A DNA stretch of 64,000 nt. It comes from Aliikangiella coralliicola. GTDB lineage: Bacteria > Pseudomonadota > Gammaproteobacteria > Enterobacterales > Kangiellaceae. Positions 1 to 64,000 of the stretch are shown in pieces (position 1 is the stretch's first letter; every line of letters begins with the position of its first letter). The stretch covers positions 62,001 to 126,000 of the forward strand of contig NZ_ML660171.1 in NCBI RefSeq assembly GCF_007004725.1, in the 5' to 3' direction. Both the position numbers and the translations under genes were made by a program. A model generated the notes under the pieces. It did not search any database. It saw only the letters and a list, made by a program, of their open reading frames with translations, and was not told where the DNA came from.

Positions 1-724
1 TTAGCCTTACACACAGACCTTTAGCCACTAAATTATCACTGGGCTCGTCAATTGGTGAGCCTCCTTCATCTTCAACCGTCAACAGCAAAGAGTCTGCATC
101 TTTTACCAGACGCCACTCGGCTTCAGATAACTCTAGTACCTCGGTGTCACTGTTTGCGATAACCGAGATCGAGCGGATCTCTCCGTCACTTCTGGATACT
201 GCCCACAGTTGAAAATCTTGATCTGCTTCTAGCCTGTTATCTTCCCAACGCAACCACATACGTCTCGCATCACCGCTGGCGACAGCGCTTAGTGCCGCCT
301 TACCATCGTTGGTCGTCATCACCGCCATGTAGTCGATGGGTAATTTGCCGATACCATTTTCCTGATCGGTTTGAAATAGCGTGCTATTAAACATTAATAA
401 CACCGTCATCACGCCGGTTAATAACCACGGCAGCCAAAATAGTCGAGCTAACAATCCAGGCTTAGACTGATGCGATGATTGGGCGGTTGTGTTAATTCTA
501 TTTTCGATGGCCGACCAGTTATCTTTTGTCGGCGTTCGGGTTAATTCTGTTGTATTGAGATTCATAAGCCGCTCTTCCCACTCTGAGACCTGAAACCGAA
601 GAGATTCATTCTGACGCATCAACGCTTCAAAATCAGTTCGAGCTTTTCCCCTTAACGTACCTACAACGTATTCAAATGCAGCGCTATCGTTATTCAGGCT
701 ATTTGCGTTTTCTGATCCAGACAT
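1..724 (-). CDS. Anti-sigma-K factor, RskA family (C-terminus cut by window edge)
   Basis: The reading frame opens with ATG at 724 and stays open to position 1, so at least 241 residues are encoded and the end is missing. It reads as a cytoplasmic N-terminal domain (about 1-90) that would hold the sigma factor, one transmembrane segment (about 95-113, rich in L, W, V) and a periplasmic RskA domain (about 120-240) ending in the family's typical AKGLCVRL. The start overlaps the 3' end of the upstream sigma gene by 31 bp, which suggests translational coupling and a sigma/anti-sigma pair. The signal it senses cannot be read from the sequence. Confidence 0.88.
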   Translation of the reverse strand, partial: MSGSENANSLNNDSAAFEYVVGTLRGKARTDFEALMRQNESLRFQVSEWEERLMNLNTTELTRTPTKDNWSAIENRINTTAQSSHQSKPGLLARLFWLPWLLTGVMTVLLMFNSTLFQTDQENGIGKLPIDYMAVMTTNDGKAALSAVASGDARRMWLRWEDNRLEADQDFQLWAVSRSDGEIRSISVIANSDTEVLELSEAEWRLVKDADSLLLTVEDEGGSPIDEPSDNLVAKGLCVRL

Positions 725-1260
725 TCTTTTAACCTTTTAGATCCCCGGTGTAACCAGGATTTAATGGTATTAACATTGGTGTTAAATTTGTTGGCAAGGT
801 CGTCACGTGAATAGCCTTGTATGTATGCCATTGTAATACAAGTTCTAGCCCGTTCATTGAGCGTTTTCATGCAGGCAAGCAAATCTCCCTGCTGTTGACC
901 GTGTACCGCCTTGTCTTCAGGAGAGCTGTTTTCCGCGTGTACTGAATCCAACTCAATATTTTCGGAACGATTCTCACTATGGCGTTTTTCTTTCGCCAAA
1001 CGATCTAACGCACGATATCGAGTGATGCTAGTCAGCCAGGTTATTGGCTTGGATTTATCTGGGCGATAGTCGCCAGCATTGTTCCAGATTTGGACAAATG
1101 CTTCTTGCAAAACTTCATTGCTCAGATCGTCTGATCTGACAATATTGAAAGCCACGCGATTCAAGTAAGGAGATAAGCGCTCATAGAGTTGTTTTAGCGC
1201 TTGCTGATCCTTTAACGCACAACGGGCGAGGAGATCAATTAAAGCATCTTGGTCATGCAT
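694..1260 (-). CDS. ECF RNA polymerase sigma factor (SigK/RpoE-like)
   Basis: A 188-residue protein with the two ECF sigma domains. Region 2 spans about residues 25-92, with the helix around SNEVLQEAFVQIWNN and the WLTSITRYRALDRLAK stretch. Region 4 spans about 130-181, with the helix-turn-helix around YSRDDLANKFNTNVNTIKSWL. It directs RNA polymerase to a small stress or envelope regulon and is expected to be held by the overlapping RskA-type anti-sigma factor. Its divergent neighbour is the secreted RTX-like gene at 1692, a possible target, but no promoter motif could be assigned with confidence. Confidence 0.93.
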   Translation of the reverse strand: MHDQDALIDLLARCALKDQQALKQLYERLSPYLNRVAFNIVRSDDLSNEVLQEAFVQIWNNAGDYRPDKSKPITWLTSITRYRALDRLAKEKRHSENRSENIELDSVHAENSSPEDKAVHGQQQGDLLACMKTLNERARTCITMAYIQGYSRDDLANKFNTNVNTIKSWLHRGSKRLKECLDQKTQIA

Positions 1261-1338
1261 GAAAATTATCTATCCAGTTAATTTGTTACGTCCGGCATAC
1301 CCGAAAACAGTTATCGAATATAAACCTATATCAAATAT

Positions 1339-1379
1339 CAATCTATATCGAATCCCAATCTATATCGAATCCCAATCTA
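1339..1379. repeat. 17-bp tandem repeat in the sigma/RTX intergenic region
   Basis: A 17-bp unit (CAATCTATATCGAATCC) occurs twice in perfect tandem, followed by a partial third copy; degenerate versions precede it from about 1316. It lies in the 430-bp gap between the sigma gene and the secreted protein gene at 1692. The rest of the gap is AT-rich and I see no convincing gene in it; the open frame at 1259-1603 looks like chance. The repeat could be a regulator-binding array or simple slippage. Confidence 0.6.
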
Positions 1380-1691
1380 CGTCACGGGCAAGCCGCCAAA
1401 GTAGTTTGCATCAAGCTATACGAGCTAGGCATAACATTATACGGACGAGTTGTAGGAAAAGTTGCATAAAAATTTCCGGTCCGAAATTCTCTTGTCTCGT
1501 CTTGAGCTTTCCTGATAGTAACTTGAATTCTAGAGAGGCTCTAAGTCCTTGGCTTCAGTCTAGCGAAAAATGTCGACTAGTTCCCATTCAACTTATTTTA
1601 TAAAAAAAATTTCCAAGTACTGCAACCTTTACCTTCGGCTCCAGTATATCCATTCACAAAACAACCTTTAAAACCATATTGAGGACATACT

Positions 1692-2615
1692 ATGAAAACC
1701 TCCAACAAAATGACGACCTCCAAAAAAACAATGTATTTTACCAAAACATTTCTGCTGAGTGGATTGTTTATCAATAACGCATTTGCTGAAGTGCTAATTG
1801 GAACCGACCAGAGCAGCGCGAGCAGCACGGAAAATGAAATCGTTTCTATCTATAGCGCAAATCGCGGCACGAATGGTGGTGGAGACCAGAGTCTGCAATT
1901 GGGAGACATGATAACCGGTAGCAACGATAGCGATGTTTTAATTGGCGGCCTTGGTATCGATATTCTCTTTGGCGGTCTCGGCGACGATATTCTCATTGGC
2001 GGCACTGAAGATTTTAATGGGTTCAATCGTGATAGAGCATTTGGCGAAGAAGGGGATGATAGTTTTCTTTGGGCGCCAGGGGATGGTAATGATTTTTTTG
2101 ATGGCGGGCCTGGTACCGATGTTCTTTTTATGACCTTAATCGGTGAGTCGAAAGACTCAAACGGTAATACTGAACAAGCGCCTTTTTTCGCTGTTAGCCC
2201 GCCATCGCCTACCAATTTAAGAGATTTTGATGGCATTCATCTCAATGATCAAAATTTACCTGTAATCAATGTTCCTGCAGGACCGGGCTTTTGTGAAATT
2301 GTTGAGCAGGATGCGGAAAACAAAACAGCGTTGGAAGAGCTGGGTCTTGAGCACCTTATCAGGTTTGTTTTACGAGGACCTCGCGCTAACTTTGAATCAG
2401 AAGTAGCCGCAGATCCCAATCTGGACCCCGCGACGCTAGACGATGGGTTGAGGGTGGCGATTCACCTGAAAAATGTCGAGTTTCTTGTTTGTACTGGTAA
2501 AACTGCCGGCACTCAACAAATTTTCGATCTAAGGCAAGTACCTGCGCAAGAAGTCGACGCGTCACAACTTCCTTTACAGGCCTACCAGCTTCTTTCTGCT
2601 CCGATAGCAGACTAA
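1692..2615 (+). CDS. Secreted calcium-binding (RTX/hemolysin-type repeat) protein
   Basis: 307 residues with a Sec-type signal peptide (hydrophobic stretch, likely cleavage after AFA near residue 33). Residues about 75-150 carry short glycine/aspartate nonapeptide-like repeats (GGLGIDILFGGLGDDILIGG, then GGPGTDVLF), the calcium-binding beta-roll type. The C-terminal half (about 150-300) is not a family I recognise but is shared with the next gene: the FFAV-PP, DFDGIHL, GFC, DDGLRVA and KN-EFLVCT blocks recur. The GAGGAC ribosome site fits the ATG at 1692. Unlike classical type I exported RTX proteins it has an N-terminal signal peptide, so periplasmic or surface location is inferred. Function unknown. 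Confidence 0.8.
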   Translation: MKTSNKMTTSKKTMYFTKTFLLSGLFINNAFAEVLIGTDQSSASSTENEIVSIYSANRGTNGGGDQSLQLGDMITGSNDSDVLIGGLGIDILFGGLGDDILIGGTEDFNGFNRDRAFGEEGDDSFLWAPGDGNDFFDGGPGTDVLFMTLIGESKDSNGNTEQAPFFAVSPPSPTNLRDFDGIHLNDQNLPVINVPAGPGFCEIVEQDAENKTALEELGLEHLIRFVLRGPRANFESEVAADPNLDPATLDDGLRVAIHLKNVEFLVCTGKTAGTQQIFDLRQVPAQEVDASQLPLQAYQLLSAPIAD

Positions 2616-2669
2616 ATATTGTGACAAAAGAACCTGCTTAAAAATTGACAAAAAACCGGAGTTTATATC

Positions 2670-3440
2670 ATGAAAATTAATACGACAAATGACAAGCTTT
2701 TAAACAATTCTCAACCGCACTTCATCGCTCAAAAACAGCAAAGGAAACAGCAAAATGACCGTTTCTTTTTTCGTTCAACAGCACTGATTGCTGCTGTGTT
2801 GGGCGTCTTATTGACAGGTTGTAGTAGCGATAGCAGTTATAACGATGACAATGATATTGAGCCAGATCCTGCGCCAACACCTAAACAGTTTAAGCCAGTT
2901 GAAGGAACGGACACCAACCAGAAAAATCGTCCTTTGTTATCTGCTAACCCGGGGGGACCGGGTGGTTCACCAAACCAAAGTTTACGAGCTGGCGACGTTT
3001 TAATCGGTGACGAGCAAGATGATATTCTTATCGGTGGTTTGGGAGTTGATGTGCTAATGGGTTATGACGGTGATGACATTCTTATTGGCGGCACTGAAGA
3101 TTTTAATTCCAGTGTTAATGGTGATGGCAACGGATCTGACAATCGCGACAGAGCGTTTGGTCATAGTGGTAATGATGTTTTTATTTGGGCGCCGGGTGAT
3201 GGAAGCGATTTTTTTGATGGCGGAGAAGGGACAGATGTCATCATCTTCGGTGTACTTGGAGAATCCAGGGATGCCGACGGTAATACCGAAGGCGCCCCTT
3301 TCTTTGCGGTTAACCCGCCCAATGGCAATCCAGGCAGTCAGGATTTTGATGGCATCCATCTTGATGAGAACAATCAGCCCAGAGTTCGTGTGTCGGAGTC
3401 ACCGGGATTTTGCTCTGTTGTTGACGCGCTAGCCGCATAG
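2670..3440 (+). CDS. RTX-repeat lipoprotein, truncated by in-frame UAG
   Basis: A paralogue of the preceding gene, evidently a tandem duplicate. The N-terminal region has a hydrophobic stretch ending in LTGC (about residues 45-51), a lipobox, followed by a serine/aspartate linker, GG-x-G-D calcium-binding repeats (about 105-150) and the conserved block up to GFCSVVDALAA. It then ends at TAG (3438-3440) after 256 residues. The same frame continues with the homologous C-terminal domain (next entry), so the product lacks about 90 residues relative to its paralogue. Either a recent nonsense mutation or suppressed termination would explain this. Confidence 0.78.
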   Translation: MKINTTNDKLLNNSQPHFIAQKQQRKQQNDRFFFRSTALIAAVLGVLLTGCSSDSSYNDDNDIEPDPAPTPKQFKPVEGTDTNQKNRPLLSANPGGPGGSPNQSLRAGDVLIGDEQDDILIGGLGVDVLMGYDGDDILIGGTEDFNSSVNGDGNGSDNRDRAFGHSGNDVFIWAPGDGSDFFDGGEGTDVIIFGVLGESRDADGNTEGAPFFAVNPPNGNPGSQDFDGIHLDENNQPRVRVSESPGFCSVVDALAA

Positions 3441-3710
3441 AATAGTTTTGAAACACTTGATATTGATAATGTTGTCAGGTTTTCATTACGCGCAGTTGCC
3501 AATGCGTTTGATGCTGGTGAAAGAGAGGATGATGATGGCTTACGCGTTGCAGTTACGCTTAAAAATACCGAGTTTTTAGTTTGTACTCGACGCGAGCTGG
3601 ATGCTAATAACGCCACAAACAATATTGAAGTCTTTGATATTCGTAGTGGCACGCCTTTAGCCGCGAACATATCCGATCTGCCCGAATATGTTCAAGTACT
3701 AATTCTGTAA
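3441..3710 (+). pseudogene. In-frame continuation of the RTX lipoprotein after the UAG
   Basis: Reading on in the frame of 2670-3440 gives 89 sense codons to a TAA at 3708-3710. They encode NVVRFSLRA, DDGLRVAVTLKNTEFLVCT and VFDIRSG, which align with LIRFVLRG, DDGLRVAIHLKNVEFLVCT and IFDLRQ in the paralogue at 1692. The reading frame and sequence are intact apart from the single stop, so the original gene was probably 2670-3710 (346 codons). I see no ribosome site that would start it separately. Confidence 0.82.
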
Positions 3711-3752
3711 TATTTATTCTAAATCGATCATGTAGAGTAGATTAGTTTAGCT

Positions 3753-3782
3753 GGGCCGCAAGGAACGAGGCCCTTCATTTTA
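3753..3782 (+). terminator. Rho-independent terminator after the RTX pair
   Basis: Stem GGGCC (3753-3757) pairs with GGCCC (3769-3773) around an 11-nt loop, followed by a T-rich run. It lies 43 bp after the TAA at 3710, consistent with the transcript covering the whole uninterrupted gene and not stopping at the UAG. Confidence 0.6.
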
Positions 3783-3868
3783 TCTGATTCTTTTAATGAA
3801 GTCCGAGATAATGCAAAAAAATTCATAGCATTGTCTTTTGTTCGCAATTTAAACTGGAAAAATATTTG

Positions 3869-4135
3869 ATGAAAATTACTTACCTAAATAACTGCAAACC
3901 ACTCAACCAACACCAAATCGCCAACATTGAGCAAATAGGGAAAGCGTATGATAAGTTGCATGACATATTTGTCGAGTCCAATCACATTGGACACATTGCG
4001 ACTATCGTCACAAACAAATACGCTGTCAATCCGGGACAGACAGCACGGTTAAAAATGGAACAGTTGAATTTATTTTCATCTTTAAATCTTCGCTGGCTTG
4101 AAACTTTCACCGATAAACTAGTGATAGGAATTTAA
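3869..4135 (+). CDS. Small hypothetical protein
   Basis: An 88-residue frame from ATG 3869 (a TTG sits one codon upstream) with a weak GGAAA ribosome site. Asn-, His- and Ile-rich, no signal peptide, no membrane segment and no family recognised. It stands alone between a terminator and a hairpin that ends the opposite operon. Coding status is moderate: its composition is protein-like but there is no supporting motif. Confidence 0.4.
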   Translation: MKITYLNNCKPLNQHQIANIEQIGKAYDKLHDIFVESNHIGHIATIVTNKYAVNPGQTARLKMEQLNLFSSLNLRWLETFTDKLVIGI

Positions 4136-4205
4136 TTTTCTTCAAATTTTGACCATAAAAACTGTTTCTACAAGCCTGACTTTTAATATCAAATCCTCTC
4201 TAACC

Positions 4206-4222
4206 CTCCTTTGCTAAAGGAG
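4206..4222. terminator. Hairpin between convergent genes
   Basis: Perfect stem CTCCTTT/AAAGGAG with a 3-nt GCT loop, extended outwards by partly complementary CCTCTC and AGAGGA. It sits between the plus-strand small gene ending at 4135 and the minus-strand operon ending at 4277. T-runs are poor, so it may be a dispersed intergenic palindrome and not a classical terminator. Confidence 0.5.
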
Positions 4223-4276
4223 AGGATAACTGAGATTTATTCTTCGGCATTTCGAGAAATTTAAGCGCTTATCCTG

Positions 4277-4888
4277 TTAAAAAAGAACATTTAAGCTGAC
4301 TGAAAACTGAGCATTGTGGGTACTTTCATCTTCAAGTAATAAACTTGAGTCATAAATATAATCACGGTAATCAAATTTTAAATTGTAGGTACGCGATAAA
4401 CCGATTTGATATCCAATACCTACAGTGTAGGTAAAACTTTCTTCGCCACCAAAATCAGTATCTCCAATTCCTGCTACCAGGTATAACGAGGAGAGCTGCG
4501 CATCGGTGCCGCTAAAAAATTGTTCGCCCTGGTACAAGTTATAACCAACCAGAAAATCAAAATGTTGAAACTTTCGATCATCGCCCGAAAAAAGGGCACC
4601 CTGACTTTTTTCGAAAGAAGACAAACCTGCATCGGCAAACACGTAATTCAATTGCATAAAAATGTCTTCAGATGCAATAAAACCAGCGTTGATACCCGTT
4701 ACAAATTCGCTGCCAAAATCTTGGATATTGATAATTCCTGTCGTCACACCAAGCTCAAATAACTCGTTGTCGAGTTGTTCAATCGAATCTATCGTGGTGA
4801 CTTGTTCGGCTTGCGCTTCAGTGGCAGTAACTAAAGTGAATGTAGCAAGTGAAGCGCCTAAAAGAACGCGTTGAAACCAATGTGCCAT
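4277..4888 (-). CDS. Outer-membrane beta-barrel protein (third of three)
   Basis: 203 residues: signal peptide (about 1-27, ending AQA), a short spacer, then alternating amphipathic strands (FELGVTTG, GINAGF, FMQLNYVF, HFDFLVGYNLY, YTVGIGYQIG, LKFDYRDYIYD) ending in a terminal phenylalanine, the BAM recognition pattern. It is a paralogue of the protein at 5638 (shared FELG, GY-L, YRD/IKD and THN blocks near the end). The barrels resemble the small OMP domain found in Myxococcus gliding and sporulation loci. Probable role: outer-membrane part of the trans-envelope complex encoded divergently from 6745. Its start overlaps the upstream gene by 31 bp. Confidence 0.8.
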   Translation of the reverse strand: MAHWFQRVLLGASLATFTLVTATEAQAEQVTTIDSIEQLDNELFELGVTTGIINIQDFGSEFVTGINAGFIASEDIFMQLNYVFADAGLSSFEKSQGALFSGDDRKFQHFDFLVGYNLYQGEQFFSGTDAQLSSLYLVAGIGDTDFGGEESFTYTVGIGYQIGLSRTYNLKFDYRDYIYDSSLLLEDESTHNAQFSVSLNVLF

Positions 4889-5604
4889 CGATCTAATCTC
4901 TCATCGTCTTGTTCTGTGGAAACAGTATACTCACGGTAGCCTGCTCTAATTACAAAGTTACGGCCCAGGTAGAAATTTCCTCCTATGCCATATTGATAAT
5001 ATCCGGAATCTTCTATTGAAAGTGGAATTAACTTAGGTTGTACTGTGGTTTTCATGTTGCCGGTTCCAACAATGATTACTGGCGAAACAACCCAATCGGA
5101 ATAGGGCTCAAATAAAAGATTGAGACCGTAATAACGACCTCTGACTTCTGAGTCATAGTATTTTCCAACTTCTAACTCAGTGCCAAACCACGAAAGCCAC
5201 CTTTGCTCGCTGGTGAAGCTAAATGTTTGCGAACCTTTCAACTCTCCACCAGTAAATTGGCCGACATTAAAACCAAGGCTTAAACTATCTTCTAAATAAT
5301 CACCATAGCTTACGCTTGGCAGATCAACGGGTTCTCCTGTTGGTTGAATAGTGCGTGCTATTTGAGAAGACTTTACCCAGCCGATACGGCCAGTACTTGA
5401 CTTTATTTCATACCAATCGGGTCGGCGAGTAAGAAGATCTATCATTTCTCCCTGCTCAACAGTATAAATAATTGGATAACCGTCGCCCGGTCCTGTATGC
5501 ATTTCCAGGTAGGGGTCAATCACTTCCAATCGGATCATAATATCTTTGGCCAGGCAAGAATATGAAGCCGTCAGTAATAGTGAAAGCCAGAGTATATATT
5601 TCAT
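4858..5604 (-). CDS. SH3-domain outer-membrane beta-barrel protein
   Basis: 248 residues: signal peptide (about 1-19), a bacterial SH3 domain (about 24-87: LEMHTGPGDGYPIIYTVEQG, DWYEIK, GRIGWVKSSQI) and a C-terminal beta-barrel of about 150 residues ending in FNAFF. The SH3b domain in such proteins usually contacts peptidoglycan or partner proteins in the periplasm, so this barrel may anchor the machine to the wall. It lies between the two other barrel genes in one minus-strand operon, overlapping the downstream gene by 31 bp. Confidence 0.85.
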   Translation of the reverse strand: MKYILWLSLLLTASYSCLAKDIMIRLEVIDPYLEMHTGPGDGYPIIYTVEQGEMIDLLTRRPDWYEIKSSTGRIGWVKSSQIARTIQPTGEPVDLPSVSYGDYLEDSLSLGFNVGQFTGGELKGSQTFSFTSEQRWLSWFGTELEVGKYYDSEVRGRYYGLNLLFEPYSDWVVSPVIIVGTGNMKTTVQPKLIPLSIEDSGYYQYGIGGNFYLGRNFVIRAGYREYTVSTEQDDERLDRWHIGFNAFF

Positions 5605-5637
5605 ATTGATGTTTCCTTTAAATCCGATCTGACTTGG

Positions 5638-6291
5638 CTAAAACAGTAAATTAAGGCCGAGTGACATTTCAATATTATGAGTTCGTTTATCGTCGGCAAG
5701 AAAGTCGCGATTAACAACATGATCCTTAATTGACAAGTCCCAGGTTAACCAGTCAGTTAGCACTGTCTTATAAGAGGTACCAATGACCAAACCTGTTTCC
5801 GAGTTGCCGGCAAATTTCACTTCAGAGACACCCAAAAGAAAGTAGATATTGGAATCATATTTACTTTCCTTACTTAAAAAGGAGCGGCCATGAAAAAGCT
5901 TGTAGCCAGCGCTGACCGAAGTGTATTTAAAAGTTTCGTCAGATTTTCTTAAGAAATCACCGTCAACGACATCTTCAAATGTCGCCCGCCCAACCTTGGA
6001 TTGTGCGCTTTCTAAACTGACGATGAAATCTTGATTGATGTGGTAGGTGAAGTTAATTCCTTGTGTCAGATTGCTATCGAAATCTTCAACCGCCAGGAAT
6101 CCAGCTAGCAGTCCCAGTTCAAATTTTTCAGTATCAATCGCAGCCGCTTTAGCTGTGACCACATCTTTCTTCGGTTTAATAATTTTGACATCTTTTGATA
6201 TTGGCTCTTCCGCTTTTACATTGTGCTGTAGAGAAAAAGTGCAAAATAAAAAAAGTGTTATTCTTTTTAGTGCGTGCTGGTAATTAGACAT
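5638..6291 (-). CDS. Outer-membrane beta-barrel protein (first of three)
   Basis: 217 residues: signal peptide (about 1-27, ending VKA), a Lys-rich periplasmic linker (about 30-50), then about 165 residues of alternating strands ending in LGLNLLF, the BAM signal pattern. It is the first gene of the three-barrel operon transcribed away from the TPR/ExbB genes across a shared 450-bp intergenic region. Strand spacing and the terminal THNIEMSLGLNLLF match the paralogue at 4277 (THNAQFSVSLNVLF). Proposed role: outer-membrane component of the envelope machine; no enzymatic motif is visible. Confidence 0.8.
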   Translation of the reverse strand: MSNYQHALKRITLFLFCTFSLQHNVKAEEPISKDVKIIKPKKDVVTAKAAAIDTEKFELGLLAGFLAVEDFDSNLTQGINFTYHINQDFIVSLESAQSKVGRATFEDVVDGDFLRKSDETFKYTSVSAGYKLFHGRSFLSKESKYDSNIYFLLGVSEVKFAGNSETGLVIGTSYKTVLTDWLTWDLSIKDHVVNRDFLADDKRTHNIEMSLGLNLLF

Positions 6292-6744
6292 ACCTATCCC
6301 ATACCCTAAATGGCATTGTTTAAAAATATTGATATGCGCTCGGTGGAATAAAAGTCTGATGCGTTATCTTTTTTAGTAACGTGTTTTATTCCATGCATCA
6401 GTTACGATTTTAGCGATGATGAATTGTAACTAAACTCATTTCGAGTGCGAACGTGCGGCTTGCTTTCTTGTGAACTAAGTTCGATTTCTGAAAGATGTTG
6501 CACGAAAAATGTGACGGAGTTGGATCTATTTATAGATCGACATTCAGAAGAAAAGATGAATTTTGTATAGTGTTAGCAACGAAATAGTCGGTACCTGTTA
6601 CAAGCTTCTCAGAGCGTTAGCTTTATTCCTTTTATTGTTCTCGAATTAGCCGATACCAAACGTAATTAATTGAAAAAATATCTAATTAATTGAACTTGTT
6701 CAGGCCCTGATAGGAAGAAAATTATCACTAGCGGATAGTAAAAA
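6292..6744. promoter_or_regulatory. Divergent intergenic region of the envelope-machine locus
   Basis: 453 bp without a plausible gene between the minus-strand barrel operon and the plus-strand TPR/ExbB operon. It is AT-rich and must hold the promoters for both directions. I could not assign -10/-35 boxes or an operator with confidence. A direct copy of the ATGCATCAG/TCTGATGCG type occurs around 6355-6405. Confidence 0.5.
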
Positions 6745-7347
6745 ATGAATAAAATCATCTTATCTTTTTGGGTAGTACTAAGCACTATAAGCTTTACTGC
6801 TGAAACTGTTGAACCAAAAAATACTGATAATTCTAACCCTTCCGCCGAGGACGTTGGTAGCGAAAGAAGCCATAACCAGTCGGAGCAAGAGGCGTTAGCA
6901 ACTTTGAGAAAAGTTTCCGCGGGGCTGCAGTCTCTAAAAAAGGACGTAGTTTCTCTGAACAAAGAGCTTCGTTTAACGGAAGAAAAAATTCTTTATCCCT
7001 CAAGTACCAAATTTACTGTATTTGTTTCATTGACCACAGGTCAGTTTTTCAAGCTTGAGAGTCTTAAGTTAAAGCTCGACGGAGAGCTGGTAACTTCCCA
7101 TGTTTATTCCGAAAACCAACGGCAGGCAATGGCGCGAGGCGGAATTCAAAAGCTCTACCTGACTAACCTTAGCCCCGGTAAACATAATGTCACGGCATTT
7201 TTTACTGGAACAGATGTGAATGGTAGGGCACAGAAACTCGCAGAAACACTCGATTTTGAAAAAGGGCAGGCAGGTGAGTATCTGGAAATTGCAATAAGAG
7301 ATAATGGTGATACCCAAGAACCCGTATTTAAGATGAAGCGGTGGTAG
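6745..7347 (+). CDS. Exported coiled-coil/beta-domain protein, first gene of the machine operon
   Basis: 200 residues. N-terminal signal peptide (about 1-18), a Ser/Asn/Glu-rich linker, a coiled-coil stretch (about 47-80: ALATLRKVSAGLQSLKKDVV) and a beta-rich C-terminal domain (about 90-195) with LKLDGELVTSHVY, LSPGKHNVTAFFTG, the pattern of an immunoglobulin-like or PEGA-type domain. It probably acts in the periplasm as an adaptor. It is followed after only 3 bp by the TPR gene at 7351, so the two are co-transcribed. No specific family recognised. Confidence 0.75.
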   Translation: MNKIILSFWVVLSTISFTAETVEPKNTDNSNPSAEDVGSERSHNQSEQEALATLRKVSAGLQSLKKDVVSLNKELRLTEEKILYPSSTKFTVFVSLTTGQFFKLESLKLKLDGELVTSHVYSENQRQAMARGGIQKLYLTNLSPGKHNVTAFFTGTDVNGRAQKLAETLDFEKGQAGEYLEIAIRDNGDTQEPVFKMKRW

Positions 7348-7350
7348 CTG

Positions 7351-9138
7351 ATGTTGGGAAGATTTCTTATAAAGCATGATGTCAAACGCAACATGACTAA
7401 GTCAGTTCGCGGATTGAGTATCGCGCTTTATTGTAGCTGCGTTTCCGCTTTTTCAATGGCTTCGGTTAGTCATGGCGATGAGCATTCAAAACAAGACTTA
7501 GAATGGGGCGCAGTGCTTTTTGAGTATTATCAGAAAGATTATTTTTCCGCGCTGGTTGAATATGAATATGCAGCGACCATTGATAACACAATCGCTCAAA
7601 GCTTGTCAGGAAAATTACTACAAGGCGGAATGCTTTTATCTTACGGACTTGCAGATGAGTCTCACGAAATTTTTCAAGAGGCTTTAGAGCTCGGGGCAAC
7701 ACCAGGCATAAGAAATAGAGCCTGGTATTATTTAGCCAATCTTTACTATCATAAATCGCAACATGCTAAGGCGTTTGATGCCTTGCAACAGGTTCACGGT
7801 CAAATTCCTCAAGAGCTACATCCGGAATATCATTACCTGGCGACGCTGGTCAATAGTTCGGCCGAGCATATTGGTGTTGATGAAAGTATTTTAGACAGCT
7901 TGCCGGAGGAGCATCCACATTACCCTTACATTGTTTTCAATCTGGCCATTCAGCAACTTCGTGACGGGCAGGTACTGTTAGCGATTGAAAAATTAAAAAA
8001 GGTCGTTAGTTTTGAGCTGCAGAATGAAGAATTGGCAATATTGGCTGACCGGGCAAAGCATGGGTTAGCACAGATTGCGTTACAACAGGGACAGAACCTG
8101 ATTGCGTGGAACCATTTGACTGCTATCCGCACCCATGGTCTGTATTCGAACAGAGCTTTGTTAACTTATGCCTGGACAGCGATTAAACTTAAACAATTCA
8201 ATGATGCGGTAGCGGCTCTTGAAATTCTGAATAGTCGCTCAATTGCCATACCTGAAGTACAGGAAGCGAAAGTATTATTGGCTCATCTTTATGAACAGGA
8301 AGGTTCATCGCGCAAAGCGCTAAAAGCAAATTTACTCGCGATTGATGCATTTGAAGACGGCGTCGCGAAAGTTGATGTGGCCCGAACTATTATCGCCAAA
8401 CAAGAAGTACCAAAAGAATTTATTCAAAATCTGGAGGTGATAATTGACGATACTGACTGGTTTGGATCACAGCCATCGGTTGATTATAAGAAACTCACAC
8501 CTTTCCTGATTGACTTAATGTCGAGTAAGGTTCTGAACGAAACATTAAAGGAGCTTTCAGATCTTTACGCCATTCAAAGAAACCTGATTCATTGGGACAG
8601 ACAAGCGAAGCAGCATCAATTAATTATTAAAAATGCTCAAAGTAAAAGCTTTGATAAGCAAGACAAAAATATATTAGATAAAAGTGAACAACTGAAGCGT
8701 TTACTGGATGATAAAAAGTCTGAATTAAAACTTCATGCACTGACGTTATCGGAAAAGCAACAACAGCGGTTTAGTGCACTACTTGAAAATATCGAAGGTG
8801 ACCTGTCATTACTGACGAGCAAAGTTGATCGACTACAGTTGGTTGATAAGCCCTACCAACAACCTGAAGTTTACCTGCAACAGGTGAATGATAAACACCA
8901 GCAAATCAAGCAAAAGTTAAGAGAGACTAATCAATATGTTGCCATTCTTGAGCCTGTTGTTAGAAGTTTAGTTAATGCTGAACTTGATAAACACGAAGAG
9001 CGAATGCGGTATTACTGGGCACAGTCTCGTTTAGCCAAAGCCAGGCTTTATGACACCACGTTAATGACACTGGATAAAGCGAAGCACAAGGCAAAACAAA
9101 AACGTCAAGCCGCTGATAGTGATGGGAAGGATAAATAA
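7351..9138 (+). CDS. Exported TPR-repeat protein
   Basis: 595 residues. The start at 7351 has a GGTGG-type site; an alternative ATG at 7393 gives a cleaner signal peptide (MTKSVRGLSIALYCSCVSAF). The body is helical with TPR-like pairs (for example AWYYLANLYYHKSQHAKAFDALQQV, LLAIEKLKKV, NDAVAALEIL, VLLAHLYEQEGSSRKAL), and the last 200 residues are long charged helices likely to form coiled coils. TPR proteins of this size are scaffold parts of Glt/Agl-type envelope machines. It is 2 bp from the next TPR gene, so one operon. Confidence 0.82.
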   Translation: MLGRFLIKHDVKRNMTKSVRGLSIALYCSCVSAFSMASVSHGDEHSKQDLEWGAVLFEYYQKDYFSALVEYEYAATIDNTIAQSLSGKLLQGGMLLSYGLADESHEIFQEALELGATPGIRNRAWYYLANLYYHKSQHAKAFDALQQVHGQIPQELHPEYHYLATLVNSSAEHIGVDESILDSLPEEHPHYPYIVFNLAIQQLRDGQVLLAIEKLKKVVSFELQNEELAILADRAKHGLAQIALQQGQNLIAWNHLTAIRTHGLYSNRALLTYAWTAIKLKQFNDAVAALEILNSRSIAIPEVQEAKVLLAHLYEQEGSSRKALKANLLAIDAFEDGVAKVDVARTIIAKQEVPKEFIQNLEVIIDDTDWFGSQPSVDYKKLTPFLIDLMSSKVLNETLKELSDLYAIQRNLIHWDRQAKQHQLIIKNAQSKSFDKQDKNILDKSEQLKRLLDDKKSELKLHALTLSEKQQQRFSALLENIEGDLSLLTSKVDRLQLVDKPYQQPEVYLQQVNDKHQQIKQKLRETNQYVAILEPVVRSLVNAELDKHEERMRYYWAQSRLAKARLYDTTLMTLDKAKHKAKQKRQAADSDGKDK

Positions 9139-9140
9139 GT

Positions 9141-12050
9141 ATGAGTCGAATTATATACTGCTTGCTGTTAGTGACTATCATGCTGGGCTGTGCTGGCTCA
9201 GAACATCAGACGTTAGCCGATCTGAAATATAAGCCGGAGCAAGAAAAAGAAATTGTGCTGGAGCAACTAAGCCATGAAGAAGTCCGTAAAGAATACCAGG
9301 AGCTGTTAAGTTTATTTAAGGATGACGAGCTAAAAGAACAGATTGAGCGTCGCATTGCTGATGTTTACATGATTGAAAGCGGTGAGTCTCAGCTTAAAGC
9401 GGAGCCGAAAAAAAGTTATTACACCGAAGCCATAAAAAACTATCAGAATATTCTGGAAAAGTATCCGAATTCGCCAAACAATGCCGATGTCCTTTATCAA
9501 TTAGCCAGGGCTTATGATATGGAAGGCAATCAAAAGCAGGCGATGAAGATGCTCATTCAGTTAACGAAATATCATCCTGCTTATGAAAATAACGCTGAAG
9601 CGCACTTTAGAATGGGCGATATCTACTTCTCTCGCAAAGAGTATCGAAATGCCGAAAATGAATTTAATATTGTCACGCAATATCAAAACCCCGAGTTAAT
9701 GATTTATGCCCGCTATATGCTGGGGTGGGCTAACTACAAACAGCTAGATTATGATGAGAGTCTGGACGCGTTTGCGTTTGTACTTAATCAATTAATGGCA
9801 AAATCAAAGACCAGCGAGGCATTAACCAAAACTGAAAAGCCACTGATAAAAGATACCATCCATTCGATGAGTCTCGCGCTTTCTAAACATGGCGGCGCCG
9901 AAACCATTGAGAAAATTGCGCGCCTGCAAAATCAGCCACATATCTGGATGGTTTATAACGAGTTAGGTGATTATTACCTGGAAAAAGAGCGCTATGAAGA
10001 TTCTGCTAAAACTTATCGCTTGTATGTCAATAAATACAACTACGCGGAAAAGGCGCCGGAGCTGCACCACAAGCTGATTCAAACTTACATTAAAGGCAGT
10101 TTTCCATTATTGGCATTAAAGGAGAAAGAATCCTATGTCGAGTTTTATGGACTTGGCTCTGATTATGTTAAAAATGTTGGAAAACTAAGCGATGAAATTC
10201 GCCAGCACCTGAAAGTCTATATTGAAGAATTAGCGCAGCATTATCACAATCAGGGGCAAGGCATTCAAAAGTCACTTGCCAAGTTAGATAAGGCATTAGA
10301 AAAAGATAAGTCCAAGGAAAAGACTGTAAAGTTAAGTGCTGTTGCTGCTAAGAGACACGCTGAGTTATCTGAGAAAGAAATCATAGCGTTTAATCGCGCC
10401 GCTCATTTTTATACCGAATATTTAAAAACATTCCCGAATGACGAAAAGTTCGGTGAAATGACCTATTTGCGGGCAGAGGTACTTTTTCAGGCCGAGCGCT
10501 TTGCCGATGCTATTCGAGATTATGAAGCCGTCGCCTATGAAATAGATAACAGGGCTAATCAATCGTCAGAAAGTCAGGCACAATCAAATCCGGTTGCCAA
10601 ATTTTCAGCTGACGCTGGATATGCAGCGATAATTTCTTATCAGAAACATATTGATCAAATTACTCAGCAAGGCAGTGCCGCAGAATGGCAAGCGAAAGCG
10701 GTTGAAAGCATGTTGCGTTTCGCCACTAAGTTTCATAACGACAAGCGCTCGCCAACCGTTCTAACAAATGCTGCAGAGTATTTATTTACCCTGAATGAGT
10801 TTGCACGAGCATTGCAGGTAGCCGGACAACTGGTTGCAAATAATCCGAAGTTGGACGCAACTTTAAAGAAAACAGCTTATGGCATTATGGCTCACTCGAA
10901 TTTTAAGTTAGAGCAATACCAGGCAGCAGAAGATAACTATATCAACCAGCGTGCTTTGACAAAACAAGGCAGTGACGAGTACAAAAAAATTACTGAGAGG
11001 CTTGCGACGGCAATTTACAAAAAGTCTGAACAACTCATTGCAATCAAGCAAAGTGATACGGCAATTGAACAGCTTCTTAAAATTACCAAATTGGCGCCAG
11101 ATTCCTCGGTTCGAGTAACAGCTCAATACGACGCAACGCGGTTGTTGTTATCAGCAAAACGCTGGGATGAGTCAATAACGCAATTGACCCAACTGATTGA
11201 ATTGTTTCCAAAGTATGTTCATGCCCAAGATATTAAACGTAAGCTCGCTTTTGCGTACGAACAGAACACTAATTGGACGCTGGCGGCAGAACACTATCTA
11301 ACACTGAGTAAGAAAGATCCCGACGAAGAAGTTCGCAGAGATAGTTTGTTTCTGGCTGCGAAAATGAATAAGAACAGCAAGAATTACGAGACGTCAATTA
11401 AGTTATTTAAGCGGTATGCCAGAACCTATGAACAGCCGTTTGCTGTGCGTATGGAGGCACGGTATAACCTGGCCGATCTATATGAAAAAACTGATGACAT
11501 TTCTAAACAGTTATTCTGGCTAAGGCGAATCATTGAAGGCGATGCAAAAGGAGGAGAGCAGCGTAATTCAAGAAGCCGTTGGTTGGGGGCATGGGCAAAC
11601 GTGAAGTATGGTGATTATTTTTCCTCTGAGTTTAAAAAGCGGCGGTTGACATTACCACTGGCTAAAAGTCTGCCAAAGAAAAACAAGGCCTTGAGTCAGG
11701 CCACTCAGCGTTATCAAAAAGCGGCTGATTACGGAATTCTTGAGTTCGTTACTATGACCAGCGTCAAGACGGCTGACTTGTACCAAACCTTAGTAGCGGA
11801 GCTGAGAAAATCACCAGTTCCCAAAGGCTTGTCAGGATCAGAAGTGTCAGCTTATCGAGAAATTATCGAAGAGCAGGCGGCACCTCTAATGGAGGCCGTT
11901 TTGGAATTGCATGAAGGCAATGTGATGAGAGCATGGGAAGGCGAGTTTGACGAATGGATTGAGAAGAGTTTTATCGCTATGGGTCGATTGTATCCAGAGC
12001 GTTTTGCAAAGACAGAAGTGATCGTGAGTTATGGCGATGAAATTTGGTAA
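9141..12050 (+). CDS. Large TPR-repeat lipoprotein
   Basis: 969 residues with a lipoprotein signal (MSRIIYCLLLVTIMLGC, lipobox MLGC, Cys 17). Many TPR units follow: AIKNYQNILEKYPNSPNNADVLYQLARAY-type at about 95-125, AHFRMGDIYFSRKEYRNAENEF at about 150, then further copies through the 820s (WDESITQLTQLIELFPKYVHAQDIKRKLAFAYEQ). It is likely outer-membrane anchored on the periplasmic side and a protein-protein scaffold of the complex. The C-terminal end (about 830-969) is helical without clear TPRs. It overlaps or abuts the next gene's leader, indicating one transcript. Confidence 0.87.
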   Translation: MSRIIYCLLLVTIMLGCAGSEHQTLADLKYKPEQEKEIVLEQLSHEEVRKEYQELLSLFKDDELKEQIERRIADVYMIESGESQLKAEPKKSYYTEAIKNYQNILEKYPNSPNNADVLYQLARAYDMEGNQKQAMKMLIQLTKYHPAYENNAEAHFRMGDIYFSRKEYRNAENEFNIVTQYQNPELMIYARYMLGWANYKQLDYDESLDAFAFVLNQLMAKSKTSEALTKTEKPLIKDTIHSMSLALSKHGGAETIEKIARLQNQPHIWMVYNELGDYYLEKERYEDSAKTYRLYVNKYNYAEKAPELHHKLIQTYIKGSFPLLALKEKESYVEFYGLGSDYVKNVGKLSDEIRQHLKVYIEELAQHYHNQGQGIQKSLAKLDKALEKDKSKEKTVKLSAVAAKRHAELSEKEIIAFNRAAHFYTEYLKTFPNDEKFGEMTYLRAEVLFQAERFADAIRDYEAVAYEIDNRANQSSESQAQSNPVAKFSADAGYAAIISYQKHIDQITQQGSAAEWQAKAVESMLRFATKFHNDKRSPTVLTNAAEYLFTLNEFARALQVAGQLVANNPKLDATLKKTAYGIMAHSNFKLEQYQAAEDNYINQRALTKQGSDEYKKITERLATAIYKKSEQLIAIKQSDTAIEQLLKITKLAPDSSVRVTAQYDATRLLLSAKRWDESITQLTQLIELFPKYVHAQDIKRKLAFAYEQNTNWTLAAEHYLTLSKKDPDEEVRRDSLFLAAKMNKNSKNYETSIKLFKRYARTYEQPFAVRMEARYNLADLYEKTDDISKQLFWLRRIIEGDAKGGEQRNSRSRWLGAWANVKYGDYFSSEFKKRRLTLPLAKSLPKKNKALSQATQRYQKAADYGILEFVTMTSVKTADLYQTLVAELRKSPVPKGLSGSEVSAYREIIEEQAAPLMEAVLELHEGNVMRAWEGEFDEWIEKSFIAMGRLYPERFAKTEVIVSYGDEIW

Positions 12051-12082
12051 TTCTCTGGCAGTTCAAGGTTACAGGTAAATTT

Positions 12083-12895
12083 ATGAAGTTAGTTAGCATT
12101 AAAATTTATATAGTAATGGCCATAGGGCTTGGAGTTTTGGGCGGTTGTAGTTCTACGCCTAAAATTGCCGAAATTTCTATTGTAACCGACCAGGCGATAA
12201 CTCCTGAAGTTTTGAGCACTGAAAAATACTTACCATTTATTCAAGTTAACGAAGAAACCGGTAAAAGATTACCATATGCGTCAAAACAAAATCCCTATCT
12301 CAAAGAAAAAGGACAGCTCGATAAAAATATTGTTGTGCAATTCATCGAAGCTCGTCGCGCGATCAAGTTAAAAAAGTTTGTACAAGCTGAGAAAATATTG
12401 CTGTCAATAAGCGAACAAAATACACAGTTATCGGGCCCGGTTGTTTTGTTGGGAGATATTGCAAAACTAAAACAGCAGACAAAGGCGGCGATAAAATATT
12501 ATGCGCAAGCTATTTCGGTTAATTCGAATAACGTCAACGCTTATATCAAGTTAGCGAAAATGCAAAGGGAGTCTGGCTTGTTTAAACATGCGCAGAATAC
12601 TTATGCAAAAGCGCTTTCGAAGTGGAGCGACTTTCCTGAGGCGCACCTCAATTTGTCGATCTTATATGACGTCTATTTAAATCAACCTGAAATCGCACAG
12701 AAGCACATGGAAGCCTATCAATTATTGGCTAAGCAAAAGCATGCGAAAGTCGATAGCTGGTTAAAAGATATTCGCCAGCGAACCAATCAGGCGAATTATA
12801 TTGAGCAAGATGCCCAACAAAAAGAACAGGTTATTCTAGCCAGGCTTGCAGCGGAGCAAGCGGAAAACAGCCAAGACAAAAAGGGAGACTCCTGA
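12083..12895 (+). CDS. TPR-repeat lipoprotein
   Basis: 270 residues from ATG 12083, chosen over the ATG at 12044 because it has an AGG ribosome site 8 nt upstream and starts directly with a lipoprotein signal (MKLVSIKIYIVMAIGLGVLGGC, lipobox LGGC). Residues about 85-215 hold three TPR units (KKFVQAEKILLSI, TKAAIKYYAQAISVNSNNVNAYIKLAKMQRESG, KHAQNTYAKALSKW). Similar in plan to the short TPR lipoprotein of Myxococcus-type machines. Its stop overlaps the next start (TGATG), so translation is coupled. Confidence 0.83.
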   Translation: MKLVSIKIYIVMAIGLGVLGGCSSTPKIAEISIVTDQAITPEVLSTEKYLPFIQVNEETGKRLPYASKQNPYLKEKGQLDKNIVVQFIEARRAIKLKKFVQAEKILLSISEQNTQLSGPVVLLGDIAKLKQQTKAAIKYYAQAISVNSNNVNAYIKLAKMQRESGLFKHAQNTYAKALSKWSDFPEAHLNLSILYDVYLNQPEIAQKHMEAYQLLAKQKHAKVDSWLKDIRQRTNQANYIEQDAQQKEQVILARLAAEQAENSQDKKGDS

Positions 12896-13209
12896 TGAAA
12901 AGTGAGTTTATTCTCGCGTTATCTTTGTCAATCTTGTCGCTACCATTGAGTGCCAATGAGGATGAAGAGTCAGGTCCTACATCAATAAAACTGGAATCGA
13001 GTTTTATTGGTGATAAAGAACAACCTTCGGTGAGTTACTTTATTCCGTGGGAAGGAATTGGAACACCGGATAAGTTACAGTGGCAAATCAGCGACAAAAT
13101 TGATCGCACATTGGATTTAGTTGATCGAAAAGTGATGCTTCGCTCAACGGCTATTTATCAAGAATTAAAGTTAGAAACGAATTTAAAAGTTAAACCTGAG
13201 AGTAAATGA
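12895..13209 (+). CDS. Small exported protein of the machine operon
   Basis: 104 residues with a signal peptide (about 1-20, ending LSA) and a mature part of about 84 residues. The acidic start of the mature protein is followed by a beta-like region (SIKLESSFIGDKEQPSVSYFIPWEG) and a C-terminal ISDKIDRTLDLVDRKVMLRS segment. No family recognised. It is coupled upstream through TGATG and is 7 bp from the TolQ-like gene, so it is probably a periplasmic partner of the motor subunits. Confidence 0.75.
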   Translation: MKSEFILALSLSILSLPLSANEDEESGPTSIKLESSFIGDKEQPSVSYFIPWEGIGTPDKLQWQISDKIDRTLDLVDRKVMLRSTAIYQELKLETNLKVKPESK

Positions 13210-13216
13210 GGTCGTT

Positions 13217-13915
13217 ATGTCAGATATCTACAGTACTATTGTCAAATTTTTTCAAGAAGGTGGATTGTTTATCTATCCTATTTCAATCGTTCTGGCGATA
13301 GGATTAATTATCAGTCTTGAAAGGTGGCTTTTTCTTTCACGAGAGAAAGCAAGAAACATTAAAGCCTTTGATAGTTTTCTTCCGTTATTAAGAACTTCAG
13401 ATTTAGAAAAAATGCAGCTTTACACCCGAGAAAACACTGCGCCTATCACCCGAGTGATCGGATGTGGCTTAGACATGATGAAAGTCACCAAGCATCGCGC
13501 AGATGTCGAGCACTCAATGAGTGAGGGGATGTTAGAGACTATGCCTCGTTTTGAAACACGAACAGGCTATCTTTCTGTTTTAGCGAACATTGCAACGTTG
13601 CTAGGTTTATTAGGAACAATCATCGGTTTGATTGGTGCATTTACTGCCGTCGCTAGTGCCGACCCTGCAGAAAAATCATCCTTGTTATCGGCATCGATTT
13701 CGGTAGCAATGAATACCACTGCGTTTGGATTGATTGTCGCCATTCCGCTACTTGCTTTCCATTCGTTGTTGCAAAATAAGACGGCTGCAATTATCGGTAG
13801 CATCGAAATGGCTGCGGTAAAGTTTTTGAATATTATGACCTACAACAAAGCAATTTATGCGGGCGCACCAGTTGTTGAAGGTACACCACAAGAAGCCGAA
13901 GCTGCTGCGGAATGA
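13217..13915 (+). CDS. MotA/TolQ/ExbB proton-channel family protein
   Basis: 232 residues with the three-helix TolQ/ExbB plan: helix 1 about residues 16-38 (LFIYPISIVLAIGLIISLERWLF), then the large cytoplasmic loop, helix 2 about 118-145 (NIATLLGLLGTIIGLIGAFTAV, the family signature GLLGTIIGLI) and helix 3 about 160-180 (VAMNTTAFGLIVAIP, with the conserved Thr pair). It forms the stator pore with ExbD/TolR subunits and uses the proton gradient. Here it is followed directly by two ExbD-like genes, the arrangement of AglR-AglQ-AglS-type motors. Confidence 0.94.
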   Translation: MSDIYSTIVKFFQEGGLFIYPISIVLAIGLIISLERWLFLSREKARNIKAFDSFLPLLRTSDLEKMQLYTRENTAPITRVIGCGLDMMKVTKHRADVEHSMSEGMLETMPRFETRTGYLSVLANIATLLGLLGTIIGLIGAFTAVASADPAEKSSLLSASISVAMNTTAFGLIVAIPLLAFHSLLQNKTAAIIGSIEMAAVKFLNIMTYNKAIYAGAPVVEGTPQEAEAAAE

Positions 13916-13922
13916 GGTAACT

Positions 13923-14429
13923 ATGGCATTTAATTTTCGAGAATATAGTCGCGAGGATGCTGAACTGGATGTCACGGCGTTTATGAATTTAATGATCGTG
14001 TTAGTGCCAGTCATGTTGTTGAGCTTAACCTTTACACAAATTACTGTGCATGAGATTAGCTTACCATCTTTAACGCCTAGTTCTGAGAGTGCGCAGGAAA
14101 AACCTTCACAGTTGGAGGTTATGTTGACTGCCGAAGAGGGGATTAAAGTTTTTTATCCCGGCAACGTACTGATTCAAACAATACCGATGAAAATGGTTGA
14201 AGAGCAAAAAACTTATGATTTCGCTTACTTGTCATTGGTGCTGCAGAAAGTAAAGCAGCAGCTGGCAGATAAACGAGACGTGTTGATTCTTTCTGAACCC
14301 GGTGTTGATTATCAAACGCTCGTCTCAACGATGGATGCGGTTAAATCCCATAAAACGGTCGTAGCAGCCAGTTTGGTAGAGATTGAATTATTTCCAGAGA
14401 TTTCTCTGGCTGAAACAAGCATTAAATGA
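13923..14429 (+). CDS. ExbD/TolR-like protein lacking the usual membrane aspartate
   Basis: 168 residues from ATG 13923 (GAGG site just upstream; the longer frame from 13857 is an upstream extension inside the TolQ gene). One transmembrane helix near the N-terminus (about 20-40: FMNLMIVLVPVMLLSLTF) and a periplasmic ExbD domain. In TolR/ExbD a conserved Asp in this helix carries protons; here the aligned residue appears to be Asn (AFMNLMIV), while the next gene has Asp. It may therefore be a structural subunit of a mixed ExbD dimer. Confidence 0.88.
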   Translation: MAFNFREYSREDAELDVTAFMNLMIVLVPVMLLSLTFTQITVHEISLPSLTPSSESAQEKPSQLEVMLTAEEGIKVFYPGNVLIQTIPMKMVEEQKTYDFAYLSLVLQKVKQQLADKRDVLILSEPGVDYQTLVSTMDAVKSHKTVVAASLVEIELFPEISLAETSIK

Positions 14430-14457
14430 CAAGTATTAATTAAAAAGTATTAATAAT

Positions 14458-15057
14458 ATGGCTAATCCAAATTTAAGTGCGAACAATACCAGTTTGAGTT
14501 CAACAAGCCTTGGCTTTAACAAAATTAAAAAGCCAGTGTTTGCGACTAAGTTAAATCTGGTTGCTTTGATGGATATATTTACTATTCTGGTTTTTTTTCT
14601 GTTGCTCAATGCGGGCGACAGTCAAAAATTGGAAAATGCCAAGTTTGTTAAACTTCCAGATTCAAGTGCTGATACAGCGCCGCATGTGGAAGCAATTATT
14701 ATGATTGGCGAGGATGATATCTGGTTGAATGATAAACAGGTTGTTCAGGTTGATGACCTGCTTAACTCTTCTGACGATTCGATAGAAAAAGTATTTTCTG
14801 AAGCGCTAGCTGGTTATAAAGAAAGGCGCGGTGAATTATCTGCATACGAAAAAGAAAATGGGTTGACGGTGACTATTATGGGCGATAAAGATGTTTCATT
14901 TAGCTTATTAAAACGAGTCATGACTATTTGCAGCGAAAATGATTTTCGTGAAATATCACTAGCAGTTAACCGAATTGCGACTCAATCTTTTTTAACTGTA
15001 TCTGGTGACGCTGAACAAGCGTTACCTATCGATGCAATTGATTTGACTGCCAATTAG
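14458..15057 (+). CDS. ExbD/TolR-like protein with the membrane aspartate
   Basis: 199 residues. A cytoplasmic Ser/Asn-rich N-terminus (about 1-30), then one transmembrane helix (about 34-55: LVALMDIFTILVFFLLL) with the conserved aspartate in LMD, and a periplasmic ExbD-type domain (about 60-185). It is expected to form the proton path with the TolQ-like protein at 13217. An 11-bp gap to the TonB-like gene supports one operon. Confidence 0.92.
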   Translation: MANPNLSANNTSLSSTSLGFNKIKKPVFATKLNLVALMDIFTILVFFLLLNAGDSQKLENAKFVKLPDSSADTAPHVEAIIMIGEDDIWLNDKQVVQVDDLLNSSDDSIEKVFSEALAGYKERRGELSAYEKENGLTVTIMGDKDVSFSLLKRVMTICSENDFREISLAVNRIATQSFLTVSGDAEQALPIDAIDLTAN

Positions 15058-15067
15058 GGAGGTTGAA

Positions 15068-16045
15068 ATGAGCTCGACACTAACCTTACAACCGCTGGCG
15101 TTAGATTTAGCTTTACCATGGAAACCGCTGGTAGAACAAGAAGAGAAATTTAAACGGTGGAGCATAAGGGCCGCTATCTTTTTGTTGGTACTGTTTATTA
15201 TCGTTCCTTTTTTACCCGTTTTTGAAGCGGAGTTAATTCCAAAAGAAAGGCTTGTTAAAACGAAAGTTATTTTAGAGCGAAAAGAAATTCCAACGCCGAA
15301 GGCCGAAGTTGTAAAAAGCCGTCCTAAACCTGTGGTAAAACCAAAGCCGGAAAAAGTAAAACCAAAGGTCAAGAAAGAAAAAGCGAAACCAAAATTAGGA
15401 AATAACAAAGCTAAATCGGTAAAAAAGAAACCAGTTAGCACCAAAGCTTCAGTCGCCAAGTCTCATGGTTTAGCGAAGGTATCTAGTGAGCTGAATGCTT
15501 TGCGAGGTGCGCTCAATGTTGCTGGAATGAAAAAGAAAAAAATCACCAGTAAAAATGCAGGGATCGTCGCCACTGTTAGTCATAAAAAATTAGGCGAAAA
15601 TACTGCCAACAGAAGGGCGACAGGGATCAGTGTTAATGAGAACTTGATGAAAGGAGAGGTGTCCAAGCTCGCTGCTCATCAAACTACGGCTGTTGACGGT
15701 GTTGTTACCGAAGGTGTGTCGAATGGAACGGTTGAATATCGCAGCTATAAAAGCGGGCAGCGTGATATGGACAGTATTCGACGAATTTTTGAAGAGAAAA
15801 AAGGCGCTATTTATGCTTTGTACAACCGAGCGCTTGATGAATATCCAGACTTAAACGGAAAATTTGTGTTTCGTTTAGTTATTTTGCCAAGTGGAAAAAT
15901 AACCGGGCTTAAGTTGGTCTCCAGCGAGCTTTCGCTAAATAGTTTAGAACAAGATATGTTAAGCAGAATTCAACAAATTGATTTTGGGCCTGATGATGTT
16001 TCCTCAACTGAGGTCGAATATAAATTCGTGTTTATCCCAAGTTAG
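15068..16045 (+). CDS. TonB-like energy transducer with AgmX/PglI-type C-terminal domain
   Basis: 325 residues. Short cytoplasmic N-terminus, transmembrane helix at about 33-50 (IRAAIFLLVLFIIVPFLP), a Lys/Pro-rich periplasmic stalk (about 65-140) and a C-terminal domain (about 238-325) with IYALYNRALDEYPDLNGKFV, LPSGKITGLKLVSSEL and a final VEYKFVFIP, the AgmX/PglI C-terminal pattern. Such proteins transmit ExbB/ExbD-driven movement through the periplasm and occur in Myxococcus Glt complexes. Last gene of the tightly packed motor operon; a hairpin follows. Confidence 0.9.
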   Translation: MSSTLTLQPLALDLALPWKPLVEQEEKFKRWSIRAAIFLLVLFIIVPFLPVFEAELIPKERLVKTKVILERKEIPTPKAEVVKSRPKPVVKPKPEKVKPKVKKEKAKPKLGNNKAKSVKKKPVSTKASVAKSHGLAKVSSELNALRGALNVAGMKKKKITSKNAGIVATVSHKKLGENTANRRATGISVNENLMKGEVSKLAAHQTTAVDGVVTEGVSNGTVEYRSYKSGQRDMDSIRRIFEEKKGAIYALYNRALDEYPDLNGKFVFRLVILPSGKITGLKLVSSELSLNSLEQDMLSRIQQIDFGPDDVSSTEVEYKFVFIPS

Positions 16046-16076
16046 TGCTTAACTTTGAGTGAATATTTATTGAAAA

Positions 16077-16096
16077 CTTCCATCTATTAATGGAAG
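16077..16096 (+). terminator. Hairpin after the motor operon
   Basis: Perfect 7-bp stem CTTCCAT/ATGGAAG with a 6-nt loop, 32 bp after the TonB-like gene. No T-run follows, so it may only be a weak terminator or an mRNA-stabilising hairpin. The rest of the 236-bp gap before 16282 shows nothing else I can assign apart from the GAGGG site in front of the next ATG. Confidence 0.4.
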
Positions 16097-16281
16097 ATAG
16101 TACCGCTTTGAATTTAATATTTAGAACGGTCGAATTTCGATAAATTATTTTTTTGAGAAGTCATGAAACTTTTCGATGAACGGTATATTCTCTTGTATTC
16201 TTTGTGAAGTTCTTCCATATTTCTGATCGAGTTTAATGGCAAGATCCCTTGAAATAAAAATGTTTATATTTCGAGGGAATT

Positions 16282-19200
16282 ATGGATTCTTTATCGCATA
16301 TAACAAAAAAATGGTTGTTCGTAATCTTGAGTGTTTTGCTGATTGCGAGCTGTAAAGATGAGTCAACCGAAGAGCAAGAAGAAAGCCAACAGGTTGTTGA
16401 AGTAAAGCAGTCAATACCATTTGCTTATGTCGAGCGTAGCGTTGCAGCGCAGGCTGAGCGTTATAAAAATCAATTCGAGCAGTCATTACAAAACTCGGGT
16501 TTATCACCGCTTGATTTACATTCGCCTTACGCATTTAACACCGGTGCTCGCCTTATGGTACGTACTGGTCTGGAAGTTGATGCAATAGAAAGCGAAGTGC
16601 TATCTGAGTATTTTGGCTCCACAGATTATGATGTCAAAGATTTGAATGTATCTGCTGACGGTAAGCAGTTAATTTTTGCTGCACGGGGTTCTGACGCTAA
16701 TCTGAAAAACTTCACCTGGAATATCTTTATTTATTCCTTCGATAACAAGTCGATACGACGAGTCATAGAAGATGACGCTATCGCTAATGCCGGCCAGGAT
16801 ACTAATCCTGTGATTAACAATGAAGGCGTCATCGTTTTCTCTTCTGATCGTGACGCGGGTGACCCGGCTTTTCCGAGAGAAAATATTGAGCTTGTAGGCG
16901 ATCTTTGTGAAAAAGTTGATCCAATCGAAAACCCTTCGTTGTTGCACAGAATGACTGCCCAAGGTGAAAATATTGTTCAGTTAACTTTCGGTACAACAAA
17001 CCACGATTTAAATCCTACTTTATTGAGTGATGATAAAATTGCTTTTGTTCGCTGGCAACGAAGTATGCAACCGGCACCACAATGTTCAGCGAATAGTGGT
17101 CACTCATTCGAGGCTGATTTTGCTGCAGGCTTAAACAGTCCTGGCACCTGGTCGGATACTAATCAATGTAATCTGGCGAAACAAACTGCCGATGGTCCGG
17201 TGTTTGTCACTAACCATTACCAACTGCTAACCATTGATGCGCAAACTAAAAGTATGCAACAGTTGTACAGAACCACTACGCTGGATAATTCTGACGCCGC
17301 TTTTCTTGCACTCGATAAGTTATTACAAATTGAAAACGGCAGTTTGATGACTTTAATTCGTCACCAGTACAACAGTGTATTGGGCGGGGGCGTGTATGAG
17401 TTATTACCCGTTCAAGGCGAGCAAAATGACAATATTTTTTCAGAATTTTCTCCCCGTAGTTTGACGTCTAAAAACGTCGATTTATACCCGGAACAACTTT
17501 CTTTAGCGGGCTGGTTCAGCACTTTTTGGCCATACCGAGACGACTCTTCGCGTTTACTGGTAAGTTGGGCACAGTGTTCAATAATAGACCAGGGAATTAA
17601 CCGTTTTTGTAGCGCTTCAGATTCTGGCGCAGAACTAGATGTTCAGTATGGAATCTGGGTTTATAACCCTAGCGATGACAGTCGTTTGCCGGTGGTTCGA
17701 GTGAAAGCCGATACTGTTTTTACTGAGCTTGCGATCAGCCAACCTATTGTTGCTCAGCCTTCTTCGTTGCAAGTGTTCGACGCAGACTTTACCGATAACG
17801 AAGATGGTACCGAAATCGTTTGTCATTTCCCGAATAATTTACCGATTGCCAATGCCGGTGCCGATCAACGAGGTGTTGCCGGAAATGTTTATAAACTAAA
17901 TGGCTCTGAGAGTTACGACCCTGACGGCGATGAACTCACTTACGCCTGGACAATCACAGAAAAACCGCAAGGAAGTGCGGCTAACTTAGTTAACAGCGAT
18001 AGCGTAACGCCTGATTTAGAAACGGATGTTGGTGGTGTTTATCGAATTCAATTGGTGGTTAACGACGGGGAAGCTGATAGTACGCCGGATAATGTTAACG
18101 TGACAGTGATGGTCGTTAATAATGTGCCTAAAGCCGACGCCGGTGCTGATCAAACTGTCAATATTGGAACCCTGGTTAAGTTATCAGGAGCCAATAGTTC
18201 TGATGCTGATGGAGACAGTTTAAGCTACCGTTGGTTAATTCTAAACGCGCCGGCTCAGAGCACGGCAATACTTTCAAATTCAACAACTGTTGAACCAGAG
18301 TTTACGCCGGATCGTGTTGGTAGCTACCAGGTTCAACTGATTGTTAACGACGGTAAAGTTGATAGTGCGCCTGATACCGTCAACATCATTGCGGGCGCTC
18401 CACCGGTCAATAATGCGCCGACTGCGAATGCAGGTAATGATCAATCCGATGACCTGGGTAAAACTTTTACTTTGAATGGTTCCGGCAGTTCAGATCCTGA
18501 TGGTGATGCGCTCACCTATCGCTGGAGTATCCAATCAAAACCGACGGGCAGCAGCGCTTCGTTATTTAGTGCTAATCAGGTGAACGCGAGTTTTACGCCT
18601 GATGTAGAAGGCGACTATGTGATGCAGTTGATTGTTAACGACGGTCAGGTTGATAGTAATATCGATACAGCGACCATTTCGGCAGTCAAAAATAATACTC
18701 AACCGGTTGCAAACGCTGGAAGTGATCATCAAGCGCTAACACAAGAGACTGTTGTATTTGACGGTTCGGCTAGCTTAGATGCTGATGGCGATAGCCTAAC
18801 TTATAAATGGTCAATGGTTAGCAAACCGGCTGGAAGTAATGCGTTATTGAATAATTCAGAAAGTGTTAAAGCCAGTTTGATTGCCGATGTTGCTGGTAGT
18901 TATACCGTTCAACTAATTGTGAATGATGGTGAGCTGGATAGTGTACCTGATTCTGCAATAGCAACGATTGAAGCAAAAAATCAAAAGCCTGTGGCGAATG
19001 CCGGAATTGATTTGACCGGTGCGGTGGGGGATACCATTACCTTAGATGGATCTCGTAGTTCAGATCCTGATGGCGATCCATTGACTTATCGCTGGACGAT
19101 GACTTCGTCTCCCGCAGGAAGTTCTGTGATTTTAAATAATGCGGACAAAGTTAATCCAAGCTTTGAACCAAACCTGGAAGGTGATTATGTCGCGCAGCTA

Positions 19201-21327
19201 ATTGTTAATGACGGCAGTGAAGATAGTGATGCTGATCGCGTTAACATTAAAATAAGCATTGTCAATTTGAGACCTGTGGCAAATGCCGGAGAAGATCAAA
19301 ATGCTTCGACTGGTACCCAGGTGACACTGGATGGTTCGGCCAGTAATGATCCTGAAGGAGATCCGCTGACTTATCGTTGGACTATTTTACAATTGCCAAG
19401 CGGTAGCAGCGCGACGCTGGATAACGACGAAAGTGTTTCGCCGACTTTGATGACCGATGTGAAAGGCAATTATGAAATTCAACTCATCGTTAATGATGGA
19501 ACTAGCGATAGCTTGCCTGATAGTGTGACTGTTTCAGTTGAAGATCCGAATAACCCGCCTGTTGCCGATGCGGGACCTGATCAGCCTTATAAAAGAAACC
19601 AGACTTTACAGCTCGACGGTTCAGCGAGTAGTGACAGAGATGGCGACCCGCTAACTTATCGTTGGTCGGTTGTTGAACCTGATGTGACAGATAATATTCA
19701 GCTGTCTAATGAAAATGATGTAACACCAAACGTCATTATTAGTGACAGTCAAAATTATCGTCTGCAGTTAATTGTCAATGACGGAAAAGTTGATAGCGCG
19801 CCAGACTTTGTTGAGTTGAAACTCGACAATACTAAACCTGTTGCCGATGCCGGTGAGGATATCTGTGATACGGTTGGTGTGACTATTATGCTATCGGGTG
19901 CCGGTAGTAGTGATCTCGACGGCGACCCGTTGACTTACCAATGGCGAATTGTTGAAGCGCCAATTGGAAGCAGCAGTGCATTATCTGACAGTCAGATTGT
20001 GAATCCTTCAATCACTTTTGACACTGCCGGTCGTTACGTCATTGAATTGGTTGTGAGTGATGGTGTGGTGCTCAGCGAACCAGATACCTTAGTGGCGACT
20101 ATTGATGAAGCGAATACAGCGCCGATTGCAAACGCTGGAGAAGACCAGAGTGTGCACACGGGAAGTAAGGTGACACTTGACGGTTCAGCGAGTCGTGATC
20201 CTGATGGTGATCCCTTGAGTTTCCGTTGGAGTATTTTGCACAAGCCTGCAGATAGTAATGCTGAGCTTTCATCGTCGAGCAGTGTTCAGCCAAAATTAGA
20301 CATTGATGTTGCTGGTGATTACGTTATTCAATTAATTGTTAACGATGGAGAATTGGATAGCGAACCCGATACCGTTATGATTTCGACTTTCAATATGCGT
20401 CCGGTTGCTAACGCTGGTGACGATCAGTCTGTCGATATCATGGAATTGGTTAAGCTTGACGGAACCGGAAGTTATGACTCTGATGGCGATGATTTAACTT
20501 ATCGCTGGAGTTTGTTAACAGTTGTTGGTGGTACGCCGCCAGTCATCGTTAATGCTGAAAGTGCCGAGCCGGAAGTGACTATTAATGAAACGGGAACTTA
20601 TGTATTCCAGTTAATTGTTAACGATGGTGCTTTAGATAGTGTACCTGACACAGTAACGATAGAAGTGGCGCCGGCGACTTGTGATTTGTCTGATGAAACC
20701 CAGCGAGTGATCCCGGTTACCATTCGAGACTTTACACCTGCCCACCCTGATTTTGAGTATCACAATATGGGAACGGATTATGGAATTGTTAAAAAGGATT
20801 TAGGTTCCGATGGGCTACCTGTTTATGCGCGCTCTTACGGTAGTAGCAAAACAACAAATGGTGCGGCCTATTTCTACCAATGGTATCGAGACACCGACGG
20901 CGTTAACTTGAATATTCCGAAAACGCTGGTGATTACCAGAGAACCTGACTCGACAATTTGGGGTTACAGTAATTCAAGCTTCTTCCCAATTGATGGTGAA
21001 GGTTATGGTAATTCTGGATTAACCAATCCTGATCACAACTATCACTTTACCATGGAGACTCACTTATCATTTGATTATAAAGGTGGTGAGGTGTTTACTT
21101 TCCGTGGTGACGATGATCTCTGGTTATTTATCAATGGTAAGTTGGCAATTGATATCGGTGGAATTCACTCGGCGATTGAGCGGACAATTGACCTGGATGA
21201 GATTGCTGATGAGTTAGGCATTACTGTTGGTAATCGATACTCATTTGATTTGTTCTTCGCTGAACGTCATACCACGCGTTCGAACTTTAAGTTCCAGACT
21301 AACATGGATTTGGAATGTGTGGAGTAA
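16282..21327 (+). CDS. Giant lipoprotein: TolB-like propeller, ten PKD domains, fibro-slime domain
   Basis: 1681 residues. Lipoprotein signal (LSVLLIASC, Cys about 24). Residues about 90-510 look like a TolB/WD40-type beta-propeller (for example GENIVQLTFGTTNHDLNPTLLSDDKIAFVRW). Residues about 516-1463 contain ten PKD-type domains, each opening with a P-(I/V)-A-(N/D)-AGxDQ motif and closing with QLIVNDG. Residues about 1475-1681 match the fibro-slime domain, a PA14-like fold (FRGDDDLWLFINGKLAIDIGGIH). The plan suggests a long surface-exposed adhesin anchored in the outer membrane, possibly the substrate-contact part of the adjacent envelope machine. Ends before a strong terminator. Confidence 0.9.
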   Translation: MDSLSHITKKWLFVILSVLLIASCKDESTEEQEESQQVVEVKQSIPFAYVERSVAAQAERYKNQFEQSLQNSGLSPLDLHSPYAFNTGARLMVRTGLEVDAIESEVLSEYFGSTDYDVKDLNVSADGKQLIFAARGSDANLKNFTWNIFIYSFDNKSIRRVIEDDAIANAGQDTNPVINNEGVIVFSSDRDAGDPAFPRENIELVGDLCEKVDPIENPSLLHRMTAQGENIVQLTFGTTNHDLNPTLLSDDKIAFVRWQRSMQPAPQCSANSGHSFEADFAAGLNSPGTWSDTNQCNLAKQTADGPVFVTNHYQLLTIDAQTKSMQQLYRTTTLDNSDAAFLALDKLLQIENGSLMTLIRHQYNSVLGGGVYELLPVQGEQNDNIFSEFSPRSLTSKNVDLYPEQLSLAGWFSTFWPYRDDSSRLLVSWAQCSIIDQGINRFCSASDSGAELDVQYGIWVYNPSDDSRLPVVRVKADTVFTELAISQPIVAQPSSLQVFDADFTDNEDGTEIVCHFPNNLPIANAGADQRGVAGNVYKLNGSESYDPDGDELTYAWTITEKPQGSAANLVNSDSVTPDLETDVGGVYRIQLVVNDGEADSTPDNVNVTVMVVNNVPKADAGADQTVNIGTLVKLSGANSSDADGDSLSYRWLILNAPAQSTAILSNSTTVEPEFTPDRVGSYQVQLIVNDGKVDSAPDTVNIIAGAPPVNNAPTANAGNDQSDDLGKTFTLNGSGSSDPDGDALTYRWSIQSKPTGSSASLFSANQVNASFTPDVEGDYVMQLIVNDGQVDSNIDTATISAVKNNTQPVANAGSDHQALTQETVVFDGSASLDADGDSLTYKWSMVSKPAGSNALLNNSESVKASLIADVAGSYTVQLIVNDGELDSVPDSAIATIEAKNQKPVANAGIDLTGAVGDTITLDGSRSSDPDGDPLTYRWTMTSSPAGSSVILNNADKVNPSFEPNLEGDYVAQLIVNDGSEDSDADRVNIKISIVNLRPVANAGEDQNASTGTQVTLDGSASNDPEGDPLTYRWTILQLPSGSSATLDNDESVSPTLMTDVKGNYEIQLIVNDGTSDSLPDSVTVSVEDPNNPPVADAGPDQPYKRNQTLQLDGSASSDRDGDPLTYRWSVVEPDVTDNIQLSNENDVTPNVIISDSQNYRLQLIVNDGKVDSAPDFVELKLDNTKPVADAGEDICDTVGVTIMLSGAGSSDLDGDPLTYQWRIVEAPIGSSSALSDSQIVNPSITFDTAGRYVIELVVSDGVVLSEPDTLVATIDEANTAPIANAGEDQSVHTGSKVTLDGSASRDPDGDPLSFRWSILHKPADSNAELSSSSSVQPKLDIDVAGDYVIQLIVNDGELDSEPDTVMISTFNMRPVANAGDDQSVDIMELVKLDGTGSYDSDGDDLTYRWSLLTVVGGTPPVIVNAESAEPEVTINETGTYVFQLIVNDGALDSVPDTVTIEVAPATCDLSDETQRVIPVTIRDFTPAHPDFEYHNMGTDYGIVKKDLGSDGLPVYARSYGSSKTTNGAAYFYQWYRDTDGVNLNIPKTLVITREPDSTIWGYSNSSFFPIDGEGYGNSGLTNPDHNYHFTMETHLSFDYKGGEVFTFRGDDDLWLFINGKLAIDIGGIHSAIERTIDLDEIADELGITVGNRYSFDLFFAERHTTRSNFKFQTNMDLECVE
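17830..20670 (+). repeat. Ten tandem PKD-domain coding repeats
   Basis: Ten in-frame units of roughly 280 bp, recognisable at each start by codons for AN/DAGxDQ and at each end by codons for QLIVNDG. Repeats are diverged at the DNA level (codon choices differ), so this is an old array and not a recent slippage expansion. Unit 7 has a shortened motif (AGPDQPY) and unit 8 lacks the usual glutamine (AGEDICD). Confidence 0.85.
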
Positions 21328-21381
21328 AAGTTGATGGTTTAAATATGAATCATTAGTTTTTATGTTTCGCAAATAGCAAAA

Positions 21382-21410
21382 AACCGCTCTTAGTTAGAGC
21401 GGTTTTTTAT
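21382..21410. terminator. Strong bidirectional rho-independent terminator
   Basis: Stem AACCGCTCT (21382-21390) pairs with AGAGCGGTT (21396-21404) around a TAGTT loop, with a T-run on the right and an A-run on the left. It ends the PKD lipoprotein transcript and can also serve the convergent FHA gene. Confidence 0.92.
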
Positions 21411-21480
21411 TTCTGATTTTACAATCCCGAAAAAGATTTTCTCTTAGTCGATATTCTCAGCTAATTATCGATTAAGGAAG

Positions 21481-21855
21481 TTAGTCTTCCAGATAATACA
21501 TTCCTGGTATCCAGCTTTTCTTAAAAGCTTTTGTTTGCGCTAACTTTTCATTTTCTTCGTCAATAAATTTAAAGTTTTGTGTGCCGATGACAATAACATC
21601 TTGATCGGATAATAGGTGAGTAGTAACTTTTTGGTTATTCACAAATGTGTGGTTCGTGCTTTCTAAGTCGTGAATAAAACAAACGTAGGCGCCATCAGTC
21701 AGTTGCTTTTGCTCAATTTTCGCATGCTTCTGGCTGACGGAAAGATCGTCCAGGTAAATATTGTTGTTGATTGACCGACCGATCGATAATCCCGCTTCTG
21801 TAATGTTAAATTTGTTGAGAACATTTCCGTCGAGTAGTTGTACCAATACCGCCAT
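21481..21855 (-). CDS. FHA-domain protein
   Basis: 124 residues, essentially one FHA domain: GLSIGRSINNNIYLDDLSVSQKHAKI (about 22-47), HDLESTNHTFVNNQKV (about 62-77). The conserved Gly-Arg, Ser-x-x-His and Ser-Thr-Asn positions for phosphothreonine binding are all present. It would read Ser/Thr phosphorylation; no kinase is in view, so its partner is unknown. It is the last clear host gene before the prophage. Confidence 0.88.
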   Translation of the reverse strand: MAVLVQLLDGNVLNKFNITEAGLSIGRSINNNIYLDDLSVSQKHAKIEQKQLTDGAYVCFIHDLESTNHTFVNNQKVTTHLLSDQDVIVIGTQNFKFIDEENEKLAQTKAFKKSWIPGMYYLED

Positions 21856-22041
21856 AACTGATCCCTGATTGATTGCTGGTTAATATTGTCGATAATGTAA
21901 ATTAATAGTGGATTGTAGCTGAAGATGAGCAATTCCCAAACGTCTTTTTGAAGCTTATGAAAATTAATAAATAGAAGGCTGGGTTGTTAAATCGGTTTGA
22001 TTGGTGGGAATATCGAATTTTCAGGTAACAGACAAGATTCT

Positions 22042-22061
22042 TAGCGCCACTTTGGGCGCTA
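22042..22061. terminator. Hairpin between the FHA gene and the prophage left end
   Basis: Perfect 7-bp GC-rich stem TAGCGCC/GGCGCTA with a 6-nt loop. It lies just downstream of the short minus-strand frame at 22097-22261 and could end that transcript; T-runs are weak. The rest of 21856-22096 shows no gene. Confidence 0.45.
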
Positions 22062-22096
22062 GCTCTAGATTCCGCGTTGGCTATCGTTAGCTTATT

Positions 22097-22261
22097 TTAG
22101 CCTCGAACAATGATAACTTTTTGCGGTTTTTCTGGTGTGTCAGCAATGGCGGCATGGCCGACAGAACACCCAAACTCGTGTACGGCAGCTAATCCTAGCC
22201 CAATGGCTAAAAACGCCATACATACTTTTTCTTTTACTATCCTTATGTTTATGTTTCTCAT
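22097..22261 (-). CDS. Possible small membrane or exported peptide
   Basis: A 54-codon frame (ATG 22261, TAA 22097) with a basic N-terminus, a hydrophobic stretch (about residues 13-27: VCMAFLAIGLGLAAV) and a short polar tail with DTPEKPQKV. An AGAGAAG-like site precedes the ATG, and a hairpin follows the stop. It may be a small host protein or a prophage-end gene. Coding status is uncertain because overlapping frames here are also open. Confidence 0.35.
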   Translation of the reverse strand: MRNINIRIVKEKVCMAFLAIGLGLAAVHEFGCSVGHAAIADTPEKPQKVIIVRG

Positions 22262-22445
22262 GGTCAACTTCTCTGACAGTTGGTAAATACCTGGTTAATA
22301 TCGCGACTTGGTTTTCCAGATTATGCACGCGATTTGTTGCTTTGTTATTAACAGTAATGCAATAGGTGGGCCAATATGTTTTGTTTTTGTAAGTTATTGA
22401 TTGTTAAGGTAAAAAATGAAAGATGTAGTGCTGATTGATTGGAAA

Positions 22446-22497
22446 AGTGTCCGGTTTTGAGGTAATCGAACAGTGTACTGTCCGGATATGGGACACT
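22446..22497. other. Candidate integrase arm-type sites near the left attachment site
   Basis: Three copies of a short motif cluster here: AGTGTCCGG (22446-22454), ACTGTCCGG (22477-22485) and, inverted, GGGACACT (22490-22497). They lie about 70-120 bp outside the integrase stop codon. A tandem CCCAAATCC-type repeat (22539-22568) adjoins the integrase end. Short repeated sites beside int are typical of arm-type binding sites, but the role is inferred. Confidence 0.4.
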
Positions 22498-22567
22498 CCA
22501 TATTTTTAAGCTGTTGATTTTAAAGGTCCAAAACCTTTCCCCAAATCCTCCCCAAATCCTCTCCAAA

Positions 22568-23773
22568 TCAGCGTACATGAACAGTCTCCCAGTCGAACCC
22601 TCTAGCGTCATGATATTTGGCCGTCATTTGTGGGTTTTTGTGTCCCAACAAAGTGGAAGTATTCACGCCTTGTTTCTTATAAGTACGCTCAGCAAGAGAT
22701 CTTAGTTCATGGAATGTGGCCGGTGTATTTTCGCCCCAATCAATGTTGGACAAAGAGACAAGTTCGCTGAATTTTTTAGATAAGGTCTTCGGAGAAACTG
22801 GTGTACCTTTTCTAACCGTTCCATTACTTTTAGCATGGTGGATCAAGTTAACTGCGAACGAGTATATTTTACAACGCTCAACTGCTTCTCTAACCGACAC
22901 ATTGAAAACATTGTTTCTAAGCGCCAGGGGAATTCTGAGCATATTGCCGGTTTTTTGTTGGAATACGTGTAAATGGTCACCATCAATATACGAATAAGGT
23001 TTAGCGCGTTTATCTCCAGCTATTCTTTTTTGATAAAGTTTTTCCCAGTCTCTGCCTTTGCGAAAACGGAACTTCGTAATATCTTCTAGCCGTTGACCTG
23101 TAGTTATTGCCAGCCAAATACTATTGATTAACCAGGGTTGAAATCTCGGCCTGGTTACAGTGTTCAATGTTTGCAAAACTTGGTTGATTGACTCTTCAGT
23201 GAATCGAGCCCGTTTAATTACGATTGATTTTTTCTTGATCACATCTAGTGGGTTGGTTTCTGCTTCGCCTTCAGCGATAGCGGAACGAAAGAAATCATGT
23301 AAACCAACAATGATTTTTTGCGCCATACTTCGTTTATCATCATCGTAATAGGTGTTGAGAATACCTGTAATCTGTTTTGTGGTAATTGCCCTTAATAGTG
23401 TATCGCCGTGGAAAATGCGCAAAGGTTTGATGTGAGACTTGCGGCCATTGAAAGTGTTATATGAAATCTCACCACTTTTATATTGCTTTGTGAGTTCTGC
23501 GACGTAGTGCACTGCCCATTCTTCGACTGTTAGCTCCTGTTTGTCACTCGATAATAACAATTCCAGTTTTTGCTTTTCCAGCATTCCGTAAATCGCGACA
23601 TTCAGCATTTTTGCCCGATGCTTGGCTTTTGCAATATCAGGCCCCAAGCCTTTGAATTTTCCATCTCTTGGATCTTTGTATTGCGCGTAAACACGATTTG
23701 TTCTTTTATCTTTACTCAGGTAGAGATTTTCTATACCGTGATTGTTGAGCTTGTTTCGCTTCTTAGGAGACAC
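22568..23773 (-). CDS. int: Tyrosine-recombinase phage integrase
   Basis: 401 residues. The N-terminal arm-binding domain (about 1-60) is followed by a core-binding domain (about 83-180) and the catalytic domain (about 190-395). Catalytic residues are visible: Arg228 (TTGQRLED), Lys274 (QQKTG), His355-x-x-Arg358 (FHELR), His378 (LLGHKN) and Tyr387 (TAKYHDA). It integrates and excises the phage by site-specific recombination. Last gene of the leftward operon, overlapping xis by 11 bp as in lambda. Confidence 0.97.
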   Translation of the reverse strand: MSPKKRNKLNNHGIENLYLSKDKRTNRVYAQYKDPRDGKFKGLGPDIAKAKHRAKMLNVAIYGMLEKQKLELLLSSDKQELTVEEWAVHYVAELTKQYKSGEISYNTFNGRKSHIKPLRIFHGDTLLRAITTKQITGILNTYYDDDKRSMAQKIIVGLHDFFRSAIAEGEAETNPLDVIKKKSIVIKRARFTEESINQVLQTLNTVTRPRFQPWLINSIWLAITTGQRLEDITKFRFRKGRDWEKLYQKRIAGDKRAKPYSYIDGDHLHVFQQKTGNMLRIPLALRNNVFNVSVREAVERCKIYSFAVNLIHHAKSNGTVRKGTPVSPKTLSKKFSELVSLSNIDWGENTPATFHELRSLAERTYKKQGVNTSTLLGHKNPQMTAKYHDARGFDWETVHVR

Positions 23774-23981
23774 TTTTTAATATCCTGTCAACGATTGGAT
23801 CGCCACTATTATTATTCACTTTTGGTGGGACATATTGAGCATAAGATTCTACCATCCAACGTCCACCTATTTTTAGCGGAGCAGGTTGAATTAGACCACT
23901 GGTGGCCCAAGCTCGAAGCGTATTCATAGAGTGCCTTACACTAAATTCCTGTTTGTCCCATTCTTGCAAAGTTATTTTCAT
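23763..23981 (-). CDS. xis: Excisionase (lambda Xis-like)
   Basis: 72 residues with a winged-helix layout close to lambda Xis: opening MKITLQEWDKQEF, recognition segment NTLRAWATSGLIQP, wing GGRWMVE, then AQYVPP. It bends attachment-site DNA and directs integrase toward excision. It overlaps the int start by 11 bp, the usual coupling of xis and int. Confidence 0.85.
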   Translation of the reverse strand: MKITLQEWDKQEFSVRHSMNTLRAWATSGLIQPAPLKIGGRWMVESYAQYVPPKVNNNSGDPIVDRILKSVS

Positions 23982-23990
23982 AGTTACACC

Positions 23991-24389
23991 TCAATCACAT
24001 CCTCTTTCAATTCCGAGTCCATCCTCAGTGGTAAATTTTTTCCAATGTCTCCAGCCAGAAATAGGGCAGTGGAATCCCCATTCACGAACCTTTGGACCGG
24101 TTATAAAAATTGTCCAGGCTGGTCCCTTTACCAGTTCTAATCGGTGCGCCAGTTTTGCAGAGCGTATGATCGGGAGAAGTCGCGGAATGTGTCTAACGCT
24201 ATTGAAAGTGTGTTCAATGAGCTCACCTTTCAATAAGATTGAAAGACTCCACCAAGGGTGGTCATGAAGCGCACGATCATCATCTGAGCGATTAAAACAA
24301 TGCAGATATATGTTAAAAAAGCGATTACGGGGAATCACATACCAACGCTTTAAGTAATCGCCGCCTATTACCTGGTCTGGTTCTCTCAT
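23991..24389 (-). CDS. Phage cupin-like protein of unknown function
   Basis: 132 residues of a conserved phage type: LHCFNRSDDDRALHDHPWWSLSILLKGELIEH, then HRLELVKGPAWTIFITGPKVREWGFHC and a GWRHW end. The paired histidines and beta pattern suggest a small cupin-like fold (HDHPW as metal-site candidate), but no activity is known to me. Lies in the early leftward operon; its start overlaps the YopX-like stop by 4 bp (ATGA). Confidence 0.7.
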   Translation of the reverse strand: MREPDQVIGGDYLKRWYVIPRNRFFNIYLHCFNRSDDDRALHDHPWWSLSILLKGELIEHTFNSVRHIPRLLPIIRSAKLAHRLELVKGPAWTIFITGPKVREWGFHCPISGWRHWKKFTTEDGLGIERGCD

Positions 24390-24751
24390 GCCGCACCTTT
24401 TATCATTTCAGGGTTTTCAAATGCGTGACCAACTTTTTTAAATGCTTGTTCTTCAAAGCTGCGCTTGGTTAATTGCATCGTGTGGCCAGTCTTGTGGTTG
24501 AGTAGGGCAAAGCAACAAATACTAGGGTCAAAAGTGACTTCCAGGTTGTAGTCGTACCAGCTCGATTTAACAATGTCACCTTGATAGACAATTGTGCCGT
24601 TTGAATATTTAAAGCCAGGTGAATAAACGAGCTCTACATTAATTCTCACCGTCAAGTTATCGCCTTCCTTATGAAAAATGCGTCCATCTGCACTGACATA
24701 AATATTGTAAAGCCAGACTTTCTTAGCTTTGTCGAATGCTTTGAATTTCAT
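24386..24751 (-). CDS. YopX-like phage protein
   Basis: 121 residues matching the YopX family layout: opening MKFKAFDKAKKVWLY, the central NGTIVYQGDIVK and EVTFDPS blocks, and closing VGHAFENPEM. The family is widespread in phages, small and of unknown function. It overlaps the downstream cupin-like gene by 4 bp, so it is expressed in the same leftward operon. Confidence 0.78.
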   Translation of the reverse strand: MKFKAFDKAKKVWLYNIYVSADGRIFHKEGDNLTVRINVELVYSPGFKYSNGTIVYQGDIVKSSWYDYNLEVTFDPSICCFALLNHKTGHTMQLTKRSFEEQAFKKVGHAFENPEMIKGAA

Positions 24752-24774
24752 AACACACCTTTAGCTAATATTTT

Positions 24775-25689
24775 TTAAATCGCTTTCTTAACTGCTTTAA
24801 GAACGTCACGAACTTGAACCGGACAAGTAGCATTACCCAGTAATTGAATTGCTGGTGTCCTGGTTTTGGGAAGTTTGATGTGATCACCGAACGACATAGC
24901 CTTGCGATACTCGTTAATATTCAGCATTCGCATTTTGTCGCCGTCGACCACCGCCCATCTATCCTTAGTAGTGATTGTCCCAATGGGGCGACTAAGGCAC
25001 CGCCCAGTTTTTCCTGAACCAGATTTGTAATAAGGCATTACGAATCTATCACCAAATCTCTTACGGCCATTTTTAACGCGTTCGAGGGTAGCGGCGGCTC
25101 TACCTGGTTTTTCAATTAGGCTCCATCTGGCGTAGTCCCATTCGATAATTGAGTTAACGCCTACGTGTGGCCGTTTCGGTATGCTTATTTCAATAGGGTT
25201 TTTGCTTTGAGTTCCAATGATGAATACGCGCTCTCTGTTTTGCGGTACACCAGAGTCAGCCGCATCGAATGTGTTAATAGAGAGGCTATATCCAAGAGAT
25301 TCAAAACAAGACTTCCATTGTGGGAATAATTTCCAATTTAAAAATTTGGGCACATTTTCAATTAAAAAAACTTCTGGTCTATGATATTCCCAGCAAGAAA
25401 CAGGAGCCCAGGCGGTCGAGCGGCTTTTATGATGATGCGGCCCTTCTTTTCCTCTTGCGTCCGTATGACCTTGGCAGCATGGGCTAGCAATTCCAAAATT
25501 ATGAGCTGGAACTTGGGACCAGTCTGCCTGTTGCAAATCTTGGCAGCTGTGAATAGCTTCCGGGTGATTTAGGCTGTGAAACTCTACCGCAATAGGATTA
25601 TGATTTGCTGCCCATACGACATCTAGACCGGCCATTTTTGCTGCTTCGGTATTGCCGCCAATTCCAGCGAATAAATCTATGGCATTCAT
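24775..25689 (-). CDS. DNA (cytosine-5) methyltransferase
   Basis: 304 residues with ordered C5-methylase motifs: I (DLFAGIGG, about 5-12, SAM binding), IV (SPCCQG, about 69-74, with Cys72 aligned to the catalytic Cys; the usual Pro before it is Cys71), VI (FLIENVPKF), VIII (QNRERVFIIG), then a short target-recognition region and motif X (LLGNATCP). No restriction enzyme is adjacent, so it is a phage orphan methylase that may protect DNA from host restriction or modify regulation. Overlaps the upstream coiled-coil gene by 4 bp. Confidence 0.93.
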   Translation of the reverse strand: MNAIDLFAGIGGNTEAAKMAGLDVVWAANHNPIAVEFHSLNHPEAIHSCQDLQQADWSQVPAHNFGIASPCCQGHTDARGKEGPHHHKSRSTAWAPVSCWEYHRPEVFLIENVPKFLNWKLFPQWKSCFESLGYSLSINTFDAADSGVPQNRERVFIIGTQSKNPIEISIPKRPHVGVNSIIEWDYARWSLIEKPGRAAATLERVKNGRKRFGDRFVMPYYKSGSGKTGRCLSRPIGTITTKDRWAVVDGDKMRMLNINEYRKAMSFGDHIKLPKTRTPAIQLLGNATCPVQVRDVLKAVKKAI

Positions 25690-25934
25690 GCTTCTACCTC
25701 ACGAGCTTCTTTTAATTCCTCTTCGAGTTCTGCGATTGTTTCTTCGAGCTGGATAATTTCGGATTTCTTTTCTTCTAAGAAAAATTCGAGCTGGTTGTTT
25801 TGCTCCTGAAGAGTTTCAACCGAACGAGTCGCGAATTCGAGTTCCTGAATAAGTTTCTTTTCCTGAGGTGTACCAAATATTTGTAAATGGTTTATTAGTT
25901 CATCAGGGGAATAGCAATCAGTGTTTACGTCCAT
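25686..25934 (-). CDS. Small coiled-coil phage protein
   Basis: 82 residues. The second half (about 38-80) is a clear coiled coil with heptad Leu/Ile and Glu runs (EKKSEIIQLEETIAELEEEL). No family recognised. It overlaps the methyltransferase start by 4 bp and lies 7 bp from the winged-helix gene, so it belongs to the early leftward operon. Confidence 0.65.
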   Translation of the reverse strand: MDVNTDCYSPDELINHLQIFGTPQEKKLIQELEFATRSVETLQEQNNQLEFFLEEKKSEIIQLEETIAELEEELKEAREVEA

Positions 25935-25941
25935 AGTGTGC

Positions 25942-26139
25942 TCAGTTAAAAATATCGATTTGTTTAGTTTCGTAATACTTGCCGCGCTGACCTTTTACTT
26001 TTGTTTCTTCCACAAAGCCGCCCATTAGTGCTGACTTCAGTTCACCTTTCACTTTGTTAACTGACATTCCTGTCTGCTTAGCTAACATTTGAGGCGTGTA
26101 CTTCATGCCTGGTCTCATTTGGTCGATGCTTGTTGTCAT
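25942..26139 (-). CDS. Small winged-helix DNA-binding protein
   Basis: 65 residues from ATG 26139, chosen over 26163 because AAGGTGAG sits 5 nt upstream. YTPQMLAKQTGMSVNKVKGELKSALMGGFVEE followed by GKYYE is the pattern of a helix-turn-helix with wing (MarR/IclR-like DNA-reading unit). It may regulate the early operon. Its ribosome site lies directly after a 17-bp hairpin (26159-26207), which could control its translation. Confidence 0.65.
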   Translation of the reverse strand: MTTSIDQMRPGMKYTPQMLAKQTGMSVNKVKGELKSALMGGFVEETKVKGQRGKYYETKQIDIFN

Positions 26140-26158
26140 GAGCTCACCTTTGTTAAGT

Positions 26159-26946
26159 CCCACCCTGGCTACCGACTCAAGGAACAGTTAGTCAGTAGTA
26201 GGGTGGGGGTCTACACTTATCAAAACTTTTAGAGCGAAGTACGGTTGATTAGTCCGTACTTCTAGCTAACTTTGCGTCCCTCCCGCGAGTATGCCTGCGG
26301 TAGCTGTTAGGGCTCATTGCGTGACAAGGTAATCAACTCCTTATCCATACTCCGCTCTAAAAGTTTTTAATCGCAACAAAGGCCGAACAGCAAACCTTTA
26401 TCACTACGAATTGAGAGAGTATTACCAGCTCTGTTCTATCTCTTAACTAACGGGCTCTCATCGTTTACACCCGTCGCCATCCTTTAGGCTCAGTTGACTA
26501 CAAATAAACTCGCGGCGAATAAATGTATTTGTAGTTAATCAACTTCATCACCTCTTCTCACTGTGGTATTCGTTGGGCCTCGCACCCATTCGGTCATCTT
26601 CTCAAGCTACCTCGCGCCTTTTGAGCTGCGCACAATGCGAGTACTAATCCATCATCAAAAGCTACTTTGCATGACTGCATAGGGATTCTTTTTGAGAAAG
26701 GCTCTGGTTCCCGTTTGATACTGCCGTCCCACTTTAAGCTGGCATTCCAGTCGGTGCTGGAGCGGGTTGAATTTTAAGTGCGTCCCCCTGCACTCAAAGC
26801 CTTTCTCAAAATTGGTGCAGACCTTCCAGCCTGCGCGGAGCTTGAACCAATGCTAAGCAATGTTTGGGCTCTAGGCGGGATCGTCTGTCTACGCGCCGCC
26901 TCGTTACTCGTAGACAAACAGACCGATTAAGCGCGTCACCCGCTTA
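26159..26946 (-). ncRNA. Large structured non-coding region (candidate ornate phage RNA)
   Basis: 790 bp between ssb and the winged-helix gene, without a credible protein frame on either strand but with dense inverted repeats. Main stems: TAAGCG/CGCTTA (26928-26946); an 11-bp bulged stem (26883-26923); a perfect 14-bp stem 26690-26703/26798-26811 with inner hairpins; CTTTTGA/TCAAAAG (26618-26661); a 14-bp bulged stem (26493-26543); ACGGG/CCCGT (26450-26474); AAAGG/CCTTT (26378-26399); a perfect 15-bp stem 26222-26236/26353-26367 enclosing an 8-bp hairpin (26237-26261) whose loop TTGATTA is complementary to 26330-26336 (pseudoknot); and a 17-bp stem (26159-26207). One mismatch in the last becomes a G-U pair only in minus-strand RNA. 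Strand follows from that and from operon direction. Confidence 0.6.
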
Positions 26947-26957
26947 CTACCTGCAGA

Positions 26958-27356
26958 CTAAAATGGAATATCGTCATCAAATTCGTTATCGATTGCACCG
27001 GCGATTTGTTGTTGCTGGTGCGTGTTATTTTTCATCGGGTCCGCGGTTGATTTGCTCACAAAATCCAAACTGTTAACCAGTAACTCTGGGGTATACTGTT
27101 TTTCGTTTCCTTTCATCCAAACTTCGATACTAAACTGGCCTGAAACGACAACTCTTGTACCAATTGTTAAATACTCTGTTAGTTTTTCTGCTCGGTTACC
27201 CAGTAGCTTGCATTTCAACCAAGATGTTTTTTCTCTTTCTCCGAAACCAGAAGTTACCGCTATAGGAAAGTCAGCGATGCATTTGCCGTTAGGCGTGTAG
27301 CGCTTCTCGCAATTGCGTCCGATATTTCCGCTAACCGTTAAAACATTTATTGCCAT
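26958..27356 (-). CDS. ssb: Single-stranded DNA-binding protein
   Basis: 132 residues: an OB-fold (about 1-105; opening INVLTVSGNIGRNCEKRYTPNGK, WLKCKLLGNRAEKLTEYLTIGTRV, FSIEVWMKG) and a short linker ending in the acidic tip DDDIPF that recruits partner proteins. It coats ssDNA during phage recombination and replication and probably works with the Rad52-type annealing protein upstream. It has its own AAAGGA site and is separated from the upstream genes by a GC-rich hairpin with T-run. Confidence 0.96.
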   Translation of the reverse strand: MAINVLTVSGNIGRNCEKRYTPNGKCIADFPIAVTSGFGEREKTSWLKCKLLGNRAEKLTEYLTIGTRVVVSGQFSIEVWMKGNEKQYTPELLVNSLDFVSKSTADPMKNNTHQQQQIAGAIDNEFDDDIPF

Positions 27357-27368
27357 TTACTTGTCCTT

Positions 27369-27404
27369 TAAAAAGCCCCGCACCCCGGGAAGAAAAGTGC
27401 GGGG
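27369..27404 (-). terminator. Intra-operon terminator/attenuator before ssb
   Basis: 8-bp stem CCCCGCAC (27376-27383) with GTGCGGGG (27397-27404); read on the minus strand it is followed by CTTTTTAAA, a typical intrinsic terminator. It lies within the leftward operon just before the ssb ribosome site, so passing it would need antitermination or it partially reduces downstream expression. Confidence 0.75.
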
Positions 27405-27414
27405 AATTGGGGTA

Positions 27415-27579
27415 CTACTGCAGATTAACTTTGTTCAGGTTGCTAATGAATCGCTTAACTTTCGTTTTGCTTTCTTCGTTTTCCAGGTAAAGTTTTATCC
27501 CTTCGTTTAAAGCAAAATTAATAACGCTTTTTTTATACTCTCTTAATCGAGAATCATCGTTGCTCATGTCGAGTTCCAT
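27415..27579 (-). CDS. Small phage protein
   Basis: 54 residues (ATG 27579, TAG 27415) with a good AAGGA site 9 nt upstream. Helical and charged: SRLREYKKSVINFALNEGI then ESKTKVKRFISNLNK. No family recognised. It lies 15 bp after the Gp157-like gene and before the terminator hairpin, inside the recombination module. Confidence 0.6.
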   Translation of the reverse strand: MELDMSNDDSRLREYKKSVINFALNEGIKLYLENEESKTKVKRFISNLNKVNLQ

Positions 27580-27594
27580 TTTTACGATTCCTTT

Positions 27595-28089
27595 TTATTT
27601 AATCAGTAGAGAGCGTTTGCCTTTCGAAAGATGTGCACCTGGTATAGATTTACCTTCTTTCAAATCAGCTTTGAGTTTTGTTTTGTCGGCGCTTTTTTCA
27701 ATTTTCGTTTTCACGTAATCTTCTGGTAGGTCATCAATCTCGTCGATGGTGACAACGTCCATTGCTTTTCTTAATGTGATCCGAAATTCAGGGCATTCGA
27801 TTTTTTGAATGCCGCATTGCTCCATGTTTTCACGCAGGTAGTCTTTCATTCTTGCAACAAGCTTTTCTTTCGACTTACGACGAGCAGCAATTCTTTTCTC
27901 CGCGTCTTTCATCGCCTTAATATCCGCTTCGATATTTTGGAAAAAGCCTGATACAGCAATCGCTTTATCATTAAACTCGGTTTCAATTCCCGATAGCGTA
28001 TCGTTAATAATTTCCTCGTCTAACTCATCCATGTCTGCCATGGCTAGAAACGCGTCTTGATAGTCTTTCGATATTTTGTAGAGATTCAT
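27595..28089 (-). CDS. Gp157-like phage protein
   Basis: 164 residues, mostly helical: an N-terminal coiled-coil region (DELDEEIINDTLSGIETEFNDKA, IEADIKAMKDAEKRIAARRKSKEKLVARMKDYL, about 20-90) and a C-terminal DDLPEDYVKTKIEKSADKTKLKADLKEGKSIPGAHL segment, the signature of the siphovirus Gp157 family. The family is commonly found beside phage recombinases; its function is not settled. It directly abuts the Rad52-family gene. Confidence 0.85.
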   Translation of the reverse strand: MNLYKISKDYQDAFLAMADMDELDEEIINDTLSGIETEFNDKAIAVSGFFQNIEADIKAMKDAEKRIAARRKSKEKLVARMKDYLRENMEQCGIQKIECPEFRITLRKAMDVVTIDEIDDLPEDYVKTKIEKSADKTKLKADLKEGKSIPGAHLSKGKRSLLIK

Positions 28090-28542
28090 TTAAGCCACCT
28101 GTTTTTGTTTAGGTAATGCCCAGTCGGGCAGTATGGGTGGAGTTGTAAACTTTCCCCATTGGTCGATAGGGTAGTAACGATTGCCGTCTAGATAATAGAG
28201 ATAGCGTCCGATACCAAACTTAACTGCAGCCCGTTTAAACGCATCGGAGATAGCGCCTTTCTCACCCTCAACATTCGTGTCACCGGCACCGTCGCTTTTT
28301 GTGATCCATTCATCGCCAATTCGAATTGAGAGCTCGCAAATGAGTCGTCCTGAGGCAGTCTCAATATATTTGTCCTGCCAGTTGGCAAAACCGATTACAT
28401 CATCGAGACGCTTCATCACATTTCGCGCGTCGAGGTAAGCGAGTGCTGTCGCCTTATCTTTAGCTCTTGATTTGCGACCAATACGCCAGTGGATTTCGTT
28501 TGGCTTAAAGGGCTCTTTGAATTGATTAAGAATTATATCCAT
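28090..28542 (-). CDS. Rad52/22-family ssDNA-annealing recombinase
   Basis: 150 residues from ATG 28542, preferred over 28608 because GGAGG lies 9 nt upstream and the upstream part overlaps another gene. Signature blocks: KATALAYLDARNVMKRLDDVIGFANWQDKY (about 27-57), then VEGEKGAISDAFKRAAVKFGIGRYLYYL (about 90-118). It anneals complementary ssDNA during phage recombination and probably cooperates with SSB and the Gp157-like protein. No paired exonuclease was recognised nearby. Confidence 0.93.
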   Translation of the reverse strand: MDIILNQFKEPFKPNEIHWRIGRKSRAKDKATALAYLDARNVMKRLDDVIGFANWQDKYIETASGRLICELSIRIGDEWITKSDGAGDTNVEGEKGAISDAFKRAAVKFGIGRYLYYLDGNRYYPIDQWGKFTTPPILPDWALPKQKQVA

Positions 28543-28732
28543 GGCTAGACGCCTCCATTTGATGGTATTTTTTTCCGTACCAGTATTCGCACATATCAAA
28601 ATCAGCACCGGTTTGATAAGCGGATTCTCTGGCTTGATCTTCGGTTAACGCGCCATCAAACCAAAGCTCACCGATTTCTTTTTCTGCTTTGGCTTTGTCA
28701 AAAATATCAATTTTTTCTGCAGTGTTACTCAT
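28526..28732 (-). CDS. Small hypothetical phage protein
   Basis: 68 residues with a helical N-terminus (EKIDIFDKAKAEKEIGELWFDG) and a MCEYWYGKKYHQME end. Its 3' end overlaps the Rad52-type start by 17 bp, suggesting coupled translation. No family recognised. Confidence 0.6.
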   Translation of the reverse strand: MSNTAEKIDIFDKAKAEKEIGELWFDGALTEDQARESAYQTGADFDMCEYWYGKKYHQMEASSHGYNS

Positions 28733-28746
28733 CTTGGTTCTCCCTG

Positions 28747-29097
28747 TTATGCAACTTTGTGTTCAGGCATTAAAAATTCTGATTGCTTCATGCCGTGATC
28801 GTCAGGCTCGCCCTCAATATCAATGTCTTTGAATTCGTCTTTGATTTGGTTTGCGTAGGCTTGTGCAACGATTCGTCCAAGGGCAGAGTGCAGGGCGGTT
28901 TCATCTTCGCAATAGGTTTGAAAGAGTTCCTGAATGTATTCAGATTCTTCGGATATAGCTTCGATAAGGTAGTTTTCGAAATCTTCAGCTTCCTGAATTG
29001 ATGCCGCGATACCAGCTTGTAGGTTCTTCTTGACCGCTAGCTCTGATAAATCCATCAACTGCGAGCTTGCTTCCGTGAAAATCTGAAGTCTGTTCAT
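28747..29097 (-). CDS. Hypothetical helical phage protein
   Basis: 116 residues, acidic and helical, opening MNRLQIFTEASSQLMDLSE, no membrane segment, no recognised motif. Start is preceded by GGGGAGAG. It lies between two other small genes in the early leftward operon, with short gaps. Confidence 0.6.
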   Translation of the reverse strand: MNRLQIFTEASSQLMDLSELAVKKNLQAGIAASIQEAEDFENYLIEAISEESEYIQELFQTYCEDETALHSALGRIVAQAYANQIKDEFKDIDIEGEPDDHGMKQSEFLMPEHKVA

Positions 29098-29123
29098 TTC
29101 TGCTCTCCCCGGGATAGGCCCGA

Positions 29124-29411
29124 TTAGTGAGTGCTGTTTAGTAGTGATGGGAAAAGAGCTTTACGTAATTCTTTTTGTGTTTTTTCGTAGGCTTCTACCT
29201 TTTCCATTGCTTCCTGAATGGAGACACCAGATTCCTTTAGCACCACATCCATTCCTGCTGATAGGGCTGCGAACTGTGTTCGACCTGCTTCAAGACTGTG
29301 GGTTGAAGCTTCGCTAGCTAGCTCTAGTTGCGTAGCGCTTAAACTCAGGGCTTTGCAGTGCTCCGAGATAGCGAAATTATTCTCTCTGATGGCAGTTTGT
29401 AGGTTTTCCAC
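29124..29411 (-). CDS. First gene of the leftward early operon, hypothetical
   Basis: 95 residues, Ala/Ser/Glu-rich and helical (AISEHCKALSLSATQLELASEAS, QEAMEKVEAYEKTQKELRK). Preceded by GGGAGAG and about 195 bp from the predicted pL promoter. Position corresponds to lambda N, but there is no arginine-rich motif, so an antiterminator role is not supported. Confidence 0.6.
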   Translation of the reverse strand: MENLQTAIRENNFAISEHCKALSLSATQLELASEASTHSLEAGRTQFAALSAGMDVVLKESGVSIQEAMEKVEAYEKTQKELRKALFPSLLNSTH

Positions 29412-29605
29412 TTAGCTCTCCCGCTGGATGATTTAATAATTGCTTACTAAACTGATAGTGAGCTTCTCTATATGAGATAAAATAATTGGCATATCGCATA
29501 CAATTATGTTTTGCCTCATGCTAGACTGCTTTTAACGCTTTTTTGGTAGATTCTTTGTTGAAAATAGCGTTAAACATAAGTTGGTGTAAGTGACAATGTA
29601 GATTT

Positions 29606-29656
29606 AATGTATACCTTAATGGTATACTTTGTCAATACCTTAATGGTATATATTTG
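29606..29656. promoter_or_regulatory. pL promoter with two operator palindromes (OL region)
   Basis: Two near-perfect palindromes: GTATACC-TTAAT-GGTATAC (29609-29627) and ATACC-TTAAT-GGTAT (29635-29649), centres 24 bp apart. On the minus strand a perfect TTGACA (29630-29635) and a TACATT (29606-29611) are 18 bp apart with the first operator in the spacer: pL. On the plus strand TTGTCA (29629-29634) and TATTTG (29651-29656) are 16 bp apart over the second operator, a possible rightward promoter for the cassette at 29721. The operators match those beside the repressor gene. Confidence 0.82.
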
Positions 29657-29720
29657 TGCTTGTTTTCTATGTTGGCTTTGATTGCACTTTTCTGTGGTAA
29701 GTAAAACGGGAGGTTTATTT

Positions 29721-29834
29721 ATGAAATTTCAAAAGTATTTGGATATGTGCCCTGGTAGCGATCCACCGCCAGATGATCCACCGAACGATCCAAACGATAA
29801 TAAGGGCAAGGATAACGGTAATATCGTTAAATGA
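29721..29834 (+). CDS. 37-residue Pro/Asp-rich peptide
   Basis: ATG 29721 with a strong GGGAGG site; TGA at 29832-29834 overlaps the next ATG (ATGA). The peptide starts MKFQKYLDMCPGSDPPP and continues with repeated PNDPNDN and a Lys/Asn end; it is very hydrophilic and has no signal. The ribosome site and coupled stop/start make coding likely. Function unknown; it leads a plus-strand cassette located between OL and the repressor gene, where lambda carries rex genes. Confidence 0.6.
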   Translation: MKFQKYLDMCPGSDPPPDDPPNDPNDNKGKDNGNIVK

Positions 29835-30367
29835 GTCTAAGCGTTCTTCTTGAGAATATAATGCTGGTCATCTTGGTGATCAGTGTTATTTTCAGTTTTG
29901 TTTTAAAATACGAGCTCGCTAGAAACGCGTTTATATGCCTCTTATTTTATGCAGGTCTAGCTGTTCAGTATTATCTAAAGGAGCATGGTTTAGGTGCTTG
30001 GTGGTTTGTGTCATTTGGCTCTCTGTTTCTAGTTGGTATGATTGGGGTCTTGTTTTTGAAATGGAAAAGTATAAGTAAGGCCGATTGCTGCATAATATTC
30101 ATTTTCTTTTTGGGCATCTTAAGAAATTTAATTATGCATTTTGACCGTTATCTTTTGAAAGATAATTCGTTTTTAGAGATCTACCGCGTCTCAAGTCTAG
30201 TTTTTGATGCGTTAGTTATCTTTATGATTTTCTGGCCTTTAGTAACTAGAAGTGCCAGCAATATCAAAAAAATGGAGCGTTATGGAGTATTTAGGATTTT
30301 TAGTTTTATGTGGGGTAGCATTAGCAGGATCCCTAGTTTGTTTCATCGTAGTAAAACGGTTAAATAA
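29831..30367 (+). CDS. Polytopic membrane protein of the immunity-region cassette
   Basis: 178 residues with about five transmembrane helices (about 8-26, 32-48, 57-76, 84-101, 122-142) and a basic C-terminal tail. Starts inside the stop of the 37-residue peptide gene (ATGA), so translation is coupled. No family recognised. Because it lies in the immunity region and is transcribed separately from the lytic operons, a role in the lysogen (superinfection exclusion or other host benefit) is plausible but inferred from place only. Confidence 0.7.
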   Translation: MSLSVLLENIMLVILVISVIFSFVLKYELARNAFICLLFYAGLAVQYYLKEHGLGAWWFVSFGSLFLVGMIGVLFLKWKSISKADCCIIFIFFLGILRNLIMHFDRYLLKDNSFLEIYRVSSLVFDALVIFMIFWPLVTRSASNIKKMERYGVFRIFSFMWGSISRIPSLFHRSKTVK

Positions 30368-30617
30368 GAGTAAAGTCATTTCGAAGGCCGACGTACTAGA
30401 TGAGAGAGTGATTTCAGAAATTTCTGGCGATCCATCTGTGTTTATTCAAAATGCGGAGCGCAAGAAAAACCTGGAACAGCGACGACGGCTAATTATTAAA
30501 AAAGTATTGGATATTGATTCCGATGCACCGGCGGATGATGTCGCAATTCAAGCGATTGCTTGTAAAATGGAAGCCGAAAGTTTTATTTCCGACTATCCAG
30601 AAGAGCTAGATTCGTAA
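30282..30617 (+). CDS. Single-pass membrane protein of the immunity-region cassette
   Basis: 111 residues from ATG 30282 (GGAG just upstream; the frame from 30252 lacks such a site). One N-terminal transmembrane helix (about 4-24: LGFLVLCGVALAGSLVCFIVV) and a charged cytoplasmic region of about 85 residues with EQRRRLIIKKVLDID. It overlaps the 3' end of the preceding gene by 86 bp in another frame, unusually long; both readings look protein-like. Function unknown. Confidence 0.6.
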   Translation: MEYLGFLVLCGVALAGSLVCFIVVKRLNKSKVISKADVLDERVISEISGDPSVFIQNAERKKNLEQRRRLIIKKVLDIDSDAPADDVAIQAIACKMEAESFISDYPEELDS

Positions 30618-30894
30618 CAATTTCATCGTCTTCAATTTTAGGGAAGTATTCAGGGTTTAAAGCTGCGTGTTTGTGAAACCTTCTCCACCAAACAGAAAGT
30701 GCTAACGGTTTTGTCTTAGCATCCATTTGTTCAATAGCGTATCTTTCAACTAGTAAATCGTGTGCTACTTCTTTCAGCTTTTTGTACTTAATAAGATCCG
30801 CAGGCTTTTCTGCAACCATATAGTCTAAGTCGAGCGACTTGCCAGAATCAGCACTGCGCTTAAAAATTCTAGTAAGTAATTCTTTTAGGGTCAT
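30583..30894 (-). CDS. Hypothetical phage protein downstream of the repressor
   Basis: 103 residues from ATG 30894 (GGAAG 5 nt upstream; an ATG four codons earlier lacks a site). Helical and basic: LTRIFKRSADSGKSLDLDYMV, VWWRRFHKHAALNPEYFPKIEDDE. It is convergent with the membrane cassette, overlapping its end by 35 bp, and follows the repressor gene in the same direction. No family recognised. Confidence 0.6.
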   Translation of the reverse strand: MTLKELLTRIFKRSADSGKSLDLDYMVAEKPADLIKYKKLKEVAHDLLVERYAIEQMDAKTKPLALSVWWRRFHKHAALNPEYFPKIEDDEIVTNLALLDSRK

Positions 30895-31001
30895 TGCATC
30901 TTCCATGTATTCATTAATTTGATAGTGATCGAAACTATCACTACGAGAGATTTGATTCCAGTGTATTTAGTGTGAAACAGCGTGAAAAACAATAAAATAA
31001 C

Positions 31002-31622
31002 TTAAGATCGTGCGGTAGTATGTGACCTTTCGTGTTCGTTTCTTAACTTCCCAAATTCATTCAATAAATCAATATATATCTCTTCAATAATTTCCGCATA
31101 TAGTTTTCTTGCTTCCTCGTTTGATATATCAACACCAGGTTCATCTTTAACTTTTTGAAGTGTTTCGTGCGCTAAAACGCCTGCTTGTACCATTAATTCT
31201 TTCTTAGGGTCTTCTGATTTGTAGTAAATGGAGTCGATGGTGTAAGGATCTCCGTTGTAAAGCTTGGTAAGCATTCTGGAAAATTGCTCAGGAGTAGAAG
31301 GTTCCTTTAAATATTTCTCAGTTTTTTGGGCGAATTTTACTGCTAACAGCATACGGGAGTTGTTTAACTCCTGATTGTCTTTAATGGATTCTTCTGGCAT
31401 ACCATCAAGTGAAAATTGGATCAGGTCCAAAGATTCTTCAATTTTTCTAGCCATATCGTCGCTGATAGGGCGATTAGGGCGTTTACCAGCAAATTGCCCA
31501 GTGTATGTGGGATCTTGATCTAATAGATCTGCAAGTCTTTTCTGGAAACCGTAACCTTTCGATTCGATGATCTTTCTTAGGTTCTTGTGCCTTATTTTTT
31601 GTAGTTCTGTAAATTTTCTCAT
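31002..31622 (-). CDS. CI-like phage repressor (HTH, no peptidase domain)
   Basis: 206 residues. The N-terminal helix-turn-helix (about 10-65) reads RHKNLRKIIESKGYGFQKRLADLLDQDPTYTGQFAGKRPNRPISDDMARKIEESL, the layout of CI-type repressors. The C-terminal 130 residues are helical and acidic and lack the Ser/Lys S24 peptidase motifs, so RecA-stimulated self-cleavage is not expected and induction must work otherwise. It is divergent to the Cro-like gene across the OR-like region. The -10 box sits 6 nt before the ATG, implying a leaderless mRNA. Confidence 0.87.
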   Translation of the reverse strand: MRKFTELQKIRHKNLRKIIESKGYGFQKRLADLLDQDPTYTGQFAGKRPNRPISDDMARKIEESLDLIQFSLDGMPEESIKDNQELNNSRMLLAVKFAQKTEKYLKEPSTPEQFSRMLTKLYNGDPYTIDSIYYKSEDPKKELMVQAGVLAHETLQKVKDEPGVDISNEEARKLYAEIIEEIYIDLLNEFGKLRNEHERSHTTARS

Positions 31623-31628
31623 CTAGGA

Positions 31629-31738
31629 ATTATACCTTTTAGCTAAACTCTTAAAAAATACCATAAAGGCATAGAATATTTGTTTGCTTGGTATATATTT
31701 AAAATTTTATTGATCGAAATATACCAATAAGGTATATT
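31629..31738. promoter_or_regulatory. OR-like region: pRM (leaderless) and pR with operators
   Basis: Rightward pR: TTGATC (31710-31715), 17 bp, TATATT (31733-31738), with operator ATACC-AATAA-GGTAT (31721-31735) in the spacer. Leftward pRM: TATAAT (31629-31634 on the minus strand) ends 6 nt before the repressor ATG, so transcription would start at or beside the ATG; its -35 (TTTTTA) is poor and is abutted by a second operator ATACC-ATAAA-GGCAT (31658-31672). A GGTAT half-site is at 31690-31694. This is the lambda OR logic: repressor blocks pR and can activate its own weak promoter. Confidence 0.78.
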
Positions 31739-31757
31739 CTTTCTGTCGGAGGCAGAA

Positions 31758-31988
31758 ATGACTAAATTCAGACAATTTATTAATAACTTAAAAGTAAGCG
31801 GTACTCTCAGGAATTTTGCTTTGCAAGCAGAAACTACTGAGGGGTATATCAATACACAATTAATGAAACCGTATAAAACACCTAGAAAAAGGCTTTGGAA
31901 TAAACTGATCGATGCTTCGAATGGTGATCTAACGCAGGGTGATATGGTCGAGCATTTCATGATGAGCAAGGAGACCTCATGTCAATAG
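31758..31988 (+). CDS. Cro-like small HTH protein
   Basis: 76 residues with GGAGG 7 nt before the ATG. FRQFINNLKVSGTLRNFALQAETTEGYINTQLMKPYKTPRKRLWNKLIDASNG is the layout of the YdaS/Cro-type helix-turn-helix: a short DNA-binding unit reading one operator half. It is the first gene of the rightward early operon, divergent to the repressor, so it is the likely lytic regulator. Overlaps the next gene by 10 bp. Confidence 0.78.
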   Translation: MTKFRQFINNLKVSGTLRNFALQAETTEGYINTQLMKPYKTPRKRLWNKLIDASNGDLTQGDMVEHFMMSKETSCQ

Positions 31989-32278
31989 GGAGCTTTTTAG
32001 GAAAAAAAGAAATACCTTTGAAAACGAAAACGACTACATATTGCCATAAAGTATTTACTGATCTTTGCAAATTTCTTCGCACCAAACACGCGGCTCTTTT
32101 AAGAGATTTAGCGATATATGCCTGCATTGTTTGGGAGCATCCACGTTTTAAAGAGCTTGAGAAAAAGCTTCGCCAATCGCCATTGAACGAAAAAGCCATT
32201 ATTGATGATTTAATCAATTCTTACCTCGATGGCGAAAAATCAAAGGTAGTTAGCATACACCGCAATCGAAGAGGTTAA
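31979..32278 (+). CDS. Hypothetical protein in the CII position
   Basis: 99 residues, basic and helical (VFTDLCKFLRTKHAALLRDLAIYACIVWEHPRFKELEKKLRQS). It overlaps the Cro-like gene by 10 bp and is followed within 15 bp by an intrinsic terminator. Its position matches lambda cII, but no recognisable CII or YdaT motif is seen, so its role is open. Confidence 0.6.
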   Translation: MSIGSFLGKKEIPLKTKTTTYCHKVFTDLCKFLRTKHAALLRDLAIYACIVWEHPRFKELEKKLRQSPLNEKAIIDDLINSYLDGEKSKVVSIHRNRRG

Positions 32279-32291
32279 CAGGTCAAGATTA

Positions 32292-32313
32292 GGCCCTGGA
32301 AAGGGCCTTTTTT
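32292..32313 (+). terminator. Rho-independent terminator after the Cro-like operon
   Basis: Perfect stem GGCCCT/AGGGCC with a GGAA tetraloop followed by six T residues. It lies where lambda carries tR1, so expression of the replication genes would need antitermination or a second promoter. Confidence 0.92.
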
Positions 32314-32351
32314 ACACAAATTCGGGGCCCTTATTAGGACCAAAAAGAGAG

Positions 32352-32738
32352 ATGAGTATGAAATTACGAACGAATGTATCAAGTTTTATCAGAAAATTAA
32401 CTGCCATCAGATTTTACAAAGTTCAAAGCGAGATTGTGCTTGAAAAATTGGTCAATGAAATTTCTTTTATTACGGCAGCGAACGACAAAAAGAATTTTTT
32501 ATGTAATTCATTACCAAGAGTAAACCTAATAGATGAGTCGGACATAAAGAGTGCAAGGTTGATTCGAGTCCTAAATGACCTGAAGGTAGTTTCAGCTTTG
32601 CTGCTTGAACCAACGGTTAACAATCTGATGGAAATAGAAAGAAAATTATCTTTAATTCAGGCTAATGAAAGAAAAAGATATTTAGCAAGAAAGCCCGCTA
32701 ATGTAATTGATTTTCCAATGTTTTCAAGTGTGCGTTAA
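32352..32738 (+). CDS. Hypothetical phage protein
   Basis: 128 residues, basic and helical, opening MSMKLRTNVSSFIRKLTAIRFY and ending NVIDFPMFSSVR. A second ATG two codons on is equally possible; the AGAGAGAT site is moderate. It stands between the terminator and the convergent second regulator gene (7 bp gap). No family recognised. Confidence 0.55.
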   Translation: MSMKLRTNVSSFIRKLTAIRFYKVQSEIVLEKLVNEISFITAANDKKNFLCNSLPRVNLIDESDIKSARLIRVLNDLKVVSALLLEPTVNNLMEIERKLSLIQANERKRYLARKPANVIDFPMFSSVR

Positions 32739-32745
32739 GTGGCAA

Positions 32746-33162
32746 CTAATGGTCACTGTTATCAGTTTGGAGATTCATAAATATATCCATCGGGTTTGTT
32801 TTTGGATCAACTATTTCAGCTTCCCATCGAGCCAAGGCTGCATCGAAGATTATTAATGGGTTGACAGTTTTCGGACTGGCAGCAGCTATAGAAGCGTAGT
32901 CTGAAAAGTATTTTCTAACTTTTTTTATGTCAAGTTGAGTATGCGTGTTGTCCATGAAACCAATTTCTAAACCAAGTAAATTTTCAATAGTCCTGGCAGA
33001 GTCATCTGAAATATTTGCTCGGTTTTCATTATCACCCAGCCAACGAGAGACAGTATTAGGATTTAACTTTAACTTTTCAGCAAGTATTTTTTGTTTGCCA
33101 TTGGCGTACTTAAGGAGAATTCCGCGTACATTAGTAAGCCTTATTTCATGGATGGTTTGCAT
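32746..33162 (-). CDS. Second CI-like HTH regulator
   Basis: 138 residues. The N-terminal helix-turn-helix (about 9-65) reads VRGILLKYANGKQKILAEKLKLNPNTVSRWLGDNENRANISDDSARTIENLL, the same architecture as the repressor at 31002 (ISDDxAR-IE), and the C-terminal 70 residues are unrelated to it. It is transcribed against the replication operon and upstream of it, so it may control the promoter in 33163-33255. No clear ribosome site precedes its ATG. A phage carrying two CI-type regulators is unusual. Confidence 0.78.
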   Translation of the reverse strand: MQTIHEIRLTNVRGILLKYANGKQKILAEKLKLNPNTVSRWLGDNENRANISDDSARTIENLLGLEIGFMDNTHTQLDIKKVRKYFSDYASIAAASPKTVNPLIIFDAALARWEAEIVDPKTNPMDIFMNLQTDNSDH

Positions 33163-33255
33163 AGTATTAACAGTTACGGAAAGTGCAGATGTAATCGATT
33201 CTAGACGCGAAAGGAGAATGATTCAATATAAAGCTCAGCGACGAGTTTATATCTC

Positions 33256-34170
33256 ATGAAAGGATTTATTAAGCTTCATAGAAAGATTATCGACTGGGAA
33301 TGGTACGGCGATATAAATACTTTTGCTGTATTTCTTCATCTTCTTTTGAAGGCTAATCATCGGCCTAAAAATTGGCGTGGGAAGGTGATCGAGCGAGGGC
33401 AATTAGTCACAGGAAGGAAGATTTTGTCGTCTGAATTAAGGTTATCGGAACAGCAAATTAGAACCTGTTTGAAAAGACTGCAATCAACCAACGAAATAAC
33501 CATCAAATCAACCAGCCAGTATTCGATTGTAACCCTTGTGAATTATAGCCTACACCAAGACAGTGAAGAACAATCAACCAACGATTCAACCAAGCAATCA
33601 ACAGCAGAAATAACCAACGAGCAACCAACAGAAAATGGTACTTTTGAAAAAATCGTTAAAAACTCAACCAACGAATCAACCAACAACCAACCAGCGGAAA
33701 GCGTTGACACAAAAGGGGTGGGGCGGAATAGCAACCAACAATTAACCGACGACCTAACCAACAAGCAACCAACAACTAACCAACAGCTAACCACTAACAA
33801 GAAGTTAAAGAATGAAAAGAATGTAAAGAAAGATCTTAAAGATATTAATACGTTGAAATCTTTGCCACCTGAAAAGTTACTTTCTGAAAAAGAACTCGTG
33901 TTTTTCAAACCTGATTGCGTGGATTTAGGAATTTGGAAAGAATTTATTTCATTGAGAAAGCGCAAAAAAGCAGAAAAGACTGTCAGGGCCACACGCTCAT
34001 TAATTAAAAACTTGGATGAATGCGTGCAAAACGGAGTTTCTCGAACAGATATGATTTTGATGTGTTTGGACAAGGGGTGGAAGGGAGTGAATTATCAATG
34101 GTATTTGAATTTGAATTCTAACAACCGAGGAGCCGCTAATGGAATTGACGACAGCAATATCGACTGGTGA
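33256..34170 (+). CDS. Phage replication initiator (lambda O-like)
   Basis: 304 residues. N-terminal winged-helix domain (about 1-95: GFIKLHRKIIDWEWYGDINTFAVFLHLLLKANH, RGQLVTGRKILSSELRLSEQQIRTCLKRLQ), a low-complexity Asn/Gln/Thr/Ser middle (about 100-185) and a C-terminal domain (about 210-304: FKPDCVDLGIWKEFISLRKRKKAEKTVRATRSLI). Position before the P-like gene and the layout (DNA-binding N-terminus, disordered middle, C-terminus for the helicase loader) are as in lambda O. The middle codons coincide with the iteron array, so the origin lies inside the gene. Confidence 0.85.
   Translation: MKGFIKLHRKIIDWEWYGDINTFAVFLHLLLKANHRPKNWRGKVIERGQLVTGRKILSSELRLSEQQIRTCLKRLQSTNEITIKSTSQYSIVTLVNYSLHQDSEEQSTNDSTKQSTAEITNEQPTENGTFEKIVKNSTNESTNNQPAESVDTKGVGRNSNQQLTDDLTNKQPTTNQQLTTNKKLKNEKNVKKDLKDINTLKSLPPEKLLSEKELVFFKPDCVDLGIWKEFISLRKRKKAEKTVRATRSLIKNLDECVQNGVSRTDMILMCLDKGWKGVNYQWYLNLNSNNRGAANGIDDSNIDW
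33486..33784 (+). repeat. Iteron array, candidate replication origin inside the O-like gene
   Basis: Eleven exact copies of AACCAAC within 300 bp, plus variants (AACCAAG, AACCGAC, AACCAGC). The heptamer falls in all three reading frames, giving Thr-Asn, Gln-Pro-Thr or Asn-Gln-Gln, so the DNA motif and not the protein sequence is conserved. This is the expected picture for initiator-binding iterons; lambda has its origin in the same place in gene O. Confidence 0.75.
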
Positions 34171-34723
34171 CCAAAGCAAACATGTCGTTAATCAGCTCAT
34201 GAAGGAGCTTAAGGCGATTTGTGTTGCCTGGCGGGTTAACTTTGAAAAACAGGAAGAATACAACCGGATGCGCGGAACCTGGTTGAAGGCGTTAACAGAA
34301 AACAATATCGATTCCATTGAAAAGTTAGAGCTTGGATTAAAGATTGCTCGCCGCGAAGCCAAACCGCTTTGGCCATCCCCTGGAGAATTCATCAAATGGT
34401 GCGAGAAGGGAGTTATTGAGTCTCTGAATATTCCCGATGAATACGATATTAACCGGACGCTAATTCGATTCAACGCCGGGCAAATTCCGAGATTGGATAA
34501 ATATTGCTATTGGGTCTGGCGAAACATAGACGCTAAACGGTTCTTGGAATCTCGGGTTGAGCAAAGTGAAAGACATTTGGCAAAGGTCTACAGGAAAATG
34601 ATTCGAGCCGCGCTAAGTGGTGATGAGTTCATAGAGCATCCAACGGCAATTCCGAAAGAGGTTGTAAAAGTAAACCGCAAAAAGTCATCAATGAAAATTA
34701 AGAAAATCATTGACGGACTGTAG
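34139..34723 (+). CDS. Replication protein P-like helicase loader
   Basis: 194 residues. The central block (about 65-90: KLELGLKIARREAKPLWPSPGEFIKWCE) is the lambda P-family signature (WPSPGEFI-WC), with the helical N-terminus and basic C-terminus typical of the family. It would load host DnaB onto the origin bound by the O-like protein. Its ATG overlaps the end of the O-like gene by 32 bp, a coupling also known in lambda-like phages. Confidence 0.87.
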   Translation: MELTTAISTGDQSKHVVNQLMKELKAICVAWRVNFEKQEEYNRMRGTWLKALTENNIDSIEKLELGLKIARREAKPLWPSPGEFIKWCEKGVIESLNIPDEYDINRTLIRFNAGQIPRLDKYCYWVWRNIDAKRFLESRVEQSERHLAKVYRKMIRAALSGDEFIEHPTAIPKEVVKVNRKKSSMKIKKIIDGL

Positions 34724-34727
34724 TGAG

Positions 34728-34922
34728 ATGAAATTCTTCGTCAAAAGCGAATGGCATGCAGAAAGCAAGTGTGGGAAGTATGCAATTTGTTGGACGGGGG
34801 CTGATAAACCGATGTTGACGGTTAGCTATCGAGAAAAAATTTTAGGTTACACGCAAGACAAAGACAGAGCCAAACAAATTTGTGAAGAGCATAGAGATGA
34901 AATCACCCGAAGAACGAACTAG
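34728..34922 (+). CDS. Small hypothetical phage protein
   Basis: 64 residues from ATG 34728 (GTGAG site directly upstream). Contains KSEWHAESKCGKYAICWTG and ILGYTQDKDRAKQICEEH, the look of a small alpha/beta protein of the nin-like region. Overlaps the next frame by 26 bp. No family recognised. Confidence 0.55.
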   Translation: MKFFVKSEWHAESKCGKYAICWTGADKPMLTVSYREKILGYTQDKDRAKQICEEHRDEITRRTN

Positions 34923-35082
34923 GTACAAAATCAAGCACAAGAAGCGAGAGCTTGAGGCTTGGTTTATGGGCGGTAAATTCATCGCTGATAACTACTTTGA
35001 AATTGCTGTGAATGATGCGTCGATTGTTGAACGTATTGGAAATGAAAAGGAAATTTGGGGCAAAAGATGGAAATCGTGTTAG
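34897..35082 (+). CDS. Small basic phage protein
   Basis: 61 residues from ATG 34897 (GAAGAG upstream). Lys/Arg-rich first half (SPEERTRYKIKHKKRELEAWFMGGKF), then a VNDASIVERIGNEKEIWGKRW end. No family recognised; coding is supported by the tight packing and composition. Confidence 0.5.
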   Translation: MKSPEERTRYKIKHKKRELEAWFMGGKFIADNYFEIAVNDASIVERIGNEKEIWGKRWKSC

Positions 35083-35107
35083 TGATGGTAGTGGTTTTGA
35101 TTTTGGA

Positions 35108-35503
35108 ATGGATAATTCAGAGGCTAAAAAAGTGAGTTCATCTAAACAAAAATTGTTGACTGATTTGCGTAAGAAACTGGCGAATATTGAAACAGCTGAA
35201 AAGGCTTTGTGTGAAGAAATGAAATACGCAGCGCGAGCTCATAGTGAGGCGATGAACGCGGTTAGAGAAATAAAAGAAGATATTAAATCACTGGAAAAAA
35301 GCATGGTAGGCATTACTGATCACGCTGTATTGCGCTACCTGGAACGAGTAAAAGGCTTAGATGTTGCAGAGATCAAAAAACAAATACTGGATGAAAATAT
35401 GGAAATGATTATTGAGAAGATGGGTAACGGTAAGTATCCAGTTTGTAACGGCGTTAAAGCAGTAGTGAAAGACAAGACTGTTGTTACGGTGATAGCAAAA
35501 TGA
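35108..35503 (+). CDS. Conserved phage protein with coiled coil
   Basis: 131 residues from ATG 35108; the longer frame from 35012 overlaps the previous gene and lacks a clear site. Coiled-coil N-terminal half (KQKLLTDLRKKLANIETAEKALCEEM) and a C-terminal domain with ITDHAVLRYLERVKGLDVAEIKKQI, a block I associate with phage nin-region proteins. It overlaps the next gene by 4 bp (ATGA). Confidence 0.6.
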   Translation: MDNSEAKKVSSSKQKLLTDLRKKLANIETAEKALCEEMKYAARAHSEAMNAVREIKEDIKSLEKSMVGITDHAVLRYLERVKGLDVAEIKKQILDENMEMIIEKMGNGKYPVCNGVKAVVKDKTVVTVIAK

Positions 35504-35850
35504 GTGACTTACTGGATATTGAAAAAACTCTCCAATTCATTAGAGATAAAGCTGACGAATACGCAGTTGCTAAATCACAAATGGAATACCTGAAGGAATA
35601 CCGAAAGACCAAAAAATCGCAGCTAATTATCGAGGCTGAACGAAGTGGGGTTAAAACCGTTCAATCACGAGAAGCTTTTGCTTACGCTCACAAAGACTAC
35701 ATTGAGTTACTAGACGGCCTCAAAGTCGCCATGCATGACGCTGAGAAACTGCGCCTTATGATTAAAGCGGCTGAATTAAGGATTGATGTCTGGAGAAGCC
35801 AGAACGCTAATACACGCATGGAGAGAACGGCATATGGAGCGAATCATTAG
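35500..35850 (+). CDS. Conserved phage nin-region protein
   Basis: 116 residues, helical: AKSQMEYLKEYRKTKKSQLIIEAERSGVKTVQSREAFAYAHKDYIELLDGLKVAMHDAEKLRLMIKAAELRIDVWRSQ. The pattern (Y-KE-RKTKK, RE-AYAH, LRL-IKAAE-RID-WRS) is common in lambda-like replication regions; function unknown. Translation is coupled to the upstream gene. Confidence 0.7.
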   Translation: MSDLLDIEKTLQFIRDKADEYAVAKSQMEYLKEYRKTKKSQLIIEAERSGVKTVQSREAFAYAHKDYIELLDGLKVAMHDAEKLRLMIKAAELRIDVWRSQNANTRMERTAYGANH

Positions 35851-35852
35851 CC

Positions 35853-36152
35853 ATGAAGCATAAAAGCAAGAAAATTACTCAAAGCGCAAAAGGGGAGGAA
35901 TGCCAAATCAGAATACCTGGTGTTTGCAATTTTAACGAAGAGACAACTGTGTTTTGCCATCTGAATGGCGCTGGCATGGCGCTCAAAAACAATGACAATG
36001 AGGGGGCTTACGGTTGCTCGAATTGTCATGCGGCAATGGACGGCCAATTAAAAACAACTTTTAGTCACGATGAACTAAAACTCATGCATCTGGAAGCAGT
36101 AATGCGAACTCAACGAATTTTGCTAGAGAAAGAACTAATCGTCTTGAAATAA
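35853..36152 (+). CDS. YbcO/DUF1364-like putative nuclease
   Basis: 99 residues with the family blocks GEECQIRIPGVCNFNEETTVFCHLNG and YGCSNCHAAMDGQLK. Four cysteines and two histidines form a probable zinc/HNH-like fold as in the DLP12 prophage protein YbcO. It sits in the nin-like region, where recombination nucleases such as NinB/NinG/RusA normally occur, so a DNA-processing role is likely. Confidence 0.82.
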   Translation: MKHKSKKITQSAKGEECQIRIPGVCNFNEETTVFCHLNGAGMALKNNDNEGAYGCSNCHAAMDGQLKTTFSHDELKLMHLEAVMRTQRILLEKELIVLK

Positions 36153-36228
36153 GACACCAACAATTCAGACCACAATCCAAATATCATTTGCTGTGGTTGA
36201 CATTAAACATCAGAAATCGAGGTGCGAC

Positions 36229-36516
36229 ATGCCAATCAGACAAATGACTAAGCAGCAAATACTTACCGCTGAAAATATGTTACTTGAAGGATACAGTAAG
36301 TCATGCATTGCCAGGGAAATGAATGTAACTCGCGTGACACTTAGGAAGATCTTGCGGGAATATCGAGAGTACGGTGACGCCGCGCTGGATTTCACTTCAA
36401 AACGCTACCCAAAGCCGAGTAAAGTATCTCGCATTCACAATTCAAAGCCAATTCGGAAGGAGTTTGAAGAGAATGCTGAGAGTTGGAGGAGAGTACTTTA
36501 TCGGCAGGCCGGTTAG
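36229..36516 (+). CDS. HTH protein at the end of the nin-like region
   Basis: 95 residues from ATG 36229 (GAGGTG site). N-terminal helix-turn-helix of the resolvase/homeodomain-like type (MTKQQILTAENMLLEGYSKSCIAREMNVTRVTLRKILREYREYG, about 6-50) and a basic tail. It is located where lambda has Q, but no antiterminator motif is visible. It could be the regulator of late genes; this is inferred from position only. Confidence 0.65.
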   Translation: MPIRQMTKQQILTAENMLLEGYSKSCIAREMNVTRVTLRKILREYREYGDAALDFTSKRYPKPSKVSRIHNSKPIRKEFEENAESWRRVLYRQAG

Positions 36517-36568
36517 ATGTTTATGCTATTATTGGGTGAGGAATAAAACTAATGAAGGAGTCAGTACG

Positions 36569-37900
36569 TTGAGTCTAAATTCAATTCGTAATTACTTTTT
36601 AGAGCAATTTAAAGGAAATAATCAGTCCATCAGAATGCGAATTCTAGAGTTGATATTTAATTTATTTACTTTTCCATTTAGAAAAGCTTGGTCGATTTGG
36701 AGTTGTATTTGTTCTTCACATATTATTCCGGCTCTAAGTGTATTACTAATGACAGGAATAGGTATTGTTGGCTCTATGAGATATAAAGAAATTTCGGAGA
36801 AAGTATCTCCTGTTTGTGATTCGGCTAAAAATTATTGGATATGCGCTACTAAGGAGTTGTTAATTGGGGAGAGTTTAGTTGTAATTAAATACCTGATTTG
36901 GACTGCCATTATTTTAGGATTCTGCTTAGTAACACGGACATATATTAAAGCGAAAACATACTCTGATTCTGTTAAAGAGCTCAGGTATTATTTTTCTTCC
37001 TTACCGCCTGGTAATATCATTCAGCATCATAGTCGTGCTTACGTTCAGGCAAACAATATTATTTTTTCCATTCTCGAACTTAATTTGAATGAAGAAGAAA
37101 AGCAGGATATTGAATATAAAAAAACAGTAGTTGACTCTATTAAAGCTATATTAAAGATTATTGGGATACTTTTACACGATTTCGAAGCCGAAGGTAGTGG
37201 AAAGCGTGACGAGAAATATTCTTTAAACATTATGTTATTTGAAGCTATCGAACGCTTCGGTGATAACCCAACAAGTCAGAGCATTCGATCAAAATTTAAG
37301 GGTTTACGGCTATTAGATTCAGGGGGCGTTGAAGATCTTAGAGGCTTTCTTGTTCTTTATAGTGCACTAAGTATCAGAATAATTGGGTCTCGTTTTCTGT
37401 CAACACAGATTTCTGATATTGATAATACTATTCCTTGCGGGTTATGTCTCCCTGTTCACAAAAAACATGTAGATTCTTTTGGGGTTATCAATAGCTTACC
37501 TGGTGCTCCGACCGCATTTAATCTTCACACTGATCATCCATCAATCGCAATTAAAGATACTCGCTCGAAAGAACTTTGGAAAAGTTGGTTTAAAAAGTGT
37601 AATTATAAAACTGAAACTGAAAATGAGATCTTGAAATATTTCTGTGATGAATATGCACCGACTATGGGGTCGTTACTTTCACTGCCAATTACTAATACTT
37701 CATCTGAGGTTGATGGCAATTTACTACCAGTCGGAGTTTTAAATATCCATTGTGATCGACGTAGCATGTTACAAACTCATGAAAAGGACTTGGAACTTTT
37801 TGTGCCATTGATGAAGCCGTATATTGCCATTTTGGGGCGATTAATAGAAAAGGTTGAAATTGACGATATTTCAAATCTTTCTGGAGATGAATGTGGCTAA
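36569..37900 (+). CDS. Membrane protein with GAF-like C-terminal domain (TTG start)
   Basis: 443 residues from TTG 36569: AAGGAG lies 8 nt upstream, whereas the longer frame from 36374 runs inside the HTH gene. Two transmembrane helices (about 45-68 ALSVLLMTGIGIVG and about 103-123 YLIWTAIILGFCLV), then a cytoplasmic part; residues about 365-430 contain LLSLPITN, LPVGVLNIHCDRRSML and LVPLMKPYIAILGRLIE-type blocks, a GAF-like domain. AT-rich relative to neighbours and outside the phage core genes, so a transferred accessory gene. It may sense a small molecule or phage infection; no effector is attached. Confidence 0.65.
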   Translation: MSLNSIRNYFLEQFKGNNQSIRMRILELIFNLFTFPFRKAWSIWSCICSSHIIPALSVLLMTGIGIVGSMRYKEISEKVSPVCDSAKNYWICATKELLIGESLVVIKYLIWTAIILGFCLVTRTYIKAKTYSDSVKELRYYFSSLPPGNIIQHHSRAYVQANNIIFSILELNLNEEEKQDIEYKKTVVDSIKAILKIIGILLHDFEAEGSGKRDEKYSLNIMLFEAIERFGDNPTSQSIRSKFKGLRLLDSGGVEDLRGFLVLYSALSIRIIGSRFLSTQISDIDNTIPCGLCLPVHKKHVDSFGVINSLPGAPTAFNLHTDHPSIAIKDTRSKELWKSWFKKCNYKTETENEILKYFCDEYAPTMGSLLSLPITNTSSEVDGNLLPVGVLNIHCDRRSMLQTHEKDLELFVPLMKPYIAILGRLIEKVEIDDISNLSGDECG

Positions 37901-37996
37901 TTGCCTGTTTCTTGGAGATTATTTGTACTGCCAACTGCATGAAAGCATATTTATGATAGAATTAATTGGTTACGCTATAACTTTAGGAGTGATTGC

Positions 37997-38128
37997 ATGA
38001 AGGATGATTTAAAGAAAAAGCTTCAAAAATCGTCAGAGTCCAGAGAAAAAGCCCTTGAAAGAGCTATTGATGGGAGATCGAAGCCGATTACTCGGTTTCG
38101 CAAAATGGGCGGGGTGGTCATCTCATAA
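37997..38128 (+). CDS. Small basic protein
   Basis: 43 residues (ATG 37997, TAA 38126-38128) with AGGAG 7 nt upstream. Lys-rich helical start (KDDLKKKLQKSSESREKALERAIDGRSK) and a short tail ending MGGVVIS. No family recognised. The rest of the gap 37901-38312 shows nothing I can assign. Confidence 0.5.
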   Translation: MKDDLKKKLQKSSESREKALERAIDGRSKPITRFRKMGGVVIS

Positions 38129-38312
38129 ATTTGAGATTTCTTACCCCTATCTTGAAGCTCGCAATATTTAACTGTGGGCTTAATCATTCGTAATCAATTC
38201 TCATTCTAAATATATAAATCAAGCAACCCTATAGGAAGAGCTCTCGAAATTTTTGGGTCAGATGCTACATGCTGACGGAGTTTCACTATGAGTGGAGTGG
38301 TACATATCAAAA

Positions 38313-39056
38313 CTATTCAACAACTGTATATGACTGAGGCTCCATATAAATTGTTAATGTTCGTTCATCGTTAATTATTAATTTTATTTCAACCATTGCA
38401 CGATCACCATCTAAATTTGTAAATTCAAGTGAAAATGTGATATGACGATCTCGAGGATTATTAAAATATTCTTTTTTCACCCAAACACTCACCGTTCTTT
38501 GATTTTTTTGCGGCCAATCCGCTTGATCCGATTTGCTCGCGATTGCTATACCTGCTTCTATCATGGTCTCAGAGGGAATAAACTTAACCAGAGATATGTC
38601 GGCTCCCTTATTCATAAGACTAAATGTGAAGACCCGATCATTTTCTTGCTGTTTAACACGCGGTTGGTCTAACATGTACAATCTAGGTAAATTTCTCTTT
38701 TGTTCGCTCTCTACTTGGGCAGCATAATTTTTAAGATTAATCTCACTTTCAGTTTTAGCTGCTTCAGCGAGTATCTTTTGTTGCTCGACGGATTGTTTAA
38801 GCTCTTTTACTTGAAGGCGTAATGCTTCATCTTGTTTTTTCAATGCTTCGGTATTTTGTTTTAATTCCTCTCCTTGTTGAAAATACCCAATAACAAGCCA
38901 TAGAAAAGCTAGAGGGGCTGATATACCTGCGAAGAAGTCTCCCCATTCATTAAAGGGGCGAGTTGTGAGCGCATCCCAGTTAGCGGTTAAATAGAGGCTC
39001 CAAATCAGAACCCAAACTCCAGTTAGTATCCATCCGGCGATTACTTTCTTGCTCAT
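38313..39056 (-). CDS. Accessory membrane protein with coiled coil
   Basis: 247 residues. Two N-terminal transmembrane helices (about 6-26 and 41-61), a coiled coil (about 62-120: EELKQNTEALKKQDEALRLQVKELKQSVEQQK) and a beta-rich C-terminal domain (about 125-245). No family recognised. It is transcribed against the phage late direction together with the genes at 39084 and 40000, typical of an accessory (moron) block; GC content is low. Confidence 0.7.
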   Translation of the reverse strand: MSKKVIAGWILTGVWVLIWSLYLTANWDALTTRPFNEWGDFFAGISAPLAFLWLVIGYFQQGEELKQNTEALKKQDEALRLQVKELKQSVEQQKILAEAAKTESEINLKNYAAQVESEQKRNLPRLYMLDQPRVKQQENDRVFTFSLMNKGADISLVKFIPSETMIEAGIAIASKSDQADWPQKNQRTVSVWVKKEYFNNPRDRHITFSLEFTNLDGDRAMVEIKLIINDERTLTIYMEPQSYTVVE

Positions 39057-39083
39057 GGCTTTTCCTTTGGCTTTAATTACCGG

Positions 39084-39920
39084 CTATTTTTTATCTTTTT
39101 CTTCAGCAAACTCTTCCATAACTGACCCCACCTTCGAGATACTAGGAGCCTTTCCTACTCTGTGAAAGTGATTAAGGCCCGAGCTGGCTATACTTTCAAA
39201 ACCGGATTTTGCTACGTATGAAGCAAATGTGTTATTCCCTATCGGTTGGAGCAATCGATGATCTTTTGTTAATTTTTTTGAGCTCGAATCAATTTGCTTA
39301 ACTAAATCTATAATCATTTGGTCTTTATCTTGGATTAGATTGTGAATTCTGTTACTTTCTTCAGCTGACATTTCCTCTTTGGTTTTTAGCTTCATTTCTA
39401 ATAAATTCTTTTCGTCTTCGGTATCTTTCAGCGTTTTAGCTAAATTACTTATTTCACCTATCTGTGTTGCGATGTCCAGTTCGGGAAGAATATCGGTCCA
39501 ATTTTCAATGGAGTTAACGACTTCTTCTTTTAGCAGGTTGCAGAATTCGTTTATTTCTTCGAAATTATTTTGTATTAGCTTGGTTTCGATTGGCGAGTCG
39601 CTACTGTTTTCTTTGAAGGTTCGTACGCGAATATCTAACGCTTCAATGTTTCGCAAGAGAAGTTTTAAGTTTCTTACTGCTGACTTTCCCTTTTCTTTAA
39701 CGATACCGCCGTCATTAATTTCACTCCATTGTTTTGTAACCCTGGCACCAACGATGGTGGAGGAAAGTATGATTAATATGTTGAGTACAGTTGCAAACTT
39801 GGGGTCTGGTTGGCCATATGAAAGCCAGAGTAGTGCAAGAACCGCGATGGCGAGAATAAGCGTCCAGGGGTCAAACAACATCGAGCCGAAGAGTTTCCAG
39901 CGGTGTGATAGGTCTTTCAT
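39084..39920 (-). CDS. Accessory membrane protein with long coiled coil
   Basis: 278 residues from ATG 39920 (AAAGGAC site 5 nt upstream; the ATG at 39965 lacks one). Two transmembrane helices (about 16-36 and 46-66) and a long charged coiled coil (about 140-220: LKDTEDEKNLLEMKLKTKEEMSAEESNRIHNLIQDKDQ). No family recognised. It has the same membrane-plus-coiled-coil plan as its downstream neighbour. Confidence 0.7.
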   Translation of the reverse strand: MKDLSHRWKLFGSMLFDPWTLILAIAVLALLWLSYGQPDPKFATVLNILIILSSTIVGARVTKQWSEINDGGIVKEKGKSAVRNLKLLLRNIEALDIRVRTFKENSSDSPIETKLIQNNFEEINEFCNLLKEEVVNSIENWTDILPELDIATQIGEISNLAKTLKDTEDEKNLLEMKLKTKEEMSAEESNRIHNLIQDKDQMIIDLVKQIDSSSKKLTKDHRLLQPIGNNTFASYVAKSGFESIASSGLNHFHRVGKAPSISKVGSVMEEFAEEKDKK

Positions 39921-39999
39921 GACTAGTCCTTTTATCTCTTTTTGATATTTTTTGTTGTTGTGCAATTAGAAAGCTTAATTTACTAAGTGTCAGCCAGCA

Positions 40000-40902
40000 T
40001 TAAAAAAGCAGGAACACCCAATAGACCAAGGCTATAAACATTCCCGAAACTACACCAATAGACTGCAAAGGTTTGTTATCAATATCCATTAGTTTTAAAA
40101 CGAGAACTTTTCCAGATTTAAGTCTGGGTAAAAATTTAAGCAAGTATGCTCCGATAACGTATATCCAAACCCATATTGAAGTAATAAAGGTTGCGTAGAA
40201 ATAACTCCCCATACTTATAGAAGCGTTTTTTTCAGATAGAAACAGACCCCGTTGTGTCAAGTTATCGAAGAAATCGTTAATTACCAACCAAAATGAAAAC
40301 TCATATCGCCCAGAACTAACGAATTCTCCTCCAACATTATATAGTAAGGATAGCCAAATTGTGACTGAAAATAATGCGATTATTGCACTTAAAACAAAAT
40401 CAATTAACAAGAGAAGTATAATACCTCTTGATTTTGAGGATTTCATTTTATGTATTATAAAACGACTCTGAAGTAGCGAGATATAGTCAGGTAAGACTGA
40501 AATTAATAGAATTGAACCAAAGAAATCCAGCAACCAAAAAAAGAAAGATTCTGAATTAATGAACAGTAACTCGAACGGATTGAAATCAATAATTGTGTAG
40601 TGCAAGAGTGTAAAAAGTGATATTGCAATAAATGTCGCTAGGGTGCTTCTATAGAGACATTTCAACGATAAGTGTTTATTAGTGAAAACTACATCTAGCA
40701 GATTTGAGAATGTATGGGCTAAACTAAAGTTTGTTTTCTCTGCAGACTCGTTCGGAATGATAATATTTGGCTTTTGCCCTTTGAGCCACACTGTGATTTG
40801 ATTTTTTGAATATTCTGACAAGCTAGATTCGATAGTCTTAAAAAATTTAACTACCGCATAAAATATTGCTAGCCCTGCTCCTAATTGCAGTAACGTATTC
40901 AT
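40000..40902 (-). CDS. Accessory polytopic membrane protein
   Basis: 300 residues with about six transmembrane helices (about 3-20, 88-108, 120-142, 160-185, 235-258, 280-299) and short loops. No motif recognised. First gene of the minus-strand accessory block 40902-38313; AT-rich. Candidate superinfection-exclusion or host-interaction protein, from position and topology only. Confidence 0.68.
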   Translation of the reverse strand: MNTLLQLGAGLAIFYAVVKFFKTIESSLSEYSKNQITVWLKGQKPNIIIPNESAEKTNFSLAHTFSNLLDVVFTNKHLSLKCLYRSTLATFIAISLFTLLHYTIIDFNPFELLFINSESFFFWLLDFFGSILLISVLPDYISLLQSRFIIHKMKSSKSRGIILLLLIDFVLSAIIALFSVTIWLSLLYNVGGEFVSSGRYEFSFWLVINDFFDNLTQRGLFLSEKNASISMGSYFYATFITSIWVWIYVIGAYLLKFLPRLKSGKVLVLKLMDIDNKPLQSIGVVSGMFIALVYWVFLLF

Positions 40903-40985
40903 AAGTTCTTTATTATTTTCATATCCCTATAGCTGATTTTAAATACTTTAGCCTACCGCAATTTAAATGTACAGAGTGTTTAAAC

Positions 40986-40998
40986 TGGATAGATTTTC
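40986..40998 (+). promoter_or_regulatory. Conserved 13-mer, site 1 (before the holin-like gene)
   Basis: TGGATAGATTTTC, an exact copy of a motif that recurs at 61966 and 62457 and, with one extra T, at 48334. It is 54 bp upstream of the ATG at 41053, in a gene-free stretch between the minus-strand accessory block and the spike operon. Candidate phage-specific promoter or regulatory element. Confidence 0.6.
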
Positions 40999-41052
40999 GA
41001 ATCTCTCGAAGTTGATAACATCAGTTATCCGTAATCAACACTTTCCAATCAA

Positions 41053-41262
41053 ATGGCAGACGAATCACAAAAAGTCGAAATCGCAGTCTTAAAAGAAAAA
41101 AACAAAAACCTCGAACAACGAGTAGAAAAGTTAATTGAGGCGGTAGAGCGAAATAACGAGTTTCTAACACGAACAAAAGGAATAGCATTCGGTGCCGCAA
41201 TAATTATTTCAGCTGTCTGGGGACTCATTCTAGCCGCCTGGAAGTATCTCGGTACTCAGTAG
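41053..41262 (+). CDS. Small coiled-coil/TM protein, holin- or XhlA-like
   Basis: 69 residues: a coiled coil (about 8-40: VEIAVLKEKNKNLEQRVEKLIEAVERNNEF) followed by one transmembrane helix (about 45-66: GIAFGAAIIISAVWGLILAAW). This plan fits hemolysin XhlA-type phage lysis accessories or a spanin-like membrane protein. It is 10 bp before the giant spike gene. No endolysin adjoins, so the holin role is uncertain. Confidence 0.6.
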   Translation: MADESQKVEIAVLKEKNKNLEQRVEKLIEAVERNNEFLTRTKGIAFGAAIIISAVWGLILAAWKYLGTQ

Positions 41263-41271
41263 GGATAAGTC

Positions 41272-44200
41272 GTGCCAATAAGTATCCTACAACAAGCACT
41301 CGGGTTAGGGGATAACGACACTCTCCCGACTGGCTTACCAATAGCTGGACCAGATAGAGTATTAGCCGGCGCAGTATTGTGTGAAGGAACAGACCTGGCG
41401 GGATTAACAGGGATAACGATTGGTGGCGTCCAGGCAACAATTCATACCGAACTTTTAGCCGGTACGATTGATGTCGTTGGTTTTTACATCAAAGAAGCTG
41501 ATATACCAAACATCACGGATACCTCGATTGTCTTCCAAGGGGTAACGGTTGCGAGTTCAAGCATCGTCATTATTTCGATTTTATTTGCAGGTGTGGACCA
41601 AACGACTACAGTCACTGATTTTGCCGTCGGTGCTCAAAACTCCACACAGGACGCAACCTACGTTCTAGATGAAATTGAAAATGGAATGGCAATTGCGTTC
41701 GTAGGTTGTTCAAAGGCGACCGGAACTGCCTGGACATTCGGAAGTTATACGCAAGTCGCGGGTGATTCTGCGCCTCAGTGGACACAGGGAACAAATACAT
41801 CAGGCGTTGCGGCGATTAAAGTATTAACTGCTGATGCGACGAACGTAAGCAACACAATTCAAAGCGGGTTAGCCACTGATAAAGTGGGCTGGTTCGCAAT
41901 GGTCTTAAATGCGGCGCCAGGAGGGGGTGATACGACAGCGCCAGTCTTAACTAACCCGACAGCGAGCACTGTAACTGCAGATGGTGTTACACCACAGGCA
42001 ATCACAGATGAAGGTAACGGCACGGCTTATATAGTTGTTGTTCCCGATGGCGATGTTCCAAGTATTGCGCAAATCAAAGCAGGCCAACAAAGCAACGGAA
42101 CGGCGGCAATAGCAGCTGAGAATCTAGCAATATTATCAACTGGCGTTATCAGTTTTACACCAGTTACCGGCTTATCAGAATCCACTAACTACGAACTCTT
42201 TTTTGTCCACACTGATGCCGCTGCTAATGACAGTCTGGCAGAAACCGTTGGATTCACAACTGGTGGTTCTGGCGGTGGAGGGGGAGGCGGTGGAACCAGT
42301 AACATCGGCGGCATTAACTTAGCGGCTTATACGCCGGTCGGAATAGTTCAAGAATTCCCTCACCCTGATGGCAATAGCTCGGGTGTTGGTGTTGATATTG
42401 AAAACGGCAGGATAGGTGTCATTCGTAACGGCGCCAGAGAATTACATGAGTATGCGATTGGAGACTACAGTACAACCATTCGAACCGTAAGTATCAATGG
42501 TCTCGATAATGGTTCAGACTCCGAATCTATTACTTATATGGGTAATGGAGAAATTGCAGTCGGTACCGAAGACGGCGGCGCCTATAAAATCCATATTCTG
42601 GATTTGCCGACCGGCACAGTTGATATTTCAATTGGTGCAAAACAATCTTTGACTCTCGCAGAACCAGGTATCGATAACAATAGTGGGTTAGAGGGATTAA
42701 CTTACGACAAAGTAAATAAGGTATTTTATGGGGTAGGTGAGGGACAGCAGGTTAATACGCCAAGAAAATTTTTCAAAGTTATCAGACCGACGAATACAAC
42801 AACCGATTACACATACACCGATCCAGAATTAGTTGTCACCGAGCCTTTTGATCCCGAAGTCACATTTGCTATCCTGGGGGCGACCGGAGAACAGTTTGAT
42901 TTAAGTGGATGCTCATTCGACGATAAAACCGGACGAATAATTATTCAAAGTCATACAGGCGGCAAAGCCATTGAGGTCGATGTTGAGACAGGGGTCTATT
43001 ATTCGGAGGTCGACACTTCTGTCAATCCACAGGCTGAAGGGGTAGAAATCTTACCGGATCGCAGCATTATCATTATTAGTGAAGGTCGGCATTACCTCCA
43101 GTACATTCCACCGCCCGCACCGGTGATTAATCAGCCGCCTCACGCAACAGTAGCCCTGGGCAACACATTTTCGTATACACCGACTCTCTCAGCTGGCTCC
43201 GATGTTTTCTGGTTCAAGGAGTACGGTCCAGATAGTATGCAGGTTAATCCAGAAACAGGGGAAATTACCTGGGATACAACGGGATTCCCAAGGGGGCAGG
43301 GTATTCCGATTGCAATCGGTTGTTCAAACGAATGGGGAGAAGACACCAAATGGTTTGTGCTCCACGTTGATAACACCGGCACGTCAAAACTTGTTGTACT
43401 TGGTACAGATACCACATCATCTAATATTCGAATTGGTGCACTTGAAGCGATTTTTGCCAGCGGCGATACATTAGCTGTTCCCGGTGGGCTTTATTATGCG
43501 TCGGTATCAGCTAATGGAAGTTTTGAGAATTCTTTCGCTGATAGTTTTGGCGGCGATATACCTGCCGGCACTGCTAATCAACTAACAACAATATGCGGTG
43601 CCGGTGAGGTTATTGTTGACTCGAGTCCTCATGATGCGATCCCTAGACAAGATGAATGTTTAGAAATTCTGGCTAACCAGGCGACGATTAAATCATTTGT
43701 TAAATTCGCTTCAATGGAATTCACTGGCGCAAACCGCCAGGCGATATTAAACGCCGCTGCGAGTAACGTACTCGAATTAGTGGGTGCAACTGATAGCGGG
43801 TACGCTCAGAATCCAACAACTTTCACAGAAGCTGATGCTTCCTATGGCTCAGTAGCTTCAGGTTACATGCAGGGTAATGGTTCGGTTTATGAGCACTGTT
43901 TTGCGTTCGGACAATTTCGGTATGGCCTGCAATTTGGGAATGTGATTTCAGATACTTTGATGTCACGTTGTCTAGTGCGCCCAGATGAATATCACGGTGA
44001 CCAACCTCGTGGAGCAATTACCCATTATTCAACCGAAGGAAGCGGCGTATTCTCAAACCTTGTTGTTGACGGTGACCAGGAACACCTATCGCCGTTTTAC
44101 TCAAATTATGCAGGGGCTTTTGCTTTCCCAGCGACGGGTAACGAAGCATTCCCTAATAACCAGGTATTTCATGGCAACCTAAGCCTCAATACCCATATGG

Positions 44201-45939
44201 TGCCATTCACTGCTGATGGTTCTGCAGGCACAAGTATTATCAATGCAAGTCATTTCGTGGTCATCGACTCCACCAATACGATAACGCCACAAACAGGCGC
44301 AACAAGCCCGGCAATCATTAATTCAAATTCAGTTCTTAATCTGGACAACGCCAGCTTTGATAAAAATAGCACCTGGAATGATGAGGTCATGGCGGGTTCA
44401 AATGGATTTATCAGAGCGGGTGATTCAACTAACGATATTACGATTACTAAATCAATATTCAGCCAGGGCGGTTGGAGTGTGTCAGCGACAATTGATGTCG
44501 GACCACTACTAAATGCAACCGGCGGAACGTCCGGCAGTGCCTTCACTGATAACAATGTTTATGATTTTAAAGGCACAATCGACGCCAGCGGTGCTTATAC
44601 GGTTAGCGGAACCATAACGACCGACCCCCATGCGAACGGCTGGGATTATCCGACAAGAATTGAAGAAGGTTCACCACTGGCGCTATCTGGCCACGGTGCA
44701 GACCTGACGAAATTTAAATGTCCATCACATGTAATGCCAGGCGATCCAGGTTGGCAGACAGCAACCAACAGATGGGCATGGCCATACCCGGCAGAGACTC
44801 GTATTCGAGAAAGAATGCGTCAGTATGGGAAAACGAATCTACCAGTCAGAAACCCGGTTCACACTCAAAACCCCACGCAGTTTGATGGAGTGATTTCGGG
44901 TGCCAGAGGTTTTTGCGCTGATGGAGAATCATTATCTGATTATATTTGGGGATACTTTGGCAGAACGGTACCACCTTTAAGAGTCGCAGCCTCAACAACT
45001 GCAGCAGATGAAATCACATTCAGGATAGGAAGATACCGTTCGGATAGAGGTTATCGAATAACAAAATTTAACGTCTACGAAACTGGCGACATGGTAAATC
45101 CAGTTTTAAGTTTCTCGGGATTGAAAGGGGTTCTAACAGGCGTTGCAGATGGAAATTATGAGTATGTAATTCGCGCGGTCGATGCAACTAAAATATCGGC
45201 CTTTGGTGCAAACGAATCTGGTGAGTCCGGCAACTCGGATAAAATAACTATAAATGTCGGACCCGCCGGACCAGACACAACACCTAACGCTTTTTCTTTC
45301 ATCGACCAGACCGACATAGCGTTAAGTACTCAGGTTGAATCTAATGTAATCACAGTCTCAGGTATCGACACACCAGCATCAATTTCAATTACATCATCAG
45401 CCGGCATGGAATACCGGATTAATGCCGGGGCTTACACTACCACGGCGGGCACAGTAAACAATGGTGACACCGTTCAATTACGAGTCACGAGCTCTGCAGC
45501 AAACAGCACGTCAGTTAATGGAACGCTTAATATCGGGGGAGTGGCAGACCAATGGGATGTAACAACTATTGGCGCCGCAGATACAACACCAGACGCATTT
45601 ACATTCACTGACCAAACCGGTGTTAACTTATCGAGCCAGATTATTTCAGATGAAATTACGATTGCAGGCATAAACGCAGTGGCATCAATTAGTATCACGG
45701 GAGCAGGTGAATTCAGTATTGACGGCGGCGCTTACACGAACGTCGCAACAACCATTAACAATGGCCAAACGGTAAGACTCAGACAAACAAGCTCCACTAT
45801 CAACAGCACGGAAACAACAGTCACTCTCGACGTCGGCGGAGTAACCGATATTTGGTCGGTTACAACGCTACCTGCAAGTGCCGCAGAACTCGACGAGTAC
45901 ACACCAGGTATATCAATCAAAATAGGAATCAGCTTATGA
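41272..45939 (+). CDS. Giant phage spike/adhesin with beta-propeller and beta-helix
   Basis: 1555 residues from a GTG start (AGGGAT site). In order: an N-terminal virion- or surface-anchor region (about 1-220), a fibronectin-like domain (about 222-340), a run of nine Gly in ten residues, a beta-propeller of the SdiA-regulated type (about 346-620: SDSESITYMGNGEIAVGTEDG, GLEGLTYDKVNKVFYGVGEG), an Ig-like domain (about 625-705), a long region with right-handed beta-helix character (about 710-1200) and two C-terminal repeats of about 88 residues (each starting DTTP-AF-F-DQT). Probably the receptor-binding spike. Unusually it sits upstream of the terminase. The stop overlaps the spike-base gene by 4 bp. 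Confidence 0.75.
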   Translation: MPISILQQALGLGDNDTLPTGLPIAGPDRVLAGAVLCEGTDLAGLTGITIGGVQATIHTELLAGTIDVVGFYIKEADIPNITDTSIVFQGVTVASSSIVIISILFAGVDQTTTVTDFAVGAQNSTQDATYVLDEIENGMAIAFVGCSKATGTAWTFGSYTQVAGDSAPQWTQGTNTSGVAAIKVLTADATNVSNTIQSGLATDKVGWFAMVLNAAPGGGDTTAPVLTNPTASTVTADGVTPQAITDEGNGTAYIVVVPDGDVPSIAQIKAGQQSNGTAAIAAENLAILSTGVISFTPVTGLSESTNYELFFVHTDAAANDSLAETVGFTTGGSGGGGGGGGTSNIGGINLAAYTPVGIVQEFPHPDGNSSGVGVDIENGRIGVIRNGARELHEYAIGDYSTTIRTVSINGLDNGSDSESITYMGNGEIAVGTEDGGAYKIHILDLPTGTVDISIGAKQSLTLAEPGIDNNSGLEGLTYDKVNKVFYGVGEGQQVNTPRKFFKVIRPTNTTTDYTYTDPELVVTEPFDPEVTFAILGATGEQFDLSGCSFDDKTGRIIIQSHTGGKAIEVDVETGVYYSEVDTSVNPQAEGVEILPDRSIIIISEGRHYLQYIPPPAPVINQPPHATVALGNTFSYTPTLSAGSDVFWFKEYGPDSMQVNPETGEITWDTTGFPRGQGIPIAIGCSNEWGEDTKWFVLHVDNTGTSKLVVLGTDTTSSNIRIGALEAIFASGDTLAVPGGLYYASVSANGSFENSFADSFGGDIPAGTANQLTTICGAGEVIVDSSPHDAIPRQDECLEILANQATIKSFVKFASMEFTGANRQAILNAAASNVLELVGATDSGYAQNPTTFTEADASYGSVASGYMQGNGSVYEHCFAFGQFRYGLQFGNVISDTLMSRCLVRPDEYHGDQPRGAITHYSTEGSGVFSNLVVDGDQEHLSPFYSNYAGAFAFPATGNEAFPNNQVFHGNLSLNTHMVPFTADGSAGTSIINASHFVVIDSTNTITPQTGATSPAIINSNSVLNLDNASFDKNSTWNDEVMAGSNGFIRAGDSTNDITITKSIFSQGGWSVSATIDVGPLLNATGGTSGSAFTDNNVYDFKGTIDASGAYTVSGTITTDPHANGWDYPTRIEEGSPLALSGHGADLTKFKCPSHVMPGDPGWQTATNRWAWPYPAETRIRERMRQYGKTNLPVRNPVHTQNPTQFDGVISGARGFCADGESLSDYIWGYFGRTVPPLRVAASTTAADEITFRIGRYRSDRGYRITKFNVYETGDMVNPVLSFSGLKGVLTGVADGNYEYVIRAVDATKISAFGANESGESGNSDKITINVGPAGPDTTPNAFSFIDQTDIALSTQVESNVITVSGIDTPASISITSSAGMEYRINAGAYTTTAGTVNNGDTVQLRVTSSAANSTSVNGTLNIGGVADQWDVTTIGAADTTPDAFTFTDQTGVNLSSQIISDEITIAGINAVASISITGAGEFSIDGGAYTNVATTINNGQTVRLRQTSSTINSTETTVTLDVGGVTDIWSVTTLPASAAELDEYTPGISIKIGISL

Positions 45940-46172
45940 GCAACGCAACAGAACCCCCACGCAAATGGAAAGCAATCGTTCCGCACGACACTAATCGCTT
46001 AGAAGTAGCAGTCAGAGCGCTTTACTTTAATGGCGCAGGCAATGTCGTCCTAGAAGACGCAGACGGAAACACTGAAACATTCACAGTCGCGGCAGGCCAG
46101 GTACTTGTTGCACAACCTAAGAGAGTTCATGCGACCGGCACAACTGTGGCTGGTATTATTGGGATGGCGTGA
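45936..46172 (+). CDS. Spike base protein (RCAP_Rcc01079-type)
   Basis: 78 residues from ATG 45936 (ATGA overlap with the spike stop; the longer frame from 45852 runs inside the spike gene). WKAIVPHDTNRLEVAVRALYFNGAGNVVLEDADGNTETFTVAAGQVLVAQPKRVHATGTTV is the short beta-sandwich pattern of small spike-base proteins common in phages and gene transfer agents. It likely links the spike to the virion, in agreement with the coupled translation. Confidence 0.8.
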   Translation: MSNATEPPRKWKAIVPHDTNRLEVAVRALYFNGAGNVVLEDADGNTETFTVAAGQVLVAQPKRVHATGTTVAGIIGMA

Positions 46173-46265
46173 GACTAATTGTTTGGTATTTTTTTAATCC
46201 AACCTTGCATTTACGGGGGATATTAGTTTAATTGTAAAGAACCGAGAATCAAGGCAAAAATAAAA

Positions 46266-47258
46266 ATGGTGATTTTATTGGAATTGAAGGGCTTGTTACA
46301 AACTGCACTTCCTATGGTTGCATTATTAATTTCTCTTACGGCTCTGATTATCACAACACGCAATTTCAAAAGAAAATCAGGAGTATATGTGCGTGGGACT
46401 TATTGCATTGTAATGGGAGGCCCCGTTCCATATGTCGGAAATATTGTACTAGAAAACCTCAAAGATCGTACTGTCATCATTTTTGAAATCTATTTAAAAG
46501 TAGGACAGAATTACTATATCAAGTTAGAAGATTTTACGGGAAACCCGAAAATATTAAAGCCTTTTGAAGTTTTCTCAAATAGTTACGACCCACCTGATTT
46601 TTACAGCTGTAGTGTGGACAGAATCAATCTGAACAAATTGATGGGATATGACGGAAAGAGAAATTTAGTCTTAGCGACATCCCAAGGAAAATATGAGGTT
46701 GGTGAATTTATTAATAAATGGGAGCCGATTCAAGAGCATCTCTCGAGTAACTCTTTGACCGTCGAAGTTCTTCCTCAAGCGTTTGAGTTTAGAAGTGTGC
46801 GATGCACTTTGAACGTAATATTTCTTGTCGAAATTATATTTAAAGATAAAGAAGTCGAAAAAGTAACAATTCGCTCTACAGATAAGGTAGTTAATATTTT
46901 GGGTGGATTCCCCCTGAGTAAACAGGAGCTTGAATCAAAAGATAAATTGCAATCCTATCTAGTTAATAAATTGGCTGAAAAGAATGTCAAATATTCCAAA
47001 TTGGTTGTTCATGACATCGCTAAAATTAGAGCTCAATACTATGGGGATTTTTACAATTATGAGTTCGATGCATACCATTACAATTGGATTGAATATCGTG
47101 TTTGGGGGCCGATTCAGACAAAGTTTAATGATTTTTTACTCTTTCTAGAGAATCGGCAATATCGTTCATCAAGCAAAATAGGCTGGAGAGTCTTTGTTTT
47201 ATTGTTAATTTTTCTAATCAACTTAAGTTTGTATAAATGTGTGGCTAATTTAACTTAG
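46266..47258 (+). CDS. Accessory membrane protein
   Basis: 330 residues: one transmembrane helix at the N-terminus (about 13-30) and one at the C-terminus (about 308-326), with a long soluble region between them (beta-rich, KGYVRGTYCIV-type start). No family recognised. It lies between the spike-base gene and a minus-strand membrane gene, away from the phage core genes; AT-rich. Likely a moron. Confidence 0.65.
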   Translation: MVILLELKGLLQTALPMVALLISLTALIITTRNFKRKSGVYVRGTYCIVMGGPVPYVGNIVLENLKDRTVIIFEIYLKVGQNYYIKLEDFTGNPKILKPFEVFSNSYDPPDFYSCSVDRINLNKLMGYDGKRNLVLATSQGKYEVGEFINKWEPIQEHLSSNSLTVEVLPQAFEFRSVRCTLNVIFLVEIIFKDKEVEKVTIRSTDKVVNILGGFPLSKQELESKDKLQSYLVNKLAEKNVKYSKLVVHDIAKIRAQYYGDFYNYEFDAYHYNWIEYRVWGPIQTKFNDFLLFLENRQYRSSSKIGWRVFVLLLIFLINLSLYKCVANLT

Positions 47259-47337
47259 AATAATGAGCATAAGAACATGGGCGTATTGGTTTTGATAAAA
47301 CAACCAATTTTATGATAATTTGAAACATCACCGGAAC

Positions 47338-48267
47338 TTATTTACCAGATTTTAGCAATTGTTTTGCAAGTTCGACTGCTTGGTCGGAAGGGGCCTTATG
47401 TGCTTTGGAATAGTCAAGGTCATCCGGCGAAGTTAATTTTACAAGTTCTTCAAAAGTTAAATTATCAATTCGCTTGCTGAGTTGTAAGGCGTCAGCTCTG
47501 CCATCGTAAAATGCAGCAAGTCGAGTACTGTACTTATAAAGAGAAACCAGTATTTGAACCAAAAACAAGAGCATAAAAACAGCTCCAACCCTAGTACTTA
47601 GTGCTGAAATCTCGGAGGAACTCCAACCCTTCGCTTGCTGCTCAATTTGGACTTTTGCCAAATGGCTGTTTAACTGCGGCGCAAGAATATTATTTAGATC
47701 TTTGTTAAGCTTATCTGTAAGAGCTCGTTCAATTTTCAATGGAAGTGGGACTCTACCATATTTAGTTTCCTCCAATTTCTGAATAAAGGCTGTATCATCG
47801 ATAACAATTTCACTCTTGTTCATCATAGAGGTGATCACTGATTCGGATATTTTTTGTATAAATTGGGTAGTCTCATAGTTTCTAGACATTTGAGTTGTCT
47901 TTCGTGCAATCGAATCTGCATAAATGTATATTTGTGCTCCTCCAAGTAATGTGACAAATATAAATACCAATATTATTCGAGCCGCAAAAGTTAATCGTTT
48001 TGCTCGAATCCTAAATAAACTAACCAGATAAGCGATAGTTTTGTTTCCTGATTCGGTTTTTATGCCTCCAAGTGTTATTTTCTTTATAGATCGTATAAAA
48101 ATCGCTCTAATTATGAAATAGGGCGACGCAAAAAAGACAAAAACTAGCGATCCCGCGAATGAGCTTGATATTGTTGGTTTGTAGGATTCTGTATAACCAT
48201 AGATGAATCCTGCAATGATAAGCGTGAGTAATAAAGCGACATCAAAAATATACTTTTTAATTATCAT
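47338..48267 (-). CDS. Accessory polytopic membrane protein next to the terminase
   Basis: 309 residues from ATG 48267 (AGGG 9 nt upstream); a longer frame from a TTG at 48357 is possible but has no clear site and would run through the conserved 13-mer. Three N-terminal transmembrane helices (about 8-28, 38-58, 95-116), a periplasmic or cytoplasmic helical region (about 120-220) and another helix (about 224-242). C-terminal tail with KRIDNLTFEELVKLTSPDDLDYSKAHKA. No family recognised; oriented against the late genes. Confidence 0.65.
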   Translation of the reverse strand: MIIKKYIFDVALLLTLIIAGFIYGYTESYKPTISSSFAGSLVFVFFASPYFIIRAIFIRSIKKITLGGIKTESGNKTIAYLVSLFRIRAKRLTFAARIILVFIFVTLLGGAQIYIYADSIARKTTQMSRNYETTQFIQKISESVITSMMNKSEIVIDDTAFIQKLEETKYGRVPLPLKIERALTDKLNKDLNNILAPQLNSHLAKVQIEQQAKGWSSSEISALSTRVGAVFMLLFLVQILVSLYKYSTRLAAFYDGRADALQLSKRIDNLTFEELVKLTSPDDLDYSKAHKAPSDQAVELAKQLLKSGK

Positions 48268-48333
48268 TTCAGAATCCCTTCTTGAGCTTAATAACTCAAA
48301 GTTTAGTTTACGGGATGTTATTTCGCTATCAAT

Positions 48334-48347
48334 TGGATAGATTTTTC
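48334..48347 (+). promoter_or_regulatory. Variant of the 13-mer, site 4 (before small terminase)
   Basis: TTGGATAGATTTTTC-type copy with one additional T, 28 bp before the small terminase ATG and, with the ATG start chosen for the opposite gene, in an intergenic position. It would start the structural gene block, as expected for a late promoter element. Confidence 0.5.
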
Positions 48348-48375
48348 TCTCAAACAAATCTCGTAAAATCTCGGG

Positions 48376-48858
48376 ATGACCTCAAAATCCCAGAAACTCA
48401 CCAAAAAACAAGAACTTTTCGTTCAAAATTACCTGGCTAATGGCTGCAATGGCGTACAAGCGGCTAAAAGTGCGGGTTATAAAGGCTCGGATAATACGCT
48501 GGCATCAGTAGCCAAAGAAAACCTACGAAAACCCCACATCGCAGAAAAAATCGAAGCCGAGCAAAACAAACTCAAAGAAGACCTTCATATTACCGCCGAA
48601 TGGAAGCGTGAAAAGCTTCGCGAAGTCATCGAGCGTTGCCTTCAAGCAGAGCCCGTGATGATAAAGGTTGAGGGTGAATGGACTGAAACCGGTGAATACC
48701 AATTCGACGGCAAAACCGCAGTTGGAGCAATTGCTGAGCTCAACAAAATGGACGGTGATTTAGCAGCGATAAAAATTCGCTCCAAGAACGAGCATGTCTT
48801 TGTTGATCACGTTGAAAAACTTCAGAAAGCCAGGGAGAGGGCAAAGAATCGTGACTAG
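48376..48858 (+). CDS. Terminase small subunit
   Basis: 160 residues of the Terminase_2 type: LTKKQELFVQNYLANGCNGVQAAKSAGYKGSDNTLASVAKENLRKPHIAEKIEAEQ (about 8-64, helix-turn-helix that recognises packaging DNA), then an oligomerisation helix region and a basic tail. It starts DNA packaging with the large subunit. It overlaps the HslV-like gene by 8 bp. Confidence 0.93.
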   Translation: MTSKSQKLTKKQELFVQNYLANGCNGVQAAKSAGYKGSDNTLASVAKENLRKPHIAEKIEAEQNKLKEDLHITAEWKREKLREVIERCLQAEPVMIKVEGEWTETGEYQFDGKTAVGAIAELNKMDGDLAAIKIRSKNEHVFVDHVEKLQKARERAKNRD

Positions 48859-49297
48859 TATCGTCTGGGATGGAAAATCATTGGCTGGCGATGGTCGACT
48901 CACTGTCAACGGTTACATAGTTGATTCATATTTTTCAAAGGTTAGAAAGATAAATGCCAATTTGCGCGGTGAAAGAGTTATTGCTATTGGTTTATCTGGG
49001 GATGCGGACGCACATCATTATATAGAGAGCTGGATCAAAAATGATTGCCTTGATGATTTACCGGATTGCATGGAGATAGGTGGGATTATTGTCACTGAAA
49101 GTAAAGCGTATTCATTTTGTGACGATTCAAATGGCAGGCTTTGTCTTATTAACGACAGTTTTGCTGTAGGTTCCGGCGCTCCCCTCTGTTTATCAGCTCT
49201 TAAATTAGGGTTAAACGCGAAAGAAGCAGTTAAGCACGCGGCATCTATTGATGTCTACACCGGCGGTAGAGTTAGGAGTATTTGTTGTCGTGAGTGA
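48851..49297 (+). CDS. HslV/proteasome-beta-like N-terminal nucleophile peptidase
   Basis: 148 residues from GTG 48851, chosen because it gives the protein Met-Thr-Ser-Ile-Val: after Met removal Thr1 is the Ntn nucleophile as in HslV. Further blocks match HslV: DGKSLAGDGRLTV (about 7-19), KVRKINANLRGERVIAIGLSGDADA, the catalytic-type KI lysine region (about 33-37) and AVGSGAPLCLSALKLGLNAKEAVKHAASIDVYTGG (about 108-142). Placed between the two terminase genes, it may be a capsid-maturation or virion protease, but such use is not established. No HslU-like ATPase adjoins. Confidence 0.75.
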   Translation: MTSIVWDGKSLAGDGRLTVNGYIVDSYFSKVRKINANLRGERVIAIGLSGDADAHHYIESWIKNDCLDDLPDCMEIGGIIVTESKAYSFCDDSNGRLCLINDSFAVGSGAPLCLSALKLGLNAKEAVKHAASIDVYTGGRVRSICCRE

Positions 49298-50759
49298 ATA
49301 CGCTGAAGCCGTCGATTTTGAAAAGCAGCTTCTTGAAGATGTTTCGGAATTCTATTTCGATTTATACGGGCTCGTCATGTACCTGTTTCCCTGGGGCGAG
49401 AAGGGGACATTGCTTGAAAAACATGATGGTCCAGATGAATGGCAAAAGGAACTGCTCGACGATATTGGTGCGCAATTAAAAGAAGGAAAATCAGTCCAGG
49501 AAGCCATTTCGAGCGGCCATGGAATTGGCAAAAGTTGTGAGTGTGCGTGGATAATTATTACGTTAATGTCATTGCGACCGCATTTGAATGGTGTGGTCAC
49601 TGCAAATACCCAAGCTCAACTTTCGAGTAAAACATGGAAAGAACTCGCTGTCTGGCACAAGCTCGCGCTTAATAATCACTGGTTTAAATGGACCGCAACT
49701 AAATTTTCTCACGTTCAACATCCTGAAACCTGGTTTGTTCAAGCAATCCCCCAGTCAGAAAATAACCCTGAGGCTTTCGCCGGTCTTCATGCTGAATACG
49801 TGCTCATTATTTACGATGAAGCGAGCGCGATCCCTGATTGCATTTGGGAAGTGTCCGAAGGGGCTATGACCACACCAGAGGCTGTTTGGGTTGCATTCGG
49901 AAACCCAACGCGTAATAGCGGGAGATTTAGAAACTGTTTTCCTGGTGGTAAATTCGCGCATCGTTGGGGCCACAAAAAAATCGATTCTCGCACCGCGAAA
50001 ATGACCGATAAGAAAAAAATTAATGGGTGGTTAGAGGATTATGGCGAAGACTCTGACTTTTTCCGTATTCGTGTTCGCGGTGAATTCCCACGAGCTGGCA
50101 GCAATCAGTTTATTGGCTCCGACATCGTGCTTGAAGCACAGCAAAGACAGCTTGAACTCAGAGAATATATTTCCTATCGAAAACTGATGGGGGTTGATGT
50201 CGCTCGGTTCGGTGATGACCGCTCTGTCATTACCATTCGGCAGGGAATGAAGATGTTTGATCCAAATATTTATCGCGGAATGGATAACATGGAACTCGCT
50301 GGAAAAGTCGTTGAACTCTATCGAGAGCATCAGCCATATGCAATTTACGTCGATGGAATTGGTAACGGTTCGGGAGTAGTTGACAGGCTCAGACAATTAG
50401 GTCTACCAGTTGTTGATGTTGTTGTCTCAAATGCTGCGACAAAACCACGCGAGTATGCAAACTTACGCGCGGAAATCTGGGGAGAAATGCGCGCCTGGTT
50501 AAAGCAAGGTGCAGATATTATTTTCACCGATGAAATGTCAGATGATCTCGTTTATCTAGAGTACGGTTACAACAACAAAATGCAAATTCAGCTCGAATCC
50601 AAAAAAGACCTAAAAGAAAGAGTTGGTTTTTCTCCAGACCTTGCAGAATCACTTGCACTTACTTTTGCACCATTCAAACCAATGGTAAATGTCCAAAATC
50701 AAGACTTACTTGCGCGTCAAATGCGCCAGCAAAACATTAGTAACAAAGGGTGGACCTAA
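49290..50759 (+). CDS. Terminase large subunit
   Basis: 489 residues from GTG 49290 (AGGAG upstream; overlap of 8 bp with the preceding gene). ATPase domain: Walker A SGHGIGKS (about 75-82) and Walker B VLIIYDEAS (about 170-178), with a coupling motif TTPEAVWVAFGNPTR. Nuclease domain: MGVDVARFGDDRSVI (about 305), YVDGIGNGSGVVDRL and FSPDLAESLALTF with conserved acidic residues. It cuts concatemers and drives DNA into the procapsid. It overlaps the following gene by 1 bp (TAATG). Confidence 0.96.
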   Translation: MSEYAEAVDFEKQLLEDVSEFYFDLYGLVMYLFPWGEKGTLLEKHDGPDEWQKELLDDIGAQLKEGKSVQEAISSGHGIGKSCECAWIIITLMSLRPHLNGVVTANTQAQLSSKTWKELAVWHKLALNNHWFKWTATKFSHVQHPETWFVQAIPQSENNPEAFAGLHAEYVLIIYDEASAIPDCIWEVSEGAMTTPEAVWVAFGNPTRNSGRFRNCFPGGKFAHRWGHKKIDSRTAKMTDKKKINGWLEDYGEDSDFFRIRVRGEFPRAGSNQFIGSDIVLEAQQRQLELREYISYRKLMGVDVARFGDDRSVITIRQGMKMFDPNIYRGMDNMELAGKVVELYREHQPYAIYVDGIGNGSGVVDRLRQLGLPVVDVVVSNAATKPREYANLRAEIWGEMRAWLKQGADIIFTDEMSDDLVYLEYGYNNKMQIQLESKKDLKERVGFSPDLAESLALTFAPFKPMVNVQNQDLLARQMRQQNISNKGWT

Positions 50760-51091
50760 TGGAACAATATATTCAATTTGATGCCACGGATTTAAAAAGA
50801 GCGCTTCAAAACGCATTTGCTCCAGTTGCTCGAAATCATCATGGAAGACTTGATGAGAAAGCAACTTTTAGAAATGTAGAGGTTCTCCAAGGAAAAGGAA
50901 ATAAGGAAGGGCGACTGAGAATTCAATTTATTGCCGAAGGTGATTTCGGTATCAAGTTTGAAGTCGAGGTTGTTGAGTTAATGAAAGATTATCAGAAATA
51001 TATTGATGGCGTGATGGAAGATTTAGCCAATGCGCTATTGGATGCGAAGCAAAATCGCAAGAAAGAAAAACCAATCATTTTATTGCATTAA
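50759..51091 (+). CDS. Hypothetical protein between terminase and portal
   Basis: 110 residues from ATG 50759 (AGGGTGG site; TAATG overlap with the large terminase). Alpha/beta composition, NVEVLQGKGNKEGRLRIQFIAEGDFGIKFEVEVVELMKDYQKY. No family recognised. Tight coupling to terminase and portal suggests a packaging or head-assembly role. Confidence 0.6.
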   Translation: MEQYIQFDATDLKRALQNAFAPVARNHHGRLDEKATFRNVEVLQGKGNKEGRLRIQFIAEGDFGIKFEVEVVELMKDYQKYIDGVMEDLANALLDAKQNRKKEKPIILLH

Positions 51092-51103
51092 TTGGTGAGC
51101 ATA

Positions 51104-53218
51104 ATGATAAACGATGAAGGTTACAACCAAGGTTCTGTGATAGTTAAAAGTGCAGGGCAGTTAGAACAAGAGCAAAAACAAGTTGATAAAAATTACGCTG
51201 CTTCTAAAAGGCTCGAAGACCGTATCAATGAAATTCAAGAAAGCCGGTTAGCTGCGCATATTAGAACCGTTTGGGAGCAAAATAAACGCGCAAGATTCAA
51301 AATTAATGACCGGTTAATTAATTGCATGCAGCTTCGCAAGGGCGTTTACGATACTGAAACATTGAGCGCAATCAAGGACATGGGCGGCAGTGACATTTTC
51401 ATGAAAATTACTGCTACTAAGTGTCGTTCTGCAAGCGCCTGGGTTAAAGATATTATTCTTCCTACGAATGACAAAGCATGGGCATTAAAACCAACACCGA
51501 TTGCTGATATTCCCGAAGAAAAAGTAAAAGAAATAGAATCAGCTGCGGAAGAACAGGTCGCGTATAAATTCCAAAATGAATTGATGAAATTGCAGAAGGC
51601 AGGTGAGCAAATAACGCCAGAGTTAGAAGCTCAGATGGCGATGGAAGCCGAAAAGGAAATGAATCGACTGAGAAAAGAGGTAACTAACGAAGTTCAAAAG
51701 GAAGCAAAGAAAGCGTCTGGAAAAATGGAAACAAAAATTGAAGACCAGCTTGCTGAAGGCGGATGGGCTCAAGCAATGGAAGAATTCATTGAAGACTTTG
51801 TGACCTTTCCATCGGCAATCCTTAAAGGACCAATTAACAGGAAACGAAAAACTTTAAAATGGCAGGGGGCAAAGCCTGTTGTTCATGAAGAAACAATACC
51901 AACCTATGAGCGCACAAGTCCGTTTGACATTTACCCAAGCCCAGACGCCAGTGAAACAAATCAAGGGGATTTGATTGAACATCTTCGACTGCGTAGAGGC
52001 GATATTTATGCACTAAAAGGAGTTGAAGGCTACAACGATAATGAAATTGACGCGGTTCTCGATGAATACGGTCAATCTGGTTTGAAGGAATGGTTGTTTG
52101 GTGAAAATGAACGTCGTGAATTAGAAGATAAAAACCTTTGGAATAGCTCAGATATTCTCATTGATGGCCTGCATTTTTGGGGAAGCGTCCAGGGTAAAAT
52201 GCTACTTGAATGGGGTTACAGTATTGAAAAAGTTAAAGACCCTTTAGCAGAGTATGAAATCGATGGGATACTAATTGGTAGTCACGTCATCAGGGCGGTA
52301 ATTAATCCCGATCCTCTATCTCGTAGACCATATCACAAGGCAAGCTTCCAGCGCGTTCAAGGCTCTTGGTGGGGAATGTCTCCGCCGGAATTAATGGAAG
52401 ATATTCAAAGAACTTGTAATGCGACTGCGCGAGCTCTTATCAACAACATGGGAATGGCAAGTGGCCCGATGGTCGGTATTAATACTTCTCGTATGGCGCC
52501 AGGTGACGTTCCCCAGGTTCGTCCGTGGGCGCAATTTAGATTCCAGAGCGATCCAACTGGAATGGGTAACAAAGCAGATCCGCCTCTTTATTTTTTCCAG
52601 CCGCAATCTAATGCAGGCGAACTCCTCAAAATCTATAACGAGTTTGAAGTGAAAGCGGATGACGCAACCAATATCCCTCGATACATGTATGGCAATGAGA
52701 AAGTGGGCGGAGCGGGGCAAACCTTTGGCGGTCTTGAGTTATTAATGGACGCGGCAAGTAAAGGAATTAAGTCTGCGATAAGACATGTCGATCGCTACGT
52801 ATTGCGACCAGCCATCGAAATGATTTGGTACCACAACATGGTGAACAATGATGATCCGGAAATCATGGGGGATACAAAAGTTATTGCTGCAGGCGTCAAT
52901 GGCATTATTGCAAAAGATCAACAACATGCTCGCCGTCTTGAGTTACTGGATAGAACTGCGAATCCTCTTGATATGGAGATTATTAAAAAGACTGGGCGCC
53001 GAGACATCTTAGAAAAAGTCTTTGAGCATATGGAAATGGATGGGATTGTTCCTGGTAAAGAGGAATTTGAAGAAGAAGAAAACAGCGAGAAACCGCCCAG
53101 TCCTGAGCAACAAAAGCAAATCTTCGAAATGAAGAAGGCAGAAGCGGAGGCCAAGGCCAGCGAAATTAAGTTAGCCATGGCCGAACTAGAATTTAAACGA
53201 ATGCAGGAGGCTGCGTGA
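51104..53218 (+). CDS. Portal protein
   Basis: 704 residues from ATG 51104 (GGTGAG 5 nt upstream), similar in length to P22-type portals. Typical blocks: LIEHLRLRRGDIYALKGVEGYNDNEI, the SFQRVQGSWWGMSPPELMEDIQRTCNATARALINNMGMASGPMV stretch (about 400-445) and NIPRYMYGNEKVGGAGQTFGGLELLMDAASKGIKS (about 520-555), then a long C-terminal helix (barrel and coiled coil, about 650-704). It forms the DNA entry vertex. Next gene starts in its stop codon (TGATG). Confidence 0.92.
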   Translation: MINDEGYNQGSVIVKSAGQLEQEQKQVDKNYAASKRLEDRINEIQESRLAAHIRTVWEQNKRARFKINDRLINCMQLRKGVYDTETLSAIKDMGGSDIFMKITATKCRSASAWVKDIILPTNDKAWALKPTPIADIPEEKVKEIESAAEEQVAYKFQNELMKLQKAGEQITPELEAQMAMEAEKEMNRLRKEVTNEVQKEAKKASGKMETKIEDQLAEGGWAQAMEEFIEDFVTFPSAILKGPINRKRKTLKWQGAKPVVHEETIPTYERTSPFDIYPSPDASETNQGDLIEHLRLRRGDIYALKGVEGYNDNEIDAVLDEYGQSGLKEWLFGENERRELEDKNLWNSSDILIDGLHFWGSVQGKMLLEWGYSIEKVKDPLAEYEIDGILIGSHVIRAVINPDPLSRRPYHKASFQRVQGSWWGMSPPELMEDIQRTCNATARALINNMGMASGPMVGINTSRMAPGDVPQVRPWAQFRFQSDPTGMGNKADPPLYFFQPQSNAGELLKIYNEFEVKADDATNIPRYMYGNEKVGGAGQTFGGLELLMDAASKGIKSAIRHVDRYVLRPAIEMIWYHNMVNNDDPEIMGDTKVIAAGVNGIIAKDQQHARRLELLDRTANPLDMEIIKKTGRRDILEKVFEHMEMDGIVPGKEEFEEEENSEKPPSPEQQKQIFEMKKAEAEAKASEIKLAMAELEFKRMQEAA

Positions 53219-53421
53219 TGTTTGATAATGTTACTCAAGAGCAAAAAGCTGCAATCAAAGCCTTGCAATCGAAACCAGAAATGAGGCTTTTGCTAGACGC
53301 TATAGAGCTGGCGCAAAAGGAAACTGATCTCGCGTTAAGGAAAGTTGATGCCGAAAACTTCCAAAAACTTCAGGGAAAAGCGCTTGCTCTCCAACATGTA
53401 TCCAGTTTTTTGACAACTTAA
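53218..53421 (+). CDS. Small helical protein after portal
   Basis: 67 residues from ATG 53218 (AGGAGG 7 nt upstream, TGATG coupling with the portal stop). Helical, charged: TQEQKAAIKALQSKPEMRLLLDAIELAQKETDLALRKVDAENFQKLQGKALALQHV. Probably a minor head or assembly factor; no family recognised. Confidence 0.65.
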   Translation: MFDNVTQEQKAAIKALQSKPEMRLLLDAIELAQKETDLALRKVDAENFQKLQGKALALQHVSSFLTT

Positions 53422-53539
53422 TTTCAACAAATAGAATCTTCAGTAACGCAATACTGCGTTTATCGAATCACAACGGTTAATCTCGACGAAATGTTCGCGA
53501 CATCTAATCGAACCATTACGACTTGTACTCGGAGCAAAT

Positions 53540-54463
53540 ATGGGTTTACCAAAGCACGTCGTAGCTCAACAAAAAGCTGTTGAATCCTACGAAGCAAAGA
53601 TTAAGAAAGAGCAAGAGCCGGTTAAGGAACCTGAAAAAAAGGAACCTGAAGCGAAAGAACCGGAACAAGCTGAAAAAACACCAACTCAGGTTAAGACAGA
53701 CGATAAATCTGACCCTCGTCACGCGGACGTGGAGTACTGGAAAAATCGCTGCAATGTGATGCTCGGCAAATACAATGCCGAAACCAGACAGCTTAATGCA
53801 AAAATTCAGTCCCTTGAAAAACAGGTTGAATTGTTGAGCAAAAAACCTGAATCGAGCGAATTAATTAGTCCCGACAAAAAGACAGAATTTGGCGAATACG
53901 CCGATTTGGTTGAAGAGACAATCAGCAAAACTCAACAGGAAACCAATCAAAAACTAGCGGAACAGCAAGCAACAATAGATTCAATGAATGCACAAAACGC
54001 TGCAAATGCAGAGCAAACATTCATCGAAAAACTGAGCGCACAAGTTCCCGATTGGCAGCGAATTAACGCAAGTGATGAGTTTAATGACTGGCTTGACCAG
54101 GTCGATCCGTTAAGTGGCCATGACTACCGCACTTTACTGCAAGAAGCAGATAGAAATCAGGATATTAATCGCGTGGTTTTCTTTTTCAATAAATTTGGTG
54201 AATCAGGCAAGCAATCAGCTTCAACAGACAATGAAGTTAGCGAGAACGCTAAAGATAATGAGTCATTGTCTAACGAATCTGTGCTGCCTGAACAACGTCA
54301 AGGTGGGAATCAAAACGATCCACATGATGGTTATATGACCAGACAGGATATTGATACTTTTTACAAAGATGTTGCACGTGGTAAGTACAGAGGTCGAGAA
54401 GATGAAGTTGATGCTATGGAACAAAAAATTGCCCAGGCATCGAAACACGGTCGAATCATTTAA
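53540..54463 (+). CDS. Scaffolding protein
   Basis: 307 residues, helical and hydrophilic: a Lys/Glu/Pro-rich N-terminus (about 20-60), coiled coils (about 75-105 and 130-160) and a C-terminal block with NDPHDGYMTRQDIDTFYKDVARGKYRGREDEVDAMEQKIAQA (about 258-300), the coat-binding end typical of P22-like scaffolds. It lies between portal and coat genes, the usual place. The 118-bp gap before it holds only a possible promoter/leader, nothing else seen. Confidence 0.82.
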   Translation: MGLPKHVVAQQKAVESYEAKIKKEQEPVKEPEKKEPEAKEPEQAEKTPTQVKTDDKSDPRHADVEYWKNRCNVMLGKYNAETRQLNAKIQSLEKQVELLSKKPESSELISPDKKTEFGEYADLVEETISKTQQETNQKLAEQQATIDSMNAQNAANAEQTFIEKLSAQVPDWQRINASDEFNDWLDQVDPLSGHDYRTLLQEADRNQDINRVVFFFNKFGESGKQSASTDNEVSENAKDNESLSNESVLPEQRQGGNQNDPHDGYMTRQDIDTFYKDVARGKYRGREDEVDAMEQKIAQASKHGRII

Positions 54464-54509
54464 ACCGAAATAAAACGAAAGCCTGGCCATAGAATAAAGG
54501 TTATCCAAT

Positions 54510-55445
54510 ATGGCAGGTCCAAATAGAGATCCCGGCTGGCCGGATATTAGCTCAACGAGTGCCAGCAAGTTTATCCCACAGATTTGGAGTGGGAAGTTAG
54601 TCACCAAGTTTTATGCAACAACCATGTTCGCGCAAATTGCGAACACTGATTACGAAGGCGAAATCAAAGCGCTAGGTGATACCGTAATCATCCGAACCGT
54701 ACCAAATATTACTATCAGTGATTATGTTATTGGTGCCGGATTAACTTACCAGAAACCAACAAGCCCGTCGGTCGAACTATCGATCGATAAAGCCAAGTCG
54801 TTTGCATTTGAGTGCAATGACATTGAGACCCATCAATCTGATTTACAGTTGATGAATGATTGGTCGAATGATGCTACCGAACAGATGCGTATCGTCATCG
54901 ATACCGATATTTTGTCAAATATCTATGTCGATGCTGATGTTGCTAACTCAGGCCAAACAGCAGGTAAAATTTCCGGTTCTTTTGATCTCGGTGCAGTAGG
55001 TGGTAATTCGGTTCAGTTGACTAAAGCCAACATTATCGACTTCTTAGTCGATGTCGGCACGGTTATGGATGAACAGAATCTTCCTGACTCTGAACGATGG
55101 ATCGGACTACCTTCCTGGGCTTGCGGCATGATCAAAAAGTCCGATCTAAAAGACGCGAGTATTGCCGGTGATGCGAAATCTATTTTGCGTACTGGCAATA
55201 TCGGAATGATTGACCGTTTGCACATTTACCGTAATAACAATATTGCGACTGCAGTTGATGGTGCAAACACTGTTTATCACTCAGTTGCTGGTCACAAATC
55301 GGCGCTTACCTTCGCGTCTCAAATGGTCAAAATGGAAGATGTTGCTAATCCATTTGATTTTGGTCGACTAGTTCGCGGCTTGAACGTTTACGGCTACAAG
55401 GTAATAAAGCCTGAGTCTTTACTTCACTGTGTAATCCGTCGGTAA
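54510..55445 (+). CDS. Major capsid (coat) protein
   Basis: 311 residues, placed directly after the scaffold. Contains IWSGKLVTKFYATTMFAQIANTDYEGEIKALGDTVIIRTVPNITI (about 25-70), the NFVDVGTVMDEQNLPDSERWIGLPSWACGMI stretch (about 185-215) and the RLHIYRNNNI and FGRLVRGLNVYGYKVIKPESLLHCVI ending, the HK97-fold coat pattern of short-tailed phages. No procapsid protease domain is fused. Followed by a strong terminator, as is usual for the most abundant product. Confidence 0.9.
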   Translation: MAGPNRDPGWPDISSTSASKFIPQIWSGKLVTKFYATTMFAQIANTDYEGEIKALGDTVIIRTVPNITISDYVIGAGLTYQKPTSPSVELSIDKAKSFAFECNDIETHQSDLQLMNDWSNDATEQMRIVIDTDILSNIYVDADVANSGQTAGKISGSFDLGAVGGNSVQLTKANIIDFLVDVGTVMDEQNLPDSERWIGLPSWACGMIKKSDLKDASIAGDAKSILRTGNIGMIDRLHIYRNNNIATAVDGANTVYHSVAGHKSALTFASQMVKMEDVANPFDFGRLVRGLNVYGYKVIKPESLLHCVIRR

Positions 55446-55455
55446 TTGTACATTT

Positions 55456-55480
55456 CCCCATCTTCTGGATGGGGATTTTT
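55456..55480 (+). terminator. Rho-independent terminator after the coat gene
   Basis: Perfect stem CCCCATC (55456-55462)/GATGGGG (55468-55474) with a 5-nt loop and ATTTTT run. It limits downstream expression relative to the coat gene. Confidence 0.92.
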
Positions 55481-55505
55481 CGTTTTTTAAAATAGGTAAT
55501 TTCAA

Positions 55506-55946
55506 ATGACTAAGTCAAAATCAAAGACCGCTGATAAGAAAGTTTCTGATGCAGCAGAAGACTTTTTGAAAGAGCAAGAAGAAGCGCTTGATGCACGAGC
55601 AAAGTTGCTTGATGAGCAGGAAAAAGCAATCGGATCCGAAAAGGAAAAAGTCACAGCTGAACGTAAAGCGCTGGAAGATGAAAAAGCAAGAGTTCAGGAA
55701 GAACAAGCACTGTTAAATACTGAAAGAAACGCTTTGCAACAGGCTAGAGCAGCACTGGAAATGGAACGTGATGCATTGGAAAAAGGTAAACAACACACAC
55801 CATTGCTTTCTGATGATCCTGACTTTGTTCCGCCTCCGTATCTTAAGTGTGTGAAAACAGGTCGTTTCTTTGCGTATACGCCAGCGTTAGCTAAGCAGGG
55901 TGCACGATTTGTTGCGGCCACTGCGGAAGAAGTAGCTGCAGGCTAA
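55506..55946 (+). CDS. Coiled-coil virion-assembly protein
   Basis: 146 residues. Residues about 15-98 are a single Lys/Glu/Ala-rich coiled coil (DAAEDFLKEQEEALDARAKLLDEQEKA through ALEKGKQHT); residues about 100-146 form a small domain with PPYLKCVKTGRFFAYTPALAKQGARFVAAT. No family recognised; position between coat and adaptors suggests a head-completion or head-fibre role. Confidence 0.65.
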   Translation: MTKSKSKTADKKVSDAAEDFLKEQEEALDARAKLLDEQEKAIGSEKEKVTAERKALEDEKARVQEEQALLNTERNALQQARAALEMERDALEKGKQHTPLLSDDPDFVPPPYLKCVKTGRFFAYTPALAKQGARFVAATAEEVAAG

Positions 55947-55951
55947 GATAA

Positions 55952-56572
55952 ATGGCGTCATTCGATAGCCTGGTTTTACGCGTTAAACAAGAATGTCCTT
56001 CACTGATGGATATTACTGCGACTTCTGCGGTTAGAGATGCTGTGAGGGAATTCTTGCGTTCGACGGAAGTTTGGCAAACAGAAATTGAATACACATTACC
56101 AGGTAATACCGCTTTTCTCGATTTATCGACATTGTTGCCAACTGATGCAGAAGTCATGCGAATTTCTTCAGCGTTTGCTGCGGGTATTCCGTTACGCAAG
56201 GCAACCCCAGATACTCTTCTTAAAGCAAAAAATCGTTTCGTTAGTTCCTCAACTCCGAGATTAATTTTACAACGACTATTAACTTTCGAAGTTTTTCCGG
56301 TTAATAGTGTGGCGACAGAAATAAAACTCAACGTCATTCTCAGGCCAAGCAAGTCATCAAATTATATCGATGATGCAGTTCTAGATGAGTGGGAGGAGGG
56401 ATTTGCTGCGGCGACACTATTTAAGCTAATGATGCAGCCTAAGAAACCATGGACAAATCCAGAAAGTGCGAGTTTTTATCGAGGAAGGTATTTTACCAAT
56501 CTATCTCAAGCAAAAGGTCAGGCGCTTACCGCGAACGGTGCAGAACAACAGCAGTTCAACAAATTTATTTAG
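55952..56572 (+). CDS. Head-tail adaptor-like protein
   Basis: 206 residues. SAVRDAVREFLRSTEVWQTEIEYTLPGNTAFLDLSTLLPTDAEVMRISSAF and WEEGFAAATLFKLMMQPKKPWTNPESASFYRGRYF: a helical bundle with a beta insert, the pattern of gp6/gp11-like tail-tube adaptors in marine short-tailed phages. It is 7 bp before a second adaptor-like gene. It connects portal and tail hub. Confidence 0.72.
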   Translation: MASFDSLVLRVKQECPSLMDITATSAVRDAVREFLRSTEVWQTEIEYTLPGNTAFLDLSTLLPTDAEVMRISSAFAAGIPLRKATPDTLLKAKNRFVSSSTPRLILQRLLTFEVFPVNSVATEIKLNVILRPSKSSNYIDDAVLDEWEEGFAAATLFKLMMQPKKPWTNPESASFYRGRYFTNLSQAKGQALTANGAEQQQFNKFI

Positions 56573-56579
56573 GTGAATC

Positions 56580-57224
56580 ATGGCGACTATTTTTGCAAGA
56601 AAACTCATCAGTGATGCTCTTGGTTTATTACATGACACTGGTGTCCGATGGCCAAAGCAACAATTATTAGATTGGCTAAATGCAGGTCAAAGAGAAGTCT
56701 GTTTGAAGCGTCCCGATGCTTTGACTGTTAATGATGTATTTTCGGCACAACCGAATTCTAAACAAACTTTGCCAGCTGATGGATTACGGTTAATTGATGT
56801 GGTAAATGATGCGACAACCAATAAAATCATTCGTTTTGTTGATCGGGACATCATCGATGTTCATGTTATTGATTGGCATGGAGCTCAAGGTGATCCCGAG
56901 CAATATGTTTATGATTTACGAGATCCGAAAAACTTCTATTTGTATCCGCATCCGACCGTCCCCAGAAATATCAATATCATTTATGCAAAGGCGCCAACAG
57001 CAATTATCATATCGGATTTCGATACGGACAACCAAACTATCGAGATCGATGATATTTACGCGAACGCTATTTTAGATTACATGCTTTACCGAGCTTACAT
57101 CAAGGATTCGGAAGTAAAAGATCCCGGTAAGGCAAACACTCATTACACCGCTTTCTTACAAAGTCTAGGGGAAAAAATTTCGATTGATTCTGCGATCCAT
57201 CCGGCGGCAGCGAAAGGCAAATAG
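56580..57224 (+). CDS. Phage adaptor protein (DUF6682-type)
   Basis: 214 residues. VRWPKQQLLDWLNAGQREVCLKRPDALTVNDVFSAQPNSKQTLPADGLRLIDVV (about 21-75) and PRNINIIYAKAPTAI with IDDIYANAILDYMLYRAYIKDSEVKDPGKANTHYTAFLQSL (about 155-200) are typical of the adaptor family in short-tailed phages. It likely forms the ring below the portal. A GGTGAATC leader precedes the ATG. Confidence 0.8.
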   Translation: MATIFARKLISDALGLLHDTGVRWPKQQLLDWLNAGQREVCLKRPDALTVNDVFSAQPNSKQTLPADGLRLIDVVNDATTNKIIRFVDRDIIDVHVIDWHGAQGDPEQYVYDLRDPKNFYLYPHPTVPRNINIIYAKAPTAIIISDFDTDNQTIEIDDIYANAILDYMLYRAYIKDSEVKDPGKANTHYTAFLQSLGEKISIDSAIHPAAAKGK

Positions 57225-57230
57225 TGAACG

Positions 57231-58847
57231 ATGACGAGGATCAGAATCAATTCTTTCGGAGGTATTGCGCCACGACAAGACCCATTAAAACTCCGTGGTG
57301 ATCAAGCACAGGTTGCAAACAACTGCCGCCTATTCTCTGGCTCCCTGGAATCATGGAGAGAGTCGATCGATGATGTTAATCTTCCATCAATACCTACAAC
57401 GATTTTTCGTTATGCCGCTAATCAGTGGTTACAATGGAATTCTGACGTTGATGTGGTACGTTCTCCTGTACCTGATGATCAGTTTGGTCGTGTTTATTGG
57501 ACTGGTGATGGTGATCCTAAAATGGGCGTCGCTGGAGAAATAAACGCCGCCTCACCTTATCCAACTGATAGTTACACTCTTGGAATACCAGCACCGGCCA
57601 CGAAACCAAGTGGTGCTCTTAATGCACATTCAAATCCTGCCTCAGGTGCTAGCGAGGAAGAACAAAGAACGGTCTTCTATGTGTTTACCTATGTTTCAGC
57701 ATACGGTGAAGAAGGTCCGCCAAGTCCAATTTCTGATGAATTTGAACCAAACGAATTGCAACGAGTGGATTTATCAAACCTGGTTAATCCAGGTGCTGGT
57801 GATCACAATATTACAACTAAAAGGATTTACCGAACCTTAGAAGGTGAATATGTTTTTGTAGCAGATATTCCTCTTGCTCAAACGACCTATATTGATGAAA
57901 TAAAAGATTCTGAAACAGGCGGTCCGTTAGTCAGTGAAGAGTGGTATTCGCCAAGTGCAACTCTTGAAGGGTTAATCTCTTTACCTAATGGTGTTTTAGC
58001 TGGTTTCAAAGGCAACGAAATTCGGCTGAGTGAACCCTATGTCCCACATGCTTGGCCCCCGAGTTATTCGCTTACGGTAGATTATGAAATTGTAGGGCTG
58101 GCAAAACTTAACTCTTCAATTGTAGTTCTAACAAAAGGCTTTCCTTACATCTCTCACGGGATCCATCCGAGTGCTTACTCGTTGGAAGCCATCGAAATTA
58201 ACCAAGCATGCATCTCTAAAAAATCGATTGTCGAGGCGGGGAGTTCGGTGTTATACGCGTCACCTGATGGGCTTGTGAGAATTTCGGGTGGGGCGAGTGT
58301 ACTGACTGAGCCATTGATGAAAAAAAAGGAATGGCAAGCTCTAAATCCTTCGAGCATCGTTGGCGTTTTTCATGATCAACGCTACTACGGTTTTTATGAT
58401 GCGACTGCAAACGGCGGTTTCAAAGCTGGATTTATTATCGATCCAACAGAGCCGCAGGCCGGCTTAACTCAACTCACGCAATATTCGGAATGTTTATATT
58501 TAGATCTTGAAGAAGATTCAATTTTCTTTACTGAAGAAAACTCGACACAAATCAAAATATGGGATGAAGCACTAACACTACAAACTTATACCTGGCGATC
58601 AAAAGTATTTGTGACACCGAGACCGGTCAATTTTGGTTGGTTGGAAATTAGAGCGAGAGGGTACCCAGTTAACTTCAAAGTTTTTGCTGATGGCAACAAC
58701 GTATTTGAGGGTACGATAACTAGTCGCGACGCCATTCGAATGCCTGCGGGATTTCTTGCCGATGAATGGGAAATTGAAGTCTCTGGAACCGAACGGATTA
58801 ACAGTATTACATTAGCGCAATCAGCGAGAGAGTTGCGCGATGGTTAA
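57231..58847 (+). CDS. Tail hub/nozzle-like structural protein
   Basis: 538 residues, beta-rich. Opens RINSFGGIAPRQDPLKLRGDQAQVANNCRLFSGSLESWRES, a typical start of phage tail-hub proteins, then repeated propeller-like strands (EEGPPSPISDEFEPNELQ, RIYRTLEGEYVFVADIPL, SLPNGVLAGFKGNEIRLSEPYVPHAWP, VLYASPDGLVRISGG). It probably forms the tail tube tip, like T7 gp12 or P22 gp10 in position. Overlaps the fibre gene by 8 bp. Confidence 0.75.
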   Translation: MTRIRINSFGGIAPRQDPLKLRGDQAQVANNCRLFSGSLESWRESIDDVNLPSIPTTIFRYAANQWLQWNSDVDVVRSPVPDDQFGRVYWTGDGDPKMGVAGEINAASPYPTDSYTLGIPAPATKPSGALNAHSNPASGASEEEQRTVFYVFTYVSAYGEEGPPSPISDEFEPNELQRVDLSNLVNPGAGDHNITTKRIYRTLEGEYVFVADIPLAQTTYIDEIKDSETGGPLVSEEWYSPSATLEGLISLPNGVLAGFKGNEIRLSEPYVPHAWPPSYSLTVDYEIVGLAKLNSSIVVLTKGFPYISHGIHPSAYSLEAIEINQACISKKSIVEAGSSVLYASPDGLVRISGGASVLTEPLMKKKEWQALNPSSIVGVFHDQRYYGFYDATANGGFKAGFIIDPTEPQAGLTQLTQYSECLYLDLEEDSIFFTEENSTQIKIWDEALTLQTYTWRSKVFVTPRPVNFGWLEIRARGYPVNFKVFADGNNVFEGTITSRDAIRMPAGFLADEWEIEVSGTERINSITLAQSARELRDG

Positions 58848-61662
58848 AGTCAAACGGTTACCGGCTATTCCAGCTGTTGGTGGTTCGGTACCAAAGTCAT
58901 TGCATCCAATTTTAAATGCAATCAGAAGCAACTTAAATCAAATGAACGGGCAGGTTGGCAATGATCCTCTTGTCTCACTATCGGAATTAACCAATCGATT
59001 ATCACTCATCAATGACAACGACTCGTCGAGCAATATTTCGTCGGTGAATTTTTTTGAGGACTGGAGTTCTCGATCTTCGAAAGATTGGCATGAATACCTT
59101 GGCGACACCAATATTTCATTTCCACAGAATGGTGAAGTTGGTGGGCATGTATTAAATGCCAGCGGATACACCTGGCGGATCCATAAAGATTTGATCCCCT
59201 ACAATGCTGAATGGATTTATCGAGTGAGCTGCAGAATCCGCAGAACCGTTGCAGCAACAGATCCATTAAAAGAAAGAGTTTTCGCTGGTATTACGGGTGT
59301 TAGCTCAGATGGTCGCACGTTAATTAATGTCAATGGCACTGATACGTTTTCGTCTCAACATTATGCCGCAACCAGTGGTTTTGATATGAGTCAGGTTCCA
59401 ATAGGAGAGTGGCAAACTTTCAACGGCTGGTTTTCTGGGTATGGCGTTTTTACATCTAATACGGAAACAAACCCAACACCATTGACAGCTGGTATCGCGT
59501 ACATTCGCCCAACTTTCATCTTAAATTATAATGGTGGTGATGGTGAAATGGAGTGCGACTTTTTTTCAATTGAGTCGGTTTCAAGAGGCGCCATTGGTGC
59601 AGATGGTGTTGATGGAAAGTCCGTCGCCCAACTCACTATCTATCGTCGTGCAGCTTCTCAACCAGCCACACCGGTAGGTGGTAGTTATAATTTTAATACC
59701 GACATAATTGGAGCCCCAACAAATTGGTCAGCTAGTATTCCGCCAGGAACTGATCCTTTATATGCATCGGTTGGTATCGCGTCAATCGATGGGACCGACG
59801 GAACTGATACAACAATTACTTGGGGATTACCTGACATTCTTGCGCAGAATGGTTTAGATGGTTCCAACGGCTTTAACGGCATAGACGGAACTAATGGAAC
59901 CTCAGTTTACTTGGCGAGAGTATTTAAGCGCCAAGCGAGTGCACCAGCAACCCCGCCGGACAATAGTGCTACTTACAACTTTAGTACGAACACGTTAACA
60001 CCTCCTAGTGGATGGTCTGATACGATTCCTGCTGGTACTGATCCACTTTATGCTACTGAAGCCACGTTCGCAGCTCCTGGGGCTACTGGTACTGACTCGA
60101 CACAAACTTGGACGACTCCTGTCATTTTTACACAAGACGGTGACGATGGTAATGATGGAGTAAATGGTCAGAGTACGTATCTTTTCTCAATTTATAGACG
60201 CGCAAGCTCTGCACCAACGACGCCTGTTGGTGGTAGTTTTAACTTCGGAACGAATGTGCCAATTGCGCCGGCAGGTTGGTCCGTTAGCCCGCAGGCCGGA
60301 ACCGATCCGCTTTATGTGAGTACGACATTAGCAAGCGTGTCTGGGGATACAGGAACGGATTCGACATTAACCTGGTCGGTGCCTGAAATTTTAGTGAGAG
60401 ACGGTGCTGACGGCCTTGATGGAGCTACAGGTAGTGATGGGAAATCAGTTGCTCAGTTAACTGTTTACAGGAGGGCAGCAAGTTCACCAGGTACGCCGTC
60501 AGGCGGTAATTATGACTTTGGAACCGACAGCATAACTGCGCCGGCTAACTGGTCGCCGTCAATCCCTGCCGGTACAGATCCATTGTATGCATCAGTTGGT
60601 ATCGCATCGATAATCGGTTTGAGTGGCGTCGATAATTCAATTGTTTGGGGGGCGCCAGACATACTTGCTCAAAATGGAGAAGATGGTGCTGATGGAAGTA
60701 ATGGTACGAATGGCACAAACGGAACGAACGGTTTATCAGTTTATCAGGGCAGCGTGTATCGACGAGCTAGTACTGCACCAGCAACGCCAGCTAATAATAG
60801 TGGTTCATACAATTTCGGAACCAACACACTGACACCCCCACCAGGTTGGAGTTCATCAGTTCCAGCCGGGAGCGATCCGCTTTATGTGAGTGATGCGAGT
60901 TTTTCTATCCAGGGAACAACTGGGACTGATTCAATACAAACATGGACCACACCAACCATCGCCGCGCAAGATGGTCAAGACGGACAAAATGGGAATAATG
61001 GCAATGATGGTGCTGATGGAACCAATGGGCTGAGCACGTATCAGTTTAGCGTCTATCGTCGTTCAAGTTTTGCACCGAGTACACCGGTTGGCGGGAGCTT
61101 TAATTTTGGCACTAATACACCGACTGCACCGTCGAGTTGGTTCACAAGCGTCCCATCAGGTGACGATCCTTTATGGGTCTCTCAAGCACTCGCTAGCGTT
61201 TCCGGTGATACTGGAACAGACTCGACCTTAAGCTGGACTGTTCCGACAATCATGGCACAGAATGGCAGCGGAACCAGCGATTTTGTCAACATGCCGAGCC
61301 AGTTCAGCTCCGAAGCGATAGGCGCTTTACCTCAAACTGCGACCATCAAATTTAAGCGAGATGGAACCATAGAGCTCGATGGCGGACCGAATTCAAATTG
61401 GAATGCAGGCGCTCCACAAACAACCCTTGGTGATAACTATGATGTACGTTGCTCGCAAATGATTTCCGGAAGTTGGGATATTCAAGCGGCTGCGGTTGGA
61501 ACTTGGGTGGCTCTTTCATCTGATCGATCTTGGATGGTTCTACGCACATTAATGGAAGGCGCGGGAAGTGATACTGCAAGCGGAATTTTTCAAATTAGGA
61601 GAAGCGGAGAGACAACAATACTTGATTCATCAACCGGGATAGGAGAGGCCGCAGATGCCTGA
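58840..61662 (+). CDS. Collagen-like repetitive tail fibre
   Basis: 940 residues. N-terminal domain (about 1-255) with a carbohydrate-binding-module-like beta sandwich (VNFFEDWSSRSSKDWHEYLGDT, YRVSCRIRRTVAATDPLKERVFAGITGVSSDG), then six modules of about 90 residues, each starting with an S-x-Y/AQ...YRR or FKR block, a TPxxxS-YNF strand and PAGTDPLY, and joined by short Gly-x-y runs (DGSNGFNGIDGTNGTS, DGQDGQNGNNGNDG), then a C-terminal domain (about 815-940). Modules alternate as ABCABC. Likely the receptor-binding fibre bound to the hub; overlaps both neighbours by 8 bp. Confidence 0.82.
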   Translation: MVKVKRLPAIPAVGGSVPKSLHPILNAIRSNLNQMNGQVGNDPLVSLSELTNRLSLINDNDSSSNISSVNFFEDWSSRSSKDWHEYLGDTNISFPQNGEVGGHVLNASGYTWRIHKDLIPYNAEWIYRVSCRIRRTVAATDPLKERVFAGITGVSSDGRTLINVNGTDTFSSQHYAATSGFDMSQVPIGEWQTFNGWFSGYGVFTSNTETNPTPLTAGIAYIRPTFILNYNGGDGEMECDFFSIESVSRGAIGADGVDGKSVAQLTIYRRAASQPATPVGGSYNFNTDIIGAPTNWSASIPPGTDPLYASVGIASIDGTDGTDTTITWGLPDILAQNGLDGSNGFNGIDGTNGTSVYLARVFKRQASAPATPPDNSATYNFSTNTLTPPSGWSDTIPAGTDPLYATEATFAAPGATGTDSTQTWTTPVIFTQDGDDGNDGVNGQSTYLFSIYRRASSAPTTPVGGSFNFGTNVPIAPAGWSVSPQAGTDPLYVSTTLASVSGDTGTDSTLTWSVPEILVRDGADGLDGATGSDGKSVAQLTVYRRAASSPGTPSGGNYDFGTDSITAPANWSPSIPAGTDPLYASVGIASIIGLSGVDNSIVWGAPDILAQNGEDGADGSNGTNGTNGTNGLSVYQGSVYRRASTAPATPANNSGSYNFGTNTLTPPPGWSSSVPAGSDPLYVSDASFSIQGTTGTDSIQTWTTPTIAAQDGQDGQNGNNGNDGADGTNGLSTYQFSVYRRSSFAPSTPVGGSFNFGTNTPTAPSSWFTSVPSGDDPLWVSQALASVSGDTGTDSTLSWTVPTIMAQNGSGTSDFVNMPSQFSSEAIGALPQTATIKFKRDGTIELDGGPNSNWNAGAPQTTLGDNYDVRCSQMISGSWDIQAAAVGTWVALSSDRSWMVLRTLMEGAGSDTASGIFQIRRSGETTILDSSTGIGEAADA
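59616..61262 (+). repeat. Six tail-fibre modules in ABCABC order
   Basis: Modules begin near 59616 (A), 59910 (B), 60170 (C), 60439 (A'), 60733 (B') and 61030 (C'). A and A' share SVAQLT-YRRAAS; B and B' share SVY...PATP-NS; C and C' share STY-F-YRR-S-AP-TPVGGSFNFGTN. The A-to-A' distance is about 823 bp, so a three-module unit was duplicated as a block. Confidence 0.8.
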
Positions 61663-61963
61663 ACCATTTGAGATCATTTACGAGGACGAAACTGTTATAT
61701 CTGGCACCACTAAAGCAGAATTCGAAGCCGCGCCCAATGCTGGTATACAGTTTCTTATCGTGCAGTATGAAGACGGACATATAGAAAAACATAAAGCATT
61801 AGATACTTACGAATATCAAGGTGCAACGAAACCTGGCAGCTGGACAACTCTGGAAAACTTCGAGACTTTAAAGGGGCGTATTCTAGAGCTTTCGAATCTC
61901 ATGGTTGCGCCAGTATTAACGCGTCGTGAAGAAAGAGCTTTGGAGCGAGCTAGAAACGCCTGA
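61655..61963 (+). CDS. Small protein after the tail fibre
   Basis: 102 residues, overlapping the fibre stop by 8 bp. FEIIYEDETVISGTTKAEFEAAPNAGIQFLIVQYEDGHIEKHKALDTYEYQGA, then a helical tail with TRREERALERARNA. It may be a fibre chaperone or assembly protein in view of the coupling. No family recognised. Site 2 of the 13-mer follows 2 bp after the stop. Confidence 0.65.
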   Translation: MPEPFEIIYEDETVISGTTKAEFEAAPNAGIQFLIVQYEDGHIEKHKALDTYEYQGATKPGSWTTLENFETLKGRILELSNLMVAPVLTRREERALERARNA

Positions 61964-61965
61964 AC

Positions 61966-61978
61966 TGGATAGATTTTC
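61966..61978 (+). promoter_or_regulatory. Conserved 13-mer, site 2
   Basis: Exact TGGATAGATTTTC, with AAC before it as in site 1, 68 bp upstream of the ATG at 62047. A leader hairpin with an 8-bp perfect stem ATGAGCTG/CAGCTCAT (61983-62029) follows it before the gene, so this intergenic stretch looks like a promoter with a structured 5' leader. Confidence 0.6.
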
Positions 61979-62046
61979 AGAGATGAGCTGTTTGATAGAC
62001 TAAAAAACTATTGAACGCAATCAGCTCATTTCAGAGGTTAAATTTC

Positions 62047-62454
62047 ATGGCGTTAGAAACCCCCTTAAAAACCCCAAATGGCATTGAATTAAAAAAAGCC
62101 TTACTCGTAATCACCATGCTTTCAGACAGTTGTACTGATAATTTCCATTATGCTGTTCAGTCTCAGATGGTTAAGGAACCCTCAGGCAATATGGTCACTA
62201 AGTATGATCCCGTGAGCAAAGAAAACCGCCGGCGTCATACAAATTACCAGGTAAGTATTTTCGGTTCCGAAAAATTATTGAGAGAGGGGCAACCTCCTAT
62301 TGGATTAATGATCAATGAAGAAAATCAGGAAGCCGGATTTCTGTTTGAGCCCGAGGATAATGATAAGCAGTTGATTGAACAGGCTTATGAACACTTAAAC
62401 CAAATTTATCCTGATGCCAAGCAGATTAATATTTCTGACTTAGGGCTGTATTAA
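62047..62454 (+). CDS. Hypothetical phage late protein
   Basis: 135 residues from ATG 62047 (AGAGG 9-10 nt upstream; the frame from 62011 includes the leader hairpin). MALETPLKTPNGIELKKALLVITMLSDSCTDNFHYAVQSQ, then an FGSEKLLREGQPPIGLMINEENQEAGFLF block. No family recognised. Enclosed by two copies of the 13-mer, so it may be its own transcription unit. Confidence 0.6.
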   Translation: MALETPLKTPNGIELKKALLVITMLSDSCTDNFHYAVQSQMVKEPSGNMVTKYDPVSKENRRRHTNYQVSIFGSEKLLREGQPPIGLMINEENQEAGFLFEPEDNDKQLIEQAYEHLNQIYPDAKQINISDLGLY

Positions 62455-62456
62455 GT

Positions 62457-62469
62457 TGGATAGATTTTC
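62457..62469 (+). promoter_or_regulatory. Conserved 13-mer, site 3
   Basis: Exact TGGATAGATTTTC starting 3 bp after the stop of the preceding gene and 41 bp before the ATG at 62511. It forms, with sites 1, 2 and 4, a set of near-identical motifs placed before separate phage genes. Confidence 0.6.
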
Positions 62470-62510
62470 ACTTTTGCTATTTTTGTTAGATTAACTGTGA
62501 AGTCGGTTAA

Positions 62511-62927
62511 ATGATTGAAATACCAGCAGCGACCGATATACGAATTCCAGAAACGCGCCAACGCGTTATGCTCGCATTATCGAAACTACATCAACGGTAT
62601 AAAACGGACTGGAAACCAGAAGATGTATTCGCCGAGTGTGTGAATGGTAAAGCCGAATTATTCGAGAATAAGCAAGGTTTTATTATTCTTAAAGTAAATA
62701 CCAATCGTTTTAACTTACACAAGACATTATTTATTTGGATTCTTCATTCATACCAGGCTTCTAACAATGTTTTGGCAGAAGAACGATATTTTGAGTGGCT
62801 AAAAGCACTGGCAAAGGATGTTAATGCAAAGTCCATTCAATTTGAAACCTACCGAGCAGGCTATGAAAGAATATTACCGAAAGAATGGCAGACTAAAATG
62901 ATTTCTTATAGTTGGAGCGTTGAATAA
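62511..62927 (+). CDS. Hypothetical phage late protein
   Basis: 138 residues with IPETRQRVMLALSKLHQRYKTDWKPEDVFAECVNGKAELFENKQGFIILKVNTN and RYFEWLKALAKDVNAKSIQFETYRAGYERILPKEW, an alpha/beta protein of a kind seen next to internal virion proteins in short-tailed phages. No activity recognised. The last base of its stop is shared with the next ATG (TAATG). Confidence 0.65.
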   Translation: MIEIPAATDIRIPETRQRVMLALSKLHQRYKTDWKPEDVFAECVNGKAELFENKQGFIILKVNTNRFNLHKTLFIWILHSYQASNNVLAEERYFEWLKALAKDVNAKSIQFETYRAGYERILPKEWQTKMISYSWSVE

Positions 62928-63511
62928 TGGGCGGCGGTGGCAGTAACGAGGTTCCCGAAACCGAAGAAGAAAGAGAACTCGCACGAGTCGCAGGAGATAA
63001 GTGGAATGACTATGTTGGTCGCTATATTCCCTTTGAGAACGAATTTATTCAACGAATTGAAGTAACGAATCAAGATCGCGATAACTTAAGAGGAATTGCA
63101 ACAGCAGGGGTAAATTCTGCGTTTGGAAAAGCAAGGCAAAATGTTGTTAACCAGGAGCTACAGGCTGGCGCTAAACCTGGCTCGGGCCGATTTGATGGAG
63201 CGTTGGAACGAGTGTTAAAAAAGCAAGGTCGTTCACTGGGATATGCGAACACTGATGTAAACAATGACATGAATGAACAGCAAGTTCGCGGCTTAGAATC
63301 TGCAATTTCAATTGGCCGAGGAAAAGAAGCTGATGCGTTTCGTGGATTTGGCGAGCTTGCGGCTGACGCGCATAGTCAAGCTGTCTCAGATGCTGAATCG
63401 GCTTCGACTCGATCACTCGGTAATGCGCGCGCAGTAGGAACTCTGTTGGGCGGCGCCACTCGACTCTACAACAGCGATACCAAACCAGAGGATTCACCAG
63501 CGAATGGATAG
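62927..63511 (+). CDS. Internal-virion-like protein 1
   Basis: 194 residues, starting MGGGGSNEVPETEEERELARVAGDKWNDYVGRYIPFENEFIQRI; a helical Ala/Gly-rich region with AGVNSAFGKARQNVVNQELQAGAKPGSGRFDGALERVLKKQ follows. The YIPFENEFIQ, VNSAF and SGRFDGA blocks recur in diverged form in the next gene, so the two are related. Proteins of this type are internal or ejection proteins in marine short-tailed phages; inferred. Confidence 0.65.
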   Translation: MGGGGSNEVPETEEERELARVAGDKWNDYVGRYIPFENEFIQRIEVTNQDRDNLRGIATAGVNSAFGKARQNVVNQELQAGAKPGSGRFDGALERVLKKQGRSLGYANTDVNNDMNEQQVRGLESAISIGRGKEADAFRGFGELAADAHSQAVSDAESASTRSLGNARAVGTLLGGATRLYNSDTKPEDSPANG

Positions 63512-64000
63512 ATTGGAATACATGCGTTTGATGAACTATTTCAATCCGAATCAGTCACGTCATGTTTCTCGTATTAATGATGGTACGCATTTTGGTGGAG
63601 GGGCAGGAATTGGATATTACGGCGGCGGACAACTTATCGGTCCAGGTGATGCGAATAGAAGAAGCCCGTACAATCCGATCTCAAATGCCCGAACTATTAA
63701 TTATCATCCCAATTCAGATGCGGCAGACATTAATGCCGATTTAATTCGCGCCGAATACGAAGATTATCGACAACGCTATTTACCATTGGAAATCGAACTG
63801 ATGCGTTTAGCTTCAGATCCCGAAGAAAAAAGAGCGGCAATCAACAGGGCTGGTGATGAAGTAAATTCAGGATTTGAAAGTGCAGCTAAACAATCCGCAA
63901 TGACGGCTCAGCGGTATGGTATTCGTGATCCTTCTTTGCGAGTCGGCGCCGAACGCAACAGGAACCTGTCTAAATCTGCAGCGATTGCCCAAGCGAAGAA
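63504..64000 (+). CDS. Internal-virion-like protein 2 (cut by window edge)
   Basis: ATG 63504 opens a frame that is uninterrupted to the window end (165 complete codons). It begins MDRLEYMRLMNYFNPNQS, has a Gly-rich stretch (GGGAGIGYYGGGQ) and continues YEDYRQRYLPLEIELMRLASDPEEKR, VNSGFESAAKQSAMTAQRYGIRDPSLR. The RYLPLEIELM and VNSGF-A blocks match RYIPFENEFI and VNSAFGKA of the upstream gene. It overlaps that gene by 8 bp. C-terminus not visible. Confidence 0.65.
   Translation, partial: MDRLEYMRLMNYFNPNQSRHVSRINDGTHFGGGAGIGYYGGGQLIGPGDANRRSPYNPISNARTINYHPNSDAADINADLIRAEYEDYRQRYLPLEIELMRLASDPEEKRAAINRAGDEVNSGFESAAKQSAMTAQRYGIRDPSLRVGAERNRNLSKSAAIAQAK

Follow-up and report, generated by a model that had tools for sequence, protein, structure and literature searches.

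A stretch of ~800 nt on the minus strand of a prophage (positions 26159 to 26958), flanked by ssb and a small winged-helix-like gene, is probably the gene of a structured noncoding RNA of that length, produced within the leftward early transcript. On the predicted folds, the best reading is a large structured phage RNA of the same kind as GOLLD and ROOL but outside those families, and so far present in a single copy. Positions throughout are those of the window, which is the whole 64-kb stretch of DNA analyzed.

Locus and predicted architecture

The region from 26159 to 26946 was inspected together with its surroundings on both strands, and the neighboring genes were all found to run leftward (Table 1). 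The original prediction had placed one border at 26946; this was corrected, as the structure begins at 26958, where the ssb stop codon ends, while the far end at 26159 was kept. The predicted structure occupies the gap from this stop codon to just short of the next ribosome site, for which the 19 nt that separate the terminal hairpin from the downstream ATG leave room enough. The GC content was 48.6% in the stretch and 40.8% in the flanking operon. The downstream gene had been labeled winged-helix, but only weak profile matches were obtained, some of them to regulators: the PHROG matches of its 81-aa piece were weak and mixed, the best being to a tail protein (E 0.0025), followed by regulators.

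In a consensus scan, a terminator-like hairpin was located before ssb, so that transcription into ssb and the candidate RNA may need antitermination. Nine terminator-like sites were counted in the region, compared with a mean of 6.1 in shuffled sequences, while promoter-like sites were rarer than in shuffles (8 versus 13.5), the closest upstream one listed on the minus strand being at 29635. This site, with a 10/12 match, falls inside a 415-nt gap (29416 to 29830) that lacks any ORF of at least 55 aa and is flanked by an early gene running leftward and an ORF running rightward; the gap is perhaps an operator region. Elsewhere in the early operon, the gene at 23991 to 24389 matched the PHROG "cysteine dioxygenase" with an E value of 9.4e-50, yet no Pfam family at E ≤0.1, and is an odd neighbor for an excisionase and a methyltransferase.

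A prophage record of 58,025 bases in IMG/VR was identical to the window throughout the compared part; the record stems from this genome or one extremely close to it and is uninformative about evolution. The window covers ~41 kb of the 58 kb that IMG/VR assigns to the prophage. At 41272 to 45939, the prophage also carries a 1,555-aa ORF with segments that, by eye, seem to be repeated.

Table 1. Predicted features of the candidate RNA, with neighboring genes and sites
Feature	Positions	Strand or direction	Remarks
Whole candidate RNA	26159..26958	-	From last base of ssb stop codon to terminal hairpin; ~800 nt
Closing helix, 7 bp	26958-26952/26215-26209 (span 26209..26958)	-	GUCUGCA/UGUAGAC; encloses all domains (~750 nt); mean pair probability 0.97
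5' domain	26565..26951	-	z -3.63, 0/100 shuffles
5' domain helices	26951-26948/26568-26565, 26941-26938/26578-26575, 26935-26928/26588-26581, 26926-26921/26595-26590	-	
12-bp hairpin within 5' domain	26882..26920	-	z -3.98, 0/300 shuffles
7-bp hairpin	26817..26834	-	GGAA tetraloop; predicted fold
17-bp stem closing branched subdomain	26690..26811; 26811-26795/26706-26690	-	One G-U; z -4.38, 0/300 shuffles; inside alone z -0.27
Central domain	26560-26412	-	z -1.49, 21/300 shuffles, not beyond chance
15-bp stem, 4-nt bulge	26492..26544; 26544-26526/26506-26492	-	6 + 9 bp; inside central domain
12-bp hairpin	26373..26404	-	Five G-U pairs; z -3.47 minus (0/300 shuffles), -0.28 plus; stable as minus-strand RNA only
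Three-way-junction domain	26222..26367	-	z -5.13, 0/300 shuffles; plus equal (-5.20); inside alone z +0.31
Three-way-junction parts	26367-26354/26235-26222 (basal); 26352-26346/26293-26287 (arm)	-	With hairpin B
Hairpin A	26323..26345	-	7 bp; 9-nt loop AGUUGAUUA
Hairpin B	26236..26262	-	9 bp; 9-nt loop ACUAAUCAA, complementary to loop A over 7 bp
Terminal hairpin	26159..26207; 26207-26190/26177-26159	-	17 bp, one small internal loop; z -4.39, 0/300 shuffles
Gene in repressor's place	31002-31622	Leftward	No Pfam match; small early genes come next
Rad52-type annealing gene	28090-28608	Leftward	phrog_1097 and PF04098
Gp157 gene	27595-28089	Leftward	
Intrinsic-terminator-like site	27376..27404	-	With T run; between early genes and ssb; consensus scan only
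ssb (upstream gene)	26958..27356	-	phrog_44, E 2.6e-29; stop codon touches closing helix
Winged-helix-like small gene (downstream)	25942..26139	-	Start read at ATG 26139, preceded by AAAGGTGAG
Further downstream genes, in order		Leftward	Small gene (weak coiled-coil-like matches), DNA methyltransferase, YopX-like gene, "cysteine dioxygenase" PHROG gene, excisionase, integrase
Integrase	22568-23773	Leftward	

At least ten inverted repeats had been reported first; the minimum free energy (MFE) fold contained 33 helices of at least 4 pairs, and a repeat finder returned 5 inverted pairs of at least 11 nt. The perfect 14- and 15-bp stems were recovered as the basal stem of the three-way junction (14 bp, or 15 with the next pair) and as 14 perfect pairs within the stem closing the branched subdomain, and a 17-bp terminal stem was again seen just ahead of the next ribosome site. 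Only one of two reported long stems with a 4-nt bulge was identified, in the central domain. The GGAA tetraloop in the 5' part is of the GNRA type. The terminal hairpin, by its predicted fold and position, likely represents the 3' end or a processing site.

A loop complementary to a distant 7-mer had been proposed to form a pseudoknot. The 7-bp complementarity is present, but a loop-loop pair between two hairpins with 9-nt loops describes it better, that is, a possible contact between two arms of the three-way junction, either within one molecule or between two. When hairpins with stems of at least 6 and loops of 5 to 14 were considered, a loop pair of at least 7 bp occurred in 7 of 1,000 shuffles and was absent on the plus strand, although this pair was chosen for scrutiny after the sequence had been seen. 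Hairpin A appeared in the MEA structure and hairpin B in the MFE structure, but neither plain structure contained both; forcing A alongside B put the domain 0.8 kcal/mol above its MFE, the gain from the loop-loop pair not being counted. Under a rule demanding both hairpins in one MFE or MEA structure, the native score of 4 was ordinary among shuffles. AGUUGAUUA occurs once more, from 26544, and this copy could rival hairpin A for loop B.

Folding strength and strand

The 800 nt of the minus strand gave an MFE of -278.8 kcal/mol, against a mean of -240.4 (SD 8.0) for 100 dinucleotide shuffles, none of which was as low (z -4.80). For the plus strand, z was -3.32, with 1 of 100 shuffles as low. 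A run of 826 nt with 20 shuffles returned z values of -5.49 (minus) and -2.15 (plus), and a 40-shuffle run returned -4.36 and -3.39, respectively. Among 158 segments of 800 nt (79 places on both strands, covering nearly the entire 64 kb), the minus strand of the stretch ranked first with a z of -5.44 by pooled SD, the runner-up scoring -4.24. Five of the six 800-nt segment strands from 53359 to 55758 were also among the eight best folded, with z values from -3.5 to -4.2. At a scale of 400 nt, 26001 to 26400 on the minus strand ranked 4th of 318 (z -4.0), behind both strands of a segment with a strong terminator and one other segment, while 26401 to 26800 on the same strand scored +1.6, where the cut breaks long helices.

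The two best ungapped helices scored 20.0 and 15.5, compared with a top score of 12.0 in 30 shuffles, by which measure the other three (11.5, 9.5, and 9.0) were individually within chance. After both long-stem domains were removed, the rest still folded better than all 100 shuffles (z -2.74), and five separate stems or domains each beat all 300 shuffles on the minus strand. As sequence features, the stems are genuine. Several interior parts folded no better than chance, including 26690 to 26412 (z +0.69) and the inner 5' part (z -0.41) on the minus strand; the finer pairing predicted inside several domains is therefore a guess, to be taken as provisional.

The preference for the minus strand in the original prediction was reproduced as a modest one: in helices chosen without regard to strand, 5 G-U and 2 A-C were counted, a small number. 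The plus strand still beat 99 of 100 shuffles, and the contrast in the full MFE structures was not strong (31 of 249 pairs were G-U on the minus strand and 24 of 240 on the plus). The junction domain and the terminal hairpin folded equally well on both strands. The hairpin at 26373 to 26404 and the loop-loop pair were found only on the minus strand, which is the direction of the operon.

Coding capacity, known RNA families, and homologues

The absence of a credible protein frame was confirmed. The ORFs lying entirely within the stretch encode 47 aa (26774 to 26917, minus) and 50 aa (26778 to 26930, plus), with none above 50 aa, and the longest run free of stops is 66 codons. Twelve stop-to-stop pieces of at least 40 aa overlap the stretch; of the 10 that were run against Pfam, none scored over the cutoff (best, DUF4210, E 0.044). 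Nine of these 10, along with the piece from the downstream gene, were searched against PHROGs, where no internal piece matched a family below E 0.4 (best, E 0.42). Given this lack of Pfam and PHROG family matches among the pieces searched, a hidden or decayed protein gene was rejected.

Rfam 15, with 4,227 families, was searched at the gathering threshold over the window and at E ≤10 over 25900 to 27100, and no match was obtained in either case. Group I and II introns and HEARO, which we take to be among these families, accordingly gave no covariance-model match at E ≤10 in 25900 to 27100, and neither did OLE. Rfam contains profiles for GOLLD, ROOL, and OLE, as stated in the description of these RNAs (PMC12286853). 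The covariance-model search for GOLLD, ROOL, OLE, and HEARO that had been suggested as a check thus ended without a match even at E ≤10, and the candidate is not a recognizable GOLLD, ROOL, OLE, or other catalogued RNA. As for other identities, no tRNA or tmRNA was found in the window; an RNA antisense to the prophage was rejected, as no 13-mer is shared with or complementary to the rest of the window; and a CsrA/RsmA sponge was rejected with 13 GGA in 800 nt, against ~16 expected from base frequencies (an estimate). Among the titles that literature searches listed, none was on this element.

No homologue was obtained by DNA comparison, by covariance models built from the single sequence, or through neighboring proteins in the collections searched, which returned only the locus itself and weak hits resembling chance. 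The models, each built from this sequence alone, represented the 3' third (R1) and the 5' domain (R2). Since single-sequence models miss diverged relatives, the result means that near relatives were not found in the searched parts, not that the element is unique in nature. The genome sets overlap and include the window's own genome, and counts are not additive.

DNA searches of 99 genomes of relatives (own included) returned only the own copy, and those of phages and plasmids yielded only a single hit, in a phage (E 3), where 21 nt match within a frame of 552 codons. In 198 related genomes, R1 gave one other hit (E 0.024), which lies within an apparently OmpA-like frame of 241 aa; R1 gave no homologue in 369 genomes of the class, 398 of the phylum, 50 viral or phage records, or the best 80 of 322 ssb loci collected from viral contigs with a six-sequence alignment. 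In five Gp157 loci from genome contigs, its single hit (E 1.5) was taken as chance, as were three hits of R2 (E 0.93 to 3.6) in the best 80 of the 322 ssb loci; R2 found no homologue in the 198 genomes of relatives. Searched without the alignment, ssb recovered only its own copy in viral contigs; in genome contigs, none was found. The winged-helix-like gene likewise recovered only itself in viral contigs, nothing in phages, and, in 247 genomes, itself and one hit within a frame of 780 aa (E 9.9e-4). Searching with the terminase yielded 18 loci in viral contigs, its own and 17 at 37 to 59%, but its own only in seven genomes of the genus. The ERF family was found in 2 of the 198 genomes, and both loci were then searched with covariance models.

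Scans of viral contigs for patterns of 16 to 17 bases returned 7, 16, and 1 stretches, the own locus included. Nineteen of the 21 other stretches fell in frames of at least 60 codons, one lay at a locus end, and one had no listed start-to-stop ORF; none matched R1. A two-loop pattern scan of viral contigs gave 82 stretches, and among the matches listed, the 79 others had no R1 match. The same two loops at similar spacing occurred in 83 places (loci L125 and later), but stems of at least 5 on both were seen in just two, both of them copies of this locus.

Seven ORF-free gaps of ssb loci were folded. Those directly after ssb in two loci (L035 and L037) folded weakly (z -1.8 to -2.9), and the gap after ssb in mEp021 contains a 174-aa ORF. 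The gap in L082 scored -4.1 and -5.8 and was taken for an attachment site because it follows an integrase gene and has a tRNA- or tmRNA-like 3' end. In L069, from IMG/VR record 3300025109, an ORF-free gap (2468 to 3017) folded more stably than shuffles whichever strand was taken (z -3.8 and -4.4); by eye, long stems on its minus strand interleave like a large pseudoknot, and it had no Rfam match at the gathering threshold.

Relation to known large RNAs and competing explanations

As an ORF-less stretch of several hundred nucleotides folding beyond chance, the candidate corresponds to a large structured phage RNA in kind, not in family. GOLLD and ROOL are described as occurring in phages and prophages, often close to tRNA islands, as forming RNA-only cages, and as having no assigned function (PMC12286853). 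The resemblance to them claimed originally holds in kind only, that is, in a length of ~800 nt, a prophage location, many helices, and a possible loop-loop contact; the lack of an Rfam match and of a tRNA in the window (~41 of 58 kb of prophage) and the position in an early operon after ssb set the candidate apart. GOLLD, as described, is phage- or prophage-borne with an elaborate fold and loop contacts and assembles into a 14-mer cage (PMC12286853); its length of ~800 nt or above is matched by the 800 nt of the predicted structure. ROOL is likewise a large prophage-borne RNA with a complex fold, closed into a nanocage by kissing loops, of which the candidate has one possible pair, but the ROOL described has 659 nt (PMC12286853). 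The candidate shares with OLE the character of a large, ornate bacterial RNA but has no Rfam match. To our knowledge, OLE has not been described as a phage RNA.

Phage ICP1 produces a noncoding transcript of ~800 nt, described as its most abundant, from a 1-kb gap without ORFs, and its authors compared the length with those of GOLLD and ROOL (PMC7567579). The gap was taken to be that between ORF139 and ORF140 of NC_015157 (L143, 10098 to 11108). It had no Rfam match reaching the gathering score and no sequence similarity to the candidate beyond chance; when R1 was run on 1,401 bases there with its filters off, the top match (5.9 bits, E 0.033) ended over ORF140 and was taken as noise. Different cuts and strands folded with z values of -2.69, -1.32, and -2.46, weaker than the candidate. 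The ICP1 gap lies beside a lysis cluster and its transcript is reported as demonstrated (PMC7567579), whereas the candidate follows ssb and its transcription is predicted. ICP1 may thus serve as an earlier example of a large phage RNA missing from the catalogues and also as a caution, as folding energy alone hardly singles it out. The ICP1 gap may deserve an RNA family of its own.

The main rival, which we consider unlikely, is a cis-acting element between cistrons. The stretch would be a structured leader of the downstream genes (winged-helix-like, coiled-coil-like small gene, methyltransferase, YopX, xis, and int), setting read-through or retention of the early transcript via RNase III, Rho, or ribosome access, in analogy to the retroregulation of int in phage lambda. 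A location inside the operon that ends just before the next ribosome site is consistent with such a role, and so are the excisionase and integrase genes downstream and the terminator-like site ahead of ssb. However, the cis elements of this sort known to us are far smaller than ~800 nt with many closed domains, and the predicted closing helix draws both ends together, which suggests a self-contained RNA.

It is less plausible still that the stretch is decayed or junk DNA, left over from a gene or mobile element now lost, with a few long inverted repeats by chance. Such a remnant would account for the lack of relatives in the searched collections and for interior parts that fold no better than chance, but not for five separate stems or domains that each exceed 300 of 300 shuffles; moreover, the frame pieces match no family, and phage early operons are usually tightly packed. 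A DNA-level element, in which the inverted repeats would work at the level of single- or double-stranded DNA as a replication origin, packaging site, or recombination site, appears very improbable: ssb and a Rad52-type annealing gene are near, and both strands beat most shuffles, equally so in the junction domain and the terminal hairpin, but the minus strand folds better overall, one hairpin and the loop-loop pair are confined to minus-strand RNA, and in place of a direct-repeat array there is one two-copy 12-mer, so that the single-stranded origin or packaging region raised earlier as an alternative found little support.

Under the favored reading as an RNA gene, the candidate RNA would be made along with the leftward early operon transcript. 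Cutting in or near the 17-bp terminal hairpin, for which RNase III would be the natural candidate, could free the RNA while the downstream gene kept its own ribosome site, and the closing helix would join the RNA ends. The RNA might then act in trans as a compact particle, possibly oligomeric via its loops as GOLLD and ROOL are, with a role early in lytic growth as our guess. A more far-reaching proposal, which we advance only tentatively, is that the candidate, located in the early recombination operon of a temperate phage, represents a new class among the large ornate RNAs, with no relation to GOLLD, ROOL, or OLE. Its ends would be closed by a helix starting in the ssb stop codon and its three-way junction locked, or its molecules paired, by 9-nt kissing loops; it would be made at the onset of lytic growth and assemble without protein.

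The large ornate RNAs known to date are few, and no function has been established for the phage ones. If the proposal is correct, an unrelated RNA found in another genomic context would point to repeated origins of such RNAs, and the position beside recombination genes would offer a first handle on what they do.
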